This document shows, one piece after another, positions 1 through 35,304 of a stretch of DNA of 35,304 bases. How positions within the stretch are numbered: position 1 is the first letter of the stretch; each line of letters starts with the position of its first letter. The position numbers were made by a program, and so were the translations under genes. Location: positions 1 to 35,304 of the IMG/VR virus record IMGVR_UViG_3300032304_001022. The stretch is one strand, 5' to 3'. This DNA is from a virus. Under the pieces are notes generated by a model. It was not told where the DNA came from and did no database searches. It saw only the letters and a list, made by a program, of their open reading frames with translations.

Positions 1-18
1 AAATCTATTACGTGCCAT
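1..18 (-). CDS. Start of the next late gene (partial)
   Basis: A minus-strand ATG at 18-16 opens a frame reading M-A-R-N-R-F to the window edge, one base after the TAA of the 678-residue virion gene. Such tight spacing is the rule throughout this late region, so this is probably the first six codons of the next virion gene. Nothing can be said about its function. Confidence 0.4.
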
Positions 19-19
19 A

Positions 20-2056
20 TTATTGTGTTTTAACTCCTGTTTTTAAATTACCATTTTCATCCATGAACCAATTATATCTATATGGTAATGAGCCTAACAT
101 ATCTAGTGTTCTATTATTCTGAGTATTTTGAGCAGCCATCATAGCATTATCTCTTGTATATCCAGCACCTATATTACCTATATCTGTTAAAGCTCCATAA
201 ATAGCTTGTCTGTAAGCTGCTTTATTTTGTTGTCTAGCAATTTGTTCTTCATTAGCTATGCCAGTATTAGTAGCATTAGCTTGATTAGCAATTTGGTTAT
301 TCATATTTTGACCTTGCATTTTAATATTAGCTTTCTGATTTGATAAATTAGAATTAATACCAACGTTACCTGCTACCATATTAGATAACATCTGACCACT
401 ACTAGTTGCATTATTAGCAACATTCATTCTATTAGTAGCCATTGCATTTGCTCCTTGACGATCTGCAATTTGTAACAATGGATCGTAATTAACAAACTCT
501 GGTTTAACTCTATTAAAGTTAACATCATCAACACCATTGATTAATGTACCTGCTAATTGAGATACAGGCCCAATAGAATTCATCAATGCACCCGTAACAG
601 GTATTCTATCATTAAATTGATTTGATTGCATTGTAGATGGATTTACTTGAGGATTAACTTGCATCGGTGAACCAGGTACAATAGCTGATCTATATTCTGC
701 AGGAGTAGTATTTAAATTACCACCTCTTTTATCAATATTAGATACTCCATCAGGTAAAGCATAAACGTTACCATCAGGTGCTTTAAAACTACCTTTAGGA
801 ACTATTGAGTTAACACTAGATCTACTTTGAGAACGTTGTACAATAAATCCATTTTCATCTATCTCTGGTTGATTTGGCATCATGGGTTCTACTAATCCTG
901 TATTCAATGCTTCATTATATGAATCATCTAAGAATTGACCATATGCTGGCCCACCATAAGCCATCTGTGTTTTTTGTTGTTTTAATCTACCTTTGATTAT
1001 TTGAGGATCAGCTTCATGTAATTGTTTTAATTTATCCAATTCCATTTGCTTAGCTTCATTAGCCATTTTATCTTCACCTCTTTTTTTATACTTGTTTTCT
1101 ATTTTTTTAGATAACTCAGCATATGTAGATTTAGAACCTTTTGGTTTAACTTTATCTGAAAAAACAAATTGTTTATTCATAGTTTCACCACCTTCAACTT
1201 CTACAGAAGGATTAATACTAATACCACCTTCTGAGTGTTTTGGGCCTTCAAATTCTGTTAAACCACCAAATTCTCTATTTTGAATTAAACGAGAACCATA
1301 CATAGCAGCATCTACACCGCCACTTAATGGATTAAAAAATGCTTCACCAATACCACCAACTGCACCTAGTGAGTTAGCAATTGTATCGTTAGCACCAAAG
1401 GCTTTTGCAGTATTATATAATGCTCCACCTAATATATATTTTTGTTTCATTGTATTTATGTTACCACCATATTCAAATGGTTGTTGTAATGTTAGATTTC
1501 TATTAACAGGTTTTTTTTCTTCAATGTTCCATTCACCTGTTTCTAAGTTAAAGTTTCCTTCAAATCTAGTTTTGTTTTCTCCTGCAGGATTTGTAGAAGT
1601 ACTTCCAAAAGTTTGTTTGACATTTGGATTATCAGGAATTTTCATATATGACTTAACTACTCTAGGATCTGATGTAGGTAGTAATGCTGATTTAGGTTTA
1701 AGTTTTTGCGGACCCTTTTGTATTTCAATAGGTTGAACTGGTTTTTCGTAAATATCTAACATTACCATTTTATCAATTCTTGAAAAATCATTTCCAGGAA
1801 AATAATTACCTGAACCTATTGGCCATATATTTCTATTTCTATTATGTTCATGATTTGTCTTTTTTTCTAAACTATCTCTTAATTTTTCAAAATTTGGGTC
1901 ATTAGGATTTAATTTAACAACTTCTTTTTTTGCCTTTTCTCCTAAGTTATACAAACTCAAACTATCAGCATAGGCTTGTTGTCTCATTCTACCATATTCA
2001 TCATCAGGTAATATTAATGGTGGATTCTTTGGTGGATCTTTTTTATTGTTTTTCAT
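20..2056 (-). CDS. Large virion protein, probably cargo/ejection-type protein of crAss-like phages
   Basis: A 678-residue protein directly downstream of the muzzle gene, the place where crAss-like phages carry a large virion protein, reported as injected cargo in phicrAss001. No enzyme motif is visible. The N-terminal third is hydrophilic, rich in Lys, Asn and Pro. A Gly/Ala-rich segment lies near residues 210-260. Just after it comes the stretch EGGISINPSVEVEGGETMNK followed by an FSDKVKPKG-like segment, a pattern I associate with Bacteroidota-phage virion proteins. The C-terminal third is rich in Asn, Gln, Met and Ala, like low-complexity ejection or tail proteins. It has its own promoter (2081-2112), suggesting expression separate from the muzzle. 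The cargo assignment rests on position and composition; a tail-hub protein is the main alternative. Confidence 0.6.
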   Translation of the reverse strand: MKNNKKDPPKNPPLILPDDEYGRMRQQAYADSLSLYNLGEKAKKEVVKLNPNDPNFEKLRDSLEKKTNHEHNRNRNIWPIGSGNYFPGNDFSRIDKMVMLDIYEKPVQPIEIQKGPQKLKPKSALLPTSDPRVVKSYMKIPDNPNVKQTFGSTSTNPAGENKTRFEGNFNLETGEWNIEEKKPVNRNLTLQQPFEYGGNINTMKQKYILGGALYNTAKAFGANDTIANSLGAVGGIGEAFFNPLSGGVDAAMYGSRLIQNREFGGLTEFEGPKHSEGGISINPSVEVEGGETMNKQFVFSDKVKPKGSKSTYAELSKKIENKYKKRGEDKMANEAKQMELDKLKQLHEADPQIIKGRLKQQKTQMAYGGPAYGQFLDDSYNEALNTGLVEPMMPNQPEIDENGFIVQRSQSRSSVNSIVPKGSFKAPDGNVYALPDGVSNIDKRGGNLNTTPAEYRSAIVPGSPMQVNPQVNPSTMQSNQFNDRIPVTGALMNSIGPVSQLAGTLINGVDDVNFNRVKPEFVNYDPLLQIADRQGANAMATNRMNVANNATSSGQMLSNMVAGNVGINSNLSNQKANIKMQGQNMNNQIANQANATNTGIANEEQIARQQNKAAYRQAIYGALTDIGNIGAGYTRDNAMMAAQNTQNNRTLDMLGSLPYRYNWFMDENGNLKTGVKTQ

Positions 2057-2080
2057 TTTATTTATTTTAAGATAATTCTA

Positions 2081-2112
2081 CAAAGATAATAATATAACAT
2101 ATTATAAGTCAA
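2081..2112 (-). promoter_or_regulatory. Late promoter, TTGACT-N18-TATCTTTG
   Basis: On the minus strand TTGACT (2112-2107) is followed after 18 bases by TATCTTTG (2088-2081), matching the Bacteroidota -7 box TAnnTTTG. It lies in the 88-base gap before the 678-residue virion gene, about 25 bases upstream of its ATG. The same layout recurs at 21354-21385 and 29977-30008, which makes chance unlikely. Confidence 0.7.
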
Positions 2113-2127
2113 GTATTTCATGTAATA

Positions 2128-2152
2128 TATTATAATTTAATGTATTATAATA
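2128..2152. repeat. AT-only 9-bp inverted repeat at the end of the muzzle gene
   Basis: TATTATAAT (2128-2136) and ATTATAATA (2144-2152) are perfect reverse complements around a 7-base loop and overlap the muzzle stop codon. It could slow or end transcription before the promoter at 2081-2112, but it lacks G/C pairs and a clear U-tract, so it is at best a weak terminator. Confidence 0.3.
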
Positions 2153-5100
2153 GATAATATAATGTAATAGGATGACCTATAAATCTATGGTTATTATCAT
2201 TCTTTTTTGTTAATTTAACGTATATCCATGGATTTCGAATTCTAGCAAGTTTATCTTGGGAAAGAGAATCTCTCTTAATAGAGTGAGTCCATTGTCTAAA
2301 TCTTCTTTTAATATTATCCCCTGATAGTGATATAGATCCCGTATCTTGATAATCGTTATGTATTTTGACTTCTTCATATGTTTCATCGAATATGTTGTTA
2401 TTTAAACTATCGTAACATTCTGAATACCATTGAATATTATTCCATTCTTTAGTACTTGGATTTTTAGCATTAGATAATAATGTAATAGAGCTATCGTACA
2501 CAGTACCATAGAATTCACAATAATTACCAACATTATGTTGATAGAAATTACATCTAGGAGATAATGAAGGTAATCCTGCTACTGAGAATATTTGTCTACC
2601 AGTAGAATGTAATACAGATGAATTAATATCAAATTCACCTTCAAAACAATTTAATATTTCACTATATGAAATAATCTTACCTGCACCATTATTAAAGCTA
2701 AATAAAACTCTATTATGTCTATTATCATATGTACCATGAATACCAATAGGTATTAATGATGTTTTAGCATCTGTTTCACTTACAAATGGATCATATCTAA
2801 AATAGCTATTTAAACCTTTTAAATCACTTAAAGGTTGTTTAGTATTACTAGATATTCTAAATAGTTTTCTGTTTCTTACATCAAAGAAATATAAATAATC
2901 CTCTGATTGAATAACAGAAGATGTATGTTTAGTTCCATTTTGATTACTTATGTAACCATATACAGAAATAACATCTCCAGTTCCTAATTGTAATTCTATA
3001 CCATCTTGATTTTGAGTAACTACTCTTTCATTAATAGGTACAATACCTACTGCTTTATCTTGGAAGAAATAAACTCTACCTTGATGATTAGCTACTGCAT
3101 TAATTTCACCATATATACCATCTACTTCTATTTGATTGTTTATTTTAAATTTAGTCCAACTATCAATAAGTTCACCATTACGTTTTAATTCACTAACATG
3201 AATTGCATATGGTTGTTGATCGTCAAAATTAACAATAAATGGTTTAGCTACAAATACTTGCTTACTATTATTAACTTGAGTATAAACTTCATTTAAAAAG
3301 TAATTCTCTTGAGCATATTGTAAGTTATTTGCTGTTGATGTACCTCTATTTCTATTAAAGAAACTACCGTGTCTTAAATCAAAATTAGCTGCACATTCTA
3401 CTGGGAAAAATATACCAAATGAATAAGAATCAGAAGCTGAATCCATGTTTTGTATTTTTTCAAATCCAAAATTTAAGACATATGTATCTCCACCATATAC
3501 TTTTAACACAGATGAAGAATTAGATGCTATAAAACATCCAGTTGTTATATATCTATTATTACTTCTAGCTTCATAAGTGTTTCCACCATATTGATTAGCT
3601 AAGTTTCTTTTATATGTAAAATAAGGTATAATATCATCTGTTGTATTCATATCAGCTAATACATCTCCAAATGTAGTATATGATGCTGCTGCTAAATCTA
3701 ATCCTCCAATAAAAGATAAACCACATTTTCTATCTGTTGTTCCTTTATTGAAATATATTGTATAACCACCAGTATCTGTTGTAAAATCAGCTAAGTTAAA
3801 ACTACCATTGTAGTTAACTTTAATTAATTCATTGAGTTCTAAGTTAATAAGAACATCGTTATTATCTAACTCATAAGCTCTATAATAAGATAAATCAGCA
3901 GCAGGGTTATTCCCAGAATTAAATGCACTTGTATCTAAATTAAAGTGTTTATTAAATTCTAAATAATCACCTTCTTTAAATCTATGTTTAGTTACATCTT
4001 GGAATAAAAAATTAGGAGAATGCATTTTTACAAATCTCCATGGTGCACCTGTAGATGTATATGTTGCTGCATTTAATATATGCGAACCATCATATAAATC
4101 TGTTCCACCATCTGTTACAATAGTAGAAACAATACCACCACCAAGATTTGTTCTGTTATTAACATCTCTTTCTACTCTAACTATCTCATAACCAGATATT
4201 AATTCTTTAACATCATCAGGTATAGTTATATCAAACTCTATACCTATTTGATTACCATATAATGTAGTACCACCAAAAGCTGTTAAATTAATATCATCTA
4301 TTGATGGAAATTTAATATCACCTATCCATTTAGTAAATGAAGGTTGACCTTTTTTATTATAAAATACAATACCAAATCTATAAATTTCATCTCTTGAATA
4401 ACCTTGATATAAGAAATTTACATATGGTGATTTATAATTAGGTACTTGGTCTTCAATGTTATAGTTGATTCCGTTACCAAAATTTTCTAATAATGTTTGT
4501 CTACTAGGGCCATCGGCAAATGGAGCATCTGGAAAATTAGATAAATAATTATTATCTATAATAATTTGTTTAGTTATAAATTTATATTTAACATATAAAC
4601 CTTCTCCACCTAATGTTGTTCCATCTGATTGATATTTATATTCATCATAATCAACATCATTTTTATTATTAAATGGGTTAATTGCATCGTGATCATAATC
4701 TAATAGAAAATCAGTATCTATAGTAGTAGTTTCACCTATTTTATTTTTAACAATAGATGTACCATCTGATTTAAATCTAAATGCTCTAGCATCAAAATCT
4801 TTATCATTTATTTCAAAATTAAATGATTTAGTATTAACTGCTATTAATCTATTATCTTTTTGTGTAAAATCTTTACAATGTGTAAATTGAGCAGATAACA
4901 TATTGAACTCTTGCTCAGATAAATCTATTTGTTCTTCATCATTTGTGAACGTTACATTTAATTCTCTTGAAGAAGGTATTAATTCTTCTTTAAATATCTT
5001 ATAAACTGGTAGATTATTAAATTCATATAAGACAGCTATATGTCTTATTCTATCATAATTATCATCTATATTAGATATATTATATGTAACACTCTTAGAT

Positions 5101-6074
5101 GCACCTGAACCTTGTGGAGAACCATTTAAATCTCTCCATGCTGCTGTTTTATCGTTTTCTTCATATAAACATAATAAATCACTTGTAGGTGATACTACAG
5201 TTTCTTTATCACCATTAACCAGTTGATAAGCAAATTGAACAGAAGAACCAAATGGAATACTACCATTGTCTTCTATATTGAATATAACAGGTTTAGTAAA
5301 TGTTACATCAGATACAAAATCTAAATCAGAAGGATCTGTTGCAAATAAAAATTGATCAAATAAATTAGCGGATCTTACTGGATTATTATTATCAGTCCAA
5401 TATATTCTACATATTTTTTCATTTTCATATCTAACAATTGATTTACGAATATAAAATTCAGGAGAAAATCCTAATAATCCATTATATTTTAAATGTACAG
5501 AAGGTGTTAAATCATTACCTGTTAAACCTATTGGTTCACCAGTTTGTTGATTATAATCAACCATCCATATTTGGCTATAACCTAATCCTGTTGTAAATAA
5601 TACAATTGTATCATTAAATGAATCTATATGAATAATTCTAATACTAGTACCTGTAATATTGGTTACTACTAATTCAATTGCTGTAGGATCTGTAGAAGCT
5701 ACAATTAAAGCATCTAAACCAAATACTAATATATGATCTGATTTAGCAGCTACACGCAAATGTGAGCCTATCATTAAAGAATTAACCATATCATTATATA
5801 ATGAATCTATAGTTGTTGTAGAATCCATTATAAATTCTACACCATTAATAGTTACAGTTGCACCATCTACTACAAATACTTTATATACTTGTTGTGTAGT
5901 AGGAATACTAAAATCTAATCTGTTACCTTTTTCATTTTCCAAACATAAAGAAGAACCACCTTCATCGGTGGTTAATCTAAAATTTTTTAAATTGTAATAT
6001 TTATTATTTGGAAAAAAAGAATTAGAAACATCTTGTTCTAATCCTTGTTCAAATGTATGTGTTATTTGTCCCAT
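2145..6074 (-). CDS. Muzzle / tail stabilization protein (P22 gp10-like)
   Basis: At 1309 residues this is the largest protein here. It is soluble, beta-rich and has no membrane segment. The N-terminus (MGQITHTFEQGLEQDVSNSF, then an NKYYNLKNFRLTTDEGG-like segment) is the typical opening of the P22 gp10-like propeller protein of crAss-like and related podoviruses. Segments such as NRVLFSFNNGAGKIISYSE and FFDVRNRKLFRIS near the C-terminus resemble propeller blades. In crAss-like virions this protein forms the muzzle at the distal tail. It overlaps the end of the upstream ring-protein gene by one base (TAATG style) and belongs to the operon metallophosphoesterase - small gene - ring - HU-like - ring - muzzle. 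The family assignment is from sequence pattern and order; the muzzle role comes from related phages. Confidence 0.82.
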   Translation of the reverse strand: MGQITHTFEQGLEQDVSNSFFPNNKYYNLKNFRLTTDEGGSSLCLENEKGNRLDFSIPTTQQVYKVFVVDGATVTINGVEFIMDSTTTIDSLYNDMVNSLMIGSHLRVAAKSDHILVFGLDALIVASTDPTAIELVVTNITGTSIRIIHIDSFNDTIVLFTTGLGYSQIWMVDYNQQTGEPIGLTGNDLTPSVHLKYNGLLGFSPEFYIRKSIVRYENEKICRIYWTDNNNPVRSANLFDQFLFATDPSDLDFVSDVTFTKPVIFNIEDNGSIPFGSSVQFAYQLVNGDKETVVSPTSDLLCLYEENDKTAAWRDLNGSPQGSGASKSVTYNISNIDDNYDRIRHIAVLYEFNNLPVYKIFKEELIPSSRELNVTFTNDEEQIDLSEQEFNMLSAQFTHCKDFTQKDNRLIAVNTKSFNFEINDKDFDARAFRFKSDGTSIVKNKIGETTTIDTDFLLDYDHDAINPFNNKNDVDYDEYKYQSDGTTLGGEGLYVKYKFITKQIIIDNNYLSNFPDAPFADGPSRQTLLENFGNGINYNIEDQVPNYKSPYVNFLYQGYSRDEIYRFGIVFYNKKGQPSFTKWIGDIKFPSIDDINLTAFGGTTLYGNQIGIEFDITIPDDVKELISGYEIVRVERDVNNRTNLGGGIVSTIVTDGGTDLYDGSHILNAATYTSTGAPWRFVKMHSPNFLFQDVTKHRFKEGDYLEFNKHFNLDTSAFNSGNNPAADLSYYRAYELDNNDVLINLELNELIKVNYNGSFNLADFTTDTGGYTIYFNKGTTDRKCGLSFIGGLDLAAASYTTFGDVLADMNTTDDIIPYFTYKRNLANQYGGNTYEARSNNRYITTGCFIASNSSSVLKVYGGDTYVLNFGFEKIQNMDSASDSYSFGIFFPVECAANFDLRHGSFFNRNRGTSTANNLQYAQENYFLNEVYTQVNNSKQVFVAKPFIVNFDDQQPYAIHVSELKRNGELIDSWTKFKINNQIEVDGIYGEINAVANHQGRVYFFQDKAVGIVPINERVVTQNQDGIELQLGTGDVISVYGYISNQNGTKHTSSVIQSEDYLYFFDVRNRKLFRISSNTKQPLSDLKGLNSYFRYDPFVSETDAKTSLIPIGIHGTYDNRHNRVLFSFNNGAGKIISYSEILNCFEGEFDINSSVLHSTGRQIFSVAGLPSLSPRCNFYQHNVGNYCEFYGTVYDSSITLLSNAKNPSTKEWNNIQWYSECYDSLNNNIFDETYEEVKIHNDYQDTGSISLSGDNIKRRFRQWTHSIKRDSLSQDKLARIRNPWIYVKLTKKNDNNHRFIGHPITLYYLL

Positions 6075-6817
6075 TATAATTGTGTACCTTGTGTAAAGTT
6101 ATTTGTATTATGGTTAATACGTCTTTCTCTTTCAAACTTAAATTGATTATCTAATACATTAATCTTAGGAATCAATCTTAAACTAAAGTTTTTAATTGCT
6201 TCCATTTGATGTATATCTGGTACTCTATTAGAATTCATAGCTTTAGCTACATACCAGTTTCTTTGTTGTTCTATGTATTGATATTTATCTCTACTTAATT
6301 TATCTGTCATCCATTCTTTATAAGCTAATTTCATAGCTATATGCCATTCAATCGCTGATTTAGTAGATTCATCATCAGGTATTAATGGAAAACCATTATC
6401 GTCTATTGGTATAGCATAATATGCAATTTCAACTGTTCCTTCTTCAAAAGAAGTAAAAATGAAGTTATTGCTAAGTTGGTATTTATCTTCTTCATGGCAA
6501 GTTACACAATTTAAACATTGGCTATCTGAGCAATGTAAATTTTTAAAATATGGATCACCAGTGTAACCCATCATTCTTTTTGTATCTTTATTTCTAAATG
6601 TTTCAACTTGAAATAAATCTAAAGGTAATTCACCTTTATAGTTTTCAATGTTAATTTTAGCAACTTTATGTATATTAATTTTAGGTATATTCATTAATTT
6701 AATTAAAGAACCTACCCATTCTAGTGCATCAGACCATTGAAAGTTGTTTTCTGCAAATGGATGATTTGCAAATACTCTTTCTATTACTTCATCTATTTTT
6801 GTGTATTTATAATTCAT
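6074..6817 (-). CDS. Ring / tail-tubular protein (P22 gp4-like adaptor family)
   Basis: A 247-residue soluble protein just before the muzzle gene. The segment AYYAIPIDDNGFPLIPDDES (about residues 131-150), followed by a helical stretch with W and KEWM, is characteristic of the crAss-like ring/tail-tubular protein, the family joining portal and tail. A cysteine cluster near residues 95-109 (CSDSQCLNCVTCHEE) could bind a metal, which I do not know as a general family feature. The gene overlaps its upstream neighbour by 11 bases. Two other ring-type genes lie at 7309-8004 and 17185-17895, in line with crAss-like tails built from several stacked rings. Which ring it forms is not determined here. 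Confidence 0.7.
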   Translation of the reverse strand: MNYKYTKIDEVIERVFANHPFAENNFQWSDALEWVGSLIKLMNIPKINIHKVAKINIENYKGELPLDLFQVETFRNKDTKRMMGYTGDPYFKNLHCSDSQCLNCVTCHEEDKYQLSNNFIFTSFEEGTVEIAYYAIPIDDNGFPLIPDDESTKSAIEWHIAMKLAYKEWMTDKLSRDKYQYIEQQRNWYVAKAMNSNRVPDIHQMEAIKNFSLRLIPKINVLDNQFKFERERRINHNTNNFTQGTQL

Positions 6818-7319
6818 AATAATCTTGTTTGTTATATGGATCTTTTAGTATTCTCGATAATTCTCTTTTAAAAGGTTCTGCTGCACTAAATTTATAAAAC
6901 TTAGTATGCCAATGTACCTTAGCTGATGGAAACATTCTTATTCTATATATATGACCATCTGTATGATCGTTAAGATGATAAATAAGTTTTTTATTTTTTA
7001 ATTGTGGATTAGCTTTCCACAATGCTCTAGTTTCTTTCCAATCTACAGGAAATGAATAAGGTATAAAATTACCATCTTTATCTAATGGATTAATTTTTCT
7101 TTTTATAATTTTTATTCTATATCCTAAATGTGGCATTTTAAATACTATATTTTTAAGTATAGCATCTTTTATTTTTAAATGAATCATATTTAATATATTA
7201 GAATATAATTCTTGTGATATTAAATATTTATCACCTAGTTTATTTTTCTTAACATATTTAATGTATTTATGATACATTTTTCTTTTAGAAACTGTTATTT
7301 TTAATTTATCAGTACGCAT
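6807..7319 (-). CDS. Conserved crAss-like tail-block protein, possibly HU/IHF-related
   Basis: A 170-residue, very basic protein between two ring-protein genes, overlapping both by 11 bases. An N-terminal helical part (about 1-60) leads into FKMPHLGYRIKIIKRK (about 64-79), reminiscent of the helix-to-beta transition of HU/IHF folds. The following VDWKETRALWKANPQ and LIYHLNDHTDGHIYRIRM segments fit my memory of a family common in crAss-like and related Bacteroidota phages. IHF-like genes are described beside the tail-tubular genes in crAss-like genomes, which fits this position. DNA binding is inferred from charge and order only; a structural role between rings is an alternative. Confidence 0.5.
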   Translation of the reverse strand: MRTDKLKITVSKRKMYHKYIKYVKKNKLGDKYLISQELYSNILNMIHLKIKDAILKNIVFKMPHLGYRIKIIKRKINPLDKDGNFIPYSFPVDWKETRALWKANPQLKNKKLIYHLNDHTDGHIYRIRMFPSAKVHWHTKFYKFSAAEPFKRELSRILKDPYNKQDYYEL

Positions 7320-8004
7320 CTGTTGATTCTGATTTACCGTCGTTAGTATTGTCTTTCGTTGATCTTAATGTTAATTTAAAATATTCTTCAATCAATGCTT
7401 GTTTGATATAATCTTCCATCCATTGATTTAAAGGATATTTACTATCAGCAGAAAAACAATTACTACCATCGCAATTTTTAAATTTAATAACTTCTCGTGG
7501 ATCTTCAAATATACCATCTAAAGCTATTTTTTCAATTAAGTTAATATTTTCATTATTACTTTTTAAATATATTCTACCATTATGTAAGGTAGCAAATATA
7601 TCATTCTTATTAAATTGACCATTACCAGAATGCAAAAACCTATCGTAAGAAACAAAATTAAATTTAACTTTGGTCTTAACAATAGGTGCTACTCTAGTTA
7701 TCAATTTTTTATTATGTAATTCTATAGTATTAGGAATAATATCTTTAGTTCTTAATACAAAACAATCAACATCATCTACACAACAATCAGTTGGGCTACC
7801 TAGTTCTAATTCTAGGCAACCCAATGTTTGTATATAATTCATATCAATTGTTCTTCCACTTTTATTTAATTCGTTTCTTATAAATAAAGAACGTTTTAAA
7901 TTTACATCATGTTCTATTTTTTCTATTGGTAGATCTTCATCATCTGTTAAATGAGGTCTAATAGAAGAAAATATATTATATGTTATTTCATTAAGTGTTG
8001 ACAT
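7309..8004 (-). CDS. Ring / tail-tubular-type structural protein
   Basis: A 231-residue protein opening with MSTLNEITYNIFSSIRPHLTDD and then a segment with RSLFIRNELNK and a QTLGCLELELG-like stretch. This start is typical of a ring-type connector protein widespread in crAss-like and other Bacteroidota podoviruses. Cysteines cluster near residues 74-81 (CCVDDVDC) and 174-179. The middle (about 95-165) looks beta-rich with KSNNENINLIEKIALDGIFEDP, the usual C-terminal part of the family. It overlaps the 49-residue gene upstream by 14 bases and the next gene by 11, so translation is probably coupled. Connector function is inferred from the family. Confidence 0.65.
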   Translation of the reverse strand: MSTLNEITYNIFSSIRPHLTDDEDLPIEKIEHDVNLKRSLFIRNELNKSGRTIDMNYIQTLGCLELELGSPTDCCVDDVDCFVLRTKDIIPNTIELHNKKLITRVAPIVKTKVKFNFVSYDRFLHSGNGQFNKNDIFATLHNGRIYLKSNNENINLIEKIALDGIFEDPREVIKFKNCDGSNCFSADSKYPLNQWMEDYIKQALIEEYFKLTLRSTKDNTNDGKSESTDAY

Positions 8005-8140
8005 TTTCAGTTTGTTCTTTTAATTTGATATATTTTGTTAATCTAGTAAGTATTGGCATACCTACAGATGTTACAGTATTATTACTTATATAAGTGATTA
8101 ATTCATTTAAATCGTTTTCTTCTATAGTATATGTTTTCAT
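7991..8140 (-). CDS. Small 49-residue protein between metallophosphoesterase and ring protein
   Basis: Reading from the ATG at 8140-8138 gives MKTYTIEENDLNELITYISN and continues to a TAA at 7993-7991. It starts one base after the metallophosphoesterase stop and overlaps the next start by 14 bases, so it fills a space that would otherwise be empty in a packed operon. It is hydrophilic and mostly helical, with a basic middle (LTRLTKYIKLKEQ). I do not recognise it. Support is its fit in the operon. Confidence 0.6.
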   Translation of the reverse strand: MKTYTIEENDLNELITYISNNTVTSVGMPILTRLTKYIKLKEQTENVNT

Positions 8141-8141
8141 A

Positions 8142-9290
8142 TTATATATTATGTTGTAAAATCATTTCTAATCCTCTATCTTTATGCCATAAAAGAGCTT
8201 GTGCTGCTCTGTAAGAGCTATATCCCATTTTCTTGTGCCATTCATCTGTTGTACAAATAGATGGTAAGAACCTAGTTTTAATACCTCTTGATTCATCTAT
8301 AATCATTTCTTTATGAAAATGACCACAATGTGTTTCTCTATGTTTAGCTAATGCAAATTCCATAGGTCTTTCAGTTGCCATTATAATAGGTAGTTCAGAA
8401 TGTTTTTCATTATCACCATGTGTGTACATAATTAATACATCTCCAAAAGAAGCAAACTTTCTGCTTTCTGTGGAATTATCAACTGTTACATTAGGATCAT
8501 TCATATAGTATGCAGAAATAACTTCTCCAACATAAAACATTCTTTCATAATCATGATTACCTTGTACTACAATTACATCTACTGGTGCTATTGTTTTAAG
8601 ATAATCTACTGCTTGCATTAGAGCTTTAGAATACACTCTAAATGAATCAAACCAAGGCATAGTATCATGCTGTGGAGTTCCTTTAGTTGTAGCTTGTCTA
8701 AAGCCTTCAGAATTTAAACCATCGTTACCTATTGGTAATATAATTTTTTCAAGTGGTAAACTTTTACATTTTTCAGTTAAATCAAATAAACTATTATAAA
8801 AGTTATTAAGTAATTCATCTATGTTACCTTTACCAAAATGTAAATCAGGTAAACTGATTTCTAAAACATACCCAAAGTTATCTGTATTCTTTTTCTTTGG
8901 TCTATTTAAAACATGTTTGTTTACGGAGATAATATCACTTATTAATCCTTGTCTAAATTCCTGTAATTCATTTTCAGCTTTATTATCTACTGTGTATGAA
9001 TATAACATTTTACCATTGGCTCCTTGCCATGCTGATTTAATCTTTAAATTTAAATCTGGTAATTCATCTTTCTTTGCTACTTCAGTAGAGTAATTAGGAT
9101 TAAACATTGTTTCTTCTCTGAATTCTTTTTCTTCTCTCATTTGAGATCTAACAATCCTTAATGCTTCTGAGCAATCGTTTAATGTTACCTTAAATCCTTG
9201 TTTAGCAAGTACTTGTTGTAATCTACGTTTGCCTTCTTTAATGTAACCTCGTTTGTTGTTGAGGAAATCTACAATTTGTTTTACGTTCAT
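8142..9290 (-). CDS. Calcineurin-like metallophosphoesterase
   Basis: A 382-residue protein with the metallophosphoesterase motifs in order: DLHFG (149-153, D-x-H), GNDGLNSEG (188-196, in place of the usual GDxxD), GNHDYE (244-249), THGD (290-293) and GHFH (323-326). These bind two metal ions and hydrolyse phosphoesters. The N-terminal 60 residues are basic and helical, perhaps a DNA-binding helix-turn-helix. Metallophosphoesterases of this type occur in many Bacteroidota phages; the substrate is not known to me. It could act on nucleic acid during replication or packaging. It is the first gene behind the promoter at 9320-9350 and leads the ring/muzzle operon, an odd place for an enzyme. Confidence 0.85.
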   Translation of the reverse strand: MNVKQIVDFLNNKRGYIKEGKRRLQQVLAKQGFKVTLNDCSEALRIVRSQMREEKEFREETMFNPNYSTEVAKKDELPDLNLKIKSAWQGANGKMLYSYTVDNKAENELQEFRQGLISDIISVNKHVLNRPKKKNTDNFGYVLEISLPDLHFGKGNIDELLNNFYNSLFDLTEKCKSLPLEKIILPIGNDGLNSEGFRQATTKGTPQHDTMPWFDSFRVYSKALMQAVDYLKTIAPVDVIVVQGNHDYERMFYVGEVISAYYMNDPNVTVDNSTESRKFASFGDVLIMYTHGDNEKHSELPIIMATERPMEFALAKHRETHCGHFHKEMIIDESRGIKTRFLPSICTTDEWHKKMGYSSYRAAQALLWHKDRGLEMILQHNI

Positions 9291-9313
9291 TATTTATTTT
9301 TTAAAAGTTAAAA

Positions 9314-9369
9314 ACTCGGCAAATATACAACTTTCGATTTAAGAAAGCAAGTATTTTACCGAGTTTTTT
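9314..9369 (-). terminator. Long hairpin terminator ending the upstream late operon
   Basis: ACTCGG (9314-9319) and CCGAGT (9359-9364) pair. Inside, ATAC pairs with GTAT and CTTTC with GAAAG, so the whole 51 bases fold into one interrupted hairpin. Read leftward it begins about 20 bases after the stop of the 360-residue gene and is followed by a T-run (rightward reading also ends in TTTTTT). It can terminate from either side. The next operon's promoter lies inside it. Confidence 0.6.
9320..9350 (-). promoter_or_regulatory. Promoter of the metallophosphoesterase-ring-muzzle operon
   Basis: On the minus strand TTGCTT (9350-9345) is followed after 17 bases by TATATTTG (9327-9320), a perfect TAnnTTTG -7 box. 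Transcription would start about 20 bases before the metallophosphoesterase ATG. It differs from the other late promoters in its weaker -35 hexamer and one-base-shorter spacer. Confidence 0.65.
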
Positions 9370-9387
9370 ATAATGATTTATATTATA

Positions 9388-10470
9388 TTAAATTCTTATA
9401 GGTTCAGCATCTTCTAATAAGAAATACATTGCTTCGTTACCCCAACCTTTACCTTGTGCAGGTTGTTCTTCAAATGTTACCCATAAAGTAGCACCATCTT
9501 CTTTATTATAAGTTAATGTTTTAGTTAATGCATCGTATTTAGTTTCATTACCTGCTACAATAGTTATTTTATCATCTACGAGAGAATTAAACACTATTGT
9601 TGCTGATGAACCATATACATAATCGTTAACTATACCATCGTATAATCTCCAACGTACTACGTGACCAGGATATTGTTTATTATAACTAGTAATCTTACCA
9701 GTAGGTCTAGTTACTTGTGTATCTATACCATCATAATAAACTTTAGCATCTGCAAGAATAGAACCATCTTCATTCATTGTAAATACAGCTTCAATAGAAG
9801 TATTACAAATTTTATTTAATGGTAATTGAGCTTTTGGAACTATTAAGAAAGTAGTTCTCATATCATATTTCAATTCGTCTTTAGTTTTACCCATTGCTGA
9901 TAATATATCATATAATGCAATCTTAGGATAACTAACAATTGGTTTACTTAATGATGTTCTAGTTTTAATAAACTCTCTACGAACAACAGTAACTAAAGGA
10001 TTTTCACCTAATGTTGGTTCTGGATTACCTTTTGTATCAGATGATAAACCTAAATCAATTACTTTATCAAAGATATAAGTACCATCTAATGTTTCAGTAA
10101 TAGAACTATTAATACCTGTGTACCAATATGTATTACCAGTAAATGGGCCTATTTCAATTGTAGAAAAGAATTTATCTCTACCAAATATTACTTCATCTTC
10201 AGATTCTAGTTTAACTTCTACGTTTCTTGAATGTAATTCCCAATCAAGCATATTTAAAGCATATGTATCAAATGCACTTTTAGATTCTTCAATCTTAAAT
10301 GTATCAATTACTTTTGGTACTGATTTCCCATTGATTCTAGTCATTTGAGTATAATCATGTACTCTTTCTTGTATTAATACCCTACTAGTTCTAGTAGATA
10401 TAATACCATCAAATTTACCAAATGAATCTGGCAATCTTAAATTTCTTAGTGTTTTTTGTAAATTTTCCAT
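9388..10470 (-). CDS. Unrecognised probable structural protein, 360 residues
   Basis: I do not recognise this protein. It is soluble, with a helical N-terminus (about 1-60) and a mainly beta C-terminal two thirds. The last 130 residues, with short beta-type segments such as TSIEAVFTMNEDGSILADAK and TIVFNSLVDDKITIVAG, look like an immunoglobulin- or carbohydrate-binding-type fold, common in phage decoration and fibre proteins. It sits between the lysis cassette and the terminator at 9314-9369, so it is the last gene of its operon. A virion or receptor-contact role is possible but inferred only from composition and position. Confidence 0.6.
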   Translation of the reverse strand: MENLQKTLRNLRLPDSFGKFDGIISTRTSRVLIQERVHDYTQMTRINGKSVPKVIDTFKIEESKSAFDTYALNMLDWELHSRNVEVKLESEDEVIFGRDKFFSTIEIGPFTGNTYWYTGINSSITETLDGTYIFDKVIDLGLSSDTKGNPEPTLGENPLVTVVRREFIKTRTSLSKPIVSYPKIALYDILSAMGKTKDELKYDMRTTFLIVPKAQLPLNKICNTSIEAVFTMNEDGSILADAKVYYDGIDTQVTRPTGKITSYNKQYPGHVVRWRLYDGIVNDYVYGSSATIVFNSLVDDKITIVAGNETKYDALTKTLTYNKEDGATLWVTFEEQPAQGKGWGNEAMYFLLEDAEPIRI

Positions 10471-10471
10471 T

Positions 10472-10963
10472 TTATATTATTGTTATTAAATAAATTACTC
10501 CTCCGATTACAACAATTACTGCTCCTTCTATAATAGCTACATATTTCCAAAACTTTTTCTTTGTTTCAATTCTATCGTTTACTTTTTGTAAACCTTCAAC
10601 ATCCTCATTTAGTTTTTTAATTTCGGATTTTTTAGCTGCTATAGTATCATTCTTAGCAAGTAATTCTTTATCGTATCCCTTTACTACTTTATTAAATGCT
10701 CTATCTGCACTATCTAAAGAGTAAGTAAGTTGTTCAAGAGTTAGGTTACAATCTACAACTTCTAAAAACATTTTGTCTAAATTAACTTCGTATAGTTCGT
10801 TATATTTAAAAACTTCCAGAACTTTTTCTTCTTGATTTTGATTCAAGAATATCCCAGTATCTCCTTGGAATACTATCCTTAGAATTGAGGAGGATTGTCC
10901 AAAGGCTATCACGCTCAACAGCATTAAGGTTAGGGATATTGTTAATTTCTTTAACTTTGTCAT
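10472..10963 (-). CDS. Spanin-like secreted coiled-coil protein with C-terminal membrane anchor
   Basis: A 163-residue protein. Residues 1-23 form a signal peptide ending in AFGQ, a common Bacteroidota signal peptidase I context. A coiled coil spans about 95-137. Residues 141-163 are a transmembrane helix. The gene starts inside the preceding gene in another frame (158-base overlap), the arrangement of lambda Rz/Rz1. Spanins disrupt the outer membrane in the last lysis step. The usual outer-membrane spanin is a lipoprotein, but no Cys lies at the cleavage site, so this differs from both Rz1 and the single-gene u-spanin. The strong signal peptide supports the start chosen. A non-spanin periplasmic coiled-coil protein remains possible. 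Confidence 0.6.
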   Translation of the reverse strand: MTKLKKLTISLTLMLLSVIAFGQSSSILRIVFQGDTGIFLNQNQEEKVLEVFKYNELYEVNLDKMFLEVVDCNLTLEQLTYSLDSADRAFNKVVKGYDKELLAKNDTIAAKKSEIKKLNEDVEGLQKVNDRIETKKKFWKYVAIIEGAVIVVIGGVIYLITII

Positions 10964-11186
10964 TGTTTGTTTTATTAATATTTTTTATTCTCTCACTTTT
11001 TCTTTCTTCGTATTTATCTACTGTCTTTTTACTATTATCTATTACCTCTTCAAATTTTTGCTTATCTGCTTCTAAATCTTGTGGTAATTCTACTATTGTA
11101 GATTTAATAGTGTGGACAATATAAATAACTGCTCCAATTATTAAAAGCCATTTAATTAATTGGTTTAAATCTAGTTTCCTATCCAT
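10806..11186 (-). CDS. Rz-like inner-membrane spanin candidate
   Basis: A 126-residue protein with one N-terminal transmembrane helix (about residues 11-32, IKWLLIIGAVIYIVHTI) and then a highly charged, coiled-coil periplasmic part (about 36-90). This is the topology of Rz-type inner-membrane spanins. It follows the endolysin gene with a 16-base overlap, and the start of the next coiled-coil gene is nested in its 3' end. Gene order (holin-like, membrane, endolysin, Rz-like, nested partner) supports a lysis role. There is no sequence-specific motif, so the call rests on topology and context. Confidence 0.6.
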   Translation of the reverse strand: MDRKLDLNQLIKWLLIIGAVIYIVHTIKSTIVELPQDLEADKQKFEEVIDNSKKTVDKYEERKSERIKNINKTNNDKVKEINNIPNLNAVERDSLWTILLNSKDSIPRRYWDILESKSRRKSSGSF

Positions 11187-11770
11187 CTTGTTATGTGTGT
11201 ATTGTTATTTAAAGGTCTTATTTTTTTACTAGTAAATACGTCTCCTTCTCTAACTATTTCATTTGAGCTATCTGATGTATTACCTTCTGCAGCAATAAAT
11301 GAATCTGTTCTCATAGACATAAGTAAACCAGTGTGACCTATTCCTTTATATCTACTTTTATCTTTTTTAAATTTAAGATATGTGTAAGATACTGCATCAG
11401 CCTTCATTGGTTTTTTTAAAAACTTACCATCTGTGTAGACAACATTCTTTTTATTGTACGATGTTGGAGACCAACCAGTTATACTTGTAGTTACTTCTGA
11501 TAGATTATATATTAATCTAAGAACAAAAGCACACCAAGCGTTTCCAGTTTTCCATCCAGTGTTTCTCATAGCTTGTTCAAACTTTTTGTTTTTAAATCCT
11601 TTATTATTTGGTATTTCTTCTATACCATTAAATGATTCGGCTATTTGAACAGCTATTTCTCTTTTTAATTCAAGGGAATCTCTATACGACTTCCCGTTAA
11701 ATGATACACTAGAATAAGAATTAATAGCATAGCAAAATATAATAAGGGAAACAATAATACTTTTAACCAT
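11171..11770 (-). CDS. Secreted CHAP/NlpC-P60-like endolysin
   Basis: A 199-residue protein with a signal peptide (about 1-20). A papain-like peptidase/amidase domain follows: GNAWCAFV with the likely catalytic Cys at 80, GIGHTGLL with His at 146, and AAEGNTSD with Glu at 162. Such domains cut peptide or amide bonds in peptidoglycan. Domain length and motif spacing fit phage CHAP-type lysins. The signal peptide suggests export by the host Sec system, so release might not need a large holin pore. It sits in the middle of the lysis cassette, overlapping both neighbours. The fold call is good; the exact bond cut is unknown. Confidence 0.78.
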   Translation of the reverse strand: MVKSIIVSLIIFCYAINSYSSVSFNGKSYRDSLELKREIAVQIAESFNGIEEIPNNKGFKNKKFEQAMRNTGWKTGNAWCAFVLRLIYNLSEVTTSITGWSPTSYNKKNVVYTDGKFLKKPMKADAVSYTYLKFKKDKSRYKGIGHTGLLMSMRTDSFIAAEGNTSDSSNEIVREGDVFTSKKIRPLNNNTHITRWIGN

Positions 11771-12057
11771 GGTGGTATTTGTTTAAAATCTTCTTTTATT
11801 GATGAATCCTTAGAGTACCAATATCTAAATATTCCTCTAAAGTTAAAATTTATTGCTAAAGCACTTGCTCCATGAAATAACAATACAATAGCTGATGCTA
11901 AAAATGCTCTATGATACCATTCAGTAGAATAAAATTTATCATTAAAAAATGATTCTTGAAAAATACCATAAAGTACAAAAGTAATAAAACTTAACGGAAT
12001 ACTCCATATAAAATCCCAAAGCTTAAGCTTGTAGATCAGTTTCTTTAATAATTTCAT
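11665..12057 (-). CDS. Multi-pass membrane protein in the lysis cassette
   Basis: A 130-residue protein with three likely transmembrane helices (about 15-33, 48-70 and 98-122) and a basic N-terminus. It overlaps the holin-like gene upstream by 35 bases and the endolysin downstream by 106 bases. The long overlap covers the endolysin's signal-peptide region. Three-helix membrane proteins next to endolysins are often holins or antiholins, so it may set lysis timing with the 106-residue gene. No family motif is recognised. Confidence 0.55.
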   Translation of the reverse strand: MKLLKKLIYKLKLWDFIWSIPLSFITFVLYGIFQESFFNDKFYSTEWYHRAFLASAIVLLFHGASALAINFNFRGIFRYWYSKDSSIKEDFKQIPPWLKVLLFPLLYFAMLLILILVYHLTGSRIEIPLN

Positions 12058-12343
12058 CTCTTTCTAATTCTTTAATTTGTTTCTCTTTTAATTTGTTTTC
12101 TAATTTTTTACCTTTGGTTTCTAATCTATCTTTATAGATACCAAGAAAACCTCTAATAACTAATATAATTGTTAATATACAACCTAAGATTTTACCTATT
12201 CCATCTAAGTAATTAGCTGCTATAACAGCTGCAGCTCCTGCTGTAAATGAATCTAAAATCTGTAGTTTGTACGAATATAAAATTTCTGGAAGGCTCATTT
12301 TAATAATATTGGGATGTTTAATATTTGATTGATTTATTTTCAT
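12023..12343 (-). CDS. Holin-like membrane protein
   Basis: A 106-residue protein with a short polar N-terminus, two closely spaced hydrophobic helices (about 33-49, FTAGAAAVIAANYL, and 52-70, ILGCILTIILVIRGFLGIY) and a highly charged C-terminal tail (72-106). This is the usual build of a small phage holin, which permeabilises the inner membrane to start lysis. The start overlaps the upstream stop as ATGA. A second Met at residue 16 could give a shorter form, as in dual-start holins, but this is speculative. Confidence 0.6.
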   Translation of the reverse strand: MKINQSNIKHPNIIKMSLPEILYSYKLQILDSFTAGAAAVIAANYLDGIGKILGCILTIILVIRGFLGIYKDRLETKGKKLENKLKEKQIKELERDEIIKETDLQA

Positions 12344-12654
12344 AATTGCGGAGGTAATTCTGTTAGTCCTTGAAACTCTGTAAAAGAGTCTCTAGCTATT
12401 CTACGAACATCATTTGCAAAAAAGTTTAAAAATGACATAATTGATTGATTATCCATTGGTAGTATGTAAACTCTACTGACTGCATTTAAACCATCTTCGG
12501 AATAAATAGTAAGTGTTATTTCTCTTGTTTGTAGATTTACACTAACTTCTGTTGGATAACCTATTGGATCTTGTAAATTTATTGTTTGTGTAGGATCGCT
12601 TGTACCTACTGTAACTACACCTTCTTTTTGGAATTTTAATAATATTGGATTCAT
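12340..12654 (-). CDS. Unrecognised 104-residue protein before the lysis cassette
   Basis: A soluble, beta-rich small protein with no recognisable motif. It contains DPTQTINLQDPIGYPTEVSV near residues 20-40 and a helical end (ANDVRRIARDSFTEFQGL). It lies one base after the lectin-like fibre gene and overlaps the holin-like gene as ATGA. It may be a small tail or fibre-associated protein, judged by its fibre neighbours. Confidence 0.55.
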   Translation of the reverse strand: MNPILLKFQKEGVVTVGTSDPTQTINLQDPIGYPTEVSVNLQTREITLTIYSEDGLNAVSRVYILPMDNQSIMSFLNFFANDVRRIARDSFTEFQGLTELPPQL

Positions 12655-12655
12655 T

Positions 12656-13321
12656 TTAATAATGTTTTCTAGTCATTGCATATACTGAGTTTGTAATAGT
12701 TGATTTTGTTGATGCTGCAACTGCTGATGATACTAATCGCCAAGAGTTACCTGTTGTTACAGAATTTGTTTCACCTACATAAAAAGCAGTAGATAAACCA
12801 AATGGTAATTCTGTTGGAAAATGTGGTGAGTAAGATTGATAAATTTGGGAAGTTATAATTGGAAGCCAATCATTAAATCCAAAATAACTTGTTGCTCTTG
12901 AGTTAGCTATGTTATCAATTGTGTTGTTCCAGTTAATTGATGCACCAGCATTTATTGATGTATAAGCATAACCAGTCAAATGATCTATAACATAATTACT
13001 CAAAGCACCAGTAAAATCCATACCAATAGGTCTACCATTAGCGTTACTATTAACACCTAATGAATTAGTAAATCTATTTTTGTTACCAAATGCATTATCA
13101 AACTTTAACTTAAACCAAAAGTTTGTTGTATCAGTATAATCTAAACATTGTATAACAGCAGGGTTTGTTGGATCTCCAGAGAAATTATAAAAACCATTTT
13201 GGTAAGCCCAACCAGTATCACCAGTTCTATAAGCTGTTCTTTGTGTTACATTTGGTCTTTGATATAAAATACCACTTGCAGTAGTTCCTTCTTGTTTAAT
13301 ATTTACGTATATATCACTCAT
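12656..13321 (-). CDS. Probable fibre tip / receptor-contact protein
   Basis: A 221-residue protein rich in Asn, Ser, Thr, Tyr and Trp. The middle contains TSYFGFNDWLPIITSQIYQ (about 143-161), and near the end comes TSNSW-like TGNSWRLVSS. This resembles Lcl/DUF1566-type lectin-like domains found in phage fibres and bacterial surface proteins. It overlaps the tail-fibre gene directly upstream by one base, the usual place for a separate receptor-binding subunit. I judge the lectin-like fold plausible but not certain; another beta-rich fibre domain would fit too. Confidence 0.5.
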   Translation of the reverse strand: MSDIYVNIKQEGTTASGILYQRPNVTQRTAYRTGDTGWAYQNGFYNFSGDPTNPAVIQCLDYTDTTNFWFKLKFDNAFGNKNRFTNSLGVNSNANGRPIGMDFTGALSNYVIDHLTGYAYTSINAGASINWNNTIDNIANSRATSYFGFNDWLPIITSQIYQSYSPHFPTELPFGLSTAFYVGETNSVTTGNSWRLVSSAVAASTKSTITNSVYAMTRKHY

Positions 13322-14355
13322 TATAATGAAATTTTAGAACAATTTAAATTTATAAAACCTATAGAATCTACAGTAATTAACATATCGTCATATGCGTTTA
13401 TTGTAGTACCTAATGTATAAGGACTACCGTTTCTTGTTATTGTAACTGTTAATGTATCTGGATTATCTACAGAATCTATTGTAAATTGATAAGGTAATAT
13501 TAATGGAAAATCTTCTACATCTATAAAATTTAAAGATACGTTGAAATCTTTTAAATATTCATCTATATTATCTAATGCATTTGTTAATGTAGTTCCTGGT
13601 ATAAAATCACTATTATTTGTAATATCATCTGTATCAGAAGGTATTGTTGGTTTATTTAATATAAACTCTGGTGAAAAAGCATCTGCAGCATTCCAATCTG
13701 ATTGAATTTGATTTACAACAGGATTTAATGGATCTGAGTTATCAACAATATCACCAGTAACAGATTCTAATCCACCACCAGAAGAAGATACAGTTATCCA
13801 AGATAAATTACCTGAACCATCTGTAGCAAGTACTTCACCTAAAGAACCTGCTGTTGTAGGTAATCTTAAATTATAACTAGTAGTTACATTTATAGGACTT
13901 GATATACCTATATAGTTTGTATTATCAGCATCAAAAAATCTTAACTGAAGGTTGTCTTGTAGTCTTACAACATTACCAAAAATATTTAAACTTTCAGTGT
14001 TGAATTCTAAATTTACTAAATTATCAATTGTTAAATCAAAACCATCAGCATCATGTGTTCTATTAGCTGTAAAGGTTAAATTTGTATTAGCAAAGTTAGT
14101 ATCTGTAAATCCTTCTGCTATAATAGTAATTGGATCTTCATCAGTTCCTGTACCACCTATTGTTACTCCATCTGTTACAACAGAAGAAATAAAAGGTAAT
14201 GTATCACCTAATTCAGCAGTTAAAAACTCTTGTAGATCAGATAATGTAACACGTCTTCCTAAATCATCTAAAAGAGGATTAAGAATTATTTCAAAGTTAG
14301 GTTGGAGTTCCTCCTTCCAATAATCATATGCGGGGTAATAAACCTTATGTGCCAT
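13321..14355 (-). CDS. Tail fibre protein
   Basis: A 344-residue protein with features of phage fibres. An N-terminal attachment-like part (1-60, PAYDYWKEELQPNFEIILNP) is followed by a Thr/Asn/Asp-rich beta shaft. It contains LPTTAGSLGEVLATDGSGNL (about 165-184), a common fibre repeat. Further on, QSDWNAADAFSPEFILNKP (about 219-237) is typical of many phage fibre shafts. The N-terminus likely docks to the virion and the rest reaches the host surface with the product of the next gene. Length is short for a complete fibre, consistent with a fibre built from several gene products. Confidence 0.7.
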   Translation of the reverse strand: MAHKVYYPAYDYWKEELQPNFEIILNPLLDDLGRRVTLSDLQEFLTAELGDTLPFISSVVTDGVTIGGTGTDEDPITIIAEGFTDTNFANTNLTFTANRTHDADGFDLTIDNLVNLEFNTESLNIFGNVVRLQDNLQLRFFDADNTNYIGISSPINVTTSYNLRLPTTAGSLGEVLATDGSGNLSWITVSSSGGGLESVTGDIVDNSDPLNPVVNQIQSDWNAADAFSPEFILNKPTIPSDTDDITNNSDFIPGTTLTNALDNIDEYLKDFNVSLNFIDVEDFPLILPYQFTIDSVDNPDTLTVTITRNGSPYTLGTTINAYDDMLITVDSIGFINLNCSKISL

Positions 14356-14591
14356 TATCTAAGTATTTTTTGAGTTATTACTATTAAATTACAAATTTCA
14401 TCTTCTGTAAGACAACTACAATTATTATAATAATTTTCTATTTCTTCTATAAAGAAAGTAGACATTGAGAGGTTATTTTCCATTTTAGTACATTCAGCAC
14501 CTATAGAAAGTTTTTTAATTAACTTTTTATAATAGTTCTTATGAATATACCAAAGATAACCTATATTATTTAAAAGAGTTGCGTCAGTCAT
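14355..14591 (-). CDS. Unrecognised 78-residue protein between fibre genes
   Basis: A small helical protein, basic in the first half, with four Cys residues, two in NNCSCLTEDEIC. It overlaps the collagen-like gene and the tail fibre gene by one base each, so it is co-translated with them. It could be an assembly factor or small structural component; no family is recognised. Confidence 0.55.
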   Translation of the reverse strand: MTDATLLNNIGYLWYIHKNYYKKLIKKLSIGAECTKMENNLSMSTFFIEEIENYYNNCSCLTEDEICNLIVITQKILR

Positions 14592-15295
14592 TATTTTTTA
14601 ATTATTACACTTTCACACTTAACTAAATCAACTGTTACACCAGATGTTATTCCTGCTCCTATTTCTATTTCTGTGTAAAAAGTATTTGTAGTTATATCTG
14701 ATACAGATATAAAACCTTGAACTATAATATTGGAATTTGTATTTGTAGCAGCATTAACCATTTCTTCCCAATGTATAACATAATGTAACGAAGTTGTAGA
14801 TACTCTACTTACTTCAATTGTAACTATTGTTAAACCTTGGTTTAATTTTTGAGAAGTTAATGTGTTATCATTTAATTGAATATTTACTACTTCATCAGCT
14901 GTAGAAGAAGCTTTTAAAACATATACAAATTTAGCACTATCACCATTTACAGATAAAGTATTAATTGGTACAGTTAAAAGTGATTCAGTTATATCACCGA
15001 GGAAACCAGTTGTTTTTTGTGTTATATATGGATCTGTTATAACAGATTGTAAAACATAAGCTTTACTTACATTTGTTAATGCTGTTGAAGCGGTAACTGT
15101 TGATTCATCATCAAAGTTAAATGTAAATACTAAATTAGAACCTACAATTGCAGTATCTATAGAAGCTATAGCAGGTGCATCTACACCATTAATACCGTTT
15201 GTACCATTGGTTCCATTAGTTCCATTTATACCGTTTATATAAGGTAATTCTATTTCTCCTGCGCACCCACATGGGTTATTTGAACATTGACACAT
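14591..15295 (-). CDS. Collagen-like virion fibre protein with Cys-rich N-terminus
   Basis: A 234-residue protein. The first 15 residues are Cys-rich (MCQCSNNPCGCAG). Residues about 21-36 are Gly-X-Y triplets (GINGTNGTNGTNGING), the signature of a collagen-like trimeric stalk. The remainder is a beta-rich C-terminal domain. Collagen-like segments are known in phage tail and head fibres, where they form extended trimers. The Cys-rich start may bond or bind metal with the neighbouring 187-residue protein, which ends in GCGCGC. Head fibre or tail fibre cannot be decided from sequence. Confidence 0.6.
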   Translation of the reverse strand: MCQCSNNPCGCAGEIELPYINGINGTNGTNGTNGINGVDAPAIASIDTAIVGSNLVFTFNFDDESTVTASTALTNVSKAYVLQSVITDPYITQKTTGFLGDITESLLTVPINTLSVNGDSAKFVYVLKASSTADEVVNIQLNDNTLTSQKLNQGLTIVTIEVSRVSTTSLHYVIHWEEMVNAATNTNSNIIVQGFISVSDITTNTFYTEIEIGAGITSGVTVDLVKCESVIIKK

Positions 15296-15310
15296 ATTTT
15301 TATTTATTTT

Positions 15311-15874
15311 TTAACAACCACAACCACATCCTTTTGCACACAATTTTTCTAATGTGTTTAATACAGATAGTGCTGTAGTTAAATCTATTGTTTTTGATGA
15401 TGTATATAAAGCTTTTTCATACATCTTAAGTTTAGTTACTAATTGTAATAATTCTTTATTTTCTAAATCAGAAGCTAATTTAGTAACTTTACTTGATATA
15501 CAACAAGCTACTTCAGGATATAACATTTTTTGTTTACATACAGTAAATGTATCAGTATCTGTTTTTAATGTAGATGTAATTAAATAATTCCCATCTCCTT
15601 GAAATACAAATGGTTCAAAATCAAAAAATCCAGTAACTGGATTATCTATTTGATCTAATACATCTGTTACAGTAGTTACAATGTTACCTTTAGAATCAGT
15701 ATATTTTACAGTAATAGTAGCTTCTGTTAAATCACTCACTAATAAAGTAGCTGCATTATTCCATCCTGTAGGATTATTTACAGAATGATAAACACCTGTA
15801 TTATCATGTACTATTATTTCGTAACCATCTGTAATTGGTTCTAAACAAAAATCAATTTTTTGTATAAATGACAT
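15311..15874 (-). CDS. Conserved phage structural protein with C-terminal Cys cluster
   Basis: A 187-residue protein with a beta-rich N-terminal two thirds (about 1-120), containing the FFDFEPFVFQGDGNY type of segment, and then a helical part (about 128-175). It ends in CAKGCGCGC. Cysteines also occur at CISS and CKQK. I remember proteins of this plan in Bacteroidota phage structural blocks but no function. It opens the gene group after the terminator at 15896-15917 and precedes the collagen-like fibre. A fibre base or capsid-attached protein is a reasonable guess. Confidence 0.55.
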   Translation of the reverse strand: MSFIQKIDFCLEPITDGYEIIVHDNTGVYHSVNNPTGWNNAATLLVSDLTEATITVKYTDSKGNIVTTVTDVLDQIDNPVTGFFDFEPFVFQGDGNYLITSTLKTDTDTFTVCKQKMLYPEVACCISSKVTKLASDLENKELLQLVTKLKMYEKALYTSSKTIDLTTALSVLNTLEKLCAKGCGCGC

Positions 15875-15895
15875 ATTTAAATTATTTTATAAAAT

Positions 15896-15917
15896 AAAGG
15901 GGAGCGAACTCCCCCTT
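15896..15917 (-). terminator. Intrinsic terminator after the 405-residue structural gene
   Basis: On the minus strand GGGGAG-TTCG-CTCCCC forms a perfect 6-bp stem with a UUCG tetraloop, followed by a T-rich stretch (TTTATTTTAT). It lies about 25 bases after the stop at 15940. GC-rich stems are rare in this AT-rich sequence. It likely ends, or partly attenuates, the scaffold-capsid operon so that downstream fibre genes are expressed less. Confidence 0.85.
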
Positions 15918-15939
15918 ATTAGTGAGTAAATTAAAAAGA

Positions 15940-17157
15940 TTAGAAACTATATGAAGCTCCAATAAAGTCACCTAATACGGTGAGAAAGTTCGATGCATTT
16001 GTTGCAGAGGTGTTATTAAACCATACACGAATTGTTTTCCAATTCAATGGTTCTGGGCCAACTGTAACAATTGTAGGATCTGCATATGTAATAGTTACAC
16101 ATCCATATTGTCCACCTGTTTCTGCATAAAGATTTGGTGAATACAAATGATCCTTACGGTATCTGTTACCCATTGAAATATCTGTAAATAGATCTTCAGT
16201 AGCAACTTGCTCATAAGTACCTGAACCAAAATTAGCAGCTTGCGCAGATGAAACTGCGGCTGTACCAAAATTAGTTAGACTAGTTTCCCAGATAGCTTTT
16301 CTGTATTCAATTTTCTTACGAAGATTAAATGTACGAGCTACACCGTTTAACTTAATACCTACAGAAGATGCAGCAGCGTTAGCAGCTGAAATCATTTCAG
16401 TAGTAGTACCAAGTAAGCTAATATCAGCCAAAAGAGGACGATCTAAAGTAAGAATACCTCCACCAGTACCAACAGTTGAAGCTACAACTTTGTAAACTGG
16501 ATCAGTAACAGCAGTACCAACACGGAAGTAATCTCCTGCAGCAATAGCTGTTACAGAAGCGTTAGCTGCAACGTCAGTAATTGTTACATATACTGAACCA
16601 CGATAACCTACTACGGTATCAGCAGCAGCACCTACAGCAGTACCTGCGTTAGATAAAACTACATTCGCTTGAACGTCATTTTCAAAAAGTTTACGTGCTT
16701 GAGCATTTAGGTTTTTAACGATACCGTCTGCTACTTCCAACTTAGTTGTAGTTGCATCTGATACATAAGAACCATGAAGAATACGTTGAGCAGGAAACTC
16801 CTGAGAACGATCACCTGCGGTAAAAGTCATACGAATAATATAGTTATTACTATTGATAGCTTCAAGATCTCCTGATGTACCATTATAACCAATATATGTA
16901 ATTTGCTCAGTTGGAGCTACATATGCTTTAGTTTTAATAGACTTAACCGCTGAGCGTGGTATAATATCTGATCTACGATTGCTTCCACCTTGATGGATTA
17001 CAATAGCGTCAAAAGTATCAGCATCAGTAGTAAGAATCTTGTTAAACTTATTAGCAATACCAATTTCACCAGCAAGCAAATTTTCAGCACGAGTTGCTGA
17101 AGTTGCATTGATGTTTTTTCCAATCAAAGATTGGGTAATGTTTCTTTGTGTTAACAT
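15940..17157 (-). CDS. Abundant structural protein, possibly auxiliary capsid protein
   Basis: A 405-residue soluble protein rich in Ala, Thr, Val and Gly with mixed alpha/beta character and no enzyme motifs. The DNA is visibly less AT-biased than neighbouring genes, as in the major capsid gene, which suggests selection for high expression. It is the last gene before a strong terminator in the capsid operon. Segments such as QEFPAQRILHGSYVSDATTT and GNRYRKDHLYSPNLYAETGG are typical of ordered virion proteins. An abundant decoration or auxiliary capsid role fits best; a tail protein is the alternative. I cannot match it to a named family. Confidence 0.55.
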   Translation of the reverse strand: MLTQRNITQSLIGKNINATSATRAENLLAGEIGIANKFNKILTTDADTFDAIVIHQGGSNRRSDIIPRSAVKSIKTKAYVAPTEQITYIGYNGTSGDLEAINSNNYIIRMTFTAGDRSQEFPAQRILHGSYVSDATTTKLEVADGIVKNLNAQARKLFENDVQANVVLSNAGTAVGAAADTVVGYRGSVYVTITDVAANASVTAIAAGDYFRVGTAVTDPVYKVVASTVGTGGGILTLDRPLLADISLLGTTTEMISAANAAASSVGIKLNGVARTFNLRKKIEYRKAIWETSLTNFGTAAVSSAQAANFGSGTYEQVATEDLFTDISMGNRYRKDHLYSPNLYAETGGQYGCVTITYADPTIVTVGPEPLNWKTIRVWFNNTSATNASNFLTVLGDFIGASYSF

Positions 17158-17184
17158 TTTTTGTTTTTAAATTAAAAATTAAAC

Positions 17185-17895
17185 TTATTTATTATTTATT
17201 TGTACAAAGCTACCTAATCTTCTTTCTTCAGAAGTTTCAAGAGCTAATTTAATAGCTTCATCTACTATTCTTCTGTGAGCAGATTCATGTAACTCGCAAT
17301 CTATATTATTCGATGTATTTACCGAATCTACAACTATTTGATTAGGTTTTTTGATATAACGAACATGATATTCAGTGATTGTATAATTATCACCTTTAAT
17401 TAATTCATGTCTGTTTCTACCATTTACAGTAGTTAGATCTAATCTCCATATTCTTCTACTGTTTGGTTTTTTAAATGGATTATAAGCATTTGCATTGTAT
17501 TCATCATGTGTAATTGGTTCTACATCTTTTCTAATTCTACATGCATCGTTTGTTATAGCCCATTCTGCGATAGTTAACCAGTGGTCTGATGGTAAATCAT
17601 ATATTACTGAATTATCATCGATTTTACCTAGCTGATTTGTAGACACAGAAGTCTTAATTGTACCACTATTATTCACAGAAGGTTGTACTAAATTAGAGAA
17701 ATACTTTTTAGTTTTTTCAGTTTCTTCAAAAGATTCTCTATATTTATTATCAGGATTAATATATGATAATATAAAATTCTCTTGTGCTTTAGTTAAAAAA
17801 TAACTAATTTCACTGTCTTCGTACCCAGGAGCTTCAAGATTGGCTACTTTATCATAGCCAATCAAGAATTCCTTTTTCATTTCGATAGATGTCAT
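17185..17895 (-). CDS. Ring / head-tail connector protein of crAss-like type
   Basis: A 236-residue protein whose start, with GYDKVANLEAPGYEDSEISY then FLTKAQENFILSYI, is the typical N-terminus of a crAss-like ring/tail-tubular protein. The middle contains a WRLDLTT-like beta segment, and a helical C-terminus (HRRIVDEAIKLALETSEE) follows, fitting P22 gp4-like connector folds. It lies downstream of the capsid and 282-residue genes, separate from the two other ring-type genes at 6074-8004. Its start overlaps the preceding stop by one base. It probably sits in the ring stack below the portal. Confidence 0.68.
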   Translation of the reverse strand: MTSIEMKKEFLIGYDKVANLEAPGYEDSEISYFLTKAQENFILSYINPDNKYRESFEETEKTKKYFSNLVQPSVNNSGTIKTSVSTNQLGKIDDNSVIYDLPSDHWLTIAEWAITNDACRIRKDVEPITHDEYNANAYNPFKKPNSRRIWRLDLTTVNGRNRHELIKGDNYTITEYHVRYIKKPNQIVVDSVNTSNNIDCELHESAHRRIVDEAIKLALETSEERRLGSFVQINNK

Positions 17896-18743
17896 TATTT
17901 AATTTTCTCTTTTAACATGATGTATCTTTCACTATTTTCTTTATTTTTCAAATAAGCTACGAGTTCATCGTAGGTGAATGATTCATCAATGAGATCAATA
18001 AATTGATATTTTGCTTTTCCGATCTTTGTGATATATCCCTTATCAATAGCTTCGGTTATGTCTGCTTTATAATCAAAATCTTTATCAGTTACTATTGATA
18101 AAAACTTTGCAGGATTAGTTTCTATAATCTTGTTTATTTCAGATTTTAAAAACTCTTTAGTTGTTTTTGCAGGTAGTTTAACTAATGATTTAGTTTCTGC
18201 TAGGTATATTTTAATTACACCTTTCATTTTAGATTCTTTATCGTCAATTTTACCAAATTGAATATAACAATCTTTTAATACATCTGCTTTTTTACTACCT
18301 TGATTAATCTCGTAAGATTCATCTACAATAGCAAATTTATAAGTTCCTTTGTCAAATCTAGCGTCCCAAGATGGTGCAATCAAATCTTTATTAGATTTTA
18401 ACACTAAAAATTTAATATAATCATAAGGATTATTTAAATCAAGTGTCATACCATCTTTAGTGATTTTAACTCTAGTTATTTTTTCTGTTTTCCAAAAGTT
18501 TTTTTCTTTTCTATTAGGACTAAGTGCGTTTTTCTCAACACCAAGTTCACTAATTAACCAATCTATTTTGGATTCATCTGCAGGCTCTAGTACATTTACT
18601 AATCCACCAGAAGATGTTTGGGGAACTGAGTATGTTGCCCCAGTTCCCGTAAACATTATTAATCCATCATGACTTTTTGAAATTTGTTCCAACCAGCTTC
18701 CTTTTCTTACAATAGGAATAACTTTAACTTTTTTATCTTCCAT
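17895..18743 (-). CDS. Conserved head-block protein next to the major capsid protein
   Basis: A 282-residue basic protein. Early in it lies MFTGTGATYSVPQTSSGGLV (about 30-49), then a KNFWKTEKITRVKITKDGM stretch and the LDLNNPYDYIKFLVLKSNKD segment near 120-140. Proteins with this plan directly follow the major capsid gene in a number of Bacteroidota phages, in my recollection. The C-terminal third is helical and Lys-rich and may be winged-helix-like (SFTYDELVAYLKNKE). Likely a minor capsid or head-completion protein; the role is inferred from position. Confidence 0.55.
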   Translation of the reverse strand: MEDKKVKVIPIVRKGSWLEQISKSHDGLIMFTGTGATYSVPQTSSGGLVNVLEPADESKIDWLISELGVEKNALSPNRKEKNFWKTEKITRVKITKDGMTLDLNNPYDYIKFLVLKSNKDLIAPSWDARFDKGTYKFAIVDESYEINQGSKKADVLKDCYIQFGKIDDKESKMKGVIKIYLAETKSLVKLPAKTTKEFLKSEINKIIETNPAKFLSIVTDKDFDYKADITEAIDKGYITKIGKAKYQFIDLIDESFTYDELVAYLKNKENSERYIMLKEKIK

Positions 18744-18767
18744 TTTTTCTCCTTTTTAAAAATTAAA

Positions 18768-20249
18768 TTAATATACTACACCTACTTCAGCAAGTACTGC
18801 AGGTCTAAATGAAGCAGTTCTAGTAGGATCTGTAATCTTACTACCAAATGTTTCCATTCGGTGAATAGAATAACCATCTACTGGATTAGCTGCTAGTGCG
18901 AATCCTCCTTGCAACGTTGGTGCAAAAGGATTAGAACGTAAACCTGGAACAAGAGCACGAATATCGCCATTTGTACGAGATTTAACTTTTTGGATATTTG
19001 GCCCACCATTTGATGTACCCATATCAAGAATGTAATAAACACGAGATTCTGCTAAACCACCATTAGGGTGAAGAATTTTATTACGAACAGGATCATCGTT
19101 CATTGGCTCATGTTGCAAAGATACATCAATACCTTGTGGGCCTTTGAATGATAAAAACTGACCTCTAAATTCAAGAGTATTTTCACCAAGCCATTCAACT
19201 CTTTGTTGAACCATCAATGGTGTGTAATATGCAGTATAATCTTCCAATGCACGTGAGAAATCTACCATTCCCCATTCACCTGTACGTAAAGTAAATTTAC
19301 GTTCGTCTTTAGTGAGTTTATTAACACTCATATCAAGCATCATTTCTGTCAACCACTCGATATCAAACTCATTGAAGAATGCTACGTTAGTAGAATCCAT
19401 TTGTTGTTTAATACCTGCACCTTGACGAATTTCATAACCTGATTTACCACGTTGCAAATAAAGACCATCGCTAGTTTTATTTGAAGTAGCAAACATCAAA
19501 GCACGAGAAATAGATTCACGGAATTGTGATTCAAACTCGTAATCTGCGTATTGCATCCATGTAGTATAAGTTTTACCTTTTACTTTCCATGAGAATGATA
19601 CTGGTTTAGCAATCATGTTACCAGGACGAGTATCTTCCATACGAACCATAGAGAATGCATTAATCATACTAAATGGAGAAGTATAATTTACAGTTCCACC
19701 CTTAGATGAAAGTGTACGTTCTACTGGGTTCCATTCTTTAGAGAAACGCTTACCATAGATAAGTTCATCATAAGGAATAAACAAATCAGGATCGTTTGTA
19801 AACAATTCACATTCATAGTGAATCTCAGAGCCTACAAACAATGGTTCTGCTAAAATACGTACTGGATAACGTTCATTTTTTTCACCAACAATCATATCTG
19901 TATCAGAAAAATAATTTTCTGCAAATACAAGTGTGAAACGTGAACCACCAATACCTGGTTTATCAGTTGCTGTTACAGCTGTACCGTTAATTTCTGCTCT
20001 AATAAGTGGTACGTTCTTACGTGAGTTACCTTGAAGCATCCAACGAAAATCTTCGTCAGAATCCAAAGTTAATACTGGAAATTGAGATAGATAAGTATCT
20101 AAGTCCATTCCATTGTTAATCTGGTGAATAAGTGTCACTAGATCACTAGCCTTTTGTACATCAATAGCAAAGATGTTGTACAAGTGATTGTCGGTTGTTA
20201 AACCAGACCAATCTGTAGGAGTTGTTTCTTGTAATGCGTTAAATGACAT
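18768..20249 (-). CDS. Major capsid protein (crAss-like, HK97 fold)
   Basis: A 493-residue protein that builds the icosahedral shell. The segment KRFSKEWNPVERTLSSKGG and then VNYTSPFSMINAFSMVRMED (about 167-205) is the most recognisable stretch of crAss-like capsid proteins. Length is normal for the family, with no extra domain. It follows the scaffold gene by 20 bases in an operon driven from 21354-21385. The DNA is less AT-biased than its surroundings and rich in frequently used codons, as expected of the most abundant virion protein. It is a plausible client of the chaperonin pair at 26857-28851. Confidence 0.9.
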   Translation of the reverse strand: MSFNALQETTPTDWSGLTTDNHLYNIFAIDVQKASDLVTLIHQINNGMDLDTYLSQFPVLTLDSDEDFRWMLQGNSRKNVPLIRAEINGTAVTATDKPGIGGSRFTLVFAENYFSDTDMIVGEKNERYPVRILAEPLFVGSEIHYECELFTNDPDLFIPYDELIYGKRFSKEWNPVERTLSSKGGTVNYTSPFSMINAFSMVRMEDTRPGNMIAKPVSFSWKVKGKTYTTWMQYADYEFESQFRESISRALMFATSNKTSDGLYLQRGKSGYEIRQGAGIKQQMDSTNVAFFNEFDIEWLTEMMLDMSVNKLTKDERKFTLRTGEWGMVDFSRALEDYTAYYTPLMVQQRVEWLGENTLEFRGQFLSFKGPQGIDVSLQHEPMNDDPVRNKILHPNGGLAESRVYYILDMGTSNGGPNIQKVKSRTNGDIRALVPGLRSNPFAPTLQGGFALAANPVDGYSIHRMETFGSKITDPTRTASFRPAVLAEVGVVY

Positions 20250-20269
20250 TTTTATTTATTTTAAAAGTT

Positions 20270-21346
20270 TTAAATTTTCATTGTAGGAATACTTCCAAAT
20301 GATTGAAGTATTTCTTTAGCTTTATCTCCAGGAGTAGATTTATTAGTACTCTTATTGAAGAAATCAGAAGATTGAATAGAATTAGTTAATTCTTCAACTG
20401 ATTTTCTTTTACCTGCATTTAGTAGTTTATCAAACTTACCATCAAATACACCTAGTTCATCTAATAAATTAAGTGTAATTTCAAATTGAATTGGGTCTTT
20501 CATTCGTTTTAAACCAACGTGTGAGATAGGTACACCATTTTCAACTTTTGCAGGAGTAGTAATTTTCTGATAAATTTTTTCTTTCATTTTATCAGTTACT
20601 TCCATACCTGGAATAAATTCTTTTGTTTCAAATACTCTTTTCTTTAAGTTAGATAAATCCTCTTCGTATTTTTTAACTTGATTTTCTTTTTCAGCTTTAG
20701 CTCTTTCAACTTTAGCTTCTTCTTCTTTTGATCTACGTTCTTTGAGTTTATCTAAAAAGTTAATTGCCTTTGATTTTAATTTATCTTGATCTTTAAGATA
20801 TTCTATTTGATCTTCAATATCATCATCACTTAATCCTGTTTCTTTCAAGTACAATGTTACTATGTTTTCTTGAATAGCTTCATCGACACTAAGTGAATCA
20901 ACTGATACCTTTTCTAATTCAAACGCCTTTTGCGTTAATTCCATTGCTTCTTCTTCATTTAATCCTTTATTTAGCAATGTGATATATTTCTGAGCTTCTG
21001 GTGTATATCCTGATAATTTAGATTCAGCAATCTTATTTGCATAATTTGCTACTTTATCTACTAAAGTATCGATAGTGCCATCGTAATCAGTTAAATCTTC
21101 TTCTGAAAAAAAGCCTTCCTCTTGAAGGACTTTTGCGAAAAGATGTAAAGGAGAATTATTATCGGAAGAAGAACCATCGTTTCCTAAATCATCAGGAGGA
21201 AGGTTATTATTATCTTCATTATCATTATCAAGATTTACATCTTGAATATTATCGTCTTGATTATTGTCATTATTTGAATCATTATTGTTGTTCAATGCTG
21301 ATTCCAAAATGTTAAAATCTAAGTCTTTTAATGCGTTATTTTCCAT
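20270..21346 (-). CDS. Probable capsid scaffolding protein
   Basis: A 358-residue, highly charged protein between portal and major capsid genes, the classic scaffold position. Residues about 15-65 are a low-complexity Asn/Asp tract. A Lys/Glu-rich coiled coil spans about 185-245 (KLKERRSKEEEAKVERAKAE), as in scaffolds that guide capsid assembly and are then lost. The C-terminus (FFNKSTNKSTPGDKAKEI) is short and basic-polar, perhaps the capsid contact. No protease motif is seen, so an S14/U9-type fusion is unlikely. It is first behind its own promoter, giving scaffold and capsid joint control. Confidence 0.7.
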   Translation of the reverse strand: MENNALKDLDFNILESALNNNNDSNNDNNQDDNIQDVNLDNDNEDNNNLPPDDLGNDGSSSDNNSPLHLFAKVLQEEGFFSEEDLTDYDGTIDTLVDKVANYANKIAESKLSGYTPEAQKYITLLNKGLNEEEAMELTQKAFELEKVSVDSLSVDEAIQENIVTLYLKETGLSDDDIEDQIEYLKDQDKLKSKAINFLDKLKERRSKEEEAKVERAKAEKENQVKKYEEDLSNLKKRVFETKEFIPGMEVTDKMKEKIYQKITTPAKVENGVPISHVGLKRMKDPIQFEITLNLLDELGVFDGKFDKLLNAGKRKSVEELTNSIQSSDFFNKSTNKSTPGDKAKEILQSFGSIPTMKI

Positions 21347-21353
21347 TTTTTTA

Positions 21354-21385
21354 CAAATTTAATGTTATTATATTTAATAAGTCAA
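21354..21385 (-). promoter_or_regulatory. Late promoter of the scaffold-capsid operon, TTGACT-N18-TAAATTTG
   Basis: On the minus strand TTGACT (21385-21380) and TAAATTTG (21361-21354) are 18 bases apart, the same geometry as at 2081-2112 and 29977-30008. The -7 box ends 8 bases before the scaffold ATG (21346), so the RNA may be leaderless or nearly so. Confidence 0.7.
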
Positions 21386-21429
21386 CTAAAACCTAATATA
21401 TTTTGTTATAATTATTTAAAACTAATCGA

Positions 21430-23898
21430 TTATTTTGAACTAGATTTTTTAATCTTTTGAACAGAAATCTGTTTTTCTTTGAGTTCTTTATCTTGTTCTA
21501 GTTTTTTATAACTTAATTCCTTATCGTCTTTTAACTTATTTCTCTTTAGTGCAAGTTCTTCTTCTTGTTTTTGTTTTTTAAGTTCAAATTCTTTCAACTT
21601 TAAATTTACTTCATCCATATTAACTTCATCTGAAGATAATTGTTTTTCAAGTAATTTAGTTGCTCTATCTTCTTCTGCTTGTATTCTTATAGCTAAAATG
21701 TCATGCATTTGTTCATCTTCTCTCTTATCTATTTCATACTGTCTTGCTTCATTTTGAGCTTGAATATTAGCATCAGTTATTTCTTTTTCATGTTGACGAT
21801 TAGCCTCAGCCTCTTTTTCAACTTGTAATTGTTTCTTTTCTTCAGCAGTTTCAATGATTTTAGTCATATCGTATATACTATTAGAATGTAACAATTGAAT
21901 TAATTCTTTAAATCCAATCATTTGGTTCTGCATAGCAGCGTGAGCTAATTGTTTAACAGATTGTTCAAATTCAATATACTTATTTGATGTAGTTAAGAAT
22001 ATATCAAAATCACTTGAATTTAATTCAGATACATCTACTTTAGATGTTTTAACTGATAAATCATCGAGTATATAGTTCAAACGTAAATCTGTTTCGTTTC
22101 TTAAACAATATTTAGCTGTTTCTAAAAGTGTAGATAAAACTTTAAGTTTTACATATTCATGTAGACCAAACCATGATTCTGTAATATGTGAAGATTGTGT
22201 TACAGATCTTTCTACGTTACCTACTGATTCTCTAGTTTCAATTTGCCCTTGTCTTTGTTCAGTTACACCTGATATATTACCAACTTGTCTTTCTATATAT
22301 TGTAACATAGAAATATTAGATTGGATATAATCACCTACAGATTTGGTTTCCATAACTCTACCACCAAATGTATTATTTAAACTTCCTGCAATTTGTCCTC
22401 GAGCAGGGCCTTTTTTAATTTCACTAGTTGGATCTACGAATGCGTAACCTAATACTTCTGCATATTGTAACCATTTTTCTGGTTCCCATCCATCAGGTAT
22501 AACGGATGTATTTATTTCAAATATAGGGAATTTAAATCTAGCAAAACCTAATTCTGCACGATACATAAATATGTTGAACAGATATTGATATGGTTTCATT
22601 TGATCGTATAGAGATCTAGCTCTATTATCATTTACATTGTAAGCTGCACCAACGTAACCACTTTTACACAATGATGGATTATTCATATTTCTAAATTGTA
22701 CTGGTTTAGGTTGTATTCTAACAAATATATTATCTGCTATTTTAATACCTTCCCAATATTCATTAATCCATAACCATGTTACTTTTTCTCCAACACTTTG
22801 ATCTACTGGGTAACGTTCATCAACAAATTTAACTTGTTCTTGACCAAATTCATCTAAACTAGTTAATTTACCAACTTTACGTTTTGATTTCCATGTTAAT
22901 CTCTGAACAAGAATGTTGCCATTAGAGTCAAAAGGATGAAACATAGTTGTGTGTATATTATCAAATACAGGTATATCTATTGGTGTTCCACTGAAAAAAT
23001 CTGCTTTCAATGTAGGATGAAAGTTTCTATAATTAACTATTTCATTTTTAGGATTACCAGATGATCCTCCACCAAATGTTTTTTTTATGTTATCTTCAAG
23101 TTCTTTAATTTCAGTATCTTTTAATTCTTCGTGAAATTCATCAATTATTTGACCAAATGAATAATAACCTACTTCTAATATTAAATCTGCTTCATCTATA
23201 AAATTGCTTACACCATTACCATATACAAATATATTTAATGGGTTACATTTTACAACTTTAGGTTGACCAGATACAATATCTATTCTGTAATATTCTTCAC
23301 CTGCAATAAGAGCATCCTCAAATCCTCTATTAAATTTATATTTCAAATCTTGTTCTTGATAATAATAATTTAATAGTGAAGATGCCATTTTTGACAATGA
23401 ATCTTGATAATCATATTTGTAATAGTTTTGAATAGATGATAACTTTGCTTTTATTGTAGCTTCATTTGTGTTACCTTTTTCCATTTCTTCTTTAATAGTA
23501 GATTCAAGCATTCCTTGAATATCTTCCATTAATTTACTTTCTTTCTTAGATATAACACCTGGATTTGTTGAAACAACTCTCCATTCAAATCTACGCTTTT
23601 GTTCTTCTCCTAATAGTAATTTAATTTTAGGGTTACACAATGGGTAATTTTGCATAGTTGCAGGAAATGTATTCATATCAAACCCTAAAGGTGAGCATAC
23701 ACTTTCTACATCTTTTAAATCAATTACATCATTGTATAGATCATAATTCTTCTTTTTATTATAATATGTTTGTCTAATTCTTGAATCAGACGTTAACGTT
23801 AATTGTATTCCACCTTCTACACATTCTTTACCCCATTTAGAAGTTTTTTGACTAAAAGGTAATTTTTGTCCTGGAAATATTTTCGATACTTGTTCCAT
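21430..23898 (-). CDS. Portal protein
   Basis: An 822-residue protein forming the dodecameric DNA channel at one capsid vertex. It follows TerL, and GNVERSVTQSSHITE (around residue 555), then helices with WFGLHEYVKLK, is typical of crAss-like portals. The last 150 residues (about 670-822) form a long Lys/Glu/Gln-rich coiled coil, probably the barrel or a disordered tail inside the head. Length matches crAss-like portals, longer than most other podoviral ones. The start at 23898 lies 47 bases inside the TerL gene, so translation of the two is likely coupled. It is the last gene before the promoter at 21354-21385. Confidence 0.9.
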   Translation of the reverse strand: MEQVSKIFPGQKLPFSQKTSKWGKECVEGGIQLTLTSDSRIRQTYYNKKKNYDLYNDVIDLKDVESVCSPLGFDMNTFPATMQNYPLCNPKIKLLLGEEQKRRFEWRVVSTNPGVISKKESKLMEDIQGMLESTIKEEMEKGNTNEATIKAKLSSIQNYYKYDYQDSLSKMASSLLNYYYQEQDLKYKFNRGFEDALIAGEEYYRIDIVSGQPKVVKCNPLNIFVYGNGVSNFIDEADLILEVGYYSFGQIIDEFHEELKDTEIKELEDNIKKTFGGGSSGNPKNEIVNYRNFHPTLKADFFSGTPIDIPVFDNIHTTMFHPFDSNGNILVQRLTWKSKRKVGKLTSLDEFGQEQVKFVDERYPVDQSVGEKVTWLWINEYWEGIKIADNIFVRIQPKPVQFRNMNNPSLCKSGYVGAAYNVNDNRARSLYDQMKPYQYLFNIFMYRAELGFARFKFPIFEINTSVIPDGWEPEKWLQYAEVLGYAFVDPTSEIKKGPARGQIAGSLNNTFGGRVMETKSVGDYIQSNISMLQYIERQVGNISGVTEQRQGQIETRESVGNVERSVTQSSHITESWFGLHEYVKLKVLSTLLETAKYCLRNETDLRLNYILDDLSVKTSKVDVSELNSSDFDIFLTTSNKYIEFEQSVKQLAHAAMQNQMIGFKELIQLLHSNSIYDMTKIIETAEEKKQLQVEKEAEANRQHEKEITDANIQAQNEARQYEIDKREDEQMHDILAIRIQAEEDRATKLLEKQLSSDEVNMDEVNLKLKEFELKKQKQEEELALKRNKLKDDKELSYKKLEQDKELKEKQISVQKIKKSSSK

Positions 23899-26068
23899 TT
23901 ATTCTATCATTTAAAAATTTTTTATATTTATCTGAGTTATTTTCTATAGGTTTTTCTAAATCTATATTTATTTTTAATTTATCTTCTAATGCAATTAATG
24001 CCATTCCCATTGCTGATATTCTGTCGAAGTTACCATCTGGGTTCCATGTTATTAATTCTTCTAAAAAAGCAGGTGTTTTAATATGGCTGAGGTTAGCTAA
24101 TTCTGGATTACTAAACATAGGTTCCATTAACCATTGTTTAATTAGATTTCTAGCCCATTGATTTACCTGCAACGAAGCAGGTGTACCTACAGCTTTATTT
24201 CCTGTTAATCTTGATTTAGAGATAATACTTTGTTCTTTTAATATTTTGGGTGTATCAATTAATAAATAAGTAGAATTAGTGTTTTCAAAATACTGCCATA
24301 AACCTTTTTTAGCATTTTCGTAATTGCATTTAGCATTATAAAATATTAGTAATCTTCTTAGATTTTCCCAATATTCTTTAGCTGTTTCGTGCCTAGCTGT
24401 GTATTCTGCTACTATTCTTCTTGTTAATTTATTAATTATAAAAGCTGATTGTAAAGAACCTTTTAAATCATCATCGTCTACTGGGTCGCAACCTGCTATA
24501 TATATACCTGAAGGTATTTCTCCATGTACATTATATACTGGTCTTTCAAATATTTCTACGCAACCTTGAGAGAATGATGTTACTTTATGAGGGTGAGTTC
24601 TAATAGGTTTATCTTCTGTTCTTTTAAATGTGTATTCTCCTTTTTCATTTATTACAACAAAACCCTTTTCTGTTTCATCTAATTCTTTACGATCTGCTTC
24701 TAATTCACTTAATCTATTTTTTAGATCTATTGTTGGGAAAAATATACCTTCTATTGTTAAAAACATATGTGATGGTAATCTTGGATTATTAATTAATTCC
24801 ATTGCTTGTTTAAGCTTATCACCTTTTGTTTTTTCAAATTCGTTATTTAAGAATTTCTCTGCTTTTTCCCAATTTGTTACTAATAATTCTCCTTCTTTAA
24901 ATTGATTTAAACCTAAGTGTTTAGGTATAAAATAACCAATTTTACCTTTGTGTTCATATACATCGTCAAATTCTAAACAGTTATATGTAGCAGGACTATT
25001 AAATATTGTTTTAGTATAATTTAATGCTACACCTTTTGATAAACCGCCTGTACCAAACATATAGATAGAACCAAACTGTCTACCAGACTGAGATACAGAT
25101 TCTTTTAATGCACCTAGTGTTTCTTCGATATTATCCATGAAACCAACCTCTTCTATTAGAACAAGTGATGCACGTAAACCGTTACCTGCTAATGGATTAT
25201 CTTTAAATGTAACATGGTGTATTTTACTTTTTACTTTATCATCTTCTAAAGATCTATAAGTTTTACCAGGTTGTAAAGAACCTTCTGTTTGAACCATAAA
25301 AGGTGATTCATAAGTTACACCTCTGTATTCAACTTTTCCTGGTAAATTATCAAAACCTAATTTGAATTTAGATAATAAATCAGAAGAATACTTAGTGTGT
25401 ATAGCACCTATAAGTGTATCAGAAGTTAGATATTGTTTACTTTGTTTAGCTTCAAGATATAAATCATAATCATATGCACCATCAAATAAGAAGTTATGTG
25501 CTATCATATTAGCTGCCCAATAAGATTTACCACCTTCTCGACATTCTAAGTCTATAACGTTTTTAGCTTCATTTTGGAATAATGGTTTACCATAGTTACT
25601 TTTATGTTGTCTAGCTAAATAAGTTCTAGGATGTTCATATGTTTTATTTAAATCTTCTTCTCTTATGTATCCACTTCTAATATACGTATCTAATAATTTA
25701 TCTTCTTCTAATTTCTTCTTAGATGAATATGTTAATAATTCATTACAAGTAACTTCAGGATCGTCTGCAAAACCACTAAATCCTCTTGCTTCAACTGCTA
25801 TTCTTCCTTTATCCCATTCTAAATCTCTGCATAGAGGTCTACCTAGTTTTTTACCTGCGTTACCTTTACCACCTAATAGTATATGAAATACATTTACGTA
25901 AAAATATAATACACCTGGCATCCACCAACCATCTATCCATTTACCTTCTATAGAGTTTCTTTTTTGTTCTTTATAATAAGATATTCTCTCAAAGTGTTGA
26001 GATATAGGATTGAATACTGGATATTCATCTATTATAAATTCTTTAGTATTAGGAGGAACTATTATCAT
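23852..26068 (-). CDS. terL: Terminase large subunit (TerL)
   Basis: A 738-residue packaging motor with an N-terminal ATPase and a C-terminal RNase H-like nuclease. Visible motifs: Walker A-like CREGGKS (176-182), Walker B LVLIEE (302-307) with the catalytic Glu, coupling motif FGTGG (338-342), and nuclease start IAGCDPVDDDD (524-534) with metal-binding Asp at 528. It translocates DNA into the capsid through the portal and cuts the concatemer. The portal start overlaps its 3' end by 47 bases. No classical small terminase gene is recognised; the 174-residue gene upstream is a candidate. Length is at the high end for TerL but usual for crAss-like phages. Confidence 0.93.
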   Translation of the reverse strand: MIIVPPNTKEFIIDEYPVFNPISQHFERISYYKEQKRNSIEGKWIDGWWMPGVLYFYVNVFHILLGGKGNAGKKLGRPLCRDLEWDKGRIAVEARGFSGFADDPEVTCNELLTYSSKKKLEEDKLLDTYIRSGYIREEDLNKTYEHPRTYLARQHKSNYGKPLFQNEAKNVIDLECREGGKSYWAANMIAHNFLFDGAYDYDLYLEAKQSKQYLTSDTLIGAIHTKYSSDLLSKFKLGFDNLPGKVEYRGVTYESPFMVQTEGSLQPGKTYRSLEDDKVKSKIHHVTFKDNPLAGNGLRASLVLIEEVGFMDNIEETLGALKESVSQSGRQFGSIYMFGTGGLSKGVALNYTKTIFNSPATYNCLEFDDVYEHKGKIGYFIPKHLGLNQFKEGELLVTNWEKAEKFLNNEFEKTKGDKLKQAMELINNPRLPSHMFLTIEGIFFPTIDLKNRLSELEADRKELDETEKGFVVINEKGEYTFKRTEDKPIRTHPHKVTSFSQGCVEIFERPVYNVHGEIPSGIYIAGCDPVDDDDLKGSLQSAFIINKLTRRIVAEYTARHETAKEYWENLRRLLIFYNAKCNYENAKKGLWQYFENTNSTYLLIDTPKILKEQSIISKSRLTGNKAVGTPASLQVNQWARNLIKQWLMEPMFSNPELANLSHIKTPAFLEELITWNPDGNFDRISAMGMALIALEDKLKINIDLEKPIENNSDKYKKFLNDRINGTSIENISRTKITF

Positions 26069-26071
26069 ATA

Positions 26072-26329
26072 TTATTTATATTTTTCAAATAACCAAGCAT
26101 CTTTTACTTCTTGGTAAGATTCAGTAGTATCTACAATACTTCCTGTTTTTAATGTTATTTGTGTTTTATTTTCATCTATAAGCATAATAGATTCAATATC
26201 TAAAATATCTAAACAAATTTTAGAATCGTGTTTTTCTGGTTCAATACCCATTCGTTCGGCTTCTTCCATTTCTGTAATCAACATTACTGTTGTACCAAAC
26301 TCATACATTGTTTCTTTTACTTTTTTCAT
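26072..26329 (-). CDS. Unrecognised 85-residue protein before TerL
   Basis: A small acidic protein three bases upstream of TerL. Residues about 1-25 look helical, and the rest may be a small beta barrel (ESIMLIDENKTQITLKTGSI). No family is recognised. Location between the 174-residue gene and TerL suggests a packaging or chaperonin-linked accessory role, by context only. Confidence 0.55.
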   Translation of the reverse strand: MKKVKETMYEFGTTVMLITEMEEAERMGIEPEKHDSKICLDILDIESIMLIDENKTQITLKTGSIVDTTESYQEVKDAWLFEKYK

Positions 26330-26330
26330 A

Positions 26331-26855
26331 TTATATATCTGTTACAAATTTTCTATTTGATTTATCGTCATCATCATTTTCTAATTCTAATGATTCAGCA
26401 ATTATCTTATATGTTTGAAATAACTTAGGATAGTTAGCTAACATTGTATCTAATTCTTTTGCTGTATCTATAGAAAATGGTGTATTTGCTATAAATTCAT
26501 CACGTTCTTTCATTTTTAACTCCCAATTAGCCATTGATCTCATAGCTTGAGATAATGCAAATTTTTTATATGCTTCCATTAAAGTATAGATCTTTGGGTT
26601 ATCCCAATCAAATTTATTATCTTTAATAAAATGTTTTGCTAATTGTTCTTTTTTTTCATCTATAGGAATATTCCTAAATTGATTATGTTTAGATTTATCT
26701 AAAAGTAAAGCGATAGCCCACATTACTTGTGAGCTATCATTTTTACTTCTTGATTTATCGTTTTTATAATAATCTTTGAATGTATCATATAATTTAAACT
26801 GAGGGTTCATTTCCCAAAAGTTTACATCTGTATCAAAGTTATTTAAAATATTCAT
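26331..26855 (-). CDS. Conserved helical protein upstream of TerL; small-terminase candidate
   Basis: A 174-residue, mostly helical protein. It contains SQVMWAIALLLDKSKHNQFR (about 42-61), a helical middle with MRSMANWELKMKERDEFIAN (about 106-125), and an acidic end with DDDDKSNRKFVTDI. I have a memory of this kind of protein (MWAI..L then W-E-rich helix) in several large tailed phages, but of no established function. It lies two genes before TerL, where small terminase subunits often sit. The helical character and length would suit a small terminase, but no helix-turn-helix is obvious. Confidence 0.55.
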   Translation of the reverse strand: MNILNNFDTDVNFWEMNPQFKLYDTFKDYYKNDKSRSKNDSSQVMWAIALLLDKSKHNQFRNIPIDEKKEQLAKHFIKDNKFDWDNPKIYTLMEAYKKFALSQAMRSMANWELKMKERDEFIANTPFSIDTAKELDTMLANYPKLFQTYKIIAESLELENDDDDKSNRKFVTDI

Positions 26856-26856
26856 G

Positions 26857-28497
<1,641 letters not shown>

Positions 28498-28851
28498 TTA
28501 TTTTAATGTTGTTATAATTGCTCTATCAGGAATTGCTTGATAAACTATATTATCATAAATTACAGGATAAAAGGAACTAGCCATAGCAGGATTAATAGTA
28601 ATTGTTTTTCCTTCTACTGCTCGTTTACAATCGTCACCTGCAGCAAGAACTACAAATTGATTATTAAACATTTGCTTTTCTTTCAATGTATCTTCTGAAG
28701 TAATGCCAATAAGTTCATCTTCTTCTGAATCATCTTCTGTTTTCTGATAAATTACAAAGTAATCACCATAGAATGTTTCTGTTTTATCAAACCACAATTT
28801 TTTAGCTTCCTCGAACGTTTTAGTGTTCTTTAATTCAATCATTTTACTCAT
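28498..28851 (-). CDS. GroES-like co-chaperonin (divergent)
   Basis: A 117-residue protein directly before GroEL. An N-terminal extension (1-29) precedes a GroES-like barrel: GDYFVIYQKTEDD (29-41), an acidic stretch with ELIGI in the place of the mobile loop GGIVL (about 46-50), FVVLAAGDD (66-74) for the VVAVGxG strand, EGKTITINP (80-88) for the V-K-x-GD strand, and YDNIVYQAIPDRAIITTL (99-116) for the final EYLIxxExDIL strand. Identity to bacterial GroES is weak; strand order and gene pairing carry the call. T4 gp31 is a known phage GroES substitute with similarly low similarity. It would cap the phage ring, or perhaps the host one. Confidence 0.68.
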   Translation of the reverse strand: MSKMIELKNTKTFEEAKKLWFDKTETFYGDYFVIYQKTEDDSEEDELIGITSEDTLKEKQMFNNQFVVLAAGDDCKRAVEGKTITINPAMASSFYPVIYDNIVYQAIPDRAIITTLK

Positions 28852-29149
28852 TTTCTTTATTATTTTTTATTAATGTTTTACCTTTTGTTTTACCAATCCA
28901 TATTGGTTTACCTTGTATTAGAACCACTTCTTGTTTATCATTCATTAATGGAATTAACTCTGATGATACATGTTCTAGTGTTCTTCTTTTCTTCTTTAAC
29001 TTTTCTAAGTGTTTAATTACACTTCTACGAATCTTGTATTCTTCAAAAGTTTCATCATCTAATCTACTATTGGAGTATGAACTATATATTTCAATAGTTT
29101 CTACTTGTTTAGTAGTTTTGTTCATTCTTTCAAGCTTTATCTTTTCCAT
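28844..29149 (-). CDS. Unrecognised basic 101-residue protein
   Basis: A strongly basic protein with a Lys/Arg-rich helical middle (EYKIRRSVIKHLEKLKKKRR, about 38-57) and a short beta C-terminus (KQEVVLIQGKPIWIGKTKGK). It overlaps the GroES-like gene by 8 bases and the HU-like gene by 20. Charge suggests nucleic-acid binding, but there is no motif that proves it. Confidence 0.5.
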   Translation of the reverse strand: MEKIKLERMNKTTKQVETIEIYSSYSNSRLDDETFEEYKIRRSVIKHLEKLKKKRRTLEHVSSELIPLMNDKQEVVLIQGKPIWIGKTKGKTLIKNNKENE

Positions 29150-29396
29150 TCTTTTTAATTTTCTCTTTTGGTAATTTTTCTAACAATCTTTTATGTTTAT
29201 AAGGATTAATTGTAAATTTACCTATATATGGTAATTGAACTATAGGAAAGCTACTTAAATCTTCAGGATTAGCATTATCTGCTAGATCTTTAATAATTCT
29301 ATAGTAGCTATCAAATACTTCTCTTACTATTTCTTTATCTGTAAATGTATCTAATGATACTACATGTATAATTTTTTCTAAATCTTTATTGTTCAT
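29130..29396 (-). CDS. HU/IHF-like small DNA-binding protein candidate
   Basis: An 88-residue basic protein. Two N-terminal helices (about 1-43) lead to FPIVQLPYIGKFTINPYKHK (49-68), which resembles the helix-to-beta transition and GxGxF-type strand of HU/IHF proteins. The Lys-rich C-terminus would be a short DNA-binding arm. The long beta arm of true HU is missing or reduced, so it may be a diverged or half-size relative. crAss-like phages are known to carry IHF-type genes. DNA bending at packaging or replication is plausible, inferred. Confidence 0.45.
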   Translation of the reverse strand: MNNKDLEKIIHVVSLDTFTDKEIVREVFDSYYRIIKDLADNANPEDLSSFPIVQLPYIGKFTINPYKHKRLLEKLPKEKIKKNGKDKA

Positions 29397-29715
29397 TATT
29401 AAAGGTAATTAGAACTGAATCTTTTTGCACTAACTGTAGATAAGAATCCTTTATTCTTCCACCTACAATAATTTCTTTCTTTCTCAAAGACGATATTAAG
29501 TTATTAAAGTTATATTCAGATATATCCAATTCTTCTCTAATTTTTACTTTAATATCGTAATCTATTAGAACATTGTAATTAAGGTTCAGTTGATATTTAA
29601 CTAATTTCCTTAATACTTCTTTCTCCATGTTTCTTAGTTTTTTAAACATACAACTAAGTTCAATCATGAAAGATATTCTATCTTCTAATTCATAAGGTAA
29701 GTTAATCTTCAACAT
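29386..29715 (-). CDS. Helix-turn-helix candidate, possible late regulator
   Basis: A 109-residue helical protein. The segment KIREELDISEYNFNNLISSL (about 62-81) followed by RKKEIIVGGRIKD looks like a winged helix-turn-helix: two helices, then a basic turn into a beta wing. The upstream part (FMIELSCMFKKLRNMEKEVL) is an amphipathic helical region possibly for dimer contacts. As the second gene behind the promoter of the leftward operon it might regulate late transcription, an inference from position. Confidence 0.5.
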   Translation of the reverse strand: MLKINLPYELEDRISFMIELSCMFKKLRNMEKEVLRKLVKYQLNLNYNVLIDYDIKVKIREELDISEYNFNNLISSLRKKEIIVGGRIKDSYLQLVQKDSVLITFNNEQ

Positions 29716-29956
29716 AATCTTTTGTAATTTTACTTTTTGGAAAACCTAAATCTAACAATGAATCATATCCATCTTCTGAAGTAGCAATTGCTAAGAACTT
29801 AATCTTTAAATCTTTAATCTCAAAGTAAGAAGTAAACATATTTGTTATATCTACATACTCACCTGCTAGATCTAATAGACCTAAAATCTTATAATTACTA
29901 TTTGAGTTGTGTGATTTATAATCATCTAAAATCACATCTATAATATCATTTTTCAT
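29702..29956 (-). CDS. First gene of the leftward operon, unrecognised 84-residue protein
   Basis: A small acidic protein with segments YKILGLLDLAGEYVDITNMF and LKIKFLAIATSEDGYDSLLD, probably alpha/beta. It is the first gene behind the promoter at 29977-30008; the -7 box ends about 20 bases before its ATG. It overlaps the next gene by 14 bases. No family is recognised. Confidence 0.55.
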   Translation of the reverse strand: MKNDIIDVILDDYKSHNSNSNYKILGLLDLAGEYVDITNMFTSYFEIKDLKIKFLAIATSEDGYDSLLDLGFPKSKITKDYVED

Positions 29957-29976
29957 ACTAGATTTATTTAACTTTG

Positions 29977-30008
29977 CAAATATAATAAAACTTCTTATAC
30001 GTTGTCAA
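29977..30008 (-). promoter_or_regulatory. Leftward promoter, TTGACA-N18-TATATTTG
   Basis: On the minus strand a consensus TTGACA (30008-30003) is followed after 18 bases by TATATTTG (29984-29977), matching both sigma70-like -35 and Bacteroidota -7 boxes. It is the best promoter match in the window and would drive the operon from 29956 through chaperonins, TerL and portal. Confidence 0.75.
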
Positions 30009-30026
30009 GTATTTTTTGATAAAAAA

Positions 30027-30045
30027 TATAACAGCTTTTGTTATA
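30027..30045. repeat. 7-bp inverted repeat between divergent promoters (operator candidate)
   Basis: TATAACA (30027-30033) and TGTTATA (30039-30045) are perfect reverse complements around GCTTT. The repeat sits between the two divergent -35 boxes, where a repressor or activator could act on both. Read leftward it is followed by a T-run, so a weak terminator is an alternative. Confidence 0.4.
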
Positions 30046-30063
30046 AAATAATTGCAAAAAAAC

Positions 30064-30094
30064 TTGACTTTTAAAAATCACCCTATTATATTTT
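30064..30094 (+). promoter_or_regulatory. Rightward promoter, TTGACT-N17-TATATTTT
   Basis: TTGACT (30064-30069) is followed after 17 bases by TATATTTT (30087-30094). The -35 is identical to that of the late promoters; the -7 box has T for the final G. It would start a leader RNA running into the terminator at 30311-30336, about 230 bases on. Confidence 0.5.
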
Positions 30095-30149
30095 ATTAAT
30101 TATAAGATATTTATTATATAATATATATTATATATACTATTATAGTATT

Positions 30150-30191
30150 TTTCTTTTATTTCTTTTGGTTACTTTTCTTTTTTTCTTTTGG
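30150..30191 (+). repeat. Polypyrimidine direct repeat
   Basis: Two near-identical C/T stretches ending in TTCTTTTGG (30150-30168 and 30173-30191) are separated by four bases. They lie in the presumed leader downstream of the rightward promoter. Such tracts can be protein-binding or strand-separation sites; the role here is unknown. Confidence 0.4.
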
Positions 30192-30310
30192 ATTGTTTAA
30201 CGCATTTTAAAGCCTTAATTTTTAATTCACAATTTATAGGTTGATGAATTATCACCGAACAGGAGATCTTTTAAAAATACCCCCTTAAAATCGTTTTTAA
30301 TATAATATAG

Positions 30311-30336
30311 CCTACTTTTAATCGAGTAGGTTTTTT
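30311..30336 (+). terminator. Rightward intrinsic terminator / attenuator
   Basis: CCTACT (30311-30316) and AGTAGG (30325-30330) form a perfect 6-bp stem with an 8-base loop, followed by six T (30331-30336). It faces the rightward genes although no gene lies upstream in that direction, so it either ends a short RNA of about 230 bases from the promoter at 30064 or attenuates readthrough into the 186-residue gene. Confidence 0.75.
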
Positions 30337-30388
30337 GTTGGTATTATTTTTTTTATATTTTTTTAGAATTTTTTTTGAGAGTACGTTA

Positions 30389-30446
30389 GTTTTAAGGTGC
30401 GTAGGATACTACCCCCACTCAAAACTGGCTGCGGGGAGTCCCGCGG
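30389..30446 (+). promoter_or_regulatory. Structured 5' leader of the 186-residue gene
   Basis: Two hairpins precede the ATG at 30483. The first pairs GTTTT (30389-30393) with AAAAC (30421-30425) and carries a GTAG-GATA-CTAC tip (30401-30412). The second is a GC-rich 7-bp stem with a GAGT loop (30429-30446), unusual in this AT-rich sequence. The CCCCC run beside the first could pair with GGGG of the second, so two exclusive folds are possible. A regulatory leader is inferred. Confidence 0.5.
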
Positions 30447-30482
30447 CGTTGAATAATTGTTTAATTTGTAAAAATAAGTATT

Positions 30483-31043
30483 ATGAAAGAGCTTATCAAA
30501 AATTCTGAAATCAAAAGCAAATTTGCTGACAAATTGTTGACTCACAATGTATTTCTTGCTGAGAAGCAAGATTACACCAACAAAGAAGGTGAGAAACGTG
30601 TTCACTTAGTCTTCGCACAAGGTGTTAAAAATAACCTTGAGGTATTTGGTTACAACCTCAAAGGTAACATTCGTAGATTTGTTGCTTGGTCAGTACCATT
30701 GGAGTTTGCTAACAAATTCACTGTAGGTGAAACATATTCTCAATTCCATTTGAGATTGCAACAGGTTGCTTGTAATCCAGCAAGTCCAGCTAGTTTCATG
30801 TTGAACCAGAACAATGAACTACGTGAACCATTATTGGTTAATGACACTTATCGCAAAGATGAAAAAGGTAATCCAATTTACCAGAACATCGTTTGGATTG
30901 ATAAACGTGTTGATGCTAATGTTGAGGATACTCGTATCACAACGTATCAACCAATGTCAAAAACTGAGTTTGAAACCTACAAGGCTAACATCGGCAAAAA
31001 AGTCACTGTTACAGAAGGTCAGAAAGCTGAGCTAGTATCATAA
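30483..31043 (+). CDS. Probable abundant early protein, unrecognised, 186 residues
   Basis: A soluble mixed alpha/beta protein; recognisable stretches are VFGYNLKGNIRRFVAWSVPL (about 53-72) and FHLRLQQVACNPASPASFML (about 88-107). I know no function. The DNA is clearly less AT-biased than the small genes to its right and resembles the capsid gene in codon choice, so high expression is likely. It has its own structured leader and a strong terminator (31057-31100), making it a single-gene unit. A nucleic-acid-binding role such as a single-strand-binding OB fold is conceivable but not shown. Confidence 0.7.
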   Translation: MKELIKNSEIKSKFADKLLTHNVFLAEKQDYTNKEGEKRVHLVFAQGVKNNLEVFGYNLKGNIRRFVAWSVPLEFANKFTVGETYSQFHLRLQQVACNPASPASFMLNQNNELREPLLVNDTYRKDEKGNPIYQNIVWIDKRVDANVEDTRITTYQPMSKTEFETYKANIGKKVTVTEGQKAELVS

Positions 31044-31056
31044 ACTAGTATAATTA

Positions 31057-31100
31057 ACGTACACGAGATAGCAATAATCGTTATCTTGTGTGCGTTTCTT
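31057..31100 (+). terminator. Strong terminator after the 186-residue gene
   Basis: Bases 31057-31070 pair with 31082-31095 over 14 bp, with two G-U pairs and an 11-base loop, followed by TTTCTT. It lies 14 bases after the stop codon. The helix is the longest simple hairpin in the window. Confidence 0.8.
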
Positions 31101-31149
31101 ACATCATATCTGTTCAAATACTATCAAATTTTAACAAATACTATGAATT

Positions 31150-31392
31150 ATGCATAAAATTCAAATAGAAAAATGCACCAATTATAAAATTGATTGGAAT
31201 AAAAATCAATATGTGCAACATATAGATAAACCAGATCTTATTGTTAATTATCTAGGAGAACATGATGATATGTGGTTTAAAGGTTATGTACATCCTTGTG
31301 ATTTATATCCTTTAGGAAAATGTTCTAAATTTTATAAACCTGAATTTAAACGATTCACTGGTAAAGCAACATTAATCATTGAAAATACATAA
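31150..31392 (+). CDS. Small protein, paralog of the gene at 32862-33116
   Basis: An 80-residue protein with DW then VQ in the first third and the core GEHDDMWFKGYVHPCDLYPLG (about 36-56, kept here as GEH-D-F-GY-PC-YP-G). The 84-residue product at 32862-33116 shares this core in the same order and spacing. The single Cys in PC and the His in GEH are conserved in both, possible metal or redox residues. No outside family is recognised. It starts the gene group upstream of the first RNA-like stretch. Confidence 0.6.
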   Translation: MHKIQIEKCTNYKIDWNKNQYVQHIDKPDLIVNYLGEHDDMWFKGYVHPCDLYPLGKCSKFYKPEFKRFTGKATLIIENT

Positions 31393-31396
31393 CACT

Positions 31397-31684
31397 ATGA
31401 TTATCAACATAGAAGAAAAAAAAGAAAAAACATACAAACCAGGAGATTGGTTCTTGTATGATAATAAACAGCTATATGTTTTAACTGAAACAGGTAACAA
31501 AAGTGTAACATTAATAGGAGTTACTAAAAATCACGCTCATCAAAGTTTTGCATCAAAAGAAGTAAATGACATAAATAATATCATTAAAAGTGAATTAGAT
31601 TGTTTATCCCTTTATACTGATAAATCAAAATGGGAACATGTAGATGTAACAATTAATGTTGCAAGAAGCCATTCAATATTATAA
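31397..31684 (+). CDS. Unrecognised 95-residue protein
   Basis: I place the start at the ATG at 31397 (MIINIEEKKEKTYKPGDWFL), five bases after the previous stop, rather than at an in-frame TTG at 31379 that would overlap it. The N-terminal YKPGDWFLYDNKQLYVLTET looks like a small beta domain. The rest is mixed. No family is recognised. The stop is directly followed by the first RNA-like stretch. Confidence 0.58.
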   Translation: MIINIEEKKEKTYKPGDWFLYDNKQLYVLTETGNKSVTLIGVTKNHAHQSFASKEVNDINNIIKSELDCLSLYTDKSKWEHVDVTINVARSHSIL

Positions 31685-31694
31685 AAAACTCAAA

Positions 31695-31702
31695 TAACTT
31701 TG
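31695..31702 (+). promoter_or_regulatory. Possible -7 box (TAACTTTG) in front of RNA-like stretch A
   Basis: TAACTTTG matches TAnnTTTG and lies where stretch A begins, so an RNA could start near 31709, just before its first helix at 31716. No TTGAC-type -35 is present at the expected distance, so chance is quite possible. Confidence 0.3.
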
Positions 31703-31985
31703 CAAGTTGTTGAGCACACCTAGTTCTTTGAATAATGTGAAGCGCATGAGATAATATCAATAGTGGTAAGCAACAAAGTGTTCAAAGTTTAAGGTGTAAA
31801 ACACAATGGACTCCTACTGGATCGATGGGTGATACCAAAGATTTACAGGAAAAAAGAGGGTTAGTTGAACATAATTTAATCATACGATGAGTATGAATTA
31901 TGGAATACGAATCTACTAAGGTGGGATCTTAGTACCCAATGAAGGTAATCAGACCTTTGATGTCAAGTAAAACCATCCTTGATTA
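31703..31985 (+). ncRNA. Structured RNA A (novel-looking), about 280 bases
   Basis: The 364 bases between genes (31685-32048) have no credible reading frame; stops of all three types are dense. Helices visible: ACACCT/AGGTGT (31716-31721 with 31792-31797) continuing, across a 4x4 loop, as CTTTGAA/TTCAAAG (31726-31732 with 31781-31787). Further: TGGATC/GAT-a-CCA (31818-31837); CATAATT/AATTATG stacked on CATAC/GTATG (31870-31902, 12 bp with a TAAT bulge); TACTAAG/CTTAGTA (31914-31934); AAGGT/ACCTT (31942-31957); TCAAG/CTTGA (31963-31982). Bases 31986-32048 are A-rich and unstructured. Class unknown; the strand follows the flanking genes. Confidence 0.6.
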
Positions 31986-32048
31986 GCTATAAACAAAACA
32001 ATAACAATAACTAAAAGCCTCTGATATACAGGTAGTATATTAAACAAA

Positions 32049-32234
32049 ATGGAAAGAATTGTAAAAGTTTTTTTGGTAAATAAGTTAAGTCTTGATACTT
32101 GTTTACAAGATCCTACTGAAGAACAGTTTTTAGATTATGTTGAAAAACTAGAAAGCTGGGATTGGATTTTTGTATCAACAGCAACAGGAGAAGTATTTCA
32201 TTTACGTGACTATATTTTAAATATGGTAGAATAA
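32049..32234 (+). CDS. Small 61-residue protein between RNA-like stretches
   Basis: An acidic, probably alpha/beta protein (MERIVKVFLVNKLSLDTCLQ, then an EEQFLDYVEKLESWDWIF segment). The composition is that of a real soluble protein, and the A-rich bases before the ATG resemble the other starts here. It is enclosed by stretches A and B. No family is recognised. Confidence 0.55.
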   Translation: MERIVKVFLVNKLSLDTCLQDPTEEQFLDYVEKLESWDWIFVSTATGEVFHLRDYILNMVE

Positions 32235-32238
32235 TAAT

Positions 32239-32824
32239 CTTTTAGTTACCCAATACCCAGTAATGGTGAGGGTGACTTAATTAATTAAAAGTGCAATTAA
32301 TGGTAGGCATACTATTAATGGAATTGACAGAAATATAGGGTTCTACAGAAAGACCTATATTGTATAACAAAGCTATGGTGGCTAAATAGAACTACAAATG
32401 TGTTTTATTTATTCTCGTGAGAGATTTTGTTAGTAGAATAGAAAATAATACAAATGGATTTTGTGTAATTCAACATGGACGTAGATAAGCTAAGCTGAAG
32501 CTACAATAATAGGTGTGATAATAATGCCTGATCCTAAATATATTTGAGACTAAAAAGACTCTCAGTTACAATGTAATAGTAATATTAATATTATGAGTAA
32601 ACTTACCAAGTATATATTATGTGTTGTCTTATCTAAGGTAGTGATACCAAAAACTATTCTTACAGGTAATCCATAATCCTGTATTCCAAGCACTTTTAAT
32701 TAATTATAATGTAATGCATCATAACTCACTTCCCAAGGGTGAGCAGTTGTAATAGAATAGTAAGTCCATTAATTTGGTGATACACCAGTAGTTAAGAAAC
32801 TATGTAACTATTACAACTAAGTGC
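32239..32824 (+). ncRNA. Structured RNA B (novel-looking), up to about 590 bases
   Basis: No protein gene fits in 32235-32861. Helices: CTTTTA/TAAAAG (32239-32244, 32286-32291) enclosing GTTACCC/GGGTGAC (32245-32251, 32270-32276); a 10-bp hairpin with GGCA loop (32296-32319); ATATAGG/CCTATAT (32333-32360); GGTA-GTGA-TACC (32637-32648); TACAGG/CCTGTA (32661-32683). The 3' domain is most convincing: GCACTT/AAGTGC (32690-32695, 32819-32824) encloses CTCACTT/GGGTGAG (32725-32743) and an 11-bp helix (32745-32755 with 32808-32818) whose interior has TGGTG-ATA-CACCA (32775-32787). The 3' strands of the two long helices are adjacent, as in a coaxial stack. It could be two RNAs; 32830-32861 is A-rich leader. 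Confidence 0.6.
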
Positions 32825-32861
32825 AGAGGGTATTAAATAACAATAATCAAAACTAATAATA

Positions 32862-33116
32862 ATGAGAAAAGTAGAAATTGTAAAAGTAACTAAAATTAAA
32901 CTTCCTGATTGGAGTAAAAAAAATTGGGTGCAAAATTTTGAAGATCGAACAGCAATTATTGCAACAACTGGTGAACATAAAGATAATGGATTTTCTGGTT
33001 ATTGTTTACCTTGTGAAGCTTATCCAAAAGGTGAATTTTTTAATAATTGGCCTAAAAAAAAATTCATATTATTAGAAGATGATATTCCATTTGTAATTAG
33101 TAACAAAGAAAAATAA
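32862..33116 (+). CDS. Small protein, paralog of the gene at 31150-31392
   Basis: An 84-residue protein sharing with its paralog the order DW - VQ - GEH - D - F - GY - PC - YP - G. Its core is GEHKDNGFSGYCLPCEAYPKG in the same spacing, with an extra Cys in GYC. The C-terminus is Lys-rich. Each paralog lies upstream of an RNA-like stretch (A via the 95-residue gene, C directly), suggesting a duplicated module. No family or function is recognised. Confidence 0.6.
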   Translation: MRKVEIVKVTKIKLPDWSKKNWVQNFEDRTAIIATTGEHKDNGFSGYCLPCEAYPKGEFFNNWPKKKFILLEDDIPFVISNKEK

Positions 33117-33372
33117 AATAACATTGTAAATTACAAAGAAATATAGACTCGATAAGGGAGATACATAAGAAACCATGTTGTGATTTAGTAGAAATGTTTG
33201 AAATATAACTATGCTAAAAGAGACTGAACTTATCTAATTTACAATAAAAATATAGGTTTGATATTTACCTATGTGTTATGGTAGAAGATTTGTATAATGT
33301 GAGAAATCCTATATACAACTTAAAGAAGTTACCTAATTCACATAAAAAGTTGTAGTAATAGTGTAAACATGG

Positions 33373-33407
33373 ATAAGTGTTTAAGTTTAAAAGACTCCAT
33401 CTACTAC
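33373..33407 (+). repeat. Imperfect direct repeat inside RNA C, copy 1
   Basis: This stretch and 33670-33706 share AAGyGTTTAAGTTTrAA, then AAGACT and, a few bases on, TACTAC, with two extra bases in copy 2. A weaker relative occurs in RNA A at about 31776-31818 (GTGTTCAAAGTTTAA, later GACTCCTACT). The copies fall in different domains, so they may be protein-binding or long-range pairing elements. Confidence 0.45.
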
Positions 33408-33669
33408 TAGAAATTGTGTTGTTTCTACTTGAGAAATAGAAATATCTTAAACCATACGTTGCAACCGTAGCAAGACCAAATAAAGGTGAGAATCTTGTGC
33501 AAATGGGTAACGTAGCCGAAGCTGTTGAAAAACAGGTTACAGAGTCTGTAGGCGAGACCTTTACAACACAAATATCATTCTCAAATATAATGTTTATAGA
33601 GGCCCGTGTCAAAGCTCGGTGTATATGGTGTAGCAGAAGCACACTATAAGCATTATATAATGTTTTGTA

Positions 33670-33706
33670 AGAAGCGTTTAAGTTTGAAACAAGACTATAA
33701 TACTAC
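33670..33706 (+). repeat. Imperfect direct repeat inside RNA C, copy 2
   Basis: This copy lies in the loop closed by the 12-bp helix (33659-33670 with 33733-33744). It contains GTTT-AAGTTTG-AAAC, itself able to form a 4-bp hairpin, followed by AAGACTATAATACTAC, whose TATAATAC pairs with 33720-33727. See copy 1 at 33373-33407. Confidence 0.45.
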
Positions 33707-33826
33707 CACAGACTGAAATGTATTATATGAGATTACAAAACATTAAAATATTCTATACCAATAATATACCTTAATATTAATCAAGTATTTGGTAGAAGAT
33801 ATGAATTATTAATAATTTAATTAGAA

Positions 33827-33949
33827 ATGACAAAAGATAAAATAAAATATTTTATTAATTTAAATGGTAATAAGATTTATTTTTCTACTGTTTCACTATC
33901 TGAGGTTAATAATCTTAAACCAAAATTTATAAAACCACTTTACAAATGA
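33827..33949 (+). CDS. Small 40-residue protein after RNA C
   Basis: Reading from ATG at 33827 gives MTKDKIKYFINLNGNKIYFS and continues to a TGA at 33947-33949 that overlaps the next ATG (ATGA). Basic, beta-type, with a TVSLSEVNNLKPKFIKPLYK end. The stop/start overlap supports a real gene. No family is recognised. Confidence 0.5.
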   Translation: MTKDKIKYFINLNGNKIYFSTVSLSEVNNLKPKFIKPLYK

Positions 33950-34260
33950 GTAAAATACCAACAGCAGAAGAGTTTTTTGAAGAATGGTGTAATAAAAAAG
34001 GATATGTTTCAATTGATGAAGCAGATGATATAAATGAATGTATGATTGAATTTACTAAACTTCATGTAGAACTTGCATTGGAAGCTGCTTCTAAAAATTC
34101 TAAAGTACATCTCAAAACTTACTTTGGTGATATGGAAAACATGGTGGAGGAAAGTAAAGTTTTTTGGGGAAGTGACGATTTACTAAGTTGTTACTCTACT
34201 AGGGTTAAAGTCGATAAAGACTCAATCATCAATGCTTACCCACTAGATAATATCAAGTAA
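33946..34260 (+). CDS. Conserved small phage protein, 104 residues
   Basis: An acidic protein beginning MSKIPTAEEFFEEWCNKKGY, with a helix (MIEFTKLHVELALEAASKNS, about 43-62) and the end DSIINAYPLDNIK. Small proteins with PTAEEF near the start, a K-LHVE-A helix and a terminal SYPL-NIK are frequent in Bacteroidota phages and appear in the accessory early region; their function is not known to me. It overlaps its upstream neighbour as ATGA. Confidence 0.6.
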   Translation: MSKIPTAEEFFEEWCNKKGYVSIDEADDINECMIEFTKLHVELALEAASKNSKVHLKTYFGDMENMVEESKVFWGSDDLLSCYSTRVKVDKDSIINAYPLDNIK

Positions 34261-34261
34261 C

Positions 34262-34456
34262 ATGGAAAATCCTGAAAGAATTTTTATTATTCATGTTGGT
34301 GAAAATGGTGTAAAAGAATACCTTGCAGCATTTTTCAGAGAACTTGGTGTTGAAGAAAATGAAATACAACTAAAAGTAGAAGAACATTATCAATTCATGA
34401 TTGATAATCCTAATGTAAATAATATGTTCGGAATAAAAATTCATAATCATTTTTAA
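34262..34456 (+). CDS. Unrecognised 64-residue protein
   Basis: An acidic, probably alpha/beta protein with MENPERIFIIHVGENGVKEY at the start and a helix with LGVEENEIQLKVEEHYQFM. It follows the 104-residue gene by one base. No family is recognised. Confidence 0.55.
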   Translation: MENPERIFIIHVGENGVKEYLAAFFRELGVEENEIQLKVEEHYQFMIDNPNVNNMFGIKIHNHF

Positions 34457-34469
34457 AGAAAACAATAAA

Positions 34470-34700
34470 ATGAAATTAAAACTAATTTATAAACAAAGTA
34501 TTGTTTTTATATTACTACTATTTGTTTTCTCTAGTTGTGAAAATAATGAAGAAAAAATAACAACTGATATTGATTATAGTTTTGGATCAATTAAAGTTTT
34601 AGAAATAGATAGTTGTGAATACATAATTTATAATGGTGTTTACAAAAGTGGTATAGTTCATAAACATAATTGTAAGTTTTGTACTAAACGTGATAATTAA
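34470..34700 (+). CDS. Small lipoprotein
   Basis: A 76-residue protein with a signal peptide ending in a lipobox, VFSSC, with the lipidated Cys at about residue 23, followed by ENNEEK, an acidic start like the Bacteroidota surface-export signal. The mature part is about 54 residues and carries HKHNCKFC near its end, which could bind metal or form a disulfide. Small phage lipoproteins often protect the infected cell from superinfection; that role is a guess. The next gene encodes a membrane protein, so the two may act together at the envelope. Confidence 0.65.
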   Translation: MKLKLIYKQSIVFILLLFVFSSCENNEEKITTDIDYSFGSIKVLEIDSCEYIIYNGVYKSGIVHKHNCKFCTKRDN

Positions 34701-34706
34701 TTTAAT

Positions 34707-34877
34707 ATGAAAAAAGAAACATCATTTAAAATAATGGTTGCTTTTGTTTTATTACTTATACTTAATATTATATGGTTAGGTGCTACTGAATTAGGTTATT
34801 TAATATCAAAAATATTACTTTCTTTTGCTGTAGTTTTCTTTTTTATAAATGTATTTACTAAAGAAAATCGAATATGA
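34707..34877 (+). CDS. Small two-helix membrane protein, 56 residues
   Basis: The frame from ATG 34707 starts MKKETSFKIMVAFVLLLILN and runs to a TGA that overlaps the next ATG as ATGA (34874-34877). Two hydrophobic helices (about 8-26 and 30-49) are separated by a short polar turn. It lies between a lipoprotein and a phosphatase gene. Possible superinfection-exclusion or membrane-remodelling role; no motif. Confidence 0.55.
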   Translation: MKKETSFKIMVAFVLLLILNIIWLGATELGYLISKILLSFAVVFFFINVFTKENRI

Positions 34878-35302
34878 AAGTTTCACTTGATTTTGATGGT
34901 ACATTAAGTAGACATACTGTACAAGAATATGCTAAAGAATTGTTATTAAAAAATGTAGATGTATGGGTATGTACTAGTCGTGCTAAAAATCCTAAAATTA
35001 AAAAGGGTGGAATAATTTTAAATCCTAATGAAGATTTATATAAAGTTACTGACTTTTTAGGAATACATAGAGACAAAATAATATTTACTGAATCAAAACT
35101 AAAAGTAGATACATGGGAGTTTCAAAAAGAATCTTTTATATTTCATTTAGATGATGATTCTGTAGAAATTAAAGAAATGATTAATGAATCTATGGATTAT
35201 CCTAATTTTATAACAACACCAATATTATTTGATAAGAATTTCAAACAAAAATGTGAATCAATCTTAAAATTATATGAATCCAGAACAAAAAGAAGTAAAT
35301 AA
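34874..35302 (+). CDS. HAD-superfamily hydrolase (small phosphatase)
   Basis: A 142-residue protein with HAD motifs: DFDGT (6-10, nucleophile Asp6 and acid/base Asp8), VCTSR (32-36) for motif II, Lys residues near 63-75 for motif III, and HLDDDSVE (91-98) for motif IV. No cap domain is visible at this length, so it belongs to the minimal HAD phosphatases. Substrate might be a nucleotide or nucleic-acid 5' or 3' phosphate; unknown. The stop overlaps an ATG at 35302-35304, the likely start of the next gene, which runs out of the window. Confidence 0.8.
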   Translation: MKVSLDFDGTLSRHTVQEYAKELLLKNVDVWVCTSRAKNPKIKKGGIILNPNEDLYKVTDFLGIHRDKIIFTESKLKVDTWEFQKESFIFHLDDDSVEIKEMINESMDYPNFITTPILFDKNFKQKCESILKLYESRTKRSK

Positions 35303-35304
35303 TG

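Follow-up and report, generated by a model that had tools for sequence, protein, structure and literature searches.

Two small genes of a crAss-like phage are separated by a noncoding stretch of 364 bases. What is it, and does it act as an RNA? The DNA in question is a 35.3-kb virus record, analysed over its whole length of 35,304 nucleotides (the window). In the human gut, few phages are as abundant as the Crassvirales. The lineage of the window is poorly sampled and has almost no sequenced relatives; with a pair of short IMG/VR fragments its terminase shares 65% identity, and with Cellulophaga phage phi14:2, a member of the Crassvirales, 34%. A GroEL-like chaperonin gene is found near the terminase (26857-28494, minus strand), and such a chaperonin also occurs in phi14:2 and several IMG/VR relatives (38-45% identity). 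The answer preferred here, held tentatively and at a little under an even chance, is that this stretch, termed RNA A, belongs to the phage's early transcript and forms a structured, noncoding RNA segment of it; its function is inferred.

The minus strand carries late genes from 1 to 29956, and the plus strand carries small early genes from 30483 onward, where 'early' and 'late' are labels assigned from gene content and orientation. Noncoding gaps longer than 150 nt are few in the window and cluster in one zone of the early region; elsewhere the genes are tightly packed. Three long gaps break the plus-strand block, and the first of them is bounded by two small open reading frames (ORFs):

31397 to 31684, plus strand: upstream small ORF, complete, 95 aa, PHROG 1945 (unknown function), positive coding score
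31685 to 32048, plus strand: RNA A, a noncoding folded stretch of 364 bases, the whole gap between two small ORFs
32049 to 32234, plus strand: downstream small ORF, 61 aa, starting directly after RNA A, positive coding score
32235 to 32861, plus strand: RNA B, a second noncoding folded stretch
33117 to 33826, plus strand: RNA C, a third noncoding stretch

Two further small ORFs of this block, 31150-31392 and 32862-33116, are paralogues (35% identity, phmmer 1.5e-14); no relatives elsewhere were detected with the alignment of both as query.

Coding potential was scored with a codon model trained on the long genes of the phage. RNA A, B and C score negatively in all six frames, and every flanking small ORF is positive in its own frame. 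A decayed gene as the origin of RNA A is not supported, residual coding signal being absent in this model. Nor does RNA A resemble a described RNA: it has no match in Rfam 15 at the gathering threshold and nothing credible at E values up to 10. ARAGORN finds no tRNA in the window, and the cloverleaf, T arm and anticodon of a tRNA are not recognized in RNA A by ARAGORN or Rfam. A self-splicing intron would have a conserved core and an interrupted host gene. Neither was found; the match of the upstream ORF covers nearly all of PHROG 1945, and since that ORF is complete, RNA A does not lie within an intron-split gene. It is therefore highly improbable that RNA A represents a divergent form of a described family (tRNA, group I or II intron, ROOL, GOLLD or a small ribozyme), even though its position, in a zone with tRNAs and a ribozyme in relatives, would suit such an origin.

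The predicted fold of RNA A runs, in order, through a 5' hairpin, two stems (P1 and P2), a multibranch domain with four hairpins, and a 3' hairpin:

31689 to 31714, plus strand: 5' hairpin of 11 bp, with a TGC triloop and a single bulge, containing TAACTTTG (pair probability 0.78-0.82)
31716 to 31797, plus strand: P1, a stem of 6 + 9 bp around a symmetric 4x4 internal loop (pair probability 0.96-0.99)
31812 to 31850, plus strand: P2, an interrupted hairpin holding GTGATACCAAA...TTACAGG
31855 to 32022, plus strand: multibranch domain, closed by 31855-31867/32008-32022 (pair probabilities 0.76-0.95)
31914 to 31937, plus strand: hairpin with a GGG triloop on a 9-bp stem, followed directly by CCC
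32023 to 32041, plus strand: 3' hairpin, separated by 7 nt from the start codon that follows (pair probability 0.98)

The four hairpins of the multibranch domain are 31870-31902, 31914-31934, 31941-31958 and 31962-31983. The initial annotation, made by eye from the sequence, had described six helices here, and these are present where it placed them; its count is too low, and the 5' hairpin, the long-range closing stem and the 3' hairpin have to be added. Its 13-bp interrupted stem with a 4x4 loop is P1, with arms 31716-31721/31792-31797 and 31726-31734/31779-31787 around the loop 31722-31725/31788-31791. Its 12-bp stem with one bulge is likewise recovered (31870-31875/31897-31902 and 31880-31885/31891-31896, bulge 31876-31879; pair probability 0.90-0.95). 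The small pseudoknot that it had proposed between a hairpin loop and a nearby CCC does not hold up. The GGG, at 31923-31925, forms the triloop of a 9-bp stem, and the CCC at 31935 follows that stem directly, so that in an H-type GGG-CCC knot the chain would have to cross the 9-bp stem with no linker, which is sterically unlikely.

No homologue of RNA A was found in Rfam, in phages, in plasmids or in about 1.7 Mb of relatives, and hence there is no covariation with which to judge the fold. Searches by blastn of phages and plasmids gave nothing at standard thresholds and only short chance hits at relaxed ones. Searches by nhmmer and blastn over up to 118 loci revealed no recognisable copy, and covariance models built for the 3' and the 5' domain from this one sequence found no homologue. 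An exact 18-mer in IMG/VR led to no homologue, nor did synteny around PHROG 1945. Single-protein scans of IMG/VR (186-aa ORF, PHROG 1945 ORF and GroEL) turned up no relative holding the RNA A region, and the small proteins tested around RNA A have no relative in IMG/VR or in genome contigs. The word GTGAAGCGYATG, shared with relative L004, was dropped as a candidate; it is present in only 1 of 23 relatives.

In relatives, the same zone of the early region has long noncoding gaps; tRNAs occur in some of them, and one harbours a Hatchet ribozyme. The ribozyme (RF02678, 77.9 bits against a gathering threshold of 51) is on the minus strand at L046:639-775, in a 935-nt noncoding gap that also has a partial tRNA match at 290-354. 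In another relative, a 54-nt tRNA-like sequence (L049:14670-14723, minus strand; 37.5 bits) has acceptor, D and T arms and no anticodon arm, and lies about 1.2 kb from a complete tRNA-Arg. Across 24 such gaps, the mean MFE z is -2.7 versus -1.5 for coding chunks, a difference inflated by terminator hairpins.

How far does the fold of RNA A depart from chance? Helix by helix, it is at chance level. Exact helices reach at most 7 bp, less than the 7.9 averaged by shuffles, and the MFE z is -2.2 to -2.9, where -2.2 is reached by 20% of same-phage segments. Taken as a whole, the predicted fold is defined to an unusual degree, and on the sense strand only. Ensemble diversity is 0.094 versus 0.241 in shuffles (0 of 150 lower), a value undercut in 1.3% of same-phage segments (RNA A lies below 98.7% of them). 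The signal is confined to the plus strand, with 0 of 80 against 0.275 on the reverse. Some coding segments are equally well defined (diversity p<=0.05 in 2 of 11 coding chunks), so the diversity of RNA A counts as support, not proof. The observation is sound and weaker than it appears. The description of the gap as a structured RNA is supported: RNA A is noncoding in all frames, has a well-defined strand-specific fold and fills the whole intergenic gap.

These numbers bear on a plainer explanation, that RNA A is functionless intergenic sequence that folds well by luck, for example a relic of lost genes or tRNAs. The chance-level MFE z and helix length fit this explanation, as do the failure to find a conserved relative and the truncated tRNA-like sequence in the same zone of one relative. 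It is nevertheless somewhat unlikely: RNA A contains no residual coding signal or tRNA, the definition of its fold surpasses all 150 shuffles on one strand alone, and genes leave little free space in the remainder of the window.

Another question is whether RNA A has a promoter of its own. In Bacteroidota, the sigma-A promoter has TAHHTTTG at -7 and TTTG or TTG near -33 (PMC6847099). One candidate box is found in RNA A:

31695 to 31702, plus strand: TAACTTTG, a possible Bacteroidota-type -7 box; at the -33 distance, TTC takes the place of TTG

The box fits TAHHTTTG, and by the numbering of that study (PMC6847099) the transcript would start at 31707; TTC stands 20 nt upstream, where TTG is expected. 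The initial annotation had noted a possible -7 box just before the first helix. The consensus match stands; the box itself falls within a helix that had been missed, as one arm of the 11-bp 5' hairpin, and TTG at -33 is absent. The word is not diagnostic, since the window contains 11 copies of it, mostly inside or antisense to genes. TTG/box pairs at the right spacing number 16 in the window versus 4.9 expected. Likely late promoters of the form TTG-N18-21-TANNTTTG are seen on the minus strand near 29977, 21354, 9320 and 2081, 8-30 nt before gene starts, and three of the four begin with TTGAC. Folded-looking leaders have been noted by eye at the start of the early region in two relatives (L004 about 340-710 and L007 about 3440-3600, minus strand); they follow a TAnCTTTGC box and have, also by eye, matching GTGAAG/CTTCAC-type stems.

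That RNA A is an independent small-RNA gene, transcribed from TAACTTTG with a start near 31707, is improbable. The consensus fit with TTC at N20 (PMC6847099) and the similar boxes, seen by eye, before the early leaders of L004 and L007 speak for such a gene. In view of RNA-seq data from F. johnsoniae, a promoter at TAACTTTG may exist even with the TTG absent. However, no TTG is present at 17-22 nt, unlike the promoter-like sites just upstream of late genes, the box doubles as a hairpin arm, most of its other copies lie in or antisense to genes, and no terminator follows RNA A.

The 3' end of RNA A raises a different possibility, that it serves the 61-aa ORF at 32049 as a cis-acting leader, its 3' hairpin and multibranch domain controlling translation or stability of that message. 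Between the fold and the start codon lie 7 nt, the A-rich AAACAAA. In Flavobacterium johnsoniae, a member of the Bacteroidota, translation is tuned by structure close to the start codon (PMC6847099). RNA B and RNA C likewise lie directly before small ORFs. A role as leader is still unlikely, since a 360-nt leader is long for a 61-aa gene, no ligand or protein site is known, and a non-systematic search identified no alternative fold that hides the start codon.

RNA B is a stronger candidate for a structured RNA than RNA A. It has a z of -4.1 and a 17-bp perfect closing stem (32278-32294/32690-32706) with 395 nt between its arms, a length reached by 0 of 60 shuffles. The fold of RNA C is not well defined (diversity p 0.85), and local alignment shows no overall similarity among the three. 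RNA A (in P2) and RNA B (at 32641) have in common the word pair GTGATACCAAA-N-TTACAGG, which has no other occurrence in 1.7 Mb of relatives. For this sharing, p is 0.003 when judged by shuffles and 0.008 when judged against real segments; the motif was noticed first and tested afterwards across three RNA pairs, and its pairing context differs between the two RNAs. It is rather doubtful that RNA A and RNA B belong to one undescribed set of structured phage RNAs, marked by a shared GUGAUACCAAA...UUACAGG element and alternating with small genes, some of them paralogous, in the early region of a crAss-like phage lineage.

In the preferred reading, RNA A, as a structured segment of the early transcript, would probably be transcribed on the plus strand together with the surrounding small genes, because no intrinsic terminator was found between these genes and RNA A. 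It may act as a folded RNA in its own right, perhaps processed, and could accumulate next to RNA B in structured form. Should the folded gaps prove to be real RNAs, such phages would keep undescribed noncoding RNAs in their early region, beside tRNAs and ribozymes; for RNA A, the case is that of a single sequence without covariation. A literature search found no paper on noncoding RNAs in crAss-like phages.

Three known systems can be compared with this locus. Structured 5' leaders of bacterial messages resemble RNA A in being placed directly before an ORF, here a small one; RNA A differs in having no known regulatory motif or alternative fold found to hide the start codon. ROOL and GOLLD are long, noncoding, folded phage RNAs that often occur near tRNA islands (PMC12286853). 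RNA A does not match their covariance models in Rfam 15, whether at the gathering threshold or at E values up to 10. It is shorter (364 nt), is known from a predicted fold, and has no Rfam match, supported pseudoknot or homologues. A homo-oligomeric cage counts among the marks of these two families. Like them, RNA A is a noncoding phage stretch with a predicted fold; as to location, RNA A and RNA B occupy a zone that bears tRNAs in relatives, and the window itself has none. In crAss001, tRNAs form an island with small genes between them, close to the terminase and on the side facing away from the portal gene. RNA A differs from the members of such an island in having no tRNA match by ARAGORN or Rfam, and shares with them the placement of folded RNAs among single small genes near the terminase. 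The arrangement of RNA A and RNA B may be likened to the tRNAs and large ornate RNAs that other phages carry in islands between small genes.

Follow-up and report, generated by a model that had tools for sequence, protein, structure and literature searches.

Putative RNA modules with conserved scaffolds and variable arms at a syntenic island of crAss-like phages

The stretch of DNA analysed here, which we call the window, is a viral record of 35,304 nt (IMG/VR record IMGVR_UViG_3300032304_001022). Its source is a crAss-like phage according to PHROG matches to the terminase large subunit, portal and major head protein, the crAss-like set that marks membership of Crassvirales, and its terminase has its closest named relative, with 34% identity, in Cellulophaga phage phi14:2 (Steigviridae). 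The phage also encodes a GroEL-like chaperonin (26857-28494; PHROG 5725), as do phi14:2 and gut phage cr111_1. Structural genes occupy the minus strand to about 29956 and small genes the plus strand from 30483, and between the two sets lies a divergent noncoding region of 526 nt (29957-30482), which holds a terminator-like hairpin near 30310-30332 on both strands. The window has no tRNA or tmRNA gene. Towards its end, a 142-aa protein (34874-35302) carries the N-terminal HAD-phosphatase-like motif MKVSLDFDGTLSRHT and is without a significant Pfam or PHROG match.

Stretches A, B and C all lie inside the plus-strand small-gene set, where small ORFs (31397-31684, 32049-32234, 32862-33116 and 33827-33949) alternate with noncoding DNA. 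The threefold alternation of small gene and noncoding stretch described in a first-pass annotation of the sequence is thus real by ORF coordinates, and no terminator-like site is found between its members on the plus strand, as that annotation had also stated. Neither the 61-aa ORF that separates A from B (32049-32234) nor the 84-aa ORF after B (32862-33116) matches a known family; the latter and an 80-aa ORF (31150-31392) are paralogues with 35% identity. A (z -2.7) and B (z -4.7) fold better than their dinucleotide shuffles, none of which was as good, and for C the difference is weak (z -1.6).

The first-pass annotation had further linked the stretches by shared motifs. One of these, GTGATACCAAA followed by TTACAGG, does occur at 31829-31849 and 32641-32666, and nowhere else in the 35.3-kb record. 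It does not exceed chance: an exact common word of at least 11 nt appears in 63 of 400 shuffled A/B pairs, and the two-part 11+7 motif in 4 of 400, a figure that is near chance given the post hoc choice of the motif. The motif common to A and C is likewise a chance match, with a comparable one in 310 of 400 shuffles. Since none of these motifs is found at the matching place in relatives either, we reject them as a unifying feature. What survives of the original proposal is the presence of several RNAs in one crAss-like phage island, but not the unity of A, B and C through GTGATACCAAA/TTACAGG or the A/C motif. The true conserved elements are an M4 scaffold in A, an M1 scaffold in B and an M3-like one in C, plus a perfect 17-bp stem in B.

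Relatives were sought through the neighbouring 186-aa protein and the GroEL-like protein, with none found, and 80 related viral loci were gathered by terminase alignment. In blast comparisons with these 80 loci, only the 3′ part of B showed conservation at the DNA level among the three stretches, and this led to the discovery of the M1 element. Models were built for M1 (R1), M4 (R2) and M3 (R3); each was trained on a set that includes the window, so that the model scores given below lack the independence of the blast and pattern matches.

The M1 scaffold of B (32711-32835, plus strand) matches crAss-like relatives in blastn with E down to 4e-15, and R1 with E 3.3e-5. It comprises the junction of P1 (32715-32719/32821-32825), P2 (CTCAC/GTGAG, 32725-32729/32739-32743) with the invariant loop TTCCCAAGG, and P3 (32745-32755/32808-32818), followed by the tail AGAGGG. 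The loop CCC (32732-32734) could form a pseudoknot with GGG of the tail (32828-32830). P3 bears a putative payload arm (32756-32807), which recurs at L040:5563-5635 on a plain stem outside M1 (76-nt alignment, 82%). Upstream, a 5′ domain (32278-32706, plus strand) is bounded by a perfect 17-bp stem (32278-32294/32690-32706) closing 395 nt; the longest stem in 150 shuffles was 13 bp. This domain contains the motif at 32641-32666, and no relative of it was found.

In A, the M4 scaffold (31697-31807, plus strand) is matched in relatives by blastn (E 7e-7) and by R2 (69 bits, E 2.6e-14). It shows NNC-AAGWTGTTGA-GNN, CACC..GGTGT and the tail AAAACACA with P3 between, and can be read as P2 (TGC/GCA, 31701-31703/31714-31716), P1 (CACC/GGTG, 31717-31720/31793-31796) and P3 (31726-31732/31781-31787), with a candidate pseudoknot between the P2 loop TGTT (31708-31711) and AACA of the 3′ tail (31800-31803). 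The R2 alignment places a 48-nt insert in P3, the putative payload arm (31733-31780), which was not found elsewhere. The remainder of A (31808-32048, plus strand), which includes the motif at 31829-31849, is annotated as folded RNA and leader of the 61-aa gene; no relative of it was found. Locus L055 weakly matches the 3′ half of A, but in coding sequence, and the match was discarded as chance.

The M3 elements, namely P1 (TTGTGTTG/CAACACAA, 33414-33421/33564-33571), a P2 hairpin with loop CTTGAGAAA (TTTCTA-CTTGAGAAA-TAGAAA, 33422-33442) and the tail TTCTCA, are all present in order on the plus strand of C (33414-33584). The predicted pairing is between the loop TTGAGAA and the tail TTCTCAA (33578-33584), with a long insert between. 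The CTTGAGAAA hairpin together with TTCTCA was not reproduced in any of 20,000 shuffles of C. As R3 scores C only partially (E 0.055), the assignment to M3 is tentative. C also has a 5′ domain (33122-33244, plus strand) with an 11-bp closing stem, ATTGTAAATTA/TAATTTACAAT, as read from the sequence. No relative was found for this domain or for most of C, as was the case for the 3′ part of A and the 5′ domain of B; a match between C and locus L069 was set aside as weak and AT-rich.

M1, M3 and M4 each occur in well over 70 copies in IMG/VR. The M1 element, TAATGCACCA - CTCAC TTCCCAAGG GTGAG - CAGTTGTAAT ... ATTACAACTG - AGTGCAGAGGG, was found in at least 120 stretches with a 20-letter pattern in IMG/VR, and nearly all matches listed have a matching 3′ half. 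A stricter M1 pattern had a single match, on a MAG contig of 4.6 kb, among 84,980 species genomes of bacteria and archaea, and M1 had no match in named phage records. Word counts in M1 loci led to M2 (ACTCTCATCC..GCAGG ... arm ... CAAGGGTTGCAACCTTGTGAGAGT) and to M4, the latter with 90 stretches in IMG/VR and 75 distinct copies with the 5′ half. M3 was first seen in phi14:2, L040 and L044 and then in 113 stretches, with 79 distinct copies having the CTTGAGAAA hairpin.

The folds of M1, M3 and M4 are borne out by covariation. In 35 trimmed M1 cores with arms excised, 99.7% of pairs in P1-P2-P3 are standard and 15 of the 21 pairs have changed on both sides; none of 500 shuffles reached any of five measures, and slid controls dropped to 30-50%. 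Pairs were kept at 96.3% in M4 and 97.8% in M3, with 0 of 500 shuffles reaching the covariation score of either. The M4 pseudoknot changes from TGTT × AACA to CATT × AATG in three human-gut phages, two compensated pairs; CCC/GGG of M1 is invariant as well as complementary, which makes that pseudoknot possible and puts it beyond a covariation test. In M2, the hairpin loop covaries with a 5′ segment, judged by eye rather than by formal count. M1 and M3 share the order P1-P2-P3-P1′-tail, their P2 loop and tail being complementary, and in M4 P2 lies ahead of P1. All three have a stem that closes the structure, a hairpin with a loop able to pair to the 3′ tail, and a hypervariable arm about 10-250 nt long (6-249 nt, median 81, on P3 of M1).

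Rfam 15 gave no hit in the window at the gathering threshold and, up to E 10, none that overlaps the M1, M3-like or M4 cores. The modules of relatives were also unmatched, except that 32 nt adjoining M4 in L118 gave a marginal hit to DUF805b, and the GOLLD and ROOL covariance models matched neither the window nor those modules. In all there are at least four phage-specific RNA families, M1, M2, M3 and M4, that are absent from Rfam. In known genomes, M4 lies in annotation gaps of 0.5-1.5 kb in the human- and pig-gut crAss-like genomes cr6_1, cr109_1, cr128_1 and cr272_1, with a further R2 match in cr10_1, and M3 lies at 3126-3211 of the cultured phage phi14:2, in a stretch from which ORF annotations were removed. 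An R3 hit in crAss001 (21833-21878) falls inside a tail gene and was taken as chance, and an M3 hit in Lak-B1 is weak.

The modules form a syntenic RNA island between small co-directional genes, divergent from the terminase gene and 3-11 kb upstream of it. In all 75 cases with a detectable terminase they are on the opposite strand, 3.3-10.8 kb upstream of the terminase start; the 42 terminase-bearing loci found by RNA pattern alone all agree with this placement, and where PolB is present modules are upstream on the same strand (20/20). M1, M2 and M4 never occur on both strands of one locus; tandem arrangements are frequent, with M2, M1, M4 as the prevailing order. Few sense ORFs of at least 45 aa run over modules (18/142, 6/55 and 6/90). 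Rfam matches in module-bearing loci are to tRNAs, tmRNA, permuted tmRNA, one Hatchet (L189:8591-8727) and one Pistol (L163:13780-13840), these two ribozymes being in loci that also bear M1 and off the M1-M4 cores.

Several further features were seen at these loci. At L301:8755-9020 a permuted tmRNA follows an M3 module of the same strand at a distance of about 0.9 kb. phi14:2 has a tmRNA (L004:4031-4500) with tag GSSVQKLAMVA that is missing from the annotation of the record and, at L004:1310-1850, a D-arm-like GGTAGCTCCTCTGC and a T-arm-like GCGAAGGTTCGAATCCTTCACCA about 480 nt apart, possibly an interrupted or split tRNA. In gut phage cr272_1 (NC_055903.1 6068-7580, locus L402), a 1.5-kb unannotated gap has several GGCAGCCTGAAAAGACAGG-like repeats before M4, and these repeat units are probably a further RNA module family. 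Another module family is likely represented by CCACAAGGTTTCAGGC..CTCTCATCCTGTAAAGCAG..GACTTGTGG, which recurs directly upstream of M2 in L194 (M2 at 2976) and in several other M1 loci.

The 279 arms of M1, M2 and M4 fall into 175 clusters, of which 110 are singletons, and have no common sequence motif beyond the P3 stem. Clear matches between arms on different scaffolds number only about five, among them M1 of L181 and M4 of L124 (105 nt, 88.6%), M1 of L112 and M4 of L210 (63 nt, 90.5%), M2 of L102 and M4 of L268 (62 nt, 88.7%), and M1 of L116 and M4 of L229 (45 nt, 84%). Orientation is always the same and homology stops at the P3 stem; with control stretches taken from these loci, a single marginal hit was obtained. 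Such near-identical arms on different scaffolds indicate that arms, besides being hypervariable, are exchanged between scaffold kinds as cassettes. Compared with shuffles, the folding advantage of the arms is small, with a mean z of about -1.1 in M1 and -0.6 in M4, as would be expected if many arms had a loose structure or were neutral.

The nearest known kind of phage RNA is that of GOLLD and ROOL, which have pseudoknots and lie near tRNA/tmRNA genes (PMC12286853). They resemble M1-M4 as large structured phage noncoding RNAs with pseudoknots, often near tRNA islands, but each is one conserved RNA, about 600-800 nt long or longer, whereas the conserved part of M1-M4 is a core of some 60 nt that comes in four or more unrelated versions, with interchangeable arms and no Rfam match. 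The arrays of phage tRNAs and tmRNA are also RNA genes among tiny genes on one strand, with some loci in common, but neither ARAGORN nor Rfam finds M1-M4 to be tRNA-like. M1-M4 share their small size and pseudoknots with RAGATH-type motifs and with the Hatchet, Pistol and twister-sister ribozymes, and Hatchet and Pistol share loci with M1; core sequences nevertheless differ, with no Rfam hit. In xrRNAs, known from RNA viruses, a hairpin loop pairs with a 3′ tail that lies past the closing stem. M1, M3 and M4 would have this topology, with two pseudoknot pairs that covary in M4, but they show no evident sequence relation to xrRNAs and carry a swappable arm. Open papers, a scope outside which bioRxiv-only preprints and most subscription journals fall, contained no description of modules of the M1-M4 type or of a system laid out in this way, in agreement with the first-pass annotation, and we know of no precedent for several unrelated scaffolds with exchangeable arms.

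We favour, tentatively, the reading that the region belongs to an island of phage RNA cassettes in which scaffolds carry host- or competitor-facing arms. Modules would be co-transcribed with the adjacent replication-side genes, each scaffold would stabilise its RNA and present the arm, and the arm would be the working part, binding host or competitor molecules as a decoy or inhibitor RNA; A, B and C would belong to the island through M4, M1 and, less surely, M3. Were arms to do the work, scaffolds should be conserved while arms diversify and swap as host-interaction genes do, and it is this pairing of a conserved holder with a fast-changing, swapped part that leads us to judge the arms host- or rival-facing, the best inference by analogy with such genes. 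A role in phage RNA-based control or anti-defence, suggested earlier, is possible for these putative RNAs. More speculative is the wider notion of a modular RNA weapon or decoy system in Crassvirales and some other phages, with unrelated pseudoknotted scaffolds, interchangeable arms, cassette exchange at one island and early use against host or rival functions.

The main rival, which we consider rather unlikely, treats the modules as cis-acting mRNA elements, that is, intercistronic or 5′ leader structures that block exonuclease, guide processing or tune translation of the next small gene, with the P3 arm as neutral expansion. M4 and M1 often end 20-45 nt ahead of a start codon (median 43 nt before the next ORF for M4, 30-45 nt for many M1), in B about 30 nt separate the end of M1 from the 84-aa ORF, most modules run in the direction of the genes around them, and a pseudoknot of hairpin loop and 3′ tail resembles viral exonuclease-resistant RNAs. 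Leader structures do not account as readily for tandem modules 1-10 nt or about 110 nt apart with no genes between, or for M2, which is far from starts (median 369 nt), and homologous arms with 84-90% identity on unrelated scaffolds are unexpected of neutral filler. Arm exchange is left without explanation if the modules cut the early transcript between units, as self-cleaving ribozymes or as motifs associated with ribozymes. A small pseudoknotted core with one variable stem is typical of ribozymes, and M1-bearing loci do harbour the Hatchet of L189 and the Pistol of L163, yet the 24 loci with M1 or M4 that were scanned contain no known ribozyme besides these two, 11 M3-bearing loci had none, and no Rfam ribozyme model matches in the window; we regard this reading as improbable.

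That A, B and C assemble as sub-domains of one large ornate RNA is very unlikely. Phage origin, pseudoknots and nearby tRNA and tmRNA genes are as in GOLLD and ROOL (PMC12286853), but neither of these has a match here, and families stand alone in most loci (M3 in 74, M1 in 69 and M4 in 64 of 278) with variable order and spacing: phi14:2 has M3 with no R1 or R2 match, and the gut genomes have M4 with no R1 or R3 match. For the same reason an obligate complex of the three RNAs is unlikely, one RNA complex having been among the options of the first-pass annotation, A, B and C belonging to three different RNA families, each present without the others in most loci. Finally, decayed coding DNA or AT-rich spacer with motifs shared by chance, a reading with which the near-chance motifs of that annotation agree, is scarcely tenable in view of compensated base pairs in three families, conserved synteny and the few sense ORFs over modules. 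It is refuted for the scaffolds, but may hold for the 3′ portion of A, the 5′ domain of B and the greater part of C.

Crassvirales are among the commonest human gut viruses, and much of the module region is unannotated in their genomes. Covarying RNA families with arms shared between scaffolds would constitute a new kind of phage RNA gene, and M1-M4 would account for annotation 'gaps', with the cultured phage phi14:2 and human-gut genomes at hand as test objects. If arms do act on the host, they would be a new source of RNA-based inhibitors. Altogether, the pattern points towards a modular RNA toolkit, so far unrecognised, in common viruses of the gut and of aquatic habitats.

Follow-up and report, generated by a model that had tools for sequence, protein, structure and literature searches.

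A gene-free stretch with two long 3' hairpins in the early region of a crAss-like phage, a putative orphan noncoding RNA

The locus and its gene layout

The window, that is, the whole 35,304-nt stretch of DNA analysed here, is a 35-kb fragment of a phage genome, in which the large terminase, the portal and the major head protein all have matches among head-and-packaging PHROGs. The relatives of the portal in GenBank are crAss-like phages, with an identity of at most 36%, and both observations uphold the crAss-like assignment made in the first-pass annotation. The late genes occupy the minus strand up to position 29956 and are followed by a divergent spacer of 526 nt and then by small plus-strand genes. 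Coding density is 98% up to 29956 and 62% in 30483–35302. The plus-strand part holds three gene-free stretches, designated A (31690–32048, +), B (32235–32861, +) and C (33117–33826, +). Stretch C, 710 nt long, lies between the ORFs 32862–33116 and 33827–33949 and shows neither the codon usage of the phage nor any Rfam, tRNA or protein match. The ORF directly 3' of it (33827–33949, +) encodes 40 aa, has a weak coding signal (z 1.6) and overlaps the next gene, 33946–34260. Stretch C abuts this ORF, and in the same way stretches A and B each extend to a start codon, that of 32049 and that of 32862, respectively.

Other features of the early region can be mentioned. Two of its small genes, 31150–31392 and 32862–33116, are paralogous (41% identity over 58 residues), the second of them directly preceding C, and family searches placed them in no known family. 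In addition, a very strong hairpin (31050–31097, ACACGAGATA...TATCTTGTGT, local z -6.6) is located right 3' of the gene 30483–31043, and is probably a transcript end or a processing site.

Coding potential and base composition

Stretch C is noncoding, as far as the tests reach. Scored for the phage's own codon usage, every frame of C is negative, compared with values of about 0 or more in the neighbouring genes, and the 3-base periodicity that is clear in nearly all accepted neighbouring genes appears in no frame of C. Alternative genetic codes, recoded ones being known from some crAss-like phages, opened no convincing frame either. The early description of C as gene-free is sustained, and this for both strands; a conserved protein frame, which would have contradicted that description, was searched for and not seen, none of the frames matching a protein relative. 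Even so, a short protein gene hidden in the G+C-rich middle of C has to be weighed, either as a 48-codon ORF at 33503–33649 (+), within the open frame 33443–33649, or as the antisense frame 33208–33642 (-). The antisense frame runs for 145 stop-free codons, longer than in any of 1000 dinucleotide shuffles, and the plus open frame has a codon z of 2.6 and overlaps the G+C-rich part. However, the former shows no coding signal and no relatives, and the latter lacks the codon usage of the phage and is the best pick among six frames. Codon scores are -0.23 to -0.38 bits per codon, compared with about 0 or more in accepted genes, and periodicity is little or none (phase p 0.05 at best). With protein relatives not found, a hidden gene is considered improbable.

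The base composition of C differs from that of the other spacers. The G+C content is 29% in C and in coding sequence, and 21% in the other spacers (18% without the divergent spacer), the difference between C and these spacers being significant (0.29 vs 0.21, p 5e-5). It is most marked in the middle of C (33456–33660, +), with 40% G+C vs 21% in the other spacers (Fisher p 1.2e-8), and C contains a 200-nt window that is G+C-richer than any in 500 shuffles of C. In AT-rich genomes, raised G+C in noncoding DNA is a known sign of RNA genes. The composition therefore suggests a constraint acting on C, although a decayed import would give the same picture. Indeed, C might be mostly unconstrained or decayed DNA, left behind by small genes that were lost or by an element that was transferred, with two surviving AT-rich inverted repeats and no functional RNA. 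Phage early regions turn over rapidly, conservation of C was found nowhere, and its whole-stretch folding z falls within the range of coding controls, all of which agrees with decay. On the other hand, a phage whose remaining sequence is 98% coding would rarely leave 1.7 kb of a 2.1-kb stretch unused, and neither a G+C content well above that of the other spacers nor two improbable stems would be expected; decay is thus regarded as unlikely.

Helices and folding energy

The helices named in the first-pass annotation do exist. They include a perfect 11-bp stem (33123–33133/33235–33245), a perfect 13-bp stem (33658–33670/33733–33745; 12 bp if 33658 pairs in the preceding hairpin) and the hairpin CTGTT-GAAA-AACAG at 33522–33535, and the two-hairpin junction closed by GCC/GGC is seen in the local minimum-energy fold. 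The 13-bp stem is the longest Watson-Crick stem of the whole window. When the count is limited to stems of 11 bp or more whose two arms fall within 150 nt, C has two, compared with 0.03 expected, and two such stems occurred in none of 300 dinucleotide shuffles; across the 35 kb there are four in total, one of them in B and two in C. Both long stems of C are AT-rich.

With respect to folding energy, C divides into a 3' module and the rest. Only two back-to-back hairpins, 33585–33658 and 33659–33745, clearly beat their shuffles. The first of them, hairpin III (33585–33658, +), has a 15-bp stem (33585–33599/33644–33658) with one G-U pair and small inner hairpins, and reaches a z of -2.5, with 3 of 200 shuffles folding as well. 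The second, hairpin II (33658–33745, +), is closed by the 13-bp stem and reaches a z of -3.1 for 33659–33745, a value equalled by 2 of 200 shuffles; within it, pairing of TATAATAC (33696–33703) with GTATTATA (33720–33727) is an alternative to the minimum-energy interior. The best reading is that this 3' module is genuinely folded. The segments of C outside it have z values of -0.08 to -0.87, and local 120-nt windows from 33120 to 33639 lie between +0.4 and -1.5. In the 5' domain (33123–33245, +), the 11-bp stem is followed by GATAAG (33151–33156) paired with CTTATC (33229–33234), which abuts it on the 3' strand; the length of the stem is beyond chance and the energy is not (z -0.66, with 44 of 200 shuffles folding as well). 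The possible core (33481–33563, +) comprises TAAAGGT 33481–33487/ACCTTTA 33557–33563, GTAAC 33507–33511/GTTAC 33536–33540 and the GNRA hairpin, with the GCC/GGC junction as an alternative; its helices are present, although the segment with the GNRA hairpin and the junction has a z of -0.08 and is matched by 94 of 200 shuffles. A loop-to-core pairing (33543–33549/33712–33718) was dropped, as 18% of shuffles match it. No terminator-like site, that is, a G+C-rich hairpin with a U run, was detected on either strand of C.

The whole of C has a z of -1.6 to -2.0, inside the range of coding controls from the same genome (+0.5 to -3.0 for sense strands). The proposal that the entire 620 to 710 nt form one multidomain fold is therefore not borne out, since several coding controls do equally well. 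The eight stacked helices on which it was built can be drawn on paper, with statistical support for two or three of them. Likewise, of the two nested sets that had been judged unlikely to arise by chance, the 3' one (folded here as 33659–33745) holds in energy and 33123–33245 in stem length alone, and the comparison with shuffled controls gives an energy excess in the 3' 160 nt (33585–33745) and none elsewhere in C. In A, B and C alike, the gain in folding over shuffled sequence is greater for the sense strand than for the antisense strand. Stretch B has the strongest fold of the three, far better than its shuffles (z -4.3 to -4.9), and A, with a G+C content of 0.33, has a z of -2.5 to -3.0; because of these values, B and A are better structured-RNA candidates than C.

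The position of the two significant hairpins at the 3' end of C also bears on another reading, in which C is a long untranslated leader acting solely within the mRNA, either as a cis-regulatory 5' region or as the 3' region of the preceding gene, with the hairpins controlling the stability or translation of the small ORFs from 33827 on. The direct abutment of C on the ORF at 33827, repeated at the 3' ends of A and B, fits such a role. Nevertheless, a phage leader of 710 nt would be long, the G+C enrichment is central and at a great distance from the start codon, and no riboswitch or cis-regulatory Rfam family is matched; this reading is possible and, on balance, doubtful.

Homologues and known RNA classes

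Judged from the sequences searched, C is an orphan, with conservation of its sequence seen nowhere among them. Terminase scans yielded 6 and then 46 related viral loci, the nearest being 65% identical in the terminase and only 4–5 kb long. The search covered 32 crAss-like records over their full length, the query being either C or the span from A to C, and fifteen records were fetched whole or largely; in these, neither C nor its core nor its 3' module had a match by blastn, nhmmer or single-sequence covariance models, and blastn of C against GenBank phages gave no homologue. Scans of viral contigs with exact and with gapped patterns returned matches solely in unrelated genes or unrelated sequence, and searches for close relatives through the neighbouring proteins and in bacterial genomes found none. 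An 11-mer common to A and B (GTGATACCAAA) has only chance matches elsewhere.

The Rfam covariance search of C gave nothing at the gathering threshold, nor at E<=10 with permissive filters, for GOLLD, ROOL, introns, riboswitches or any other class, in agreement with the view that C belongs to no known class. Neither ARAGORN nor Rfam identified C as a tRNA or tmRNA. A group I or group II intron was rejected, since no Rfam match appeared at E<=10 and the flanking ORFs are complete small genes. GOLLD and ROOL, with which C had been compared, are large phage-encoded noncoding RNAs of several hundred nt and of unknown function, and often, though not universally, sit by phage tRNA islands (PMC12286853). 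The likeness of C to them goes no further than size, phage origin and the lack of a reading frame; it matches neither in sequence nor in structure. Unlike these RNAs, C has no tRNA near it in the 35-kb window, which is a fragment of a genome. With no model match, no tRNAs nearby and most of its length folding no better than shuffles, C is very improbable as a large self-assembling structural RNA of this kind.

In T7, RNase III-type processing hairpins occur between early genes. Long hairpins between small early genes are likewise found in C, although these are rich in A and T, consist of several parts and take up a far larger region, and the processing of C is putative.

The region upstream of terL in related phages

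Although the sequence of C is not shared, its place is: related phages have in common a noncoding-rich region upstream of terL. When a gap was defined by the absence of ORFs of 45 codons, and two records were taken as circular, 13 relatives had 42 gene-free gaps measuring 250 nt or more, and 35 of these were found 3–19 kb upstream of terL, which is a per-kilobase enrichment of 22-fold; C itself lies 7–8 kb upstream of this gene. Some of the gaps have identifiable occupants. In the crAss-like record L049, a hatchet ribozyme and, next to it, a permuted tmRNA (827–916, -, and 991–1203, -) lie within a 698-nt gene-free gap, and in another relative a tRNA is found inside a 927-nt gap. A tmRNA (9491–9863, +) is also present upstream of terL in L085, with an RT-18 RNA (10637–10713, +) about 0.8 kb later. 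The tmRNA, permuted tmRNA and hatchet ribozyme of these relatives resemble C as noncoding occupants of the region; none of their models is matched by C. A further RNA, of 420–480 nt, is common to L024 (3161–3582, -) and L025 (1–480, -) with an E of 4e-26, and 13 of its predicted pairs are changed on both sides, as counted in these two sequences only. It lies upstream of an early gene, contains the invariant stretch ATAATACCCCCACTTAACATTGA, and has no Rfam match and no relative among GenBank phages. Like C, this RNA comes from a gene-free part of the region upstream of terL in a crAss-like phage, but it has no sequence similarity to C and is conserved in two phages, C in none. A 22-nt motif containing ACCCCC, common to the divergent spacer of the window and to L024/L025, had an E of about 15 and was not used. 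The other gaps of the relatives, like C, match nothing. The cultured phage crAss001 has a like layout, with a tRNA island and then, past the divergent boundary, early-gene gaps of 400–900 nt; gaps of crAss001 lie at 95965–96869, 99121–99522 and 101985–102619. As a separate observation, an insertion of about 330 residues that resembles an intein is present in the terminase gene of the relative L008 (9983–13198).

An unannotated conserved noncoding region of 500–900 nt was noticed directly or closely downstream of the TROVE (Ro60-like) gene of crAss001 (L133:11966–12870, -, equivalent to MH675552 95965–96869), and also in L134, L135, L136 and L137; it is matched in 25 GenBank crAss-like records, crAss001 included. 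It contains tRNA-like genes with inserts of 50–70 nt, called by ARAGORN as tRNA-Asn (70-nt insert) and tRNA-Leu (53-nt insert), and an Rfam tRNA match of 46.6 bits. A motif with TTACTTCAA at its end is present there in as many as four copies. This region looks like a set of phage-encoded, tRNA-mimicking Y RNAs for the phage Ro60. Because the TROVE gene of crAss001 is early, a role as a Ro60/Y-RNA partner was considered for C and rejected, no TROVE gene having been found in its clade: no TROVE/Ro60 gene was matched in the window, a fragment, or in 16 related records, the control genome being positive.

A broader proposal is that A, B and C represent a new class of large structured RNAs, for whose early production crAss-like phages set aside a noncoding-rich region upstream of terL; at present this seems quite unlikely.

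Interpretation

Several observations point to a noncoding RNA at C. The window is 98% coding elsewhere and has three gene-free stretches here, the G+C content of C is above that of the spacers, and the location is shared with RNA-bearing gaps of relatives. Against this, C has no homologue in the sequences searched and hence no covariation, most of its length, the 5' domain and the GNRA hairpin among it, folds at the level of shuffled sequence, its whole-stretch z is that of coding controls, and its long stems are AT-rich. The original proposal of an RNA of no known class is plausible in view of the noncoding composition, the raised G+C, the long stems, the genomic position and the absence of an Rfam match; the energy excess is confined to the 3' 160 nt. 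The fold and function of C are putative and the support for a functional RNA is indirect; most simply, C is likely an early RNA or a leader.

In crAss001, transcription of the early genes takes place within 10 minutes; for the related phage phi14:2, a similar operon is reportedly transcribed by a virion RNA polymerase (PMC8375218). The same paper describes strand-specific RNA-seq of a one-step crAss001 infection. If the phage of the window behaves like these two phages, C would be copied early, from the plus strand, together with the neighbouring small genes. The reading that we prefer, and to which we give about an even chance, is that C is an orphan plus-strand noncoding RNA segment made with the surrounding early genes, with two long 3' hairpins and a functional G+C-rich middle. 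In that case C would be a separate RNA and not a leader. The two long hairpins formed side by side by its 3' 160 nt would delimit the RNA or make it more stable, and would set C apart from the ORF at 33827; possibly they serve the processing or protection of an RNA whose end lies before 33827. The G+C-rich middle would carry the function of the RNA. As to mechanism, C would most likely be a trans-acting early RNA, which a cut at the 3' hairpins or close to them frees from the early transcript.

Significance

Many gut viromes are dominated by crAss-like phages, and their noncoding RNAs beyond tRNAs seem to have been little studied, since a search of the open literature on crAss-like phages and noncoding RNA gave nothing on the subject. 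The finding is modest, and C alone will be of little weight as long as neither a transcript nor a relative has turned up. The shared noncoding-rich region is of more use than C, because the gap-rich stretch upstream of terL provides a defined place in which to seek the RNAs that these phages may make in early infection.
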